From Zychaea mexicana (Eukaryota > Mucoromycota > Mucoromycetes > Mucorales > Lichtheimiaceae): a stretch of 64,000 nucleotides of DNA. The stretch's first letter is position 1. Each line of letters begins with the position of its first letter. A program made the translations under genes and the position numbers. The DNA is taken from the NCBI RefSeq assembly GCF_025766255.1, contig NW_026516674.1, positions 1 through 64,000 of the forward strand, in the 5' to 3' direction. Below, in pieces: positions 1 through 64,000 of the stretch. The notes beneath the pieces were generated by a model, which saw nothing but the letters and a program-made list of their open reading frames with translations, was not told the origin of the DNA and searched no databases.

Positions 1-864
1 ACCAAATGGTTTAAAATGGAATGCATCAAAAACACAAAAGCAACAATAATAACAAAGATCTATATAGACGTACCTGTGAATCAAAAACCTCAACAGATGT
101 AGGACTATTGATGACAGCAGAATGGTTGATGCAGTTGAGTATAGCTTAGTACCAATCGGGGTTACCCAAAACCTTAAAATGGTGAAAGAAATAATGCTCA
201 GTAAGCAACATGAAGAAATATACTCATAACAATAATAATCGAGTGATGTTGAGAGAAAGAAAAAAGAGTTATACTAACGGGTTTTTTTTCTAAACTTGCG
301 GCAACCGACTTGTACTTCCTGCTCTAATACTGCTTAATATCAAAGTCTTTTGGGTAAATATGCTTGGGTACTTCAGTTGTTACAAAATGTTCGAGTGTTG
401 GGTATTCCACAGAGTCAAAATATTGTAAAAGCGCTATGATAACCAGAAAAGTAGTTAGTTCGTGGTCACCAAACAGCTATTTTTTAAGTCAAAGATTCTT
501 TACAATCTGTATTGGTGTCGTTGGTTTCCATGGTGAAGAGTAAGGGTTAGTTTCTTAGAAACAGGCTTTTTGGGGCAGGTCTATTTGCACACCCCCTCGT
601 GATGTGCGTGACTTAACATTGTCTATTATATTATAGATAGATTGGCAATAGTGTGATGTCTGCTCATTTGGATCTCAAGTCAATAGAGGGGTGGTGCAAA
701 TAGCCGTTCCCCCATGGACACAAACAAGTGATCATTGTGCATGCCTTACCTTCATCAAATGTCCGTTTGGTCTCTACATAATGAGAGGGTTTTTTTTGTT
801 CTTTTATTTTTTTTAAGCTAAGACCGCTACTGTCATTATTATTATAGAAATGTCCAAGTGATCA
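1..864. repeat. Left inverted-repeat arm, outer segment
   Basis: Reads as the near-identical reverse complement of about 18310-19166. The match runs to the first base of the window, so the repeat may extend further left. It includes the exon end and GT donor of the host gene seen near 19091, in inverted orientation, plus one copy of the ~130-bp arm-internal repeat. Homology stops at 864, where a transposon remnant has been inserted. Confidence 0.93.
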
Positions 865-2085
865 AGGATTAATTCTTATACGGAGATTTAATAGCATTTC
901 TATGAAACCTATCACATTTCTGAGAAACCTGCTACATTTTATATATTAAACATATTTAAATGAAACCTCTATTTAATCTTTATTTTAATACTTAATGTTT
1001 TTAATTTGAAAATCTTTTAATATTTGTTGTTTATTGAAATCTCTTTCACTTCACTTTTACCTTTTTTTCTTTTTTTTCTATTTATAGTTTGATATTTAGG
1101 AAAATCTACCTCTACATTATTTTTAATTATATTCTCATCATTACTTTCTTCATCATTATCTTCATCTATAATCATTTTATCCCTTTCTAATGATAAATCT
1201 GAAAAATCTTTTTGTAATTCAGAAATAATTTTAATTTTTCCATTTGCTTTATTTCATTATTTAATACAAATTCTTCATTGGGATCTTTTCTAATAGGGTA
1301 GAAAAAGTTATTATCAGTTAATAGTATATATTTCCTATTACATAATTTTTCATTTTACTAATTATGTCCTTCATTATATCATTTAATAAAATTAATATAA
1401 ATATTTAATTCCAGGAGTTCTTGCGAACTTCCTCATTAATATTTATTATTATTTTATAACCAAATAGTAAAATGTCAAAAATAAATTTATTTATTTTTTG
1501 ACAATCTACTTGTAGATTTAATTTTACTGTTTATTTATTTTATTATATTTACTTTATTATATTTATTTTATTAATAGATATTGATTTAAAAATATAATAA
1601 AAAAGTAATGTGAAACAGTTCTTTTAAAATTTAAAACTCCGATGATTAGTAACATAGTGATAAATTAATTTTTTGAAATAAGTAGATTTTAAAACAGAAG
1701 CATTTTCTAAAAAAATAAAACATGAATTCATAATGAAATTTGCTTTAGCGAATTTTATGTAAATAAATAATCATGTTTTCTTTTTCACTCAAAATTCACT
1801 GTCACATAATAAAATTTCTTGTTACTATGTTTGTACAAAATTAATATATCACTAAGTGTCATTTTCATCCCAAACCTATAGAACTATAATTTCATTTATT
1901 ACTATAGTAACTACTATATATGTTCCTACAATAACTATTTTTGTAAAAATAATAATATACTATATAAGTGATAAAAAATATGGAAATATAAGAAATATGT
2001 ACATTTATAAAAATTATTTTTAAATTTTTGTATAATATTAAACCATAATAGGTATAAGGTTTCTCGTATTAATGTTTAATTCCCA
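865..2085. mobile_element. Internally deleted Harbinger-like transposon in the left arm
   Basis: About 1.2 kb interrupting otherwise continuous arm homology. The ends are imperfect inverted repeats: GGATTAATTCTTATACGG on the left, and the right end read in reverse begins GGAATTAAACATTAATACG. The likely 3-bp target duplication is TCA/TTA, compatible with the TWA preference of PIF/Harbinger elements if one C-to-T change is allowed. It contains a decayed transposase fragment on the minus strand and a short hairpin near 1413-1434 that is also present at 3700-3722. Exact ends could be off by one or two bases. Confidence 0.65.
1046..1322 (-). pseudogene. DDE transposase C-terminal fragment
   Basis: Reading the minus strand gives a short stretch with the family motif YPIRK, then jumps directly to the acidic linker that precedes the chromodomain in other copies, so the DDE third-residue region is deleted. 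A frameshift lies near 1225 and no chromodomain follows. Non-functional remnant of the family described at 5291-6806. Confidence 0.6.
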
Positions 2086-2530
2086 TTATTGTGCACGCCT
2101 TGCCTTCATTTATTGTCTGTTTGGCCACTACGTAGTATATCTCACCTTCAATAATTGTCCGTTTGGTCTCTACATAGTGTGAGCGTTTTCTATTTTTTAT
2201 TTTTATTTTTTTTAAGCTAGGACTGCTACTGTCGTTATTATCATGGAAATGTCCAAGTGATCATTGTGCACGCCTTGCCTTCATCAATTGTCCGTTTGGT
2301 CTCTACACAGTGTGAGCGTTTTTCATTTTCTTCTCTAGTTTCATGGACCGATGGTAGATGCAACATACATAGGTAAAATCAAATATATAAAACAAGGGAG
2401 AGGAGAAACTTTACAAAAAAAATGGGGGTGGGGAGACTATATACAATAGGGGTGGTGATGTTTTATATATAAAAAAAAAGTAATGAAAAGAGAGCTTTTT
2501 TGTGAGGAGGTATTTGTTATTGAATCTAGG
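2086..2530. repeat. Left inverted-repeat arm, middle segment
   Basis: Resumes homology with the right arm after the 865-2085 insertion and matches the reverse complement of about 17858-18310. It carries two more copies of the arm-internal tandem unit and ends in CTAGG at 2526-2530. The next piece of the arm is displaced to 14647 by the AT-rich insertion. Confidence 0.93.
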
Positions 2531-2689
2531 GCGGCTAATTTGAACCATTATAATTTTTTTTAATCTATAATTTTTATTAATTATATAAATATATTATTAA
2601 TATTATTTAATAAGGAAATAGTCACTATAGCAGTTGACTAAAATGACATTATTTTGATAAAAAAATTATTACCCAGTAATAAATAATTA

Positions 2690-3144
2690 TTAATTAATAT
2701 AAATTATTGACTATTTCATCTCTATAAATAAATGGAGCTTTATCAGTACAATATATTCGGTTATTTTTAAATAAGACATAATATGCATAATCTTTATAGT
2801 CCTTATTTATATATAAAATAGTTTGAATAATTTTGAAAAAACAATTATATCAGGAATTTTAAATATTTGATTTTCATTATTAAATTTTATTAAATTATCA
2901 GTTGATTTTATATAATAAGTTGGTAGAGAAATATTAACATTAATATAATAAAAATCACAATGATTTCTCATACCAATTTCTTCTATATATATAATATCAT
3001 TTAAAATTTTCAATCTTATTATTTTTATTTTCAATATATCTTGCTAATAAATTTCTACTAACATATTTTAAAATTTCATCATAAGTATTAAGTTTATGAA
3101 AATCAAAATCATAATCCATATTAAAAGCAAAGTTATTAGGATCC
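2690..3144 (-). pseudogene. Unknown small gene of the AT-rich block, frameshifted
   Basis: Minus-strand coding-like frames start at a methionine near 3144 (MDPNNFAFNMDYDFDF) and continue to about 2690. They total roughly 150 residues and are broken by two single-base frame changes, near 3034 and near 2820. It lies 35 bp downstream of the orphan chromodomain ORF in the same orientation. I recognise no domain, and no second copy is visible in the window. Calling it a gene rests on the continuity of plausible protein sequence across the breaks. Confidence 0.4.
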
Positions 3145-3177
3145 ATTATTACCTTTTTTGATTTCTTTTTTTTATAT

Positions 3178-3495
3178 TTATAAATTATTCAAATTTTTAT
3201 AATCAGTTATAATAGTTTTTGTATGAAAATTACTTTCTTTAATCCATGTATTATCTTCATCATCATAACCTAACCATTTAACATAAAATACAAACTTTCC
3301 TCTCTCATCTATCATATGATCTATTATTTTTTCTACTTCATATATATTTTCTTCATTTGCTTTTTCTTTGTCTTTATTTTTCTTTCTTTTTTTGGTTATT
3401 GTTTCTTCTCTATTTATAACTTCATCTTCTTCATATGTCATATTTATATCTTCTATATTGGCGTCTGGTTGATAAATATAATACTCAGTACAGAT
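3178..3495 (-). CDS. Orphan chromodomain protein
   Basis: An ATG at 3441 gives 87 residues; the frame is open back to about 3495. A lysine/glutamate-rich linker leads into a chromodomain with its hallmark aromatic and acidic positions: YEVEKIIDHM, FYVKWLGYDDEDNTWI, and a C-terminal helix. Chromodomains bind methylated histone H3 tails, and in transposases they direct integration into heterochromatin. The linker and domain match those at the C-terminus of the nearby DDE transposases, so this is either the surviving 3' end of a transposase copy or a stand-alone chromodomain gene. No DDE sequence remains upstream. Confidence 0.7.
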   Translation of the reverse strand: MCTEYYIYQPDANIEDINMTYEEDEVINREETITKKRKKNKDKEKANEENIYEVEKIIDHMIDERGKFVFYVKWLGYDDEDNTWIKESNFHTKTIITDYKNLNNL

Positions 3496-3559
3496 GATAA
3501 AATTATAATAATTTCATCATCCCAAAATAATTAAAAAAAATATACCTCATATAACCCCT

Positions 3560-4200
3560 CGATTATATATCCGCTATAGGCGGATGAATTATCAAAATCT
3601 TTGATTTTGTACATTGTCTGAAGACCTTTATGTCTGAGTCTTATAGCGGATTTTATCCGCGTCTTAAATATATTATATATGAAAATAATAATAAAATCAA
3701 CGAGGAAGTTCGTAAGAACTCCCACAGTAAGATTTTATATTAATTTTCTATTATTATTTTTTAATTTTAATATAAATTATATTAGCGCGGATAAAAATCC
3801 GCGTCATATTTATTATTTATTATAAAAAGAACAAAAAGGATTGCCTTTCAGGCTAAAGGTTTCCGGTAGGGAACCAATCCTTTTTAGTCTTTTAAAAATA
3901 TATAAAAATTAAAACATTAAAAAATAAATCATATAATAATTATTTTTATGTTTTTATATTAATAAAATTATTACATTATATTTTTATTTAATGGCGGATT
4001 ATAATCTGCCTCTTGTATTTAGACTTAAAAGCTAAAGGTTTCTTCGAACAATGACTTTTCCAAGAAAAGTCTAGAAGCGGATAAAATCCGCTAAATATCG
4101 GAGAGGTAGATGAATGGTTTTTTGTTTTTTTTTAAATATAATAATTATTATAATATAAGGAAGGCATAATATAAAGGATTTGTATTGCCTTCCTGACAAG
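3560..4200. repeat. Cluster of GC-rich palindromes in AT-rich DNA
   Basis: Five short palindromes share a GCGGAT...ATCCGC core: ATCCGCTATAGGCGGAT (3569), GCGGATTTTATCCGC (3646), GCGGATAAAAATCCGC (3787), GGCGGATTATAATCTGCC (3993, one mismatch) and AGCGGATAAAATCCGCT (4076). Two larger hairpins lie among them. At 3833-3885 an outer stem AAAAAGGATTG/CAATCCTTTTT encloses two inner hairpins (a three-way junction). At 4158-4194 AGGAAGGCA pairs with TGCCTTCCT. This stretch contains no credible ORF. Confidence 0.8.
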
Positions 4201-4276
4201 AATAAAAAATAGCATACTCTAAGTATATAAAAAATAATAACATTATTTTTTTGTTTTTTATTGTTTTTTGTTTTAT

Positions 4277-4862
4277 TTAATAATTCAATGTAGTGAGGTT
4301 AGTAATTATCTTTCCTAAATTAATATTTCCTCTGTTACATATATAAATTTTTTTTATTCTACTATTCTTTTTCTTCTTAAATTGTTTTTGTTTCTTTTTT
4401 ATACAATGCAAAATATTACAGCTATTTGAGGGTCCATTATTATTATTTATATATTCTTTATCATTTTTAATATTTAAAAAAATAATTATTTTATTTTTAT
4501 TTTTTGTTTTTTCTTGTTTTTTCTTATTTTTCTTCTCTGGAATATGATTTTTATTATGATTCGTACAAATATATTTTTTATTATCACCATTTTTTAGGAA
4601 TATTTTTACAACAAAACCTTCCATTATTTTTACCTCTTTTATGTTTATATATACATAAATTTTTATCTAAAATTTCAGTTATAAAACTATCTGATTCAAA
4701 TAAATCATATATTTTTTTTTCTATTTTTCTATTTATAAAGGTTATTATATTAATATCTAAATGAAATTCTAATTCTATATTTAAGAATTCTACAATATTA
4801 TTTTTTAAATTAATTTTTAAATCATTTTTATTCAATAATAAGGATGAGTTAAGAATAACCAT
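4277..4862 (-). pseudogene. Small zinc-ligand protein, copy 1 (frameshifted)
   Basis: Homologous along its length to the intact proteins at 7057-7590 and 9521-10039. It starts MVILN, has the HKRGK..G..C motif, then YICTNH as the second metal-ligand pair, and ends with the conserved KIYIC...NLGKI tail. A one-base frame change between the two cysteine pairs (near 4600) breaks it. An AAAATTGA element lies 45 bp upstream (complement of 4907-4914). It sits in tandem downstream of a transposase fragment, as in the other units. Confidence 0.75.
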
Positions 4863-4906
4863 TTTGTAGGAGATAATAAATAATCTATTTTTTATAATAT
4901 AACAAT

Positions 4907-4914
4907 TCAATTTT
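4907..4914 (-). promoter_or_regulatory. AAAATTGA box upstream of small-protein copy 1
   Basis: AAAATTGA on the minus strand 45 bp before the ATG at 4862, followed in gene sense by TTATAAAAAATAG. Part of a signature shared by most gene starts of this element family. Confidence 0.5.
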
Positions 4915-4984
4915 TATTTTATTTTTAAATTGACAAAATTATTTTAAGTTAATACTTTTTTTATAATTTTTAATATAACAACCA

Positions 4985-5190
4985 GTCTCCATTGATATTT
5001 ATAAATTTTTCTTGTATATCTAACATTTCATTATATTCAGTATTAATTAACTGTTTATTCTTAAAAATATAATTTAATTTTGTTTCTTTAGTTGGAAATT
5101 CAAAACCATCATTATATTATAACATATGATGTGGTTGAACTTCTATGGGGTTATACCCAGAATTATAAATATTTGATATTTATATAGGTA
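4985..5190 (-). pseudogene. DDE transposase C-terminal fragment
   Basis: Minus-strand translation gives a piece matching the region after the DDE core in other copies: FEFPTKETKL followed by NTEYNEMLDIQEKF. This corresponds to FEFP...NTEYNEMVDMQQKF in the copy at 21.4 kb. It then ends at a stop without the chromodomain. The fragment precedes the small-protein pseudogene at 4862-4277 in the same orientation, so it preserves the transposase-then-small-protein order. Confidence 0.6.
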
Positions 5191-5290
5191 GTAAGGAATT
5201 TACCGAATATAACGATTCTTCAGATATGTAAATTATTTACATATGATGTAAAAAATAATTGAATTTTTATTTACTATAAAAATATTAACC

Positions 5291-6806
5291 ATAGATATAA
5301 ATAAATCAATATCTGATGAAGTTTATTCTATTATTATAAACCAGTGGTCATTTTTGAACTATAATTGGCCTATTATTAATAATAAGTTCAAACATAGAAC
5401 CATAATAAAGCATATACATTATATTGATATTATTAAAAAAAGTTAGTAGAAAAATTAGGTTATATTGCAGTCTTTTACTTTTTGATTGTATTATATACGA
5501 ATAAAGAGTATCCTGGACCTTATTTTCAAATAGAAAAGGGATTATTTTTATTATACCATTTGGTATCTGGTATTTCTGGGAGTGAAGAAATTGATAAGTT
5601 TATTCTACAAAGTACATTTTTTAATTTTTATAAAAAATTTTGGATAGATGAAGAAAATTATAACAGAATAATCAAAATAGTAAATGAAGGATTGGATAAT
5701 ATGTTTTCAAATATAAGATTAAGAATTTTATCTGCTCATAAATATAATCCAGAATTATTTAAACATGTTACTTTAATTATTGATGGTCATGATTCTAAAA
5801 TAAATTATATTGATACAGAAATAAAATATAGCAGATTATATTCATATAAATTTAAGAAAAATGGTATACGAACTCAATTTATAAGTGATATGAATGATAT
5901 GATTATATATATTTCTAAAAGTGATTATTGTTCAGATAGTTCTGATGGTAGTATGTTCATGAAAATGAAATTGTATAAAAAAATGAATAATAAAGATACT
6001 GTTGCACTTGATGGTGGTTATACTTTATTTGTAAAACAACTAGTTGAATTATCAGAATCAAAAGGTTATGCATTTACTGATGATAACTTTATTTATCCTA
6101 TTAGAAAGGAACCTGGTGAAAGTTTAACTATTACAGAAGATTATTTTAATAAAACATTTGGAAGTTTTAGAAGTAAAGTTGAAAACCAATTTTCTGGGAT
6201 AGGTAATAAATTTTACAGATTTAATAATAATAAGTCAGTTGTAAAGATGGATAATATAAAGTATTATAATCTTCAATTTAAAGTGGCTTGTTTATTAAAG
6301 AATATACAACACTTTAGTGAATTATTTAATATTCCAACTTTACCACATCATAAGGTATGGGAGACTGAGAATTTTGAATTTCCTATTGAAAAGAAATTAA
6401 TAGACATTGTTGTTAGTAATGAAAAGCAAATTAAAACTAAATTAAATAATATGCTTGAATTACAAAATAATTTTTTAAATATGGATATATCTGATACACC
6501 AATGATAGATAATGAATATTCAGTAGATGAAATTAATAGTGACAATAGTAATTCAAGTGATGATTATAAAAAAGTAAAGAATTATCAAGGAAAAGAAAAG
6601 TAAAAGGAAAAGGAAAAGAAAAGGCATATAAATCTTATGAAATTGAAGCTATTGTTGACCATAAATTAGAAAACGAGATATATTACTTTTTAGTTAAATG
6701 GAAAGACTATTCTGAGAATGAAAATACTTGGTTAACAATAAATAACTTTAATGAAAAGTCTATGCTAAAAGATTACATTGAAAGTAATAATCTTAGAACT
6801 TTATAA
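5291..6806 (+). pseudogene. DDE transposase with C-terminal chromodomain, copy A
   Basis: The longest single open frame of the family (373 residues from 5482) lies within a ~500-residue gene. The DDE_Tnp_4-like core has the first acidic residue in IIDGHDS, the second in ALDGGY, and the third in KVENQFSG; the family-typical YPIRK precedes the last. A frame starting near 6590 continues through a lysine-rich linker into a chromodomain (YEIEAIVDHK, FLVKWKDYSENENTW) ending at 6806. Breaks: the expected start is ATA instead of ATG (5291), a one-base loss in an A7 run (5434-5440), and a frame change near 6570-6600. Other copies show the same N-terminal KW.FL.YNWP and EYPGPY motifs. The role by family is cut-and-paste transposition with chromatin-targeted insertion. 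The small-protein gene follows 250 bp downstream. Confidence 0.85.
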
Positions 6807-7056
6807 TTGTACTAAATTTAAGAATGAAAATAAGATTATATTAATAATAGTAAATCAATAAGTAAAATAGAACATAGAGGAATAAACATTAACATGATGT
6901 TAATAAATTTTCTTTAAATTTTTTCTTAACTGACAGTTTTTTTTATTCTCGGAGTTTGAATTCGTGCATACTGTTAAATTTTATTTAAAAAAATACTGAA
7001 TTTTTTTTTAATATAAAAATAAATACCTCCAATATTACTTGGCATAAAAAATTCAA

Positions 7057-7590
7057 ATGGTTATATTAAATACTAAACTTCTTATTAATAAGAATAGTAT
7101 GATTTGTTCTATTAAAGATTTAATGGAGCAGGTTATGCATAATTATTTTGAAGATGAAATGTTAATTAAAGATATTGAAAGTAAGAAGATGATTATGAAT
7201 AAAAAAATTAATGAAGAAATTAATAAAGTTAAAGATAATTATTTTTGGTATGTTAATACAAGCGAAAATATATGCACTTACATACATAAAAGAGGTAAGA
7301 AAAATGGCCATATGTGTCACAGAAAAATTAATACTAATCTTAATGGAGATAAACCTAAACCTGATTACCTTTGTAATATACATAGTAAACTTTATGTTCC
7401 AAAGAAAAAAAATAAAAAATCTACAAAAAAAATAGAAAATCCCAATTTACCATGCATAATTGTTAATGATGGTGATTTTATACATAAAACTAATAACAAA
7501 AGAATAAAAAAAAGAAAATCTAGAAAAATATATATATGCAACAGTAGAAGTTTTAACCTAGCAAATGTACTTAAAGGATTATTACAATAA
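7057..7590 (+). CDS. Small basic zinc-ligand protein, copy 2 (intact)
   Basis: 177 residues with no internal break. The acidic/basic N-terminal half starts MVILNTKLLINKNSM. The central putative metal site is C-x13-C-x18-C-x2-H, with HKRGKKNGHMC between the first cysteines and YLCNIH at the end. A lysine-rich stretch follows, then the conserved tail KIYICNSRSFNLANVL. I know no named domain, but C...RG...G..C...YC..H arrangements are common in short proteins of large DNA viruses. It lies downstream of transposase copy A on the same strand, an arrangement repeated in two other units, which suggests a co-acting partner such as an accessory DNA-binding factor. A TGAATTTTT...TATAAAAATA signature lies about 50 bp upstream. 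Confidence 0.75.
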   Translation: MVILNTKLLINKNSMICSIKDLMEQVMHNYFEDEMLIKDIESKKMIMNKKINEEINKVKDNYFWYVNTSENICTYIHKRGKKNGHMCHRKINTNLNGDKPKPDYLCNIHSKLYVPKKKNKKSTKKIENPNLPCIIVNDGDFIHKTNNKRIKKRKSRKIYICNSRSFNLANVLKGLLQ

Positions 7591-7651
7591 TAGGAACCGA
7601 CGTTATCTACTATACACACTCAAATAATATATCTTACATAAAATAAAATAA

Positions 7652-9245
7652 CTATGCTATTTTATTAGAAAGGGTAGAGTATCGAGTTATCCAAGTTAAT
7701 TTATTAACTTTCATATAGTTATTTAACATATTGGTTTCATTAAAATCTTTCATTGATATCCAGCTATTTTGGGATTCATTATAACCTTTCCATTTAATTA
7801 GGAATATATAGGAGTCATTTTCAAATTTATGATTTATTATGGATTCTAATTTATAAGAAATATTAGAAGTTGAATTATTTCTAATTTTATTTATATCTAT
7901 TAATGTTCCTTTGCCTTTACCTTTTCTTTTTCTTTTTTTCTCATTGAATTTAGGTACATCTTCTTCGCTGGAAACATCTTTATCATTATCATTTTCATCG
8001 CTGTATTCATTATCAATAATCATATCAGTATTATCTATACTTAAATTATTTAAAAACTGTTCCTGTAATTTAACCATTTCATCTAATTTATTTTTTGCCT
8101 CAGATGAATTGCTAATAACTATATCTATTAATTTAGCTTCGTGTGGAAATTCAAAATTATCTGATTCCCATAATTTATGATATGCTTGTGTATTAATATT
8201 AAACTTTTCACTAAATATTTTTATATTTTTTAATAAACAAGCAACACGAAATTGAAGATTATAAAACTTTATGTTATCCATCTTAACAATAGATTTATTA
8301 TTATTAAATCTATAAAATTTATTACCTATTGCAGCAAATTGGTCTTCTATTTTGGAACGGAAGCTACCAAAAACATCATTATAATGCCTTTCTTCTGCTA
8401 TTAAATCTACATTCTTTTCTTTGCGTATAGGATAAACAAAATTATTTAAAGATAAATCATATCCTTTTTCTGTACTAAGTTCTATAAGCTAATTAACAAA
8501 TAAAGTATAACCACCATCTGTTGCCAATACATCTTGTTTAGATATTTTTTTTATATAATTTCATGTTCAAAAACATACTTCTGTCAGAACTATCAGAACA
8601 ATAATCGCTTTTGGAAGCATATAAAATCATATCGTTAATATCGCTAACAATTTGTGTATGAACTCCATTTTTTTTAAATTTATATGACCATAATCTTTCA
8701 TGTTTTATATCAGTATTCACATAGTTAATTCTTGAATCATAACCATCTATTATAAAAGTTATGTGTTTAAAAAGTGGTGGATTATATTTATAAGAAGATA
8801 AAATTCTTAAAGTTAAAGAAGAAAACATATTCTCCATAGAATCATTAACAATTTTATTTAACCTTTTATAGTTATCTTCATTCATCCAAAACTTTTTATA
8901 GTATTTGTGAAATGATGTTTGCGGGATAAACTTATTAATTTCAATACCAGAAACACTAGAAACTAAATGATATAATAAAAATAAACCTTTTTCAACTTCA
9001 AAATAAGGGCCAGGATATTCACAGCTAGTATATAAAACAACCAAAAAGAAAAAAACAGCTATATGACCAAGTTTATCTACTAAAATCTTTTTAATATCAT
9101 CAATACCTTTAATATGTTTTAATTCTGTACGATGCTTGTAATTATAATTAACAATTGGCCAGTTATATTCCAAAAATTCCCACTTATTAACAATAATTTT
9201 ATTAACTTCATTATTAATCTTTTCATCTATTTGTTGGTTATCCAT
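7652..9245 (-). pseudogene. DDE transposase with chromodomain, copy B
   Basis: Begins at an ATG (9245) with two AAAATTGA boxes 30 and 46 bp upstream. The N-terminal two thirds reads MDNQQIDEK, NKWEFLEYNWP, EYPGPYFEVEKG and the first acidic site in FIIDGYDS. It is broken by a one-base change in a run of eight A/T near 8545-8552 and a TAG at 8489-8491, where copy A has CAA/CAG for glutamine. The frame resumes through ATDGGY, YPIRKE, KIEDQFAA, an acidic-then-lysine linker and a chromodomain (YKLESIINHK, FLIKWKGYNESQNSW), ending at 7652. It converges on the small-protein gene at 7057-7590 with a 61-bp gap. Confidence 0.85.
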
Positions 9246-9274
9246 TGTAATATATTTTTATATTTAATTAAAAT

Positions 9275-9298
9275 TCAATTTTTTTTATATTCAATTTT
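9275..9298 (-). promoter_or_regulatory. Paired AAAATTGA boxes upstream of transposase B
   Basis: Two AAAATTGA boxes on the minus strand (complements of 9275-9282 and 9291-9298), followed in gene sense by ATATAAAAATATATT about 20 bp before the ATG. Inferred promoter; no transcription data. Confidence 0.5.
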
Positions 9299-9520
9299 AA
9301 AAATATAATAATTTTGTAAACATGAGGAATTTTTATGAGTCTTAAATATTTTGTTGACCTTAGTTTAGATGAAAAACTTCAACTAATAAACATCCTCCAT
9401 AGTTTAAAATAAGTTTTAAAAGTAATAAACTTTTTTTCAATAATAAAATGCGAAACCAGGGCATGTCAGCATTACCTGTACATATCATAAGCCATTATTC
9501 TTTTTATTAATTAATTTTAC

Positions 9521-10039
9521 TTAGTTTAACATATCACCTATTATTTTACCTAAATTAATTGTACCACCACTACAGATGTAAACTTTTTTTGGTTTTATTT
9601 TTATTTTTCTAATTTTTTTTACGTCTTTTTTTCTTTTATAATCACTTTTTTCTATAATCACATCTTCAATGTTTATTTTTTTATTTCTTTTTCTTTTTTG
9701 GGGAATATGCTTTTTGCTATGAACACAGCATAGATAATCTGGTTTTTCACCATTAAGATTAGTTCTAATTTTCGTTTGATACATATAACCTTCTTTTTTA
9801 CCCCTTTTGTGAACATAAGTACATAGACTATCACTACTATTAATATACCAAAAGTAATTAGATTTAGTGTCATCTACTTTATTTTTGATAATATCACCCA
9901 TTATTTTTTTTTTACTTTCAATTTTTTCAACCAACATTTCTCTATCAAAATATTCTTCCATAACTTGCTGCATAATGTTCTCAATTGAATTAATCATAGA
10001 CACTTTGCATATAAGAATCTCCCTATTGAGAATAACCAT
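9521..10039 (-). CDS. Small basic zinc-ligand protein, copy 3
   Basis: 172 residues, open throughout, homologous to copy 2 from MVILNREILI to the tail KVYICSGGTINLGKI. The second cysteine of the predicted metal site is a tyrosine here (GYMYQTK against GHMCHRK), equivalent to a single G-to-A change, so metal binding may be lost although the frame is intact. An AAAATTGA box (complement of 10106-10113) lies 67 bp upstream, with another at 10209-10216. It lies 260 bp downstream of transposase copy D on the same strand, with a conserved intergenic stretch that also occurs between copy A and its small gene. Confidence 0.7.
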   Translation of the reverse strand: MVILNREILICKVSMINSIENIMQQVMEEYFDREMLVEKIESKKKIMGDIIKNKVDDTKSNYFWYINSSDSLCTYVHKRGKKEGYMYQTKIRTNLNGEKPDYLCCVHSKKHIPQKRKRNKKINIEDVIIEKSDYKRKKDVKKIRKIKIKPKKVYICSGGTINLGKIIGDMLN

Positions 10040-10105
10040 TTTTGTTTTTTTGTAAAATAACTTTATTAAAATTATTTGGTGTTATATTTTTTCTAAATAA
10101 AAAAT

Positions 10106-10113
10106 TCAATTTT
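10106..10113 (-). promoter_or_regulatory. AAAATTGA box upstream of small-protein copy 3
   Basis: AAAATTGA in gene sense 67 bp before the ATG at 10039, followed by GAAAAAATATAACACC. A second copy of the box occurs at 10209-10216. Confidence 0.5.
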
Positions 10114-10298
10114 TTTATTTTTCAAAAATTAAAGTAATGGAGTTTAAAATTAATTTAATTTTAAAATCTATCTTTTATTTAGGTAATAATTTTATATTAT
10201 AAAATTATTCAATTTTTTTATAAATAAAATCTAATAGTATGCATAATTTCAAACTCAGAATGAATTAAAATCTTATTATTTTGATAAAAATTTATAAA

Positions 10299-11390
10299 TT
10301 ATTTTAGTTTTACTACTATAGGTGTACCCGCTATCTGATAATCATTTACCATTTTCCATATATTTTTTAATATACAACATACTCTTAATTGTAAATTATA
10401 ATATTTTATATCAGATATTTGAATTGCTGCTCTATTATTATTAAAACGATCAAATTTAGATGCTAAAACTGAAAAATGATTTTCTATTCCTGATCTAAAT
10501 GACCCAAATTTTTTATTATAATCTAATTCTGTTACACTTCTGTTTATATTTTGCTCTTTTCGTATAGGATACATAAAATTTCTATTATTAAATGTATTAC
10601 TACTATTATAATTATCAGCATGATCAATAAATTTTTCAACAAATAAATCATATCCTCCATCAAAACCAATACAATCTGCTTCTGATATCTTATTTTTATA
10701 GAGCTTCATATTCAAAAACATTGTACCATCATTTCCTATAGCACATTTTTCACTATCTGATACATATATGATCATATTATTCATATCTGACATAATTTAT
10801 GTTCTAATTCCTTTTCCTTTTAATTTATATGAATATAATGTTTTGGATAATTCAGATGGATTATAATATTTAATTTTTGAATCATGTCCATCAAGAAATA
10901 ATGTAACATTTTTAAATCCTTGTGGATTATTAACTTTTGCTGCTAAAATACGAATTTTGATATTTGAAAATAGTTCATCTAAATCTTTTTTTACAACTTT
11001 ATTAATATTATTATAATTAGTAATCCAAAAACGTTTATATATATCATAAAAAGTAGAATATGGTATAAATTCATGCATATCATTTCCAGATTTACCTAAT
11101 ACAATATGGTATAATAAAATTAAACCCTTTTCAATTTCTTTATAAGGACCAGGATATTCTCTATTTCCATATAAAACATTTAAAAAGTAAAATACAGGAA
11201 TGTAACCCAACTGTTTTAAAAGAATATCTTTTATAATATCAATTTTATTATTTTTAGTTTTTTTAATTTCTGTTCTGTGATTAAATTTATTTTGTATATA
11301 TGGCCATTCTGTATTTAAAAACATCCATTTGTTTTCTACCAACTTATAAACTTCTAATTGTAATTGTTCTTGAAAATTAGTAGTATTCAT
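10299..11390 (-). pseudogene. DDE transposase, copy D (chromodomain lost)
   Basis: The ATG at 11390 opens MNTTNFQEQ..., with NKWMFLNTEWP, EYPGPYKEIEKG and the first acidic site LFLDGHDS. A TAA at 10797-10799 replaces the glutamine codon of RTQ in other copies. The frame then continues with GFDGGY, YPIRKEQ and GIENHFSV, and ends prematurely after the LRVCCILKNIW region, so the C-terminal ~190 residues including the chromodomain are absent. The promoter-like box expected just upstream is found 3.1 kb away at 14512, consistent with the Crypton having landed between promoter and start codon. Confidence 0.8.
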
Positions 11391-11479
11391 TGTTTTGTTC
11401 GATCTTTTAACTCTAGTAGAGCAATCCGGGAAATCTAATAACCTTAATGTCAAATTTTGATAATAATAATTATACAACC

Positions 11480-14460
11480 TCAATGTCCCGACATGTCACA
11501 GCAGGTCACCTGCAAAATTTGGGACCCACAAGAAATAACACTTGTTTTCTGCCATCTATATGAGAAATAACTGGTGTTATTGCCATGTGGGTCACAAAAT
11601 AATAATATTACTCTCTGTCCTTTTGTTTCTGACACCGTTGCTATGCTACTACCTGTCATTGTCATGTGTTCCATTTTCAAATTCATCTATATTATACTTG
11701 CGATTTCGCCATTACAACAGTAAATCTAAAACATATGACGGAAAGATATTTTACAATAAGCGACACTTCTTATCTTCTTCAAACAAAATATGTTTCATTT
11801 ATTTCAAGTAAATAGTTTAAGTGGGTCTGCTGAACAAGTAGCAAAGGGAGAAAAGAGCTATGTAAATACCTAAATATTTTGGAAAATCGTTGTCGCCTGT
11901 TTGTTAAGCTCGTTTAAGCTAAGTCCAAGAGCATTGCGCCTTTCTTCGCCCATTGCTGCTGCTGTCGTTTCCAAAATCCCTTTGGCAGAGGCAAATCGCT
12001 CGACCTCCTTAATGATCTTGATTCTGCGACTGAAGAACTTGCGATCGCCGTTTCTCCATTTTGCACCCCAACGTTGTTCCAGTGTTTTCACTGCATAGCC
12101 TCCAGCAAGCCCAACCGACCACTCTGCCCAAAGGTCAGTGACAGTCTTGATTCCCCGGCTCATCATGTAAAACGGTGGCTCACTCGTTGCATCAAGACCC
12201 AATGATTCAGAAGGTGCTGAACTCGGGATGGATGTAACTGTTGCTGTTGTTGGCTGCTGCTCTGGATGGTGCTGCTGTGTTGGCATTGGTGCTGCTGCTG
12301 CTGATGATGATGATGGCCAATTGATGCTTAGGTTTACCGTCGCACGGCCGGATACGAGGTCAGAAAGGTTCTTCGTCATATTTTCCATCTGCATTTGCAT
12401 TGCATCTAACCGCGAAACCATTTCATTGTTCATCGTGCTCATGCGTTGCTCAAGGTGAGGTACGGCACGTTGCAAGAGCAGATCTTGAGGGGTGGCATCT
12501 TCTTGGATGGATCGTTGAAGATCTCTAATAGTCAAAATAGTAACAACAATAAGTACCATATTGATGATCATCTTGTGCATTTTTTTAAAATCAATACTTA
12601 CTCTTTGAACTGGATGTATAGCGGCTCTCTGAATATATGATTGAGAAAAATTGGATGATGCGGATACTTTTCTTGCATAAGCACAGCGTCTTGAAGAAAC
12701 GTAACGCGCAGAACACCTAAGAGACGCAGAAACCCGGCAGCAGCCACTTGATCAGGTCGAATTGTTTCCAGCCAGTATTCGACACGAGGAAAAATCTTTT
12801 TGCATAATTCTTGAGGAGGGTTAACGGCAGCACGAGGCAGAAAGAAGTGACCCTGTTGAGCAGGAAAGCCGGCCAAGACGCGCATGACTTCACGAGGAAG
12901 ACTTGTCAAGTAAGCACCATTCATCGTAGTGTTGTTCCATCTGCCTAATCTTCTTATCTGCGCCTCGTCGGCACCATCCAAATCTGCCATCTTGCATGAG
13001 GATCCACGGGCGGCATGTGTCTTCTTAGAGGAGACAATGTTACATTTGGCAAACGCCTCGTCGATCGCTCGAAGTTGCTGCTGATATGAGATTTCGGTGG
13101 TGTTGGTGGCGGAAGGAGAGGTGCTCTTGAGCAAGCGGATATCATACCAATCTTGGTTATGAGTGAAGATGGGGAATGGTTCGTTTTCGACATGCCAACG
13201 CCAGAAAAAATAAAAGAAAGAGCCATGAAGGGGCATATCTCGACGCGAGTGTTCCGGATGCAGGCGACAAGTTCCAGACGACCGTGCTTGTTTGTCTTTC
13301 CTTGCTTGATAATCATCATGAGGGAATGGCATTCGGACGGGCCTTCATGCTCCAATTCGACACTGTGCATATCGGGTAAGGTAGCCTTCCGTGCCGACTC
13401 GCTTCGCAACAAACAATAGTGAGAAAGCAAAAATGCGAGAGCATTGCGCAAGTGAGACCCTTCGTTCTTGGCCATGTAGTAATCGACAACGTCGGCAATC
13501 TGATCGGTGGTCGTATATCCATCGATCAATGTTCCAAGTGCACATTCGTCGTAATTTTCACGTCGTTGGCTTTCTTCGCGGATTTGGACGAGGTCGATAA
13601 GTTCCTTGACAGCGCTACGTGGATGAGGATGACTATTGGCAAACGAACGAACTTGTTGCTGATATAAATCGACGATGGCGGCAACGTAGCTCATGAAAGT
13701 GGAAGCTTTGATTTTCTTGAGCTGGGTCGATCCTTTGCCCTTGCGACGAGCATCACGGTTCATGACCTGTTAATTGAGATTGTATAAGCTAAGAAGCAGT
13801 ACAGCAAAACTATGATTTTGAAGTCGCACATTTGATAATTATTGTACATACCTCTTCTTTGAGAAACAAATGGAGCTTGTCGCCATAAACAATATAACGA
13901 GTTTCTGCAGGCAAATGTGGCATCATTCTATCGCACCATTGACGGTATTCCGTTTGCTTGTTGACATAGGTTTTCTTCGTGTTGGCTGGGCGTGCTTCGA
14001 GTGCTTCACGGTGCGTTTCATTCATAGATTCACGCATAGCCATTTGCGAGGCCTGATACGTAGAGGAGCTGGCAGTGGTGTTGAGAGACATAATTGACAA
14101 AGATGTATTAGAAAAAAGTGTAGAGCTTGAAAAGTTGGAAATGTATTGCAACTAAATAAAGGCTACATTTTTGAGAATAGTAAATGGTCTTTTATTTATA
14201 TCATTTGTGATAGCAAAGAAAACACTGATGCTCATCTAATTGAGAATGAGTCAATGTACGTGTTATTGCATTGTTACTGCTACGCTCGTTGAGTCTAAGG
14301 ATGTGTGTCATGTCAAAGGCATATGCAAGATGTGTCATAAATGATTCATAGCGGTGACCTAGCGGGTACTCAAATTTTTTCTACAATGCGATTATTGTGT
14401 GTAAGGTCACAATTTGGCTGGTGACTCAGTTTTGTGACCCAAGCCAATCCCCGAAGATAA
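11480..14460 (-). mobile_element. Crypton (tyrosine-recombinase transposon)
   Basis: A GC-richer, intron-bearing segment inside the AT-rich block, carrying one recombinase gene on the minus strand. Both edges carry GTGACC/GGGTCAC-type short motifs, and the left edge has an imperfect inverted pair around 11515-11600 (GACCCACA...TGTGGGTC). Exact ends and target duplication are not clear. The insertion separates transposase copy D from its likely promoter box. Confidence 0.6.
11870..14091 (-). pseudogene. Crypton tyrosine recombinase with GCR1_C domain
   Basis: Three exons: the start at 14091, a GT-AG intron ending just before 13766, a long middle exon, and an intron at about 12530-12599. The middle exon has the recombinase fold: the first arginine in LLRSESARK, a lysine in QGKTNKHGR, HxxR in THAARGSS, and the tyrosine in GRWNNTTMNGAYL. 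The last exon carries a GCR1_C DNA-binding domain (MSRGIKTVTDLWAEW, KWRNGDRKFFSRRIKII). Cryptons excise and insert by site-specific recombination through the active tyrosine. One base is missing from a T-run near 13205, between ALSF and the FFWRWHVENE block. Everything else is clean, so the copy is very young or the gap is a sequencing error. Confidence 0.85.
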
Positions 14461-14511
14461 CTCCTTATTATATATATATTTTGAGCACTACTCAATATAA
14501 TAAATAAAAAT

Positions 14512-14519
14512 TCAATTTT
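14512..14519 (-). promoter_or_regulatory. Displaced AAAATTGA box of transposase D
   Basis: The same box in minus-strand sense followed by ATTTTTATTTATTATATTG, at the distal side of the Crypton. It has no adjacent ORF of its own. Placing it upstream of the D start codon needs only removal of the Crypton. Confidence 0.4.
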
Positions 14520-14646
14520 TAAAAAAAAGTAAAATTAATAAAAAATATTATTTCAGCTAAAAAGGATTACTTCGACTATAAGAAATATATAAAAAATATA
14601 TAATATTATAAAACAAAATAGTTATAAAGGCTTACTAGTTAGACCC

Positions 14647-14718
14647 CTAGGTAATGACAAGAATCGAATGGATCTTGCAAGATTTGAGAACTTTTCAAGG
14701 TAATTAGTTGTATAATTG
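14647..14718. repeat. Left inverted-repeat arm, innermost 72 bp
   Basis: 72 bp that match the reverse complement of 17791-17862 with a single A/G difference. Joined to 2530 they recreate the uninterrupted right-arm sequence across CTAGG, which shows that 2531-14646 was inserted into the arm. Confidence 0.92.
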
Positions 14719-14870
14719 CTAGGGGTCGCAATCTGACCCACGGGTCAAAACCGACCCACGGGTTGAGGACAGGTCAATGGGTTGGGTTGATGCTTTTCTG
14801 ACCCGCAGGTCGACCCGTCCAACCCTTGACCCGACCCGTTGACCCGTCGTGACCCGTGTATACACATAAT
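14719..14870. repeat. GGGTCA/ACCCG-rich fold-back repeat, copy 1
   Basis: Starts CTAGGGGTCGCAAT and consists of interleaved GACCCG and CGGGTC runs able to fold on themselves. Homologous to 16371-16510 in direct orientation and to 17145-17275 and 17400-17525 in inverted orientation. Confidence 0.8.
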
Positions 14871-15063
14871 ATGTATGAAGTACTTATATTTAAGTAGTCA
14901 ATCTTCTTGTTGGGAAACATTATTAGTTGTCAATATGTCTGCTATAGAACTATAGCATAAAACGTACTTAATTCTTTTTATTGTGGGATTATACTTTATA
15001 TTCAATAGTATGGGATAAGTAAGCTATAAGCAATATATATGATAGGAGTAAAGAAGTAGCAAT

Positions 15064-16087
15064 CGGGATCCGCATGGTTTGGTTCGGTTCGGTTCTTAAA
15101 GGGAACCGAACCGAACCATCCAAAACAAGAACCGAACCGACTAGAACCGATGAGAACCGTAGAAACGAAGAATCGAACTGAAGAACCGAACCCGTCATGT
15201 ATATAAAAAAGGCAAAATCCAGTATCTTTGAATGAAAGCTGATGTATGTGTGTTCAAATATCGCGGTATGCTTGAATACTGCAGTAAAAAAGAATAGTTT
15301 ATTATTATACATTGAACAGCGATTTCAAAATGAATAAGAGAAACAGAATGTAAACATTTAATATACAATGTGGGTCATTGCATGGTTAAAAGAATAAAGC
15401 ACATTTTTACAAAAAAAAGTGGAGCTTATAGTACTAGAGCGACGTAGTATTACTAGTATAATACGTTATTGTAACATTGGAGGAACCAAACCATAACCGG
15501 CAGTACACACAGCTACTGTGTCTCTACGCGTGTATAGTGTCTCATAAAAGGCAAAGTGTCAATGGGTAAGATAATTCTGTTATGGGCCCCAGGATGCGCA
15601 ATCTCAGACAGAATGCACAAACTTGATAAAACTGATCGAGAAGCCAAGATAAATCTAGTAAAGTAGTACGTCATGGAGAAAATGCATTGTGGGTAGCACA
15701 GTAGAGGAACAAGTAATGATGCGCGTTATGGGCAGAGAAAGCAAGCTGCCGTCAAAAGAAGTGTTTCTTTTTTGTTCTTCTCTTCTTTACTATTTTTCCC
15801 TCCCTTCTGCTTTTGCAGGTTTTGTTAAGTTTTTGAATAAAGTATGGCTTGCAAATACACTACTTCTTGGTCTTTAATAAGGAGTAACATTGTTCGTAAC
15901 TTCCATTATATCCTACTTTATACTAATTACCAAAATCGCCAAATGCAATCTTCTGCCTCTCGGTTCTTCGGTTCTACGCATACAAAACCGGTTCGGTTCC
16001 GGTTCGGTTCTTGGTAGGAACCGAACCATATTTTCTCGGTTTCGGTTTGGTTCGGTTCCGGTTCTACGGTTCTGATATGGATCCCTA
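15064..16087. mobile_element. GGTTCGG-rich element interrupting the first direct repeat
   Basis: Ends in GGATCC on both sides and has arms made of GGTTCGGTTC / GAACCGAACC arrays (15075-15190 and 15955-16075) that are inverted relative to one another. Flanked by AAGTAGCAAT on both sides, compatible with a ~10-bp target duplication, although the flank is itself repetitive. The interior has no ORF I recognise. Probably a non-autonomous fold-back transposon. Confidence 0.55.
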
Positions 16088-16370
16088 AGTAGCAATAGTG
16101 CAATAAGAATATACAATAGAGGGTGGCAGTAAGAGACGCGATTTAACAAAAGACAGAAAAGGAATTGAGAAAAGAAAATCGAAGGAAGAAGAAAGAAGTG
16201 AAAAGAAAAATGAAAAGAGAAAAGGATAAGGGGCATATAGGGAAGTCGATTTTCAACCACACTTTAAATATTATGCTTTCTTTAAAGCATGTGAGCCCAA
16301 GCGATTTCTTTTGTGATGGCACAGAACCCTTTACCTTTAAGAATAATCACTCAAAACGTAGATGTTGCTA

Positions 16371-17028
16371 GTAGAGGTCGCAATCTGACCCGCGGGTCAA
16401 AACCGACCCGCGGGTTGAGGACGGGTCAACGGGTCGGGTTGATGCTTTTCTGACCCGCGGGTCAACCCGTCTAACCCTTGACCCGACCCGTTGACTCGTT
16501 GTGACCCGTGTATACATATGATATCTATGAGGTACTTGTAATCAAGTAGTCAATCTTCTTGTTGGAAAGGATCATTATATTAGAGATGTAGTTGTCAATA
16601 TGTCTGCTATAGAACTGTAACATAAAACGTACTTATATTCTTTTTCATTGTGGGATCATATTTTATATTCAAAAGTGTAAGATAAGTAAGCTATAAGCAA
16701 TATATGTAATAGGAGTAAAGAAGTAGCAAAGTAAAGAAGTAGCAAAGTAAAGAAGTAGCAATAGTACAATGAGAATAGACAATAGAGAGTGGCAGTGAGA
16801 GACGAGATTTGACAAAAGACGTAGAAGAAATTAAGAAAAGAGAAATGAAGAAGAAGGAAGAAATGAAAAGAAAAGGGAAAAGGATTAGGGGCATTTAAAG
16901 GAAGTCGATTTTTAACCACACTTTAACCATTATGCTTTCTTTAATGCATGTGAGCGCAAACGATTTCTTTTGTTATGGCACAAACCCTTTACCTTTAAGA
17001 ATAATCACACAAAACGTAGATATTGCTA
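16371..17028. repeat. Second copy of a ~650-bp direct repeat
   Basis: Begins with GGGTCA repeat copy 2 (16371-16510). It then repeats the sequence of 14870-15063 plus 16088-16370 (landmarks GTCAATATGTCTGCTATAGA, AAGTAGCAAT, ATTATGCTTTCTTTAA). The first copy is interrupted by the GGTTCGG element. A short AAAGTAAAGAAGTAGC tandem expansion occurs at 16715-16760. No coding content. Confidence 0.75.
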
Positions 17029-17525
17029 GCACTGCTAGGAATTTGCGTGCCATCATCTTAGAGAGCTGTGTATACATGTAGTTTTGCACTTCCAGTGCTC
17101 AAGCTCAGGTTGATTGACACCTCCTTTGTCACCAAATCAAAATCAGTAGTGACCCGTCAACCCGAGTTTTGACCCGTCGGGTTGAACGGGTCGGGTCGGG
17201 TCAGTGTTTTCTTGACCCGTGGGTCAACGGGTCAGACCCTTGACCCGACCCGACCCGTCCAATTGCGACCCCTAGTTGCTAGCACTGCTAGGAATTTGTG
17301 TGCCATCATCTTAGAGAGCTATATATATATGGAGTTTTGCACTTCCAGCGCTCAAGTTCAGGCTGATTGACACTTCCTTCATCACTACATTGAAATCAGT
17401 CTTGACCCGTCAACCCGAGTTTTGACCCGTCGGGTTGAACGGGTCAGGTTGGGTCAGTGTTTTCTTGACCCACGGGTCAACGGGTCAGACCCTTGACCCG
17501 ACCCGACCTGTCCAATTGCGACCCC
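17029..17525. repeat. ~245-bp tandem duplication containing inverted GGGTCA repeats
   Basis: 17029-17277 and 17276-17520 are two diverged copies of one unit (TTGCTAGCACTGCTAGGAAT ... GCGACCCCTA). Each ends in a GGGTCA/ACCCG array whose terminus ATTGCGACCCCTAG is the inverse of the start at 14719. From 17526 to 17790 I see only unremarkable unique DNA. Confidence 0.75.
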
Positions 17526-17790
17526 TACTTGGAGGTTACAAGAATTATGGGTTCTCAAAAACTAATGACAAGCAACGTAAAGAAGGAGATAATAGGAGAG
17601 TAGCTATATATCCATAATAAATAGATAAACTGGATACCAATAAAGAAGTGTAATTTGGTTTGCTTGATCACGGTCGCTGCAGTACTGTTGTTTACACTTG
17701 GTGAAGTTGGGTATATTGATTGATATCCTAAAAATTAGAATTAGATGATTTTTCAGTTTCATTAAGTACCATTAGGTATGGTTTCTGAGG

Positions 17791-19166
17791 CAATTATACA
17801 ACCAATTACCTTGAAAAGTTCTCAAATCTTGCAAGATCCATTCGATTCTTGTCATTACCTAGATTCAATAACAAATACCTCCTCACAAAAAAGCTCTCTT
17901 TTCATTACTTTCTTTTTTTTATATAAAACATCACCACCCTTATTGTATATAGTCTCCCCACCCCCATTTTTTTTGTAAAGTTTCTCCTCTCCCTTGTTTT
18001 ATATATTTGATTTTACCTATGTATGTTGCATCTACCATCGGTCCATGAAACTAGAGAAGAAAATGAAAAACGCTCACACTGTGTAGAGACCAAACGGACA
18101 ATTGATGAAGGCAAGGCGTGCACAATGATCACTTGGACATTTCCATGATAATAACGACAGTAGCGATCCTAGCTTAAAAAAAATAAAAATGAAAAATAGA
18201 AAACGCTCACACTGTGTAGAGACCAAACGTACAATTATTGAAGGTGAGGCATACTACGTAGTGGCCAAACAGACAATAAATTAAGGCAAGGCGTGCACAA
18301 TGATCACTTGGACATTTCTATGATAATAATGACAGTAGCGGTCTTAGCTTAAAAAAAATAAAAGAACAAAAAAAACCCTCTCATTGTGTAGAGACCAAAC
18401 GGACATTTGATGAAGGCAAGGCATGCACAATGATCACTTGTTTGTGTCTATGGGGGAACGGCTATTTGCACCACCCCTCTATTGACTTGAGATCCAAATG
18501 AGCAGACATCACACTATTGCCAATCTATCTATAATATAATAGACAATGTTAAGTCACGCACATCACGAGGGGGTGTGCAAATAGACCTGCCCCAAAAAGC
18601 CTGTTTCTAAGAAACTAACCCTTACTCTTCACCATGGAAACCAACGACACCAATACAGATTGTAAAGAATCTTTGACTTAAAAAATAGCTGTTTGGTGAC
18701 TACGAACTAACTACTTTTCTGGTTATCATAGCGCTTTTACAATATTTTGACTCTGTGGAATACCCAACACTCGAACATTTTGTAACAACTGAAGTACCTA
18801 AGCATATTTACCCAAAAGACTTTGATATTAAGCAGTATTAGAGCAGGAAGTACAAGTCGGTTGCCGCAAGTTTAGATAAAAAACCCGTTAGTATAACTCT
18901 TTTTTCTTTCTCTCAACATCACTCGATTATTATTGTTATGAGTATATTTCTTCATGTTGCTTACTGAGCATTATTTCTTTCACCATTTTAAGGTTTTGGG
19001 TAACCCCGATTGGTACTAAGCTATACTCAACTGCATCAACCATTCTGCTGTCATCAATAGTCCTACATCCGTTGAGGTTTTTGATTCACAGGTACGTCCA
19101 TATAGATCTTTGTTATTATTGTTGCTTTTTGTGTTTTTGATGCATTCCATTTTAAACCATTTGGTT
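17791..19166. repeat. Right inverted-repeat arm (uninterrupted, ~1.38 kb)
   Basis: Intact counterpart of the three left-arm segments. The inner 72 bp pair with 14647-14718, the rest with 2086-2530 and 1-864. The outer end contains the 5' part of a spliced host gene (exon end at 19091 followed by GTACGT). The homology limit at 19166 is set by the window edge on the other side, not by a visible end of the repeat. Confidence 0.93.
18066..18445. repeat. Tandem ~130-170-bp units inside the arm
   Basis: Three imperfect head-to-tail units share the landmarks GTAGAGACCAAACGGACA, GGCAAGGCGTGCACAATG and GATCACTTGGACATTTC. The mirror copies in the left arm lie at about 733-864, 2088-2264 and 2265-2340. 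Non-coding; function unknown. Confidence 0.8.
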
Positions 19167-20202
19167 ATTTTTACAAACTTTTTTTTTCAACACTATTTTT
19201 TTGTGTATATACAATTATACGTTCATAACATAGACACCAACTTCTGAATCACAAAAACTATCTACAACATCAAGTACAAGCAGCAGCAACAATTCAGGAC
19301 GTCATTTGTTATCAGTAATCGAAGCCGATAACGTTGATTCAGTTTATGAAGGTTTAATCGATAAAAAAATGTGGACGTTATCATGTACTGGTAGAAGAGT
19401 TGAAAAAGTGATGCAACAATGTGCAAATGAGAACAAGTTGGAACAGTACGTACATATTTTATTTTCATTTGTCATTAGCGATTTTCTTTTGTTGTTGATA
19501 TACAACATTTATTTATTTTATAGCATTTTTAGAGGTACACACTCCATGATAATGGACCCTTTGGATCCAATTTGGTCCACTTATTTCACTGAAGAAGAAA
19601 GAGAAGAAATCATTAATCTCAACCCACCAAAATTGCCACCCTTGTCATCCAAGATGGAAAAATATTTGCAACAGTTTGATAATTTGGTAATATAACAAAA
19701 CAAAACAAAACATACACTAAAAAAATGTTAAATGATATGAATAATTTAAATAGACCACATTGGATGACCTTTGGAACAAAGTGAACGAACAAGTATTCAA
19801 CCCAAAACAAGATCCAGAAGTTTATTGGTTGAAAACCTCAATTATAAATGCATTGGAACTATATCATTATAGTTTTTTAAAAAGAGATGTAAAATCCGAG
19901 TCAGACATGCTCCATCGTGTGTGGCAGATAATCTATTTATGCTTCGACAATAATTCAAGAATAACGATTACTAGGTACATATTGAATCTTCTTTTAATTA
20001 TTATACCATCATTGTTAACAAGATAATTATATAATCTGATTTACTTGGTACAGTGGTAAAAAAACCAGCTATGCATCAGCATTACGAAAAAAATCAACCA
20101 TCAATAGAATTCAAAAAAAAACAACTAAACAGATCGAATTGAAGCACCTAGGGCGTCCTACTATTAGTTGTCTAACCAATTATAATCTACTAGCTGTAAT
20201 AT
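19021..20202 (+). pseudogene. 5' part of a split host gene (early-diverging fungal family)
   Basis: Spliced coding sequence with exons ending 19091, then 19234-19445, 19524-19686, 19754-19974 and from 20054, all joined by GT-AG introns in matching phase. The translation includes SVIEADNVDSVYEG, DPLDPIWSTYF, FNPKQDPEVYWLKTSI, SGKKTSYASALRKK and GRPTISCLTNYNLLAV. From memory this matches an uncharacterised family expanded in Mucorales; I know of no assigned function. The frame stops right after LLAV, and the missing continuation appears at 24263. The most 5' exon lies in the right inverted-repeat arm and its start is not resolved. Confidence 0.65.
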
Positions 20203-20347
20203 AGATAATAAAATTGCTATGATCAGTATAACCATCAGTGGCCGAATTAATTATTGATTTACAATAAAAAGAATTTTTTATTTTTATTGGTAGCCTCCTA
20301 CAAGAAAAAAAAGAGCGATTGTTTAAAGCACATAACAACAAATAAAA

Positions 20348-21841
20348 ATGAACACAACACAACACACTAAACAACTCGATATTGAAATTAAAAATTTATT
20401 TGATAATAAATGGACTTTTCTTGATAAATCTTAGCCTGAAATGCAACATAGATTTAATCATAGAGAGAACAGCTATTAAAGATATGAAGAATAATACAAT
20501 AAATGATATAAAGGATGTATTACTTAATAGATTTGGATTTATACCTGTATTTTATTTTCTTACAGTTTTATATGGAAATATTGAATATCCAGGGCCATAC
20601 CGCGAGATTGAAAAAGGACTTGCATTATTATATCATATGGTATCAGGTGTATCAGGAAAGGATATACATACTGTTATGCCGTATGCAACATTTTATGATT
20701 TATATAAGCGGTTCTGGATTACTAACTATAATGAATTGAATAAAAAGGTAAAACAAGATCTAGATAGTATGTTCTCATCACCACGTATTCGCATTCTATC
20801 AGCAATAATAAACAATCCAGATGGTTTTAAGAATGTTACACTATTTATTGATGGACATGATAGTAAAATAAAGTTTTATAAACCAAATGAGTCACATTCA
20901 CAATTATATTCATATAAATTAAAAGGGCCAGCTGTACGTACACAAGTTATATAGGATATGAATGAAATAATTACACATGTTTCAGTATCTGAAAAATGTG
21001 CTATTGGAAATGATGGTACTATGTTTATTAATATGAAACTATATAAAAAAATAAGTGAGGCTGATTGTTTAGGAATGGATGGTGGATATAATTTATTTAT
21101 ACAAAAGTTTAAAGATAATGCGACAGATGCTGGATATAGTTTTTATGATCGTAATTTTTTACATCCCATAAGAAAAGAACCAGGACAAAAGTTAACAATC
21201 AATGAGACATACTTTAATAACAAGTTTGGATCATTTCGTTCAGCAATAGAAGCACAGTTTTCTATGTTAGGCTCTAAATTTGAACGATTTAATAATAATC
21301 GTGCAGCATTGCAAATATCTGATATAAGATATTATAATATTCAGTTTCATGTTGCTTGTATTCTTACTAATATATGGCGATTTGTAAATACTGTAAGTAT
21401 AATATAGAGGTACAACCACGTCATAAATTATGGTATGGAAAAGATTTTGAATTCCCAAGTAAGAAAAACAAACTTGACTTGGTATTTTCAAATGAGCAAA
21501 AAGTAAATACTGAATATAACGAAATGGTTGACATGCAGCAGAAATTTCTACAGCTTAACATTAATCAATCAATAGATATGGCTATAGATAGTGAGGACGA
21601 AACTGAAAATAATACATCTAAACGCAAGAGAAAAAATCAAAGAGAACAGAGAAATATAGAATATAGTAATTCATATGAAATTGAGAAGATTGTAGGACAT
21701 ATGTATACTAATAATAAGTACATATCTGAGGTTAAGTGGGTTGGATATAGTGTAAAGGATAATAGTTGGTTAACAGTTGATAAGTTTAATTCCTGGGAAA
21801 TGCTACATGAATATATGGCCACACATGGTATTCAGCTCTAA
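20348..21841 (+). pseudogene. DDE transposase with chromodomain, copy F
   Basis: Starts MNTTQHTKQLDIEIK at 20348, closest to copy D. The core has FIDGHDSK, GMDGGY, PIRKEPG and AIEAQFSM; the C-terminus has an SKRKRKNQ linker and a chromodomain (YEIEKIVGHM, EVKWVGYSVKDNSW) ending at 21841. Lesions are a TAG at 20432-20434 where copy D has tryptophan, a frame change near 20465, a TAG at 20952-20954, and a frame change near 21395. It is less A+T-biased in codon choice than copies A and B. Its TAA overlaps the Rep gene's TAG on the other strand, implying the two evolved as neighbours. Confidence 0.85.
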
Positions 21842-23951
21842 ATTAATTTCTTACTTATTTGCTTATTAAAAAATCTCATATTGAAACTGACTGTATCAAC
21901 CTTTCGTTTACTTGCCCAATTATATTTATGTTTTATGCATTCATTAGTTATACTTGTACTTATATTAGTATCTGTTGATTTATTTTTGACGTCAGTTTCT
22001 TTTGTTATATCTATATCATCTATTATAGCCTGTTTTATATCCTTATGCTTTTTAAAATATTCTTTTGGCTGTATTTCTTCTACTATTTGCTTGTTTCTCC
22101 GTTTATTTTTATTGTGTCTTTTTTTCTTTTTACGTTTTGGTATATTATTTGGTATGCTGCAGTCACTGCTTTTCTCTGATTCAGATGTACTTACATCTAT
22201 GTATATATGTTTCTCTATATCTTCTGGTGGGTTTTCCTAATCAGTAGTATCATTTACAACATCATCACATTTTATATCATTAAACACATCTTCCCAATGC
22301 CTACAATCTGCTGATGGTGGTACCTTTACAGTTGACCATCCTCTATTATTTTGTTGAGGCGGTTTATGTTGTTTATTGTTCTGTGTATTATTTCTATTGT
22401 GTTTTTCTTCTTGTTCCTTCATATATTCTTCTGTATCAGCTAATTCTTGTAGTTCCTCTACTGTTTTATCCATCAGTATATATTTTCTAATATCATCCTG
22501 ACCACTATTATGTGCATAACGGATAAATGTATGCTGATCTTGGTATTCGTTTTCGAATTCATCTTTGTATAAGTCCTCATACATATCCATGTTTTCATAA
22601 TATATGAATTTATTTTCATAATCCTTCACCTTCATTGTGTATGGATCCCATATTATATGACCTTTACGGCTCTTATCAACATAGATAATATATAAACGAT
22701 TGAGCGCTGGCTCTAACTCATATACTGATTTATTTTTGTATAACATGTGCGCCATATAGTTACTATTCAGTATTATTAGTATATTTTTCTTTTTAGTTAT
22801 TGACTTTGTGAATTTGCCATTAAGTTTTAACCGTGTTCCTTAAAACATTTGGTTTAAAAATGTTAACTTGAAATCAGAACCTGTTTCTTCATTATACATA
22901 AACTCATAATCATCATCCTTATAATCTGGCCAATCATTTTCTTTATTCATTAGATATGCTCGATGGCCACCTTGTTCTAATACATCAATGTTATATGTCT
23001 TACCTACATTTGATGGACCTACAATCCAGTATTGTGGTATCTTATTTTTACCACCAAACATTGTTTCAATACCAAACATAGACCACATATGTAATTTATT
23101 TCCAGGGTTATTTTCCATATCTGCATCATGAAAGTAAGAATTTAAATTTGATTTTACAGTATCATATTTCCATAGCAATTCTGGATATATTTCGGTAGCC
23201 TTCCGCATATTAAGCTGCTTAGTAATTAATTGATATCTAAGTAACTGTTGGTGCATTTTTCTGGTTTTAATTTCATAATTTGGATCCATATTATAACAAA
23301 TATAATCTTTTCCTTTCATACAATAGCTAATAGACTTTTGTGGATTACCACCTGGTTTAATATTTGGAGTAACACCATCAATAGTAAAGAATTTTACGTG
23401 CTGTTTTTGTGTCGAACTGCTCAGCCATTTGTATCTATATGTGTACATGTTTCTCATTGGTTTCTGGTGCAATTTCATCACATGCAATTGCCTTTTCAAT
23501 TCGATAACCAATACGTTCATGTTTTATAAACCATTCCATGATTTGTTCTTTTGTTAAATAGAAGTCCTTACAAATATATGTGAACAGCCCTTTAGTGTTT
23601 TGGAATCGGAATTCTTTGCCGCCCTGCGAGGAATCTGCACCAGAGGTGTTACCCTCTAACATTGCATCGGAAAATTGAGGATTTGAGGATTTGATGAATC
23701 TCACATATGCTCGAATTCTTCTAATGATTTTATTGCGTGCATTATCTTTAGTTTTTTTTATCTACTTTAGCCTGTGTAAGGTCTTTTTCGAGTTCTGACC
23801 TCAGTTGTGTGATAAGAGGTTCATACTCAATATGCTGATGGTTTTCAGCAAGGTGTTTTGCTCTTTCAATTGAGAGCGTCAATGTAATTCCTAAAATAGG
23901 AACAAATTCAGCTATAATGGCTAAGAATGCGAGAAGGTTGAGTTGGTTCAT
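21838..23951 (-). pseudogene. CRESS-type Rep: HUH endonuclease plus SF3 helicase (broken)
   Basis: Minus-strand reading from ATG 23951 to TAG 21838-21840, about 700 codons. A hydrophobic N-terminal stretch (LLAFLAIIAEFVPILGITL) and an acidic/basic helix come first. Then rolling-circle motif I (LFTYI), motif II HVHI (the HUH pair) and motif III with the catalytic tyrosine (YCMKGK). The SF3 helicase has Walker A GPSNVGKT, an acidic Walker B (YEFMYNEE) and motif C ILIILNSN. The tail is long, acidic, then lysine-rich (KRKKKKRHNKNKRR). Breaks: frame change in an A8 run (23752-23759), TAG at 23435-23437 just after HVHI, frame change near 23390, TAA at 22840-22842 and TAG at 22237-22239. It resembles Reps of circular ssDNA viruses and plasmids; no capsid gene is seen. 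By family it nicks an origin and unwinds DNA for rolling-circle replication. Confidence 0.85.
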
Positions 23952-24041
23952 GTCTATTGTTGAAGTAATAAAAATAAAAAATATAACAAATATATTTTGC
24001 TTTATATTCTGTGGTATTATTTTTATATTTAAAAAAAAAAT

Positions 24042-24049
24042 TCAATTTT
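24042..24049 (-). promoter_or_regulatory. AAAATTGA box upstream of Rep gene
   Basis: AAAATTGA in gene sense about 90 bp before the Rep-frame ATG at 23951, followed by a T-run and AAATATAAAAATAATACC. This downstream stretch is almost identical to the sequence before the small-protein gene at 7057. Confidence 0.5.
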
Positions 24050-24262
24050 TATTTTTTCTAAAAATTTAAATGTATGCATGCCAAGACATTCGTGCATGAA
24101 TTATTTCAATAAAAATTAATTTGGCTATCCTGATATATCTTAGCTAATAAGTCATCTAGTATTACTAGATCGCATTAAAATCATCATAACCATGGCCGGT
24201 CCCCTAGGCGATTTCTTGGGACACGAACTGATCTTTTATTCTATACACCGCAAACAATGAAT

Positions 24263-24873
24263 GAATATGAGACTACCGAAATTGGCTTGGATTTAAGAAT
24301 AGACAGTAACAAGGCGATTAATGAACTCGAGTTGAAGTGCCCTAAAACTATGAAGGACATGTTATTACGAGTGATGCGAATATATCCCGGCATTCAACAT
24401 GATCTTATGATATGCGGATTCAACATATCTGGTATGCTGTTTTTAATGGTCATGATGTATTGGTTTTTAAAACATTGTCTAAAAATATGTTTTCCTTATA
24501 TTCAGGCCTCTATATGAATCAACTGGTGGTAGACAATCCAAAAGGATACGTATATCGTTTATCGAGATTCCCAGAAGAACTGCAGTATCTGGAAAAACCT
24601 TGCAATTTTATCAAGTTAATCAAACCGATATTTGAAACGATTCATGGAACCAAGATGCAAATGGAAAACACTCTTAAAAGCATCGATACTAAAAAAGCAA
24701 ATGATGGAGTTCTCAAGTATGGATTTAAGAAACCTGCAAAAATTCTTTCCATTCCCCCCTGTTTTACTCCAATACCTACTCCAAAAAAAAGAAAACCCAC
24801 CGCATCCAACTCTTCATCCTCTTCCAAAAAAAAAGCCACTGCATCCAACTCATCATCCTCTTCCCAAAAGTAA
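24263..24873 (+). pseudogene. 3' part of the split host gene
   Basis: Reads EYETTEIGLDLRID then LKCPKTMKDML, an intron (about 24432-24506, GTATGC...TTCAG), LYMNQLVVDNPKGYVYRL, and a serine/lysine-rich tail ending at 24873. It follows on from the LLAV end at 20202 in the order expected of the family. The splice is intact, so decay since disruption is limited. It could still be expressed as a truncated protein from the ATG at 24257. Confidence 0.6.
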
Positions 24874-26027
24874 TCGATTATATCCATACAAATATTCCTT
24901 TCTCTACATTGTATTGCGTTAACTCTGTAATGCATATTTTTCATTTTGTATATCTTATATCTTATTCCTTTGATTCATTAACATTTGTTTTTTATCGAAT
25001 AACTTTTGTATATCGGGTTGCTCTTATCATTTAAGAAAGTTTCGTTGGCACGTTTATTCACATTTTTTTCTTGTCAAAATAAACACCCTATACTTTGTTA
25101 GCTTACAAATACTACTACAATTTTGGTTTCATGCCAATTAAAAAAGCCCATACTTATATACTAATAGAAGTTAAAAATCAGTGTTTTGTAATAACAATCA
25201 ATTGATTTCAAGTTACTGTTACTTACAGTCCAAGCCAAAAAAAGAAAACAAATTAACTTTGTATGACAACCAACACCATTGCGTCGCCTAGCAATTCGGC
25301 GACACAGCACCAACAACTGTCGCCTGTGCAACAGTGGCAGAATTTCCACTCCTATGAAACGAATGATTTGTGGCAAACCCATCACCGCTTTGGAAGACAC
25401 CACTGCAAAAGCACCCGTATCGACGCAACGTGCTAATCGCCAGTGGATTCGCTCCAATGGACCGAACAGCGCTTTCTTCGACTTCTGTGATATGGGCTCG
25501 CACCCTCAAAAATTTATGGCGATATGAAAAAGCAATACCCCACTGCTGTTAGACACACTCCACCGCCTAAAAGCTTCAATGGCGCTATCGTTTCGTTCGA
25601 CGACTTGGAGTCCTGTACGACAGTATGTACGACAGGTCTCACTGTTAGATCTCGTACTGTCAAGGGTACTATCACTCTCCAAGCCGAGAATGATGTGTAC
25701 GAGTTAATTTAGAGCAACTCCTGCTTCTCTCGCCTGCTAAATTAAAAACCCTTGCTAGAAACCACTATGAGCCAATTCGGCAAAGTAGTACACATCGGCC
25801 TTTTTGTCGACCCAGTGTCAACCATAGTTGTGTGTGCGTATGCAATTATTACCAGGCCATTAGCATTGGTGCGAAGGACATCAATGGCTCGCAATAAGGT
25901 TCCTTGCACATAATGCAAAGAAGCTTAGCTGAGAAGCTTTTTCGGAGAAACAATTTTGCATCAATTGTTATAACACGCGACAAAAAATGAGAAAGACGGG
26001 CACAGCTTGCTTTTTTTTACGTAGAAA
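24874..26027. other. Intergenic, one doubtful small ORF
   Basis: About 1.15 kb without a recognisable gene. Overlapping short plus-strand frames at 25264-25712 include an 82-residue ORF from 25279 (CDMG near its end) and a 62-residue ORF at 25524-25712. Neither resembles a known domain, and three frames are equally open over the same bases, so I do not call a gene. Confidence 0.4.
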
Positions 26028-27835
26028 ATGCAGGCCACAAACTCTGATGAATTAGCACAGCATCAAACCAGTGATGTTGGCGACTCCAAAAATGTTGCTG
26101 GTGACCAAAATGCCTCAGACGTTGAAGAGGACGAGGTCGAAGCTGTTCAAGACGACAATGTCGAAGAAGGTAGAGTTAATCTATAGAATTCGGTAGAGTA
26201 TAAAGCCTCAATTACAGATGATCTGTTGAATACTGACGACAACTACAACGACGAACAAAATTTTCATGCTTTTCAAAAGGCCTCTTGGACGATTACCCTG
26301 ACGATACCGAGGTTCGTTACTCATAGTTCACCGAAAAACAATACTAAAACGAGGTTTTGCTAAGTCCTGCTATATATATATTTCTTTAGGAAATCGATGC
26401 TATCCATAATCGTATTTCAGTTATTCCAAGACTAGGTCTTGAACGGTTTATGAATTTGGAGGTTGGTAATGCTAAAGAAAGATATAAATAATCCGCTTAT
26501 ACTAAAAACATCCAACAAACTACGTATCTTGATATCTAGCGTATTTGTCTACGTCAAAACTTGATTATAGATATTGAAGGATTCGAACCTTTGCGCACAA
26601 CTTTGAAAGAACTGGATCTTTACGATAACAAGATTTCACACATTCGTGGTCTTTCACAACTCACGGAACTAAAGTGAATATCCCAATCCATTTTGATTAC
26701 AGGCAGTGCAAGGATTTTGTGGTGGTGGAGAGGTTTTATAGATTGTTGACTAATCAACATCAAACTCTTTTTTTTGGCAGATTTCTGGATCTTTCTTTCA
26801 ACAAGATCAAGCATATCAAAAACCTTGATACGCTTACCAATCTCGAGGATATCTATTTCGTCAGCAACCGTATCTCAAAAATCGAGAATCTAGATACCCT
26901 TGTTCAAGTGACTAATCTGGAATTGGGTGCCAACAAGATCCGAGTAAGTAGCACTAGTAGTGATGCAAATAATAGCTTCGCATTTTGCTAAACAAATTAT
27001 AAAAATCTGTATAGGTTATTGAGAATCTTGACAAGCTTGTACAACTACGACAGTTGTGGTTGGGAAAGAACAAGATTACTCGATTGGAGGTAAAATATAC
27101 ACGTTTTCATTGGCGGGATCATTAGCTAAAGAGCTCTCTGACAATCGGCAAATTGACATAGAATTTGAGTCCTCTTGCCAATCTGCGGATTTTAAGTATC
27201 CAAAGCAACCGACTTACTAAGCTTGAAGGTCTGGAGGAACTTCACAACCTGGAAGAGATTTACCTTTCACACAATGCTATCGAAAAGATTGAGGGTCTAG
27301 AAAAGAACGTAAGGCACACCCTATCCTTTTTCTTCTGTAGAGGATGTGTCTTCAAAACAGGGATAGAGAAGAAGCTAATATCTTGAGCATCATTTATTCA
27401 TAGCTTAAACTCACGACAATTGATATCGCAAACAACCGCATCAAACATATCGAAAACATGTCCCATCTTGCAAACTTGGAGGAGTTCTGGGTAAGATAAC
27501 ACTGGAAGATAATATTAGGAGTGTCTGTGAGTGGATTGTTTATACTAATGATCAACGATCCTGCTAGGCAAATAATAATCTACTCGAGGCACCATGCTTT
27601 GCCGAGTTGACGAAAGAGCTTGGCGGTCTAAAAGAACTAAACACCGTTTACCTTGAAGGAAACCCCATGCAAACCGATAGCCGAGCGACGTATCGTAACA
27701 AGGTGAATTTAGCGTTACCTCAAGTTAAACAAATTGATGCCACGTGAGTCTTTTTATTTCCTGTTAAACTGAGCAGATAGCGAAACTTTAGATTAACGTA
27801 ACAATCTTCTGTTCCTACTTAGATTCATCCGATAA
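26028..27835 (+). CDS. SDS22: SDS22-like PP1 regulatory subunit (LRR)
   Basis: A multi-intron gene starting MQATNSDELAQ with an acidic N-terminal tail. At least ten SDS22-type 22-residue leucine-rich repeats follow (for example FLDLSFNKIKHIKNL, LELGANKIRVIENL, LWLGKNKITRLENL, LSIQSNRLTKLEGL, IDIANNRIKHIENM). It closes with a cap containing VYLEGNPMQ and ends at TAA 27833-27835 after a short last exon. SDS22 binds the catalytic subunit of protein phosphatase 1 and helps its maturation and mitotic role. Introns are short GT-AG. The join near 26220-26290 does not resolve cleanly into one frame, so either an exon boundary there is unusual or a base is missing. Confidence 0.9.
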
Positions 27836-28113
27836 GTCCTTCATTCCTCCCTTTCTTTTTTGCACACTACATGCACATCCTCTCTGCCTGTTCTATAAAT
27901 CCCATATCACCACGCACTCGTGCTTTTCTTTCTGTCTAGTGCTTTTTTCATTTTTGTACATTATAAAAACCACTTTCGATACGAGGATACAAGTCATGCA
28001 ATGTCACTATAGAGTCAGGTCGTGTGGATCCAATTTGTGCTGCAAATGAGGGCTCCTCGTAGGACAGCTTTCCTATTCATGAAGTACATATATCAAAAAA
28101 AAAGAAGAAGCGA

Positions 28114-29269
28114 TTATGATCGCGCCATAAGATCTCTATCTCTTTTACACTGCGTACCTCGTTCCAATAACAGAGCGTTCCATCCTGCACTACGCGCGCC
28201 TAATGTATGAGTGTTAGAAAATCATAAACTATGCGGGGGAAGATACTGGTATAATACCTCGATAATCAGTATTGATGTCATCGCCAACATGTAATGCTTC
28301 GTCGGGCGCTACGGCTGGCTTGACCAGTCTAAGTGCTTGATCATAGATTTCCTTGGACGGCTTTTCGAAACCTGCACGATAACTCGGCAACACGAAATCC
28401 AAATGGTCCGTCAACTTGAGACTTTTCAGGACATCGGCTATAAAACAAATGCAGCAGCGATGACATGTACGATAAAAACCCAGTTATACTAGTCACTTTA
28501 ACTCGTGTGAAGATGAGTTTGGCATAGCTCGCTACTTACTCAATCGTTCATCAGAATTGCTAATCACACCGGTGTATATCTTGTGTCTTTTAAGCATTCT
28601 TAAGCAGTCGATTGTATCAGGAAATGCAGTGTATCCTTGATCCGAAGTAAACCGCATGTATAGGGAGTCGAACAACTTATCAAACTTGGGATCCAGAACT
28701 AGAAAAACACATTTTTCATGGATAAGTGTCTATCTCTCTCAGGGTAGCTTATTACAAAGTACCTGTCCTTGGCACGCCTGAAAACACGAATGTATCATAC
28801 ACCAACTAGAAAGCATCGGGATATGCGATGACATCAGCTTATTATATATATGCCGTGTAACATGATCGCTGGTGCTTGATGAGAATATTACAGTTCCCTG
28901 CCTCTCCTCACAATATGACAATGGCCTGCTCATTTTACCTCTTCCCACCAACGTCTAGGGTTCATTCCTTGTTTAAAACCGTAAAATGGATGCTTTTCCA
29001 TTTGCTTTTTGAAGACAGGGCCGAATGCCTTTGTCAAATTCTCACGACATACGGGGATGCCTACGTTGGACGCTTCCAGCACCTGCATATGAGTATGATA
29101 CGCATACGATAACGGATTAAATTGAATGACTATAAAGCAATTCAAGAGTTGAAAGAAGAAGAAAAGATGATGTTACGTATTGAGCTGTTGTACTGCCTCT
29201 AGGCTTGAATAATGTTTGATACGCGTCAAACGATACTAGTTTTATCGCTTTTTTTGGAGCTGCTGCCAT
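28114..29269 (-). CDS. HAD-superfamily hydrolase (HDHD3-like)
   Basis: Starts MAAAPKKAIKLVSFDAYQTLFKPRGS, with DxY at the nucleophile position as in HDHD3 relatives. Exons continue through NVGIPVCRENLTKAFG, HPFYGFKQGMNPRRWWEEV, AFPDTIDCLRMLKRHKIYTGVISNSDERL (motif II serine), GFEKPSKEIYDQAL (motif III lysine) and LHVGDDINTDYRG (motif IV). The last exon completes the fold (ARSAGWNALLLERG) and ends at 28114. Predicted small phosphatase or dehalogenase; the substrate is unknown. At least four short introns. Confidence 0.85.
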
Positions 29270-29477
29270 TTGTTGAGGGACACACAAAAAGTAGAAAAAG
29301 GGGTGCGTGAAGTAAATTTCCCGAGTCACTCTCTTTTCCTCGTGCATTAACAAGAAATCCCCGCATGATTTGATCGAAGCACGTCTGATCGCGAACGTTC
29401 TGCGTGACACACACTGTGCAAGCACTATGGTAATTGGAGTAACGACCTTTTTTAATAGTATTTTGTCAAGAGAGGAA

Positions 29478-29478
29478 A

Positions 29479-29507
<29 letters not shown>
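29478..29507. repeat. GA microsatellite
   Basis: About fifteen GA dinucleotides upstream of the HAD-hydrolase gene, within the 29270-29792 intergenic stretch, which otherwise holds purine-rich unique sequence and no gene. Confidence 0.9.
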
Positions 29508-29509
<2 letters not shown>

Positions 29510-29792
29510 CAGATAAAACAAGAAAAGAGGAATAATTTACGAGAGGGGTTAGATATATCCTGGGGATTTCGTTTCTTTTGTTTGTGTGTGGTGCGTATTT
29601 TTAATCTTTGCTACGTGAGAATAGCAGAGAAGCGAGGAACGTTGTAATGCGAAAGAGAAGAGGAAGAGAGAGAGAAAGAAGGACTATTTTGGTAGAAGAC
29701 GAGAAAGAATTATATTTACAAAAGACAAAATGAATAACAAAAGGAAGAATGGAAAAGAATAGAAAAAAGACAGAACAAAGGTATATCCACTA

Positions 29793-32274
29793 CTACTTCT
29801 TTTTGTTTGCATTGGCTGCTTTTTTGCTCGTCGTAGGCGTCGTCGCTAATGCTTCCTGTATGGTTTTCATCCAAGCATGAGATTACCACTGATCCACATC
29901 CTGTCGCACACAGCAACAACAACCAGCACACACTTACGATTTGCATAGCTTGAAAATCGGATTGTAAATCATGGTCCTTGAGTCTGAACACGAGCGCCGG
30001 GCGTATATACGGATAGGAGGAATATCTACAAGTTAAGGATGATGACGCTAACAATGAACTGTTATGCAGAGTAGCCCGACTAGTGCGGGTTGGTTTTGTA
30101 GTTGTAAAAAGGATATCAGACAGCTGCTTCCGCTTAATGGATTTGCTATCAACTTGTTCTAAACCGCGTTTCCGCAATGTTCGCTTGAGCATTCTTGCTT
30201 GCGACTCCATCGCCATGTCTACAACAGAGGGTTATTACCAAAAGTCAACAGCAGCAAACCGCCCCAGATCTATTCGATAGTAGCTATGTCGGGCTTACCG
30301 TATGCAAGTTCACAGTTGTCCTTTTCTTCTTTAAGCTTGCGCCGTTTTTCTTCGAGGGTCGCAAACAGCTTTTCGCGCATTTCTTGCTTTTCAGCCTAAA
30401 CATATACCCGCTTGTGTCAGCATGCTGTCCTCTCTAACCCCCTCCTTCCCGCCCTTTTCAACATAGACAATAGAAAAGATACGTTACCATGTACTCTTCC
30501 TCAGCATGGCTTATTTCTTGCTTGAATTGAGTGTCGGTTACTTGCTCTTGGTATTGTTGAAACAAGCGGCCTTCCTTGATCGTCGTTGTCCGTACCCTTT
30601 CTAACTCAGCAACACCTTCGACGTACGATGTATGCGTATCTAGGATTAATTGTGGTTGTTGTTACGTCAACACTCTTTTAGCTACTATGGTATCCCCACA
30701 TTATCAAGCAAATCCCGTGGGGTAAACAAGCTTACGATTATGGACTTGCTTGATTTCTTTTTGAATCGCATTTGATTTGTCCGCATAAATTCTATACCCG
30801 GAAGAATGAAAAAAAAAAAGCATGAGAAAAAAAATCTGCGCAACCGACTCTATGCTGCTGCACATCATCATCCTTTACACACCTCCTCTGCTTCTTCCCA
30901 CACCATCTTTCTTCCCCAACACCTCCACCCACACCTAGCCCTCTAACCATTCATACAGTAGTGCACATTCAAAATATCAAATAAACTTACCGATCCTTAT
31001 TGTCCATGAAATCCAGATTAATCTTGTCTAGGCGTGTGCTGTATTCTTTTCGCTTCTTCTGTTTCCTGCTGTCCGTCGCACCTTCAGTATGTCCTATAAA
31101 GAAGAAGAAAAAGTGAGTTTTCATACTTTTTCAGAAACAGAGAAAAGCATTCTTTTTGCTTACCTTCATACCACGCCTCAGACTCGTCTGCTTCGCTGAG
31201 ATATAGACCGTTATTATTACCATTATTATTATTATTATTCGCGGTTGCTGTCGTTGCCGTCGTTATAGTATGAGTAGTCGTGTTTGCAGCAGCAGCAGCA
31301 GCAGCATTGGAACCAGCGGCATTAGTAGTAGAATAGCGGTGTTGTTCATCAATGACAGTCGTAGTATTAATTGGCTGCTGCTGCAGTGACGACGACGACG
31401 ACGAAGAAGACGAAGACGGTTGTTGCTGTAACGCTTGAGGTCGCGGAGGCAAGGAATGCGGTGGTAGAGGTGGTTGCTGCTGTTGAATGTGATGGTGGAC
31501 ATGGTACGGTTGTGAAGTAGCATGGTGGTGTAGGTGAGGCAGTGGTGGTGGAGGTGGCCGTCTTGGAGAATATACACCTCCAGCTAAACCATTGTTTGAC
31601 CGGTGGTAGTCATGGTGGTCATGACGCTCATACAATTGTTGTTGCTGTTGGTGGTGTTGATGGTACATGTAGTGATCGTCATCCTGAGGAGCAGCAATGG
31701 CAGGGTGGTGGTGGTGTACTGGTGCTGCTGCTGCTGCTGCTGCTGTTGTTGTCGCTGCTGCTGTATGGTGGTGGTGGTGATGGTGGTGGTGAGAATGTGT
31801 TGTGGTATGGTTATGACTATGGCTGTGGTTATGGTGGTGATGCTGGTGTTGGTGCTGGTGAGTTGTTGAGTGTTGGTGCTGGTGCTGGTGTGGATGGTAG
31901 TATGGAGAAGGTGACGGTGACGGTGACGAAGACGACGATGCTACTGTGTTTGTTGCTGCTGTTGCTGTTGTTGTCGCCGCTGTAGCCTGTGTTGCAGACG
32001 GTGGAGGACGATGCTGTTGCTCTGTACTGGAAGGAGGGAGAGGAGGAGGCTGTGTTGTTGCAGGCGAATGGGCAAATGGCTGCTTTTGTTGCAATGAGGT
32101 TCGCTGTAAAGCAGGGGCAACGGTAGGTGACGAAGAGTCGCCATTGGCGGTGGCTGGCTTGGAAGTGGGTGGTGCGGCAGTAGAAGCAAGATCGGCCGCT
32201 GTTGCTGGTCGTCCTGTCGTAGTCGTAGCAAACATGAAAGGCTTGTCCGCTTCTAGCATGGAGGCAATGGGCAT
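29793..32274 (-). CDS. Sds3/BRMS1-domain protein with long His/Gln/Pro-rich N-terminus
   Basis: The first exon (32274 to about 31160) encodes ~370 low-complexity residues: histidine-rich runs, poly-Ala, poly-Ser, poly-Gln, and ends LYLSEADESEAWYEG. Later exons give a coiled-coil domain typical of the Sds3 family: KEYSTRLDKINLDFMDNKD, SYVEGVAELERVRTTTIKEG, LFQQYQEQVTDTQFKQEI, AEEEYMAEKQEMREKL, EEKRRKLKEEKDN. The C-terminal exons are basic, include RMLKRTLRKRG, and end NANKKK at 29793. Sds3 proteins are scaffold subunits of the Sin3-Rpd3 histone deacetylase complex. The histidine stretches are unusual, and the length of the first exon may vary by repeat slippage. Confidence 0.8.
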
Positions 32275-34745
32275 AGCTCTACAACAAACGTTTTCACAAA
32301 CCGAAGCGGAGCGGGAGGCTAGTTAATGGCGAGCCTAGAGCTTCAAGCCCGCCCTTTCCTCATAAGCCACCAAGAATAAATGCAACCTGATTGCAGAGTA
32401 GCAGTTTATGCAGAGTAGTCTCATTCTTCTCGGATTATATAGTGGCCATTGCACCGTTTTAACTTGCTTTTTTGCTCTTCTCTCTTTTTATTGGCTCGAA
32501 GAATTGGAATTGTCTTGCTCAACACCTCACTGAAGACCATTACCCTCAAGATTAAGATCTGTACATGTGGTCATATACTGCATCAGGAACGCTAAACGTC
32601 GTTAGATAAATACTTGTTAGACGGGCTTAAGGCGATGGAAAAGCCTGGCTGATACACTTTGCTTACCTTCGTGCTTATTATAACTAGTCTTCACTTTTTT
32701 TTGTACATAAAAGTTGATAATAGCCAACGAGAAAGGGACATATTAGCTTTTTACGATGATGAAGTATCACGGTCGCACGTCTGTAGTCATGAGATTATTT
32801 AACGTTATTTTCCCTTGCACTGTGTAGTACTCACTGTGTATGCTGATAATTGTAGAATATCTAGAAAAACTGCAGCTTCAAAAAGGAAGACTACGCACGA
32901 ATCCATCATTGAAGTATGAACCCAAGTACAATCCAACTTGATTATGGTGCTACAAATCAGCCAGATATACAAAGTAGATCACAGATCTATGTATACCAGC
33001 TGGTAAGCGGTAACTTTAAAAAACATCAACAGCCACATATATAAGGCTGGGCGTCATGATGTCAAGGAAGCGAATAACGTCGTAGCAAATCTGTGTCGGT
33101 CCGAGCTACAAAAATCTACACGCTATTTAATCAACGGCTTGAAAATTGATCTTGCTCATGTTGCTATTTTGTGAGTTTATCCTAAGCTTTGGTTTATGTG
33201 TGCTTGATGCTCTGATGTCTATATTTTCCAAACTCCCGCAAGGTCCGCACGGAAGGATGATGCATATCGAGATAGGGAGGATTATTGGTTTGTGATTTCT
33301 GAGGAGAAAAACATATTATAATCGCGTAACAATACCTGTACATCCTTCAGATGATGACAAGGAACTGCAAAGTTAACCTGGGGCCTTACAAAAATATGTA
33401 GTAGCTACATCTCTTTTGTGTGTGGCAATGGATTGTCCCCTGCTATTAATACACATACTATGACATATTGATTCAAGATTGTAGTTTATAGCAATATACG
33501 GCGGCACAGCTCTTCTGCTAAATGACCCATGTTATTGATTTGATGTCTACTTTATACTGTGTTCATCCACAAGCAAAGCCAAGTGTAACATACGTCGACT
33601 GCTGGACTGATTTGCTCCTCATCGTACACATGTTTTATTTAAACTATGGCGATAAGGGACTCTACGAGATAGCCATGGTGTCCTGGTTTCTTGCTTTGTG
33701 CTTTAAATTCGAAAGGAATGCTTGTGGCGCTTCAAAAGTAGATGAGAAGCAAGGAGACGCGATGGTGGGGATGAAATTTATGTTTTCTTATGCACACTGC
33801 TCCCATAACAGCTGATCCAGACTTGAAAATGTGGAACATTTGACAGTTTGGCTGCAAAGATATACTGTAACAATGAGCAGAAGCTCATCAGGTCGTGCTA
33901 GCTTTGTTTGTAGTTTGAATGGGTGATGACGATTGTAGCCTCCACACGATGCTTTGAGGAAGAAACTGTGGTAGTGATCAATCACATAAGAGAGCCTCTT
34001 TTTCATTGCATCATATGCACTTACAGCATTTTTTCTCTTTTTTCCTTTGGATCTTCCTGACTCGATAGCCAAGAGCTGGTACGCTGCAATCTTCATCTCC
34101 TCTATTAGTCAAGAATGTGCTGTGTTCTTAAATAAAGAAGGGACATCTAAATTGAAGGTGTTTCCTTGTAGACTGGTCCCAACTTTCAAGATCTAGCGTA
34201 GGTCCTTTGCGGTTATGTACGCGCCGCGGCGGTCCGCAGGTATATAACCACGACACTCTTCTTTATCGTCATTTCTAACGCTGTCGAGCAAGAAGAATAG
34301 ACACTGGCTAACATCCATCCCTCTTTTTACATATGGGCAGCGTCACCGCAAACGTCCATGCGTTGAATATATTATATATTTTTTTCATCGCTTCTTTAGA
34401 TTCTTTCCTCGGGCAAAATGTGGTATACAGAGCAGTTCATTTTTATCAAATAGCACAGTACAAATAGCTTATCCACTAATATCCTCAAACCCTTTTAATC
34501 TTCATCAGACTAACAGAAAGAAGACGTTGTACACCTTGGTGATAAGTCATAGTTATACCTCAAATAATTTCTCAGGGTGTGAGTTTTTTTAGCGTGCGTA
34601 TCATAATGTAGCAAACCCAACACATATTGTTGTAAGCTATGAAAATGATGAGAAAAGTAGACGCGTATGTGTTGTTAACGGAAATTTCTTATACTTGTCT
34701 GGGTAAAGGGGATGGTGGAATAAGGGAGAAAGGTCTATTTTTCGC
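32275..34745. other. Intergenic, no supported gene
   Basis: 2.5 kb with two weak ORFs, 33522-33815 (+, 97 residues) and 33788-34096 (-, 102 residues). The minus-strand one (AIESGRSKGKKRKNAVSAYDAMKKRL) looks like a fragment of a repeated fungal family, but I cannot name it. No intron pattern or conserved motif supports a functional gene. Confidence 0.4.
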
Positions 34746-37140
34746 TCAAGATGACATGGCAAAGTATTTCTGCGTGGCAGATAATGCATAGTAGCGCACT
34801 TCTTGATCTTCATGCGTCATCAGTTCCATCACACGCTGCTTTGCGCCCAGATCATGGAGGTACTTTTTACCATCGGCGCCTGCGTATTTGGCATACTGGC
34901 CCACGTCATGGCAGGCGATGGCAAGGATCTCGGTCTTGTTCGAGCTCAACAGACGAGCGAGCATTCTACAAAGATGAGCGTTAATGGTGTTGCTGTCAAA
35001 AAGAGGTTCGGGGCAGCGTGTGTGTGTGTGAAAGTGAATTCGTTTTTTTACTTTAGTAATTGGTGATCATTTTCGTTTAACCGAACGGCATTTTTTTGCC
35101 AGAAATTTTCGGATTGATGCGGTGGCGACCATTCCAGCTTCCCAGTTTCCAGTTCCGAGGCATACACTTCAAACGTCCTAAAAGCATCCTCCCCACCCAC
35201 ACACATTAGCCTTCCACTTCACCTCATAAGACACACACACCCATCCCGGTCAGTAATACTTTACGTGAGACTTTGAAAGTTGTTTTGCAACTCGGTCTGG
35301 ATCAAGTCAATGTCATTGACAACTTCTTGATCCGACCATTTTCTTGTGTGCAAGTGCTCAGTAAACGGCAACAGTTTGGCTACCAGCATGGCAGACAAGT
35401 TGGCCTTGGGTGCTTTCTCCACAAGGTTCTGTGTTATCAACCCCACTCGCATCAATTAATAAGCTCATATTAGATTTCCTTTTTCCCTTCAAGATTGTAC
35501 CTTGAACGTGGCCACGACCACACGAATGATCTTTTCCTTGACAGCCGACTTTGCTATTTCGACCAGCATAGGGATCACATCGTATTTTCTATACAGCGTC
35601 ATACATGGTCAAGTCACCTGATGTTATTACAGCAACAGAAAATTCACTGCCCTTTGATTTATTAGGCTAGTTTCTTACCTGTTCAAGTTTGCGGCAATTT
35701 CTTCGTCAAATGTCAATAGCCATAAAGCAAAAACAGCTTCATACGTCACTTGTGGATTTGAATTGCCTTTCTTCAATACATTGATAAACCTATTTACATG
35801 AAGAAAAGAGTAAGAGATAAGTTTCATTCTTCGCCAGCCTCCTCAATCGAGTTTCTATACATCTCTTATTTCTAATGCCACTTTTAAAAACTTACGAATC
35901 CATGGCGTGGAGTGTATTCCAGAAAGATTTTCGGTAGGCGGGTATATGGAACAAGGCATCAAGAATTTGGATATTCAGCTCGATAAGACTGGGATTACGA
36001 CTTTGCAGCTGGAACGTCATCCACCGGAAAAAGTCATCAATGTCGATGTCTCGGTTCTTGGTCGAGCTATGTAACATGATATGTAGTCCAAAGGTGGATA
36101 CAGAAGAAGTTTTAGTACATAGCTGAAATGTATGTATATGAGTGATATGTTTCTTTTTTACCAGACAAGAAGCGCCAAAATTTTGCTGGATTGGATACCA
36201 ACGAATTCATCATTGATTCGCAAGGCCCTATGTTGTGGATTGAATCAAACAAAACCACGTCAGACCAAGTGCACATTGTCTATTCAGCTTCGATGGGAGA
36301 CAATGCTAGAAAAGTCACTTTGTAAGGCTGCTCCACCCCTGGCATGGTTTCTTTCTCTATATCCTCAGTCCCCTTTGGTTTTTAAAGTTTCTTTCTCCTT
36401 ACTTGTGAAACGGCGCAAAAGGATAGCCAGGGCGGCCTTCTGACGCTTGATGAAACAACTTAATCCTTTCATCGTGTTCTATTATTTAAATACATTGATA
36501 GTTGTAAAAGTAAATAAAGCGCTCGTATAAGCATATAGTAGGTATTACTAACAAAGTAGGAAAATACTGTATACCATCAATCATGTCTTGGATCATGACC
36601 AAGACTTTTTGAACTGCATCCACGCGAGCCAATTTATGCATCAGATCCAGGTACATGCCTGCGTAATAGAGTCCGTGCTTATGATTACAATATACTCATG
36701 TAAGTCTTACTTTTGATACAAGACCTTTTACGTATAAAACATACCTCGGACATGACGTGTGTGACTTCCTCTGGTGACTTATTATCGACATGCTCAATCA
36801 TTGCCACTTCGTCTGCTGTTATTAAGCCAGCACGTTCATATCCCTGTTTTGAAGTAATAGTTACCATGTCAACAATCACCCTCTGGGTCAAGTACACGTA
36901 CTGCATTGCTAATTTAAAAGTCATTCACTCTCTTTTTACCTGCCAAGGAATGGGTTCGTTACGAATCTTGTCAGCCAATTCGTCAAGGTATGGATGGGCA
37001 ATGATTGTCAGTGTGACATCCTCGATGAGGCTGCTTGTCGCGGTATCGGTTGCGGGAGTTGCCGTGTCAGTGGTAATGACATTGTTATTGTTGGAATCAG
37101 GTACAGTTGTGTCGACGAGGGGTGCTTCTGCAGAGAGCAT
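34746..37140 (-). CDS. VMA13: V-type proton ATPase subunit H
   Basis: A multi-exon gene from ATG 37140 (MLSAEAPLVDTT...) to the stop at 34746. HEAT/armadillo-type repeats with family landmarks: GYERAGLITADEVAMIE, YAGMYLDLMHKL, IDIDDFFRWMTFQLQSRNP, NPQVTYEAVFALWLLTFDEEIA, EKIIRVVVATFK, WSDQEVVNDIDLIQTEL, KLEWSPPHQSENFW, and the C-terminal signature ACHDVGQYAKYAGADGKKYLHDLGAKQ. Subunit H couples the peripheral V1 and membrane V0 sectors and is needed for proton pumping in vacuoles and endosomes. About ten short introns; exon 1 ends at 36940 with CAG before GTAAAA. No lesion seen. Confidence 0.95.
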
Positions 37141-38089
37141 TGTTGCTGTTCGTTTTAAAAAGCTTTTGAGAAGAAACGATAGAAATCGAGAAGGGAAGAA
37201 AAAACAAGGAGAGGGTCTGGTGTATCAGGAAACGCGCCATCGGCTTAATATGTACCGCATGCAGTGAGAAAGAGGGATCCTGAAACGCCCCAGGTGAGCG
37301 TGAAAATGCAGTTTTGTCCGGACAGCACATACATCGTTGTTATAAGATATATTACCACACTAATAAGCTGTAGTTGCCATAGGGTTTCCGGGGCTACTGC
37401 ATTTGTATCCTAATACGTGATGATTCTAAATTCGCTAGCTTTTCTACTTGGCGATCATTACAAAGAGGTTGTCCTATATCCAGTGTGATCGTGTGTAACA
37501 ACGAGACAAAGGGACACCATTCCGACAATATGCACGCATAAAATTAGCTAATAGCATACCTATTGCGCTTCGCTATTATTATCACCCGCTGGGTCCACAT
37601 CCGCTGGGTTTACTGGCTCTATAGAAAATGCAGAACTAAGGATAAAGTACTGTACGTAGCTGCCCATAACTTTTATGTCACTTGTAACCGGTATAACGTA
37701 TCTTCAGTTTTTTGAGGGAAATGCTCGAATGTATAATAATTGCGATAAAAAGGCTCGGGGAATGAACGACGTATTTGTTCTGTTGGTCGTCTTCCCGGTT
37801 TGGATAGAAAGCTACTAAGCAATATAAGAGCTATGCTCTTTAGTTTCTTATTACAATGATTAATCGTTACGGATACATCCTTTTTCATATAATCTGCTCG
37901 GTGTTCTGATACTTCTTCTGCCAATAAAGCGGTCTGTAAAGTTAGTAAAATTAGCACAAAGCAAACGAATGTCATCAGAAGAATAAAGGAATACTACTTG
38001 TGGTAGTAATAATAGTAAGACGTTTTCCTTTTATTATACTTAAGTATGCCATGTAGACTCAAGACCAATTAAGTACAGAGATTCCGCAG
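37141..38089. other. Intergenic with a possible short secreted-protein ORF
   Basis: The minus-strand ORF 37673-37975 (100 residues) starts with a hydrophobic signal-like stretch (MTFVCFVLILLTLQTALLA) followed by a lysine-rich and GRRPTEQIRRSF segment. There is no recognisable domain and no neighbouring exon, and it may be a family fragment. The rest of the interval shows nothing. Confidence 0.35.
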
Positions 38090-39190
38090 GAGGACAAGTC
38101 GACTACCTGCCTTACTCAGCGATAAAAGTGAAACTCTTGGAGAGAAGCAAGCCGACATTGGAAGATCGTTCCGTCGACGGAACATGATGAAGGAAGCAGG
38201 GGTCCCTGAGCTGTATCAAGAGCTTCAGGCTGCAAGAGTCTCAATCCTCCATGTCGAATCAGGGCTTGCGCAAGTCTACAGGCAATTTTTCAAACGCAAG
38301 GTTGCAATTGTACGTCGTAAATGCGTTGTATCTGCAAGGACTGGCCAAGAAAAATACCTTTGATGAAAAGATTGAGGTGTGGTCAACTTGACATGTCCTA
38401 TGCGATGCACATGGCATCTACGAATATATTTTTTCAAGTCAACTATCCCAAAAGACTATCCTCGAATCTCTACAGAGCAATACTCCATTGGGTGTTGGTG
38501 GTGTCGATCCAGGCCATATTGTCGCTGCTACAACTGTATTGACGACTCACACTTACATCTTTGATGCGAGTCAGCAATACACAGATGGATTAATTGCACC
38601 GCTCCACCACCTCCTTCATCACCTCCACCGTCACCAGCACAATTGCCACCGTCATCATCATCATTAGCAGCAGCAACAGCAGCAACGCAAGAGCAAGACA
38701 GCGAACAAACATACAACAGCACCTCCTTACTTAAACCACAAACACACACTTGGTATGCTAATTTAAGCGCCCTGCAATATTTGCAACAAAACTCCTAAAA
38801 CGACGCGAGATATTTCAAAGAAAAGCCATCGACGATGCCGATAGACAGTGCAAGGAAGATCGCACACGTAAACTGCCTTATATAGTATATCACAGTAAAT
38901 TGGTTCGGCATGGCGCCTACCTGGAATCAAATCCACATTATATTTCTTTGCTTCGTGGCGGATCGGATCAAAGAAGCACCAACAAAAGGCATGCAAAAAT
39001 TTAAAGCAACGCGCCGAGAAAACAGCCAACTGTGCAATATTGGCCAGTTTCGGTCCAGCGAGACGTGCCCGCACTGCCACAAGCCATGCAACGTCCTCAT
39101 ACAGCACCCCTATTCTCCCCACGCTCTTCTCCCTCTTTTCAGCCATTCAAGGCGTATGATAACACCAGTCCTGATGCTCAGCTATATCCG
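38090..39190 (+). pseudogene. Relic of a TnpB/Fanzor-like RuvC nuclease
   Basis: Plus-strand frames, interrupted by several stops, contain GVGGVDPGHIVAATTV (38488-38536), which looks like the first RuvC aspartate motif. About 500 bp later comes KFKATRRENSQLCNIGQFRSSETCPHCHKPC (39000-39085), the layout of the C-terminal zinc-ribbon region of TnpB-type proteins. A poly-His/CAC stretch lies between. No full-length frame exists. The assignment rests on motif order only. Confidence 0.4.
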
Positions 39191-39745
39191 CGTATAGCTG
39201 GATAAAAAGAGTAAACGTCTGTCTCTTTTTGTGTTAAATGCGACCCTTTGTTATCACTATATATCGCGAGCATTGAGAAACAACGACCACCCTAACTATT
39301 GCCACGGTGGACTTCTTTTATCAAGTTTTTCTGGTATCTTGTAGAAAACGCTGAGAGTTTCAAAGTCGCTTTTTTGGCCCTTTTGACAGCTTGAAAGCTT
39401 AACACATGTGTTATATTACTCGATTTAAACATCCTTTAAAAAAGTTTATATATATAGTAAGCGCAAGCTTTACTGTGTTTCCATGTGAAGTCCGGTTTAC
39501 TATGGATTGTTTTAATTACAAGGTGCCAGCCAAGAACAAGAAAAACAAGTGGGTACATGTGAGAAGGTAAAGGAATTAACGGTAGTATGTTGTACTATAA
39601 TAGGAGGTATCAAGTGACAAATGAATACATGTCATCTATGCAGTGGTTCTTTTTGTCGATTACGGGAAATCTCTCCGCAGAGTAACTAAGAAATATTAAA
39701 TAAAGAGATAAGTATCTCGTCTAGCAATAAAAAGTGACCAAGGTT
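39191..39745. other. Intergenic, nothing recognised
   Basis: 555 bp between the RuvC relic and the 3' end of the kinase gene. No ORF, repeat or RNA structure stands out. Confidence 0.6.
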
Positions 39746-41861
39746 CTATTTAAATGTACCTGAGCTAAATTCCGCAAAAGGATCCTGATAATCAAGGGTT
39801 TTTTCATCATCATCATCTGTTGCCGGTGGTGATGGTGGTTGTTGCTGCTCCTGTTGTAACTGCTGTTGCCGTGCAAGATCGAAACTGACGCTTTCCTTCA
39901 TATGTTTAAAGTGAACGGCATCAATAGCATTTGATTTGGCAGGAATGATGGGTGGTTTCATGTTGCGTAGTAAGGCAAAATTGATCGATTTGAAGAATGC
40001 GTGGGATTTGACTTCGCTTGCACCTGCACGAGCACCTAGCCGCTTGGTCTCATCCTTGTGTAATAATTTACGTATGATTGTTTTGCATTGGCTGGATACG
40101 CCAGGTCCGGTATAGTATGGATTGCTACTGAAATCTGGGAATTCGAGAACTTTGTGTAAGATCAAATCGAATGTATCGTTTCGCGTGCATCCCTTGAATG
40201 GTGTGAAGCCAAACTGTATAAGAATAGAATAAGTTAGAATATAATGGCCATGTGTGGAGCAATTACTGTTCGTTGCTAACTTACCAGCATTTCATACAAA
40301 AAGATGCCCAATGCCCACCAATCCACACTGCTCGAATGGCCGTTCCCCTCAATCACTTCTGGGGCCAGATACTCTAATTGGATCAATAAGATAATCAGTA
40401 TACTCTTCTTCACCCCTAATTATCCCCTCCTCCTTTTTATTATCGTACCTTCTGTACCAACGAATGAATTGGTTCGCAAATTTGCACAAGATTTTGTATC
40501 CAACATTGGTCGTTGCTAACCAGAAAATATAACGCATGAATATTACATATCATATAAAACGTATATAGTGTAACTTAATATAATTACCCAGAACGGAAGG
40601 GATGATTGAATGATGGAAGGTCGCCCTGCTGCCGGTGACTGTACAGACAGATCGAAATCAGATAACATTAAATGTCCTGATTCGTGTAATAGAATGTCTA
40701 AATAATATAACATGCATAAATTTTACTTTTTCTTACATGTTATGCATTTGATGACTTACTTTCTGGTTTCAGATCACGGAAAACAATTCCCATTAAATGA
40801 AGGTATTCCAACGCCGCCACGACTTCAGCGGCGTAGAACTTTGCATCATTCTCCACCAGCACCCTTCCAGGTCGTCGTTGTAATGCTATCCACACAACAT
40901 TGGAGAAATTAGTATAGTTTTTGTTTCAAGCTTGGCAGCAACCAGCACATCAACAGACTATATGCTTTACCTCGAAAGAACTCGCCGCCGACACAGAACT
41001 CCATACAGAAATACAGGTAGTGATTGCTCTGAAAAGAATGGTACAACGGAACAATAAATGGATGGTTGGCAGTGGCAAGAATGGCTTGTTCTGCATATGC
41101 ACGTTTGATCTTATTTCGCTTGACCATCTCCTTTTTGGATAGTACTAAAAAAAGAACATCATATATATATATATAAGCTATTGTGCACCTCCGACAATGA
41201 TCGTACAAAAGTAGAAAAGGATAGAATAACTGGCTCATAAGAAAAGATCTCGATCCTTTCCGCCGGGAATCATACAGCCCTGGTGTAAGCTGAGGCAAAA
41301 CCAGAGATATAAGTTGCTAACGCATCTCCATAACAACCACATAGCCACGGTAAACCATAGCGACCAGAATTAGATATGTATGAATTCATTACCTTTAAGC
41401 GCAAAAAGTTTGCCATTCTCGATATGTTTGACGAGATAAACCTTGCCTACATCGCCTTTACCGAGAAGCTTGATCTTTGTGAAACTGGCAGGAGATACTT
41501 GGGCAGTAATGATATTGCTACTGCTGCTGCTGCTACTGCTACTCGAACGACCACTCGTTGTCGAGGTCAGGCTGGAACAGGAACGTACAGGGTTCGCTAC
41601 TGCTGCTAGTGTTCCTGCTGTTCCTGTCTTTGTTGTTGGTAGAGGAGTTGAATGCGTGGTTTTGAGGGTATCGGTCGAAGCGGCTTTACGCAATTGGGGA
41701 GTTGGCGATGAAAGGAGCATTTGGGCAGAGCAAGATGTATTGAGCAGTGAGCGATTGCTGAGAGGGACTTTTGACGGAGACAAGTGACGATGACGATGAC
41801 GATGACTCCGCTGCTGATAGCTAGGAGCTGGTGTTAAGGGGAGTGAAGAAGGAGTGGTCAT
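39746..41861 (-). CDS. AGC protein kinase, NRC-2/Fpk1 type
   Basis: Start at 41861 with a ~125-residue serine-rich N-terminus. The kinase domain follows: glycine loop [25 protein letters not shown] (ATP lysine), [32 protein letters not shown] catalytic loop, and DFD instead of DFG (LMLSDFDLS). [26 protein letters not shown] lies in the activation and P+1 region. The C-terminal lobe ends in an AGC tail and a glutamine-rich stretch. The DFD motif and the sequence [21 protein letters not shown] are characteristic of fungal NRC-2/Kin82/Fpk1 kinases, which activate phospholipid flippases and control polarised growth. At least five introns. Stop at 39746. Confidence 0.92.
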
Positions 41862-42202
41862 GTTTCTGATTCAGTAAAAAAAAAAATACAGAAATAACAA
41901 TGGAAAGAAAAGAGAAAGATAGAACGGTGTGTACTTGGTAACTATATTACTGTTTTAGTCGCTTGGTTATTTGGTTATGCCAAAAGGGTAGTGTAAAGGG
42001 CTCTGTCCTTGGATCCATTGTTTCACAAAGGAACAAAGTAACAGTGTGTAGTACATGGGAAATATATTATGATGGCTGCAACTGATTTCTGTTGCAGTAG
42101 TATTATTCTCTGGTCGGGGCCGACCTTTGGGCAAATAAGAAATCAGGGATCGACCAGGCCAGCCCAAGGATTTGATAGCGCATACCCCGACTAGATGGAT
42201 CC

Positions 42203-42877
42203 TTATTCGTCGTTATCGTCAAAAGAAAGTTTTACAGTGGCGGCGGCTTTCTTGGCCTTCTTTTTCTTTGATTTCTTGTCGCTTGACTCTTTCTTCTCTG
42301 TGCCTTTTTCTGTACTGGCACCTGCATCATCACCCTTATCACCATCAGCAGGGGCTTTGCGCTTCTTCTTTTTAGCACGAAATAAGATTCGTCCGCTTTC
42401 ATCTACGGCAGGCCGATCGTCGTCTTTGCCGTCGTCGTCCTCTTCCTCGCCCTTCTTTTCGTCGTCATCATCGTCATTCTGTGCGGATTGATGGATCTCT
42501 GTGTTTTTTTTATATATTGGGTGTAGAGAAATGAGTATGGTGCATCATATTTTTGAAGAAAGAGTCGATTACGTCTTAATGACGATATTTAAATTTAATA
42601 AAAACGCGTATTATTGTTATTGTACTACATGTTACAATAACTCTACACGCGCACAAACAGCAATACCTTTCCCATGCTTGTCTAGCGTCACCACTTGCGC
42701 GCCGTCAAGTTCATTATAGTCGTCGTCATCTTGTCCATCGTCATAATTTTCAAATTTTCGCATCTTTTGCTCTTCCTCTTCCCGATTCCGTTTCAATCGG
42801 GACAGGAAAGGTGCTTCCTTGTGTACATATGACAGTCCACTCGAAACTTGGTGAGGTGTTAACTGCTTGGGAGGCAT
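42203..42877 (-). CDS. DUF4604 (KIAA1143-like) nuclear protein
   Basis: Two exons. The first (from ATG 42877) has the family signature LSYVHKEAPFLSRLKRNREEEE, then a second short block NELDGAQVVTLDKHGKG. After an intron, an acidic region and DESGRILFRAKKKKRK lead to the conserved C-terminal LSFDDNDE. This order matches the small DUF4604 family present from fungi to humans (KIAA1143). Function unknown; the basic clusters suggest nuclear location. Confidence 0.85.
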
Positions 42878-43342
42878 ATATAGGGGTGATTATACTTGGC
42901 AAGTAATAAAGGCAAATGCGCTTGTCACGCTGGCCTCCCCCACTCCACGCACACACACACACACAAATTTTAACAGCCAATCAAATCTGTGGGATCGCTG
43001 AATACCCTGAATATTTTATTTTCCATTGACATGTTTCGACCAATGGCGGTTGAATTATGCTACGGGGAGACAAGAAGCACTTTTTTGCCACCAAAGGTCC
43101 TCAATGAAGAAGAAGAAGAATATGCCATGGGTGACAATGATAGTACCATTAAACATCGACAACAAAGAAAATAGAAAGGCCATTATGTTTATATTTGCAC
43201 GTTAATCATATAACAAAAGGGTTTCTTCTTCCTCTCCAATTCATTCCTTTTCTACCTTCTTTGTCAAAGCTCACTTCTTGGATAGAAGCGATCCTCACAA
43301 TTTACGCCGCACATTGATCATTACACGCGTCTCCTGGAAACC

Positions 43343-43373
<31 letters not shown>

Positions 43374-43636
43374 GCGGCAACGACGTACACCTTACCAACC
43401 TAGCATACAGCAGCTATTGCCAACTTTATGAACACGTAAATTGATCAGCGAGAACCTCAAAGAGAGGAGCAATTGCATGTTGCTTCTTTCGATAATATAA
43501 AAAGAGAACATCCTTGAGTTGTCATTTCTTCTCTAACTCTTCCTTTACAAAACTATTTTACTTCTTCTTTACATATACCCTTTTTTTCATTTAATTTAAT
43601 AGCCCAGATTTACGTAATCCTTCACCACCAAGCAAT
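42878..43636. other. Intergenic with CA and CAA microsatellites
   Basis: Contains an AC run at 42950-42965 and an AAC trinucleotide run at 43341-43372. The small plus-strand ORF at 42989-43174 has no support. The last 100 bp are a pyrimidine-rich leader before the ATG at 43637, as expected of a fungal promoter. Confidence 0.6.
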
Positions 43637-45135
43637 ATGGACATTAGTAACAGTGACCCAGATCTCACTGTTGATCCAAGGGCAGCCGCATTCTCCATTA
43701 TGTTTGTGAGCGTGGGTTTTTCCTGCTTTATATGGCAATCACTACGATCTGGATGGATGTTTTACAAGATTCGCAAGCCGATCCATGGCATTGTATTTGC
43801 ACAAGCCGTGCTAGGTGTCATCCTGACCTTTTGCACATTATTGACATCGCTTGTGTATGTCGACTGCCACTTTGTAAGTACACACATGCATTATACACAT
43901 CTGTTTTTTTTGCGTAGTATGTCACAATCAACTCTGTACTCATCACTAAAACAACACAGATATTGATTTTTTCGATCGTTGGTGTGAATCTGGGCGACAT
44001 TGCATTACAATCCGTGCTTCTTTGGAAAGCGTATCTGGGGAACAACCGATCTAAGATTATCCTGATGATTGGATGCATACCACTTATTGGCCTTGTTGTG
44101 TTTATTATCTGCAATGTCACAGTTGCGCAATCCATAATGAAATATCGAGGAAACGTCTGTACAACTAGTTACCGTGAGTATGAGATTGTTTTAAGGGCTC
44201 GAAACTTATTAGATAAGCCCGGGTTGTTTAATTACTAAACAGCCAGATCATGGGATGTTATTGGCTACTGATACACTGACCTTGAAAATTATTCTCCTTG
44301 ATAACCGAAAAAAAAAAATATAGCAATCTACATTGTCATTGCCAAAGCGGCGCTAGATTTTACATCCAATACGTTTCTTTCATGGTGCTTTATACTTGTT
44401 ATTTACCGTCATTATCAAGTCCTTGGTTCGAGTATCCAAAAGACCTTGATTAAAGAAGGCTTAATCTACTGGTAGGCACTCTACACTGTTCGATATTGGA
44501 AAAGAAAGAAGGTCGTAGTGATGTAGTGTGTGTGTGAGTGTGGCTCATGTGAATTAATCTATTGTTCCGGTATTCCCCACTTGCTGTGTCTCTATCCCTT
44601 CAACCCATTGGTACACAAATCACAAAAAAAAAGTTTTGGTGTTTGTCTTTCGAATATAGTCACGGGAATATTGCTGACCGTTAGAGTTCTCGGCGGAAGC
44701 TCTCCGATATTGTACACGATTGATTGTAAGTCCTTTTGTTTGTGTTATTTTCATAATGGATCAAATCGGTAAAGCAAATTAAAATTAGAAACTCAGATTC
44801 GCACAATTTCCTTTTTTGACTAAGGGTATCTGGCTTCCTATCTGATTATCAAGCAACTCAAATACGGCCGTAATGGCTTGAATGAAGAAGATGGCGAGGA
44901 CAATGACGACGACGACGACGACGACGATAGCCGTATGGAAGATGATGATGGTGACACGCACAGCCGTGGTCAGATCAGTCGTCATCGTCACACGATGTCA
45001 TGCTCCACGGCTGCGGAAGACCTGAATCAGCTCCATTCGCGGCCGCTTTCGTTCCTGCTGAAGAATGAAATTGATGTAGAACATCATCAGGCGCATCCAG
45101 ACGGGAAGAAAGAAAGTGACAGAAATCAAGGATAA
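43637..45135 (+). CDS. Multi-pass membrane protein, 7TM-like
   Basis: About five exons starting MDISNSDPDLTVDPRAAAF. Hydrophobic segments: FSIMFVSVGFSCFIWQSL, GIVFAQAVLGVILTFCTLL, ILIFSIVGVNLGDIALQSVLL, IILMIGCIPLIGLVVFIICN, then FLSWCFILVIYRHY and VTGILLTVRVLGGS, and a final hydrophobic stretch near YLASYLIIKQL. The C-terminal tail is cytoplasm-like: poly-Asp, histidine-rich, ending at 45135. The count and spacing suggest seven helices. I cannot assign a receptor class. Introns at about 43875-43960, 44175-44320, 44475-44655 and 44725-44825. Confidence 0.75.
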
Positions 45136-46119
45136 GCAGATGATGCTGTGTGACAAAGAAGGGGTGTTTGGGATTTGCTGGAAAAGTTATATAAAAAAAG
45201 AAAGTTGAAGTTTGAAGGGACGAAAAGTAAAAGAAGCCAGAGAGACAGAGAGAGAGAGAGAAAGTAAGATGAAAAAGAGAGATGGAGAGATCTCATCATC
45301 GCGCTCTTTTTTTATGCGCCCTCATAAGACCTCAATAACAGCATCATTCTAGCCCACTTTGGGTTGTTTATTGCCTACGATCTTCTTCTTCCATGCACAT
45401 GTCTGCTCGTGTGTCTACTTACACAGTGCATTATTATACATGCTTGCACGTAAATGATAGTAAAGATGATGACGCTGTTATGTAATGGTAAACAATGTAT
45501 GTGTGTTGGTGGCCAAAAAAGAAAACACAAACAAAAGCAGTCTTATCAGATTGCACATGTCACGCAGAAATAAAAGGTTGTCAAGTGGATATATTGGGGA
45601 TTACACAGCCTAAGCAATTGTAAAGGCGAGAGTGTGAGCGTGTGGGTTGTACGAATGCGTGGCCCTTTCCGGGGGACCTCGGACAGTATTTGCCGCAAGT
45701 TGCCATAGAGGATGGGTGGGGGGGGGGTTGAAGGGGAGCAAACAGCAGCCCCACCCCTCGCTTATCAGATGGATTGTGATTGGCTCCGCGGTAATCTGAT
45801 TGATCGTGGTCTGTAGGAAAAATTTTATAAATCTAATACAGATTTCCGTGCCGTCGCCTTTTCTCTTTCTCTCCACTTCTTGCAGCAGCAAAGGAACCCC
45901 TCTCTCTTTACCAGTCCAACTTCTTTTACATTACCTACACTTGTCGCGTGTGCGCTCTCTCTCTCTTTCTCTTTCTCTTTCTCTCTCTACCTCTCCAATT
46001 CTACAGACGAAGAAGAAAAAAACAAAGAGCGACCAATCAGTATCTCTATACTCTTGCTACTACCACTACCACTACCAATACATACACACACACACCCCCA
46101 CTCACTTAAACTCTGTACA
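45136..46119. other. Intergenic with purine and pyrimidine microsatellites
   Basis: GA-rich run near 45245-45290 and CT-rich run near 45955-45990, then a CA-rich leader just before the mitoferrin ATG. The minus-strand ORF 45610-45891 overlaps G-runs and shows no domain. Probably divergent regulatory sequence only. Confidence 0.6.
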
Positions 46120-47303
46120 ATGGCTGAAGAATACGACTACGAATCTCTTGGAAACAACACTTCGATGGGCCAGAATGCCCTTGCTGGTGCCTTAGCCGGT
46201 GTCGCTGAGCATTGTGCCATGTATCCTGTCGACTCTATCAAGGTAAGAATCCTAATTTGATATGCATGTGTGTGTGTGTAGATTGGAGCAGAAAGGGGAT
46301 GGGTGGGACGACCGACCGACCGACTGTCTGTTGACTGTTGACTGTTGACTGACCTCGGTGGCATGAATTACCATTCTTGTTAGACGCGAATGCAAGTCAT
46401 TCAGAGTGGACGACCACCTGTTCCTGTCAATCCGACGACAGTCGCTCAGCATCCATCACTTAAAACTGCGTCGAGGAATCTTTGGCGCGGTGTCAACTCG
46501 GTCGTATTGGGCGCCGGCCCCGCCCATGCCTTACATTTTGCAACCTACGAATACTGCAAAGAAGCATTTGTTGGCGACGGCCACCACGCACTTGGATTTG
46601 CTGCTGCCGGTGCATGTGCGACCTTGGCACACGACGGTCTTATGAATCCCTTTGATGGTAAGAGGCAACACGGGAATGAAGAGGAGCACAGCGGATGATT
46701 TTCCCAAGCACATACAGTTTGTACTAAGCCTGTACCCACTCTCTCTCTCGCTCCGTTCCAATTATTCCAGTGGTGAAGCAACGGATGCAACTCCGCGATT
46801 CCACATACAGATCTGTCCGAGAGTGCGCACGACAGGTCTATGCCAAGGAAGGCCTCGGTGCATTCTACATCTCGCTGCCAACAACCCTCGCCATGTCCGT
46901 CCCCTTCCAATCCATCCAGTTCGCAAGCTATGAATTCTTCCGCAAATATCTAAACCCGGACGGCCAGTACGACCCCAAAACCCACGTTATTGCCGGCGGT
47001 CTCGCAGGCGCGATTGCTTCCTCCATCACCACTCCTCTCGACGTCGCTAAAACGCTTTTGCAGACCCGTGGTCACAGTCTTGACCCTCGCATTCGCAATG
47101 CCACCGGTTTCTGGGATGCCATGAGCATCATCAAACAGCGTTATGGTATGCGGGGTTTCTTCAGAGGCTACAAGCCCCGTGTGCTGACCAACATGCCCAG
47201 TGCCGCCATCAGCTGGAGCGTCTACGAATACTTCAAATGGTTTTTGGATACCCACGAGTCGGCTAAGAAAGTCTCGCAAGACAAGAGTCTCATTCGTCTC
47301 TAA
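46120..47303 (+). CDS. MRS4: Mitoferrin (mitochondrial iron carrier)
   Basis: Exons 46120-46242, 46384-46657 and 46771-47303 splice cleanly. The product has ~310 residues with the three repeats of mitochondrial carriers: [23 protein letters not shown] and [14 protein letters not shown], each PxD/ExxK. Mitoferrin-specific landmarks are [51 protein letters not shown] and [25 protein letters not shown]. It imports Fe2+ across the inner mitochondrial membrane for Fe-S cluster and heme synthesis. MRS3 and MRS4 cannot be separated by sequence here. No lesion. Confidence 0.95.
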
Positions 47304-47647
47304 AAAAAAAGAAACCGTTTCCATATCCTATCCCGTCATCACCAAACCGTCTCTCTCCACTTTTTCTCAAAACATCACCACTACAACCAACCAACCAACC
47401 ACCCATCCACTTTTTCTAATATCTCTGTACCATAGTTGTTTTCTTGGATTTTACCCTCTTTTCTCTAGCTTTTGTACATACTTTTTTCTTACTTTTATAC
47501 AAGCAGTTTTTTATAACATGATGAAAAGGATATACAAAAATACATAATGCTATTATAGACTCTTATTCTGAACCAAACCCAACAGCAGCAAATTGGAGTG
47601 AGAAATGTGTAATGTGTGTTTCAAGTAGTGGCAGTAGTACTCATCCC

Positions 47648-49220
47648 TCAAGCACTTTCAACCTTCTTCTTGTCGCCTTCGTTATCGACAAAGTTAGCAT
47701 TCGTGTGCATCCACTAACATTAGGAAAGGGTTGTTAGTTCTTGTCGGTCATATGCTGTTGCTTGCGCGTGTTGCTGCAAGCACGTGTATCTGCTGAAAGC
47801 TGACTCACCTTGTAGACGCTCGAAAAGTCAAGTTTGCCGTAATCGTTCATTGTTGACAGGTCGCTGTATACTTGAGCCGCTGTGGTCCCCAAGATCGGAG
47901 TCGTGCCTGAATCAAATGCGGCCTTCATGGCCAGTCTTAAATCTTTAGCCATCAGCTTATTTGCGAATCCACCAGCATATTCTCGGTTCGCCGGTGCCGT
48001 TGGGATCACACCTGGATGGGGGTTGTTTGTGTCCGAGCTCCAGCAACGGCCTGTCGAGCTGTTCATAATCGATGCCATCAAGGCCGGGTCCATGCCGAGA
48101 CGACCGGCTAGCAACAGGGCTTCCGAGACGCCAATCATGGAAACGGCCAACAGCATGTTGTTGCATAACTTGGCAACTTGTCCCGTGCCATTGCCGCCAC
48201 AGTGTACTGCGTTGCGGCCCATCAACGCAAGTGTCGGTCTGATTTTTTCAAAACTTGCCTCCGAAGGTGCGCCCACCATGAACGTCAGTGTGCCATTTTC
48301 AGCACCCACGACACCTAAACATAGCATTGTTGCCATTCATATAAGAGTCTCACTCTGCTGCCATGACTGGCTGGTTATATCACAACATTGTGGTGAGAGT
48401 ATACGTACCTCCACTCACAGGAGCATCAAATGGTGTAGCCTTTCTGTCCACGACTTGTTTGGCAAGCGTGCGTGCAGACTCGGCGTCAATGGTGCTGGAG
48501 TCGATCAACAAGCTATCTTGATCGATCGCATCGATCAACGAAGAGTAGACGGATTGCACGTGACCAGCCTCTGGAAGCATGGTGATCACGGTAGCCGCCT
48601 TGTCAGCCAGCTCGGCGGGACTGTCGGCTGCTTTGGCTTTTGGATATTCGTCAACGAACTTTTCAACGGCGGCTTTGTTCACATCGAACACTAAAAGATC
48701 ACCCTGGGTCTTGGCTGCAAGGTTCTTTGCCATACCGTGTCCCTACATATGATATAACAGCATTAAGATTCAATATTATTAGGAAAGATATCTATTCCTA
48801 GGCGTTTGTGTATGTATGCGTGATTGTTTACTTGGGGGAACGCCACCTCTCTCGTTCACTCGCCCCCCTTTCCAACTTTACCATTTGACCCAAGCCAATA
48901 ATACCGATTGCTTGTTTTCTGTTGCCAGCCTATTTTTGTTCGTTTGTCCGTTCATTCGCAAAGTACAGGTTAATTCACTTATAAGATGTAACACTCCATA
49001 CTCGGGCATCCTTACGTTTGCTATTACACAAGAAAAATCAACGTCAATAACGAAAAGACTCGGGTCACTCACTCTCCTTTTTCTTCATATCAACAATACC
49101 AACATCACTGTCCCAGCATGAACTACCTGTTGAATACAGACGAGACGACGCCATCTTCGTTCTCGGAACTCGAAGAGCATTTTTTCCGAGAAAGCACAGT
49201 TGAACGCGAGCTTGAACCAT
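47648..49220 (-). CDS. 3-hydroxyisobutyrate dehydrogenase, mitochondrial
   Basis: The first exon, from 49220, encodes a basic leader (MVQARVQLCFLGKNALRVP) suited to mitochondrial import. The next exon begins the Rossmann motif IGIIGLGQMG, continuing as GHGMAKNL. The substrate-binding motif DAPVSGG precedes the last-but-one intron. GNGTGQVAKLCNNM carries the catalytic lysine, and DYGKLDFSSVYKW lies near the C-terminus. The enzyme oxidises 3-hydroxyisobutyrate to methylmalonate semialdehyde in valine breakdown. The splice between leader and core does not resolve unambiguously, so an extra small exon is possible. Stop at 47648-47650. Confidence 0.92.
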
Positions 49221-50214
49221 GATCGTTGTCGTTTCTAATTTGAGGTTAGAAGAACAAAAAAAGGGGAAGCAAAGGTGAAGAATAGATGGAAAAAGAAAAG
49301 GATTATGCAGGTTGTTCCCACGCTACCCTTTCAGTGAAAAATCTCATTTTGAGTTTCCGCAAAGCAAATTATACTCACCCCACACATTGCTACACTCCTC
49401 CAGCTTATTCTGTCTCAGAGTATTCACACTTGATTATTTGCTCATGCACGACATATATTCATCTATTTCGGTGCACGTACGCAACAACAATAGCATGTAC
49501 GCACAAGCATCGTTATAACCTTGTTTCCGTTTTAAATTAGAAAGAGCGTAAACTGTGCTGCAGATAATATTCATTTTTGTCTACTATTGGTTTCTTCACT
49601 CAAAAAAAAAGATTAAAAAAACACATACTATGCTTCATCTATTTCAAGCTTTTGTTAGTCTGAAAGCCTTCGCTAAAACCTATGGAGAAAATGAAGGACA
49701 ACGATGATGACTTGTTTAAGTTGAATTTCTGTGAAAATTAAAATACTTTCGCACCGATTGGTTCCCGGTAGCTGACGTCTGGTTATTTAGTCGTGATACA
49801 TCACATTTTCAGTAAAAGCAAAGAGGGGGAATCGGTCATCCTCACCATCATCTTTTATATTTATTCCTTCTTTGCTTATACTCCAATGTGCTGGCAGAAG
49901 AGCTTTTTAGGTCAACTAGTAAATTTTAGATAGGTATAGCAGCATTAACATGAAAAATTAACGGATAACAACGATATCCTCAGTAGTTTGAAAAAAAAAA
50001 GATGATTTCCTAGAACTCTCGCTGCTCAGTCTACATTTTATTTCACAAGCCATGCTACTACACGATGAAACAAGTTTTATTCTTGTAATGCCATCCATTG
50101 AACAGTTGCTATGATAAAGAAAGGCATAGACCAAGTGAGTATCCAAGACTTACAGCACAGTTCCATGGCAGTAGCGCTACCGTGGTGCACGCATAGAAAA
50201 CACACGCGAAAAAG
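49221..50214. other. Intergenic, nothing recognised
   Basis: About 1 kb of A+T-rich DNA with only short accidental ORFs (for example 49286-49540). Probably the shared upstream region of the HIBADH gene and the gene at 50215. Confidence 0.6.
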
Positions 50215-52449
50215 TTGGCGGGATTTCAATTTGCTGCGGAGACAACAGTATATGAGTTACGTCGCCCGCCGCAGCGCACATCTCTTCTTCTTCACCAGCT
50301 TCTTATTTCTTTTATCGCAATGCTCGAATTATACGCAATTACGCTCGCTATGTACTGTGTTACCCTCGTCATTGGTTGCTTTATGCTCCTCTGGCGGGCC
50401 CACCCACTACTTTGTAACTTTGCTGGTTCCGTCGCCCTTGTGGCCTTTGTCTCTCGCGCTGAGTGTTGCACTTCGGTGCGCACGTTGATCCGTTCCTTGT
50501 GTACGTTGTTGGGTCTGCTCCCGCCTCCGCCGTCGCGCCCCATCTTGCCGCCATCGCAACCTGCTCCTGCACCTGTGAATGTGTTCCAGCGCAACTATTT
50601 TTCTTCGTATGGTAAGCATCGCCCCAATCCTTCGCGGATTTTGGAGGGCATAGATCGTGAAATCGACAACGAGGTCTACAGACGTGCGGCTAGTCGTCTT
50701 CCTCCCGATATGTTTGATTCTCGGCCAGCGTTTACTTTGTATCCTGACCCGATGGACATATTGGCTGAGCGTGAATACTTGAAACAGTTGAAGGAGTGGT
50801 GTGGTTTCCCAGTTTCGCGCAGAGTTACTGTAGTTGATTACGCAGTGCGACGACTTGTATTCAGACGTTCTTCTTATGAGGTTCGGACGACACCTGTTCA
50901 ACCGCCTGTGCAAAACTCTCCTACTCGTACTCGCCCTGTGCCGGCTGCTACCGTGGTTGATTCCACAGCAACTGTGCATGTTGATCCCTCACTTTCTTCT
51001 GCAGCAGTCGAGGACACGACTACAGTGCCCGTTGCGCACATGGATGTAATGATGGAACAGCCTGCGGCCCCTCTGTACTTGCATTGCTCCCGGGTTCCTG
51101 AACAAGTTTCGGTGATCGAAGAGTCTGTGGCCCCTCTGCAATTGCATGGCTCCCGTCTTCTTGATCCCGAAGTCCACGCGATGCCTTCGGAAATGCCTTC
51201 AGTGCTGCCTGTGATGGAGGACGCTCCTGCTGCGCCGGCTGTTTTGGGTGATTCCACAGCTGTGCAAACGATGCATTTTTCTGACGTTGAGCATACTCCC
51301 GCTTCGGCGTGCGAGTCCCTGCCTTCTGAGCATACTCCCGCTTCGGCGTGCGAGTCCCTGCCTTCTGAGCATACTCCCGCTTCGGCGTGCGAGTCCCTGC
51401 CTTCTGAGCATACTGCCGCTTCGGCGTGTCAGTCCCTGCATGAGCAAACGGCCACTTCGGTGCGCGCGTCCCTGCATGAAAACGCGGTCGAGGACACACC
51501 CATTGACGAGGATGTCCAGATGGAGGAGCCGTCGTATGACGATGAGCTCGCCAACTTAATGGCTTCCCTGACTTTGGGGATGGACGCTTCCGCGTGGTAT
51601 GAAGATGATTCTTCTGCCATTCAAAACCCATACGCTTTGCAAACTCACGCTTCGGCATACGAGTCCCTGCACCAAGAGCATACTCCCGCTTCGGCGTGCG
51701 AGTCCCTGCCTGAAGAGCAAACCACCACTTCGGTGCGTGCGTCCCTGCCTGAAGAGCAAACCACCACTTCGGTGCGTGCGTCCCTGCCAATTGACAACAC
51801 GGTTGAGGATACACTGATTCACGAGGATGTGCAAATGGAGGAGTCGTGTGACTCTATGTCGCATGACGCTCAATCCTCCAACCCAATGCCTTCTCTCGCT
51901 TCGGTTGTGGACGCTCCCGTGGGGCCAGCTCAGGATGATTCCTTTGCAGTGCCTGTCCCGATGAGACAATACAGATCTGCGCAAGACGCTTCTGCAAGTG
52001 TGCCTCTGCCAGATGACGATGATGAACCCGCAGCAGTCGAGGATACAGAGGACACTCCTGCTGTGCAGCCAAATGATGAGGGCATTGCCTCCTTTTGGTT
52101 TGAAATCTTACAACGGGCAACGGTGCTCGACGAAGAGGTCTCTGACCTCTTGAGTGCCGCAAATCCCGACATTCCTGCCACGACCATTACTTCCGCCACT
52201 ATCACCACACAACCTGCCACGGCAACCGCCGTTGGATCCGCCCCTCTGTCTCCGCCCTCCCCCTCCGGTGATGTTGATGTAGATGCCGTCCGTTTTCAGC
52301 TTCAAGCCGAAGCGGACGAGAATGATGCGTGGTTCGATGCGTGGTTCGACGAGTCGATCGGTAAGTTTTATTTACATTGATACATCATGAATCCACGCGT
52401 TGTATTTACCAATTCTAATGAATGCTTTGATTTTTTAGTCGATTACTAG
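50215..52449 (+). CDS. Unrecognised membrane-anchored protein with 13-residue repeats
   Basis: A 2.1-kb open frame joined by an intron (about 52362-52438) to a last exon that replaces the read-through end with IVDY and a TAG at 52447-52449, total about 720 residues. Residues ~24-85 contain two or three hydrophobic helices (LLISFIAMLELYAITLAMYC, VTLVIGCFMLLW). Next come a proline-rich linker and a globular-looking block (RILEGIDREIDNEVYRRAA, REYLKQLKEWCGFPVSRR). The C-terminal half is a long acidic Ser/Thr/Pro region with repeats of (S)EHTPASACESLP and EQTTTSVRASLP in two arrays, each followed by VED..I.EDVQMEE. No domain recognised. The repeats suggest a surface or disordered interaction region. 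Confidence 0.65.
51289..51478 (+). repeat. 39-bp coding minisatellite, first array
   Basis: Three identical 39-bp units followed by diverged units encode EHTPASACESLPS and variants. A second array with the same origin lies at about 51646-51790. Confidence 0.9.
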
Positions 52450-53080
52450 GTGTTTTGTCGTGTCGTGTTGTCGGTGTTGCGCGTTCTGTTGGTGTTCTTT
52501 CTGGGCGCGATTTGGGTTCTGTGGTTGTTTTCTTTTGGTTTTGGTGCTTCGTGGTTTGTCGGTGTTCTCCTCCTCTTCCTCCTGGTCCTCCTCCTCCGTT
52601 TGTTCTTACTCCTACTTTTCCGCTCTGCTGCTCTTGCTGTGTGTGCTGCTTTTGCTGCTTTTTTTTTTTTTGGCGTTTTTCGGTGCGCCATATGGTGTAT
52701 CTACGTGGGCAACGGTTCCGGTACGTGTTTATAGTGTGGCTGTAGGTGTCAGGAGTAATCGTTGGATACTAAATCTTTTTATTAAAATAGGCTGCTATTT
52801 GTGCTGCTGTCTTTGTTGTGGGCAGATACTTTCATGTCTGTCTCTGGACGCGAGTCCGTGTAGGACAACAGGTAAATATAGATACCTTGATAACATCAGC
52901 TCAAGTTTTCCGTGTGTGCATGTCGTTGATTAAAGGGAATTGTTAATAGGTCATAGCTGTTGCGGCCTTGTGTGCGCTGCACTCTGTGTGTGGCGACCGT
53001 CTGGCGGGACGGGTTTGGAAGACACCTCAGTGGATGGTTTCCTCGGGTAAAGGTAAGGGGTGGGTGGGGCATTGGTGGCA
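52450..53080. other. T/G-rich downstream region, no supported gene
   Basis: A pyrimidine/GT-skewed stretch that leaves all three plus frames open for leucine/phenylalanine/cysteine-rich translations. This is typical of composition bias rather than coding. Confidence 0.5.
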
Positions 53081-53586
53081 CTGGCTACAGCCACCGGGGG
53101 TGAAGGGGTATGAAGAGCAATGGGGATAGCGAGGACGGCACAGTCGGTGGTGGGGAGGGGAACACCGCTCTGGTTGTTTGGGTATTGCAGGAATACCATC
53201 CACATGAGCTGGAACTGACTGAAAAGACAACCCAAGGCGTCGGGCTTGTATGATTACGGGAAGTACTATATTTTTTTTAATACTCAATGAAAGACGAACA
53301 TCTCAATAAGAAGAGACTTACTAACTGATAATCCTTTTTCCATTCACTCTTCCCTTCTTCATATCGCATTCAACTCGGATGTGGTGTGAAGAAGGCGAAG
53401 AAGCATCCATTACTAGGAATTAATTCATTCCTTCTCAAGGTTGTCTTTTCAGTCAGTTCCAGCTCATGTGGATGGTGTTCCTGCAATACCCTTGCAACCA
53501 GAGCGGTGTTCCCCTCCTCACCGCCGGCTGTACCGTCCTCGCTATCCCCATTGCTCTTCATATTCTGGATCTCCCACCGGTTGTAG
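53081..53586. repeat. Inverted repeat with ~150-bp arms
   Basis: 53081-53233 and 53439-53586 are roughly 90 percent identical inverted copies (landmark GAAGAGCAATGGGGATAGC and its complement), separated by ~205 bp. A transcript would fold into a long hairpin. Confidence 0.85.
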
Positions 53587-53799
53587 TTCAGTGTGCCATG
53601 TAAGTCCCCGTTCATTCCCGTGCCTTTGCTTTGGGGATTCCTGAAGCTGGGGTGTCTTCCGTTGGCGGGTGGTGCCAGTGATGGTTACTACTGTGGGCTT
53701 TGGCGGCTTGGAACGTTTTCCCCTGGCAAGGGAATGTTTCCGCTTGGAGGAGTGGAGAATCCCGTCTTTGGCTTGATCCTGGTATTGGAGACGAAACCG

Positions 53800-56460
53800 G
53801 GTGTTTCCTGAAAGCACGCGCTTGATCTTCAAATGATCGAAACCTATCTTTCTCGAGCGGCTTTCAAAAAAGTCAAAGACGTTCATTTCGAGTGGGTCGC
53901 TGCTGCTTCTGCTTCTGCTGCTATATCAAATCGGCGAAAAGAGTTTTTAAAAGAATGCTATTATCACGAAGACAAATCATCGAGCCGGGACAACTCATCA
54001 AGAATATGGCACCTATCCCAAGTATTTGGCATCCTGCCGGCCATGTCCAAGACGCGCATTCCCTTGGTCTTTACAAGCAGAGCAATTCCATCGAGCGAAA
54101 TTGGTATATCCGCTTCGCTTTCTATCAATCGAACCAAGGCAACCTATCGTTCATGTCATCAACCAAACCGTCATGATCGGTTATGTCTTTGAACAGAAGA
54201 GCAGCGACCAGATGTGCGATAGAAGAACATAGCAATATGGAGGAGACGCATGAAATCTACCAACAATCGGTTCTCATGCGGAGGCTATCGACCTACAATC
54301 CGAGGATCACAGTATATTTGACAGCAGTGTGACAGCGATTCAAGTATTAGCCGTGGATATCAAGTCTGGCAAATCGATATCACCAACTCAAGCTCAGGCG
54401 AAATGATAATCAGAAAGAAGCTGGTCAAGAAAGCTTTCTGAAGGTCGGACAGTTCAACTTGGTGTGCACAATCATGTTCCTATATGTCTCTATCTCTATG
54501 GACATGGACGTTTTACCATCCAATCTTCAAATGCGACAGCAGCCCAGCCCAGCCACGGAGGAGGCACTTTGGGGTTTGGCGGTCCCAATGTGAGGCTAGC
54601 GCATTTCAGCTGCGAAGAGTAAGCAACCTTGAATGCGACAAAGCAACGAATGGCACCAATCTTTGTTCATCTACAACTGTTTCCCCCCTTATGCTGGTCA
54701 ACAACAAGCGATCGGAAATCCAATGATAATCATCGAACGCGGCGAAACGACAGCACACACAGCCGAGGCATATCATCCGCGAGCATTTATGACGGCAGCA
54801 ATCAACAAATAAATCAACGTTGCCGGAAAACGCCACGTATGACACAACCACCCTAGTAACTTATCATCGTCCAACACACAATGACATGTCTGCCACTTCA
54901 CGGGCCGGTCCATCCACGCGGCTATCCACAACAGATGGTCTGCTGTCAATGATTGGCTTCAACACTAGGTCCTTGGATAAGCAACACACACAACAAAGCG
55001 GATCAATCAAACTTGGAAACACTACCAACGATCACAAGAGGGAATTCCAAGGACGTGTCATTGTGAACTTGTAATGGCAGCAGCAAGTGACAGTAACTAC
55101 AACACGCTTGGCATGCAGCACACACAGCAATCCATATGGATCGTCAAGGGATGCTAAGGTGCTCAAGTAGTCAGTACGTTCATCGGCCATTTTTGCGGCT
55201 GTCGTCGACATACGACAAGTGCCAAGATGGTTTACCAAACGGCACAACCAATGACTCACGGTTGTCACCAACATCCAAGATAAGCAGCAGCAGTACTATG
55301 GACGAACCACTTCGGATCCAAGCTTACAGAAAGCAGCTGCCACCTTACACACTGGTCAAGGCTTATTGTGCCAAATGCGAACGAACAGTCCACGGGTGCG
55401 ATGCTCGCCATACGCGACCAATAACGTCTGCAGATGTATCGTCAATACTGCAAATTGTGGTAAGTTACTAATTTTTGTCATGATTAAAGGAATGCCATTG
55501 CCATGTGAAGAGCGTATATGAACTAAAGCATTGATACGAAAATAGACCATCATTCAGCCTGTCACAAGAATTTACATCCTACATTGTCCCAATTTCCTTT
55601 ACCCTCTTTCTTTTTCTATATGCTATTTTTCGCTTCATATGTCGTCCCCCCTCATTGATTGTAAGTGCAACGATCGATTGGAAAAGCTGACAATGTTTAT
55701 TTTTAATAGTATAGAAAAAAAACACCCCGTATACATCCTTATACATAAGCACAAAACCCAACGGCACACACGGATCGGATTGGTACAAAACACGTCGACA
55801 GATACAACTTTTTAAATACAAAATGAACAAGATATGACCAAAGTCGCCAGCGCAATAGCCCAAAAATTATACAGTCAAAAACATACACAAAGCAAGAACA
55901 TAAAAAAGATTCAGTCAGGTAAGTGTTAGAAAGATCTTCCTTTAATTCTTTTTTGAAGAACAAGATACTAATCTCTCTTTATTGTATGTGTTCCCACAGA
56001 TCGTAGGTGCCTGTCACCGCGCTGACGTACATGATTGCAAATTGAAAAATAAGTTTGCAACAACCAAAACAAATACATCATCCGTCAGGTACGGTTGTTA
56101 ATATAGAGCTTCATACGATATTGTACATTCCAACGCACCATCCATCAAGCATAACGACTAACATACTACTCATTAGATTGGCAGCTTTAGCCCCAGTGAC
56201 GTAGAAGCTTTATTCAAACATCACATACGAGAAAAAATTATACAAGGTCTATTCTTGCGTTAGCGGCGACGATTGTCTCAAGACATTTTCAGAACAAGCT
56301 ATCATTTCTTACACGACTACAAGACGACCAAATTGATGGCATACCTGACACCTTACACGATGCAAACTACATACCACGTCCAAAACCGGGTACTGTCTGT
56401 GTTTTACGCGTGCCATCAAGCGAATCGATCGTGTGTGCCGTCCATTTTACCATACCTTGA
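53800..56460 (+). pseudogene. Broken plus-strand coding-like region, family unknown
   Basis: Several stretches look like real protein but lie in different frames: SIFDSSVTAIQVLAVDIKSG (near 54310), TVQLGVHNHVPICLYLYGHG (near 54450), LPPYTLVKAYCAKCERTV (near 55340) and QDDQIDGIPDTLHDANYIP (near 56320). Stops and frame changes between them prevent a single model, though some could be introns. No domain recognised. It is either a decayed gene or one with many exons that I cannot assemble by eye. Confidence 0.3.
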
Positions 56461-59400
56461 TATCATAATATGTTACAAAATAGAGAAACGAAACGAAACT
56501 AAAAAAAATGAAGAAAAAAGAAAAAAGAAAAAAGGAAAAAGGAAAAAGGAAAAAAAGAATAGAAAAAAAGACAAAGATTATAAAAAAAAAGCTATAACGC
56601 ACGCTAATCCATTCTGTTCTGTAGCACTTGTCATCAATGAGGGTATCGACATTACGTCTATTTATTACATTATTACTCTCATAAATACTTTACTACTACT
56701 ATTTTTACTGTATATTTTTTCTGGGACAATAAAACTCTATCTTCATTTTGAAAGCATTTGTGGGCATAAAGTGATGCTATTTTAGCCGTGATCAAACTGC
56801 AGTTACTGTACCGTCATGTGTTTATTACATAATAATTTACGCGACAGTTCTCAAGGATTAAAGTCGGCATCACGGTACAGTATACGATCAGATACTGTAC
56901 ATATTGTACATACTAATATGATATGATAATATCAGCAATGAAGGTAGGAAAGCAAACGTCGAACATCGAAACATGTCATTTTTTTCTAGTTTTTCACGTC
57001 TAAGACAATCCCAAAACTATAAATGACTACTGTAATAGCGACAAACTTTGTGCTTAATCATATGGAGCAGGACTCATCTAATAAACATCAGTGCCGCAAA
57101 ATAAAGGATATCAAATGAATACTGTACAGGAGACTGTGGTAGTATTAATCATATGCAGATTTCAAAAACGATAGATAACAGCGCTGCATCGGAACGGATA
57201 CCAGTTACACATGCATTTGTCGATCATTTCCTATTGTGGAGATTGGCATACATCGTTATTATGGCCTCCTCGTGACGACGGTGCTGACGATGATGCGCCC
57301 AAAGCAATGATAATGAAGGTTGAAAGAATTCATGACACTACATAATGTGAATATTACATGGTAGAGTAGGAAGCTGATCTTAGTTCCAAGATATGAACAC
57401 TGACTGTCATTCTAATTGGCGTCCGGCTCCTGAGCGAAAATTACCCACCACTATAAGGAGATAAATGTTCCACAGCATGTTAACAAAGAAAAAGGGTAGA
57501 GAGGACAAAGTTTGTGAATGGAGAAGGGTGGGACGAGCGTAGAGGGACAAGAACGATACTCACTTGGGTATGAAAACTCCAGGCTGTTTATGGTAGCAGG
57601 AACTGACACAGCAGCAACCACTCAGCAATATGGCCTATACTCATACTATGATGCCATCAAGGTACGCAGCAGAATTTGTTGCCACGCATCGCCGATTGCC
57701 AAAGTTTGTCGACCGTGACAGCCTTCCGCACTTAAGTATCCACACAAAAAAATGTGTGTGATATCGACCCACGGATTTCGGCTTCCTCCACGAGGCTGAA
57801 AAGAACGGTGTGCATCATAGAGTTTGTACTTTTGCTAGTATAGAACAATGCAAGTAGTAAATGTATTTAGCATCCCGACAGCAAATATATAGTAATTTGC
57901 AAAGTCGGATCTCATATACCAATAGTGAGCTATCAGTGCAAGCAACATGCGAGGGATTCATATGAATGCGGATGTTTATGAGAGCCCTGAGAAATTCGAT
58001 GCAAGTCGTTTCCTTGGATCTTCAAAAAAAACTGATGATGACGTTAATGAACGGGCCTTTTCAAGAGCGAGAACAGTTTAACTTTGGCTGGGACCGGTAA
58101 GAGAGGGAGTAAAAGTAACAGTAAACTTCATGCATGTAAGAACATGAGCAATGTAATTTTTTTTTATACACACTTGATTTTCAGCTTTATGAAAAAACAG
58201 ACGTGTGCATGCCCAGAGCATATTTGATGAGTGGTTTCATCTAACAAAAATTACAGCCTGGTGTTTCAAACACGATTTTAATGCCGTGCTGTACATACTG
58301 AATGCTTTCAAAACTTGTATTATGTAGGCGGTAGCGAAATTTCTACCATAATGGCGCGGCTATTGGCAAAGTGTGCTATATATGAGCTAAGGATCAATAT
58401 AGAAAACTGCAACAACAAAGCTGCGTTTCCAGCCCTAAACAAGTTTGAAGAAGCTAAAGCGTTGAGGGTACCGAATGACAGAACTATTCGAGTTGTTGGG
58501 CGTACATAGTACAAATGCATAGTGCTGTCGAAAATTCCAGTTTATGCCATACTGTATATGTCACATCCTATGATATATATATAATTGATATAATAAATGC
58601 ACGGCGCGATTTTCATTTCCATATCATAGATGTAGAGCGTCATGTAGAAAATATGCAATTTCAGCCCTACCCTCGAAGTTTGATATGCATGTTGCGCTTT
58701 TCGAACAATTTGTTTAATAATCCTTTTAACTGCCAAAACACATCATACCGATAGCTTGGAGTAACAGGCGTAACCAAAACTTTAAGCATGAGTATAAGCT
58801 TCTGTCCAACTTTTACGGTATTGCTCTTAGGCATTCCAGAAAAAAGTTTCTTCAGGTTGCTTTAATTCAGCAACAAACTTGTCTAAACATCTGTTACCGA
58901 TCTCAATCGAGCACCCGAAAGCCTGCTTTGCATATAGGTCTACAAACAAGATTTTCTTTTTGCAGACAATCCATGATGAATTCTACATTGACTCTGTAGC
59001 ATTTATAACCGATTTCTCTGATAAAATTGTGTCTAATCCTTTCTCTATTAACTAAAAAGCACTCACCGCTGTCCAGTTACCACTCCATGACCATTTATGA
59101 TAAACAATGAAAAAACAACTCTTGGGCAATCAAAAAAGATATTTATGCATGATATCCTCACATACGGATCATTCCCCTCCCTATTAGAACAATGCTCGCG
59201 ACAGCTCATTCAAGACGATCGTTTCCGTTTGTAGCAGCTTGGCATCGCGCATTTATGCTTGCCTTTCAGGAAAGTTGTGGGTTGGTCTGAGAAGATTTTG
59301 ACGCTCGGCTCGTGGTAAGGTCGCCATTGGACCATAGTCCATTGCAAAGCTAACAGCTTTTGCTTACTAACCATATGGAGCATCGCCTCCATAAACGCTC

Positions 59401-60472
59401 ATACTTTACTAAAAACAGTACGGTATGGTAGAACAGTTTACTGGAGGTTAAACAGGATGAAATTAAGGAACTACCTTAAATGACGCGTTGTTGCTGTCAA
59501 CTTAGTAGCTACCTTGAAAGTACAGCGTATGTGGTTTTATACTGTGGGACTTGAACTGCCTTTTAGGTTGAGCAAACTGAGGCTACAGTATATACATACT
59601 ACTATGCTTAAAATGTAGGAACATGTCGGACATGCTGACATCTATCATAGCCACGTACAACAACGATACATTCGAAGATTTATACAGTAGCCAGTTGCAA
59701 TAAAGATACTATATAATAAGCGCAGACGGACACAAATGATGCAGAGCCCTTCGTAATCAACATTCTTTATATATTACACTTTCCAGTTGTTGTGGACATT
59801 GCTCTCAACCTGGAGCCAAGCGTTTGCCACATTTTTTTTGCAGCATGCAAGTTCTGCATACTCTCCTGCATTGTGACGTGGTGTGCGTAGGTAGTATGAT
59901 GTGCGCTTGTAGAGTATATCCACACATCGGAACAGCCACGAGGAATAAGCAGCAATGGTGAATGATGACAACGACAGGAAAGAGCTATGGTGGCGGCTGA
60001 GCCATCAAATATGGTCGATGCTGCGAAATTTTTGTGGGAGTCTGTGACACCAATTTTAAATAACTCTCCTCAAAGGTGGCAACAGGGCGCTTCGCGGACA
60101 ATCGACCAAATGCGGCACACAACCAAAGCACAACGCAGGCAACTGTCAAATGTCACCCACCGCAGCATTCGCACCAGTCATCGTCCTTTTGCCCCTCCTC
60201 GCCTACGATTGGGGTCGTACAAGATTTTTCTAAAAATACGACACGTTTTTTTGCATGACGACATGCTTTTAGAGGTTGATCTCTTCAGCTGTGTCCGGTG
60301 GCCGGGTGCTAAACCTGCATATGGAAAACTCCGCACTTGTGAGACCACAGGAGGATCAAGAAGAAGCCTCACTTTTTTACGCCTTTCGCAGCCTCGCTTT
60401 CTTTCTTCTTCTTACAACTGTCTGCTACTTTTTCACACACAAGACACACAAAGACTTAAACACACCACATTT
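56461..60472. other. 4-kb interval without a recognisable gene
   Basis: Contains a poly-A/lysine-coding purine run (56500-56600) and repeated occurrences of TACTGTAC/GTACAGTA-like words between 56800 and 59420. Short ORFs at 58315-58509 and 59987-60628 have no domain or splice support; the latter overlaps the start of the C2 gene in another frame. Confidence 0.4.
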
Positions 60473-62200
60473 ATGGAAGAACAGCTGAAAAAGACTATTG
60501 GCGAACTTGTCGTCATCGCAATTAAGGCCGTAAGTAGGAATGACACGTTGTCAAAGAAAGGGACGGAAAATAGGAACCGAAAAGAAAAACTCGCTCATCG
60601 TCTTCCATCTTCATCTCTCTTTCGATAGCGCGACTTGCCCAATCGCGAGGTAAAATAACGAACCTTTCTCTTCTCTCTTGCTTATTATGTCACTCTTTTG
60701 TAGCTAAATGTGAAGCAAAAAACCAACTAGGTTGTAGGCAAACAGGATCCGTTTGTCACGTTTCGACTAGGCGAAACGGCCAAGAGAACAAAGACGGACT
60801 ATCGTGGTGGTCAACATCCCATCTGGGACGATCAGGTAAAGACGAAAGATTTGCGCGTGCGAGTGTAGATCACGAGACAAAGGAGGGCTAAAGCGTAAGG
60901 AAATGGGTTTATCCAGGTGAATCTGCCAGTTCCCGAAGGCAAAACAACGCTGTACATGCAGGTGTTTGACGAGGACGGCAGCCGAGAAGATCTGATTTCG
61001 GAGGGAGACATTGATCTGAAAAACGTGCTGCAGGAAGGCGAAGAAGACAGTGAGTTACTTTGGGTGAGGGAGGGAGGGGATCTTTGTGCTACTGTCACTG
61101 GCACACAACGAAGGACGAGCTAGAAAGGGCTAATGTAAACACAACACATTTGTTTTTCCACAGAGTGGTATCCGCTGAAGTATCGGGGTAAAAAGGCGGG
61201 TGAGATCTATGTTGAGCTGACCTTTTACTCGGCTGTAGGTTCTAGTTCTTTCTTTTTATATATTCCCAACTAAACTAAGCGATATTGTAAACTACGTGCT
61301 AACAACTTCATCTGCTCCTACTCGCTTCTCTCCATTAGCGGCCTCCGCCTAAGCGCCAACCGACGCGGCTCTACAACAAGCGCCCAGCTGGCGCCGCTTA
61401 CAACAAATCACGACCCGTCTATGCACCACCACAACAACAGCAGCAGCAGCAGCAGTACTTGAACAGGCCACCTCCAGTTCCGACGGAATCCGCATCGACC
61501 CCTGCACGCATGACCGCCGGCCCTCCCATCTATCGACCCCCACCCCCGCGCCCTATGTATAACGCTCCCCACGATGCCACACCGCACATGCCACAAACAT
61601 TGACACCTTCCTCGTCTACTGGCACGGCATCTTCTGCAGGTGGTGGTGGTAGTGCTTACACGACGCGTCCTCCCGGCAGTGGCCATCACCACTCATCGTC
61701 CCTCGGCGGAAATGGAGGATATCCTCCCGTCTCTGCCGGTTATCCGCCGTCTCAGCCCATGGGCTATGGTGGCGCGCCACTTCTTTCCTCTTCCTACAGA
61801 CCAGCACCGTCGCCTGCTTTCAATGCACCACCAAGCGGTAAGCAATACCCACACTTTTCTTTTCGTACGTACGTGTCATGATAATATATGTGTACTAAAG
61901 CCAAGTGATGCTATACTAGGTCCTGCTCCTATGGGCTTTCGTCCACCCGCTCCATATCCTCCCCATAGCCAACCGGGCGCATACCCACCTCCTCAGCCCA
62001 CGCCTTCCATGAGTTTCCCAACGCCGCAGCCTTACACTGCTGAGTATACACCCCATCACGACCAACACTCGGGCCAACCATTCGCCGCAGCTCATCAAGC
62101 GCCGTACCCTCCTGCTGGGCCACCGGGCGGCTACCCTCCTCCAGCAGCAGGTGGAGGCTATCCACCTCAACAAGGTTATCCACCTTACCCAGCCCATTAG
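60473..62200 (+). CDS. C2-domain, proline-rich protein (Inn1/Fic1-like)
   Basis: Seven exons joined in phase: 60473-60529, 60629-60649, 60731-60835, 60917-61049, 61164-61234, 61339-61837 and 61920-62200. An N-terminal C2 domain spans residues ~1-130: GELVVIAIKARDLPNRE, VVGKQDPFVTFRLGE, TDYRGGQHPIWDDQ, LYMQVFDEDGSREDLISEGDI, WYPLKYRGKKAGEIYVELTF. It is followed by ~270 residues rich in Pro, Gly, Tyr and Gln, with many PxxP and YPP motifs. This layout matches fungal ingression proteins Inn1/Fic1, which link the C2-bound plasma membrane to SH3 proteins at the cytokinetic ring. Not all C2 calcium-ligand aspartates are evident. Confidence 0.85.
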
Positions 62201-62720
62201 ACATATCAAGATCGACAACGGCAACACCAATCCCCACTATTCATATCCAGTAATCTTATCCTCCCCGCATTGCACTCTTATTAACCCATGCAGTATAGAA
62301 TAGCTGTTGTTGTCATTGTTATCACTGTTCCCCTCAATCCTGCTACCATGGTCGGCCATGCACTTTCTTGAAATACCTCACGTACAATATGAGCGATGCG
62401 ATCACCTCGTATCTCGCTCCTCATTTCATCGGGTGTAGAGTGTATAAAGTTGCATCTCCACCTCTTCCTGTAACATAATAAATTATTTTGTAAAAACATC
62501 TGCTGGTTTTGATCTCCATATTATCTATTGTGTTAGCCTACTTCGACACACCAGACTCCAATTTGGTTTCTGTATCAGTTCTTCACTACCAATCCTTTAC
62601 TCCTCTTCTGATCGTTGCTTGTTGTTCGGCATTTGTTACTATGTTACCAAACACACCTTTTCTCCTCCCAGCAAAACTTGAATGGGTAATTATTACTGTA
62701 TTCGTTGTTTTTACAAATAT
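62201..62720. other. Convergent 3' intergenic region
   Basis: Region between the stop codons of the C2 gene and the TSC13-like gene. Only short, unsupported ORFs. Confidence 0.6.
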
Positions 62721-63885
62721 TTAAGCAATGAAGGGGAACATGGCCTTTCTGTTGCGTGGGTAATCCTTGAATTCTTTCTTGTAGTTCTTGTGTTTCTTAA
62801 CAGCCCAGACATACATCTGACCAGTGGCCACAATGTTGAAGAGCCACGCTATGATTTCCACGCGTTTTGGTGAGTGACAATCCTATTCATCGTCATCATC
62901 CCTCTCCTTTTTCACATCCAAAATAAGCCTTACCACTCCAGCTAGTTGAAAGGAAGCAGAGAACGGTCCATCCAATGGTTTCGAAAAAGTAGTTGGGGCA
63001 TGAAACCAAATCAAAACCGTAGCCAAAAGGAATGGCACGACGACGCGTGCCAGCAGGGCGCAAGTTGCGCAAAGTGATGTGTGTTGCCAAGTTGGATAAT
63101 TCGGCCCACTATTTACACGCATGAGGATCACAGCCCGACGAACACATATGACACGCATCCATTGCAAAAAAGATATCCCAACTTACCATCCACACGGCAA
63201 CGGAGCCATAGAGCCAGACATCGCTGCGAGCGCTAGCAGCCTTACCAGCAGCAAACCAAGGACCATACACCCAATAGGCCAAATTGATACCCGACAGCAA
63301 CCAATAATGACCCGAGTTCTTGAAAACGTTGAAGAAAGGCATAGTTCCATGCGAAAAGCGGTGCACAAACAGAGTCTCGAGCTCACGCTTCAAAAAGTGT
63401 GCCATGCACATGTAATACACTACTTGCTGCATGGGTGAATGCTCAAAAGTGGCACGGTAAAAGGTCTTGGACAAATAGTAGAAAATGGGATGAATGAGCA
63501 ATGGACCACCGTATTCAATCAAGAACACAGTTCGCCAGCCAATTTGAGGACCTGATGTTTAACCAGTTCCCCGGATTAACACATAATACGCGTGTTTTTT
63601 TACTTCTTTTTCTTTGCCAATCTCTCAGATAGATAACGTACCGAGATCTTTAAATTGAATAGTGGCGCCGTCGGCAATGCCAGCTTCGGCCAAGGTCTTG
63701 TCAACATCAAGAGCCTTCTTATCGAGGTTGGTCAATCGTTGTCTGTCGGGATAGTATTTGGGGAACTTCTTCTCAATGGCTATCGCAACATCGTGCACCT
63801 TAACAGTCTCGGGCGTTCCGTCGAAATCGAGCGTGAGTGGAAACTTGGTCGACTTTGGGTTTCGCGAAGCAACAGTAAGCTTCAT
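62721..63885 (-). CDS. TSC13: TSC13-like very-long-chain enoyl-CoA reductase
   Basis: ATG at 63885 opens a ubiquitin-like N-terminal domain (MKLTVASRNPKSTKFPLTL, AIEKKFPKYYPDRQRL). After a first intron come membrane segments: QIGWRTVFLIEYGGPLLIHPIFYYL, VVYYMCMAHFLKRELETLFVHRFSHGTMP, GHYWLLSGINLAYWVYG. The C-terminal steroid-reductase fold includes LRPAGTRRRAIPFGYGFDLVSCPNYFFE and WAVKKHKNYKKEFKDYPRNRKAMFPFIA, ending at 62721. TSC13 carries out the last reduction of the ER very-long-chain fatty-acid elongation cycle, feeding sphingolipid synthesis. The NADPH-site residues RPAGTRRR are intact. Three or four introns. Confidence 0.95.
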
Positions 63886-64000
63886 TTTTTTTTCGGGTTT
63901 GCCGGGGATAAAATGTGTCAAAGAGAAAGAAAGAGCAAAAGCATGTTGAGCTAGTCCAACATAAATTTGCAACTCAAAATTTGGCGGGTATCGATTTACA

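What the first reader, a model, noticed from the sequence alone, without database searches (positions are those of the whole stretch)
20348..23951. DDE-chromodomain transposase and HUH/SF3 Rep as convergent partners with overlapping stop codons
Seen directly: a plus-strand gene with DDE core motifs and chromodomain ends in TAA at 21839-21841. A minus-strand gene with HUH motifs I-III and SF3 Walker A/B/C ends in TAG at 21838-21840. The two share bases of their stops and together fill a ~4-kb insertion inside a host gene. Such tight packing suggests they moved as a unit. A cut-and-paste transposase paired with a rolling-circle replicase would be an unusual element design: replication by Rep, integration by DDE, targeting by chromodomain.
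Basis: partly seen in the sequence, partly recalled or inferred. Interest (0 to 1): 0.82.

Follow-up and report, generated by a model that had tools for sequence, protein, structure and literature searches.

The report
Fungal DNA transposon carrying viral-type Rep
In a mould genome, a cut-and-paste jumping gene carries, in place of its usual helper gene, a replication gene of the kind used by small circular DNA viruses, and the two genes have been inserted together at several sites in the genome.

Summary
A chromodomain DDE_Tnp_4 transposase (+) and a CRESS-type HUH/SF3 Rep (-) converge with overlapping stops (TAA 21839-21841; TAG 21838-21840). Both lie in one 4,053-bp element (window 20152-24204) flanked by the 3-bp duplication TAG. 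An empty copy of this very site, with one TAG, exists elsewhere in the genome (L045); a second family member also has an empty site (L027/L028). So the pair inserts as one unit. At least 40 places carry the contiguous junction. The window copy is broken, but other copies keep long open frames. Between Rep subfamilies selection looks purifying (dN/dS about 0.1 in the most diverged pairs, from few lineages); Rep is mosaic while the transposase is uniform. Sister families in the same genome have a small Cys/His ORF in the same convergent slot, or no second gene, so Rep seems to fill the accessory-gene slot of a PIF/Harbinger-like element. Precedent: a Rep-plus-transposase element in truffle (Liu et al. 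2011). What Rep does here is inferred, not shown.

The parts
20152..24204 (.). Whole Tnp+Rep element, 4053 bp; left end GGCGTCCT..., right end ...CGGTCCCC
   Evidence: Ends shared by the family; empty site L045
20149..20151 (.). Target-site duplication TAG, left copy
24205..24207 (.). Target-site duplication TAG, right copy
20348..21841 (+). DDE_Tnp_4 + chromodomain transposase (broken in this copy: open pieces 20352-20954, 20955-21407, 21371-21841)
   Evidence: 43 nucleotide matches from 40 scored candidates
21838..23951 (-). Rep: N-terminal extension, HUH endonuclease, SF3 helicase, charged C-terminal tail (broken in this copy: four open pieces)
21838..21841 (.). Overlapping convergent stop codons (TAA + / TAG -, sharing 21839-21840)
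   Evidence: a 200-bp query across it gave 40 scored matches, all crossing it: 36 full length, 1 to base 199, 3 to base 191
24154..24170 (.). Sub-terminal palindrome near the right end, ATCTAGTATTACTAGAT here, ATCTAGGGTTACTAGAT in most copies read; weak candidate origin, not significant in a shuffle test

Best explanation
A two-gene cut-and-paste DNA transposon of PIF/Harbinger type. SHOWN: transposase and Rep lie inside one pair of ends, insert together with a 3-bp target duplication, have at least 40 contiguous junctions in this genome, and Rep differences between subfamilies are mostly synonymous (purifying selection). INFERRED: the DDE transposase excises and integrates the element, with its chromodomain helping it onto chromatin. 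Rep sits in the slot of the accessory gene that Harbinger-type elements need; sister families have a small Cys/His ORF there. Rep most likely binds, nicks and unwinds the element's own DNA, giving the element a replicative step while it is excised (rolling-circle-like), so that cut-and-paste yields net copies.
For: One pair of ends and 3-bp TSDs; two empty sites; at least 40 contiguous junctions; transposase sequence beside Rep at 31 of 40 Rep places. Convergent layout with another second gene in sister families. Rep dN/dS 0.09-0.13 in the 12 most diverged pairs printed. In A1, motif III YxxK is kept in 10 of 10 rows covering it, HxH in 9 of 10, Walker A GPxxVGKT in 11 of 11 (read by eye). CRESS-Rep fold. 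Rep P0006 and Tnp P0038 from elsewhere both list a longest contig of 4459 bp. A transposase-deleted derivative that keeps Rep has its own TSD TGA (L026).
Against: No circle, transcript or activity was seen. No significant CRESS origin was found: hairpins with a loop within 2 mismatches of NANTATTAC also occur in 200 of 200 shuffles. P0006, the homologue that appears to share a contig with a transposase, reads HYY instead of HxH, and one window-family copy (P0002) reads HVY. Among close Rep copies (55 of 153 pairs, dS up to 0.12) median dN/dS is 0.55, like the transposase's 0.53; the low values come from comparisons with few diverged lineages (L031, L035 in the pairs printed). 7 of 15 copies lack a TSD. 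Terminal inverted repeats are very short (about GGNGNCC). Rep-deleted derivatives also exist, one with a TSD AAA (L025), so Rep is not needed in cis.
Confidence: 0.55

Rival explanations
1. Rep was captured only as a sequence-specific DNA-binding and nuclear-import helper for the transposase, doing the job of the Myb-like protein of Harbinger elements; its nuclease and helicase activities are not used.
For: Rep sits in the accessory-gene slot. Harbinger's Myb-like protein interacts with the transposase, allows nuclear import and binds the ends (PMC9179366, passages). HxH is lost in P0006 and in one copy here.
Against: YxxK (10 of 10) and Walker A (11 of 11) are kept, the invariant columns of A1 lie in the helicase region or just after it (partial rows cover only that region, which favours this), and the diverged subfamilies show low dN/dS over the whole coding stretch compared.
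Confidence: 0.25
2. The element is an integrated CRESS-DNA virus or plasmid that captured a transposase as its integrase.
For: Rep is clearly CRESS-type.
Against: No capsid ORF recognised: two genes fill most of the 4.05 kb. Sister transposons with the same transposase type lack Rep. No relatives in four scans of viral contigs. More transposase than Rep homologues were found in single-sequence searches (93 against 11).
Confidence: 0.08
3. Chance neighbours: a transposon and an endogenous Rep with separate insertion boundaries.
For: Eight Rep places remain unresolved.
Against: Shared ends, TSDs and two empty sites; at least 40 contiguous junctions.
Confidence: 0.01

Closest known systems
Geminivirus-like transposon of Tuber melanosporum (Liu et al. 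2011, PMC3198968)
   Same: Fungal repeat with a geminivirus-like Rep ORF plus transposase ORF(s), tens of copies
   Different: Tuber: two transposase ORFs, 37-bp TIRs, no obvious TSD, transposase type not given in the section read. Here: one DDE_Tnp_4/chromo transposase, very short TIRs, 3-bp TSDs, empty sites, Rep in the accessory slot
PIF/Harbinger transposons
   Same: DDE_Tnp_4 transposase, 3-bp TSD, two-gene layout
   Different: Second gene is Rep, not Myb-like; transposase ends in a chromodomain; TIRs far shorter than the usual 25-50 bp
CRESS-DNA virus Reps (geminivirus, redondovirus, circovirus)
   Same: HUH endonuclease plus SF3 helicase, single catalytic tyrosine (YxxK)
   Different: About 110-aa N-terminal extension and long charged C-terminal tail; no capsid gene; partner is a transposase
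Helitrons
   Same: Eukaryotic elements with an HUH enzyme
   Different: Here SF3 helicase, DDE transposase and TSDs; Helitrons have a different helicase and make no TSD (recalled)

Membership tests
PIF/Harbinger | DDE transposase of the DDE_Tnp_4 family | tested here: met
   1.8e-9 for P0003; the DGHD, DGG and E300 positions are invariant or nearly so in 30 rows (their assignment as the catalytic DDE is recalled)
PIF/Harbinger | 3-bp target-site duplication | tested here: met
   8 of 15 Tnp+Rep copies with both ends (1 in 64 expected by chance per copy); empty sites
PIF/Harbinger | Terminal inverted repeats of 25-50 bp (PMC9179366, 'usually') | tested here: not met
   Only about 7 imperfect bases
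PIF/Harbinger | Second ORF coding a Myb/SANT-like protein | tested here: not met
   The second ORF is Rep. Hence 'Harbinger-like', not a classical Harbinger
CRESS-DNA Rep | HUH endonuclease fold with YxxK | tested here: met
CRESS-DNA Rep | SF3 helicase | tested here: met
CRESS-DNA virus | Capsid gene | tested here: not met
   No further ORF of 100 aa or more in the element apart from one lying opposite Rep
CRESS-DNA virus | Stem-loop origin with nonanucleotide | tested here: inconclusive
   Candidate hairpin, no better than shuffles at the criterion used
CRESS-DNA virus | Circular free genome | not testable with these tools
   No reads held
Tuber geminivirus-like transposon | Sequence relatedness of the transposase | not tested
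   The Tuber element was not fetched
Helitron | No TSD, Rep/Hel fusion, no DDE enzyme (recalled) | tested here: not met
   TSD and separate DDE gene

The most novel reading that the evidence does not exclude
A hybrid transposon that integrates by a DDE transposase but amplifies by Rep-driven rolling-circle replication, sometimes reading through its left end into the host flank. At two loci (C46, C271) the element's right end is joined exactly to the start of a 1559- or 1547-bp stretch of its own left flank, and the array ends in an intact empty site, as expected if circles of element plus flank recombined into an empty allele.
Probability: 0.25. Interest if true: 0.85.

Novelty: new variant of a known kind. 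Interest (0 to 1): 0.62.

Why it matters
Cut-and-paste transposons gain copies only indirectly. A DDE element that carries and keeps its own replicase would be a direct route to copy gain and a link between transposons and CRESS-DNA viruses. The sister families in the same genome, with another second gene or none, make the role of the accessory slot testable by comparison.

Tried and rejected
Viral contigs: no relatives of Rep or transposase in four scans (P0006, P0038, A1, P0003). Plasmid and phage records: one weak phytoplasma Rep match at E 0.3, none in phages. Origin search: the criterion used was met in 200 of 200 shuffles, so the palindrome near the right end is only a candidate; it is altered in the three right ends that come with a missing or truncated Rep (L022, L025, L026), but those ends are 70-82% identical overall, so that proves little. 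A similarity that I saw by eye between the element's right end and the host sequence before the duplicated flank in L027 ranked 534 of 2853 positions (20-base test) and was dropped. The idea that all copies without TSD are flank duplications fails: the right flank of L019 is single-copy and that of L020 is a repeat containing a sister transposase. L041 (C68), looked at as a possible independent pairing with another transposase, is a remnant cut by another insertion and is inconclusive. Eight Rep places (C291, C19, C224:363873, C303:12831, C174:4395, C273, C68:529572, C212) were not resolved. Papers: ten searches gave one precedent, PMC3198968; a fungal transposon paper (PMC5751038) was not held.

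Full report
Observation. The transposase stop TAA is at 21839-21841 and the Rep stop TAG on the minus strand at 21838-21840, as stated. The window copy is broken: transposase in three open pieces, Rep in four. Other copies keep long frames: a 494-aa transposase at four of the loci scanned (L021, L022, L026, L031) and Rep pieces up to 587 aa. Pfam gives DDE_Tnp_4 and Chromo for the transposase.

Family in the genome. The window lies in a 50.3-Mb assembly of 305 contigs. Nearest transposase names are from Circinella minor (78%), so the host is probably a Mucorales fungus (inference). DNA searches gave 40 scored Rep places of 121 candidates and 43 transposase matches from 40 scored of 343 candidates; both are lower bounds. 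A 200-base query across the convergent stops gave 40 scored matches out of 69 candidates, all crossing the stops; 36 cover all 200 bases, 1 reaches base 199, and 3, from Rep-deleted derivatives, stop at 191. Of the 40 Rep places, 31 have transposase sequence at the Rep 3' side, in some only a remnant (my own cross-check by coordinates), 1 is a transposase-deleted derivative (C115:38605), 8 are unresolved.

Boundaries. Left ends begin GG(C/T)(G/T)TCCT and right ends finish GTC(C/T)(C/T)C. In 24 loci scanned, 15 elements with both genes have both ends; 8 have a perfect 3-bp duplication (L017 and L018 at the same site TAG, L021 AAG, L023 GAG, L028 TTA, L029 AAT, L030 CAT, L036 TGT) and 7 do not (L019, L020, L024, L027, L031, L032, L035). 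These are not all independent: L027/L028 and L031/L032 share left flanks. L045 is a natural empty copy of the window's own site: window 19787-20152 and 24203-24443 align to it end to end with one TAG (97.5% and 98.8% identity). L027 holds an empty copy of the L028 site with one TTA. This is the decisive evidence that transposase plus Rep insert as one unit.

Relatives. Two other element types occur in the window and elsewhere. One has transposase and, convergent to it, a small Cys/His-rich ORF in place of Rep (L043; window 5147-10330, interrupted by another such element at 6878-9397). The other has transposase and no second ORF that I could see (L042). By eye, 3-bp duplications can be read at three of these (window TAT, L043 AAT, L042 ATA); at the inner 6878-9397 element the duplication is ambiguous. 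Neither small ORF tested matches a Pfam family above its cut-off. In a tree of 37 transposases the window's P0003 and P0038 fall, with the Rep-less P0018, in one 17-row clade (100/100), and P0046, the relative of the type with the Cys/His ORF, in a sister clade of 9 (93/93); the branching inside the 17-row clade is open, so one or several gains of Rep cannot be told apart.

Selection and mosaicism. Nei-Gojobori comparison of natural copies: for Rep, 98 of 153 pairs have dS above 0.12 with median dN/dS 0.21 (range 0.09-0.43); the 12 most diverged pairs printed (dS 0.72-0.94) have 0.09-0.13 and all involve L031 or L035. The other 55 pairs, of close copies, have median 0.55. For the transposase all 231 pairs have dS at most 0.12, with median 0.53. 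So purifying selection on Rep is seen between subfamilies, while close copies of both genes look like young decaying copies. Along the element, the transposase is 93-100% identical per 150-bp bin in the 12 copies profiled, whereas Rep changes by block: L031 and L032 drop to about 72-90% from about window 22050-22100 on, L019, L028 and L029 to 75-86% only around the Rep N-terminus, and L030 and L035 have drops of their own. I read this as exchange of Rep alleles between elements.

Odd arrays. L027 reads A-X-E-X-B: 1559 bp of left flank (X) follows the element's right end directly, and X-B is an intact empty site. C271 repeats the pattern with X of 1547 bp in an array; there the sequence to the left of the first X was not available. 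The break lies exactly at the right end in both. A circle of element plus flank recombining into an empty allele explains both; one-ended transposition into a sister chromatid, or tandem duplication followed by precise excision, also could. C112 (L025) looks like an ordinary tandem duplication, its break 982 bp from the end (computed). L019 and L020, also without TSD, do not show the pattern. I give the rolling-circle reading 0.25.

Literature. [quoted passage not shown] PMC9179366 (passages) describes the two-ORF Harbinger plan with Myb-like partner and 3-bp TSD. PMC6668415 (passages) gives the Rep motif definitions; among the 12 of 20 places shown there was no DDE-plus-Rep eukaryotic transposon. 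PMC7928374 (passages) lists PIF/Harbinger elements in Mucorales without mentioning Rep in those passages. Ten searches of the held library found no other report of this combination (calls listed under Tried and rejected); papers outside that library were not searched.

Verdict. Real, well bounded, and a new variant of a known kind. What Rep does for the element is the open and interesting part.

Noticed in passing
window 2530-14651: Nest of sister transposons: a transposase-only element (pieces 2530-3461, 4991-5146, 10331-11474, 14471-14651) split by an element with transposase plus convergent Cys/His ORF, itself split by a second such element at 6878-9397, and by further insertions with other ORFs (about 3.5-5.0 kb and 11.5-14.5 kb, types not tested).
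   Followed up: partly
window 7048-7590 (+), 9521-10081 (-); L043:4057-4617 (-): Small Cys/His-rich proteins (about 172-177 aa from the first Met, motif C-T-Y-x-H-K-R-G-K-K) in the accessory slot of sister transposons; no Pfam family above cut-off in the two scanned.
   Followed up: partly
L027:1355-8525; L024 and L044 (C271): Left flank of about 1.55 kb repeated directly after the element's right end, ending in an empty site; break exactly at the right end at both loci.
   Followed up: partly
C51:10313-10342, C115:38319-38348, L013: Head-to-tail composites: right end, a similar 15-base linker (TGAATATTTAAAATT type), then a left end of another family member.
   Followed up: partly
L025, L026 (C112, C115); L040 (C140), L029:8221-9889: Complementary deletion derivatives: some keep the transposase and lack most of Rep, others keep Rep and lack most or all of the transposase.
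   Followed up: partly
L041:1289-1951: ORF resembling a Tc1/mariner transposase (recalled motif) inserted in a Rep remnant.
   Followed up: no
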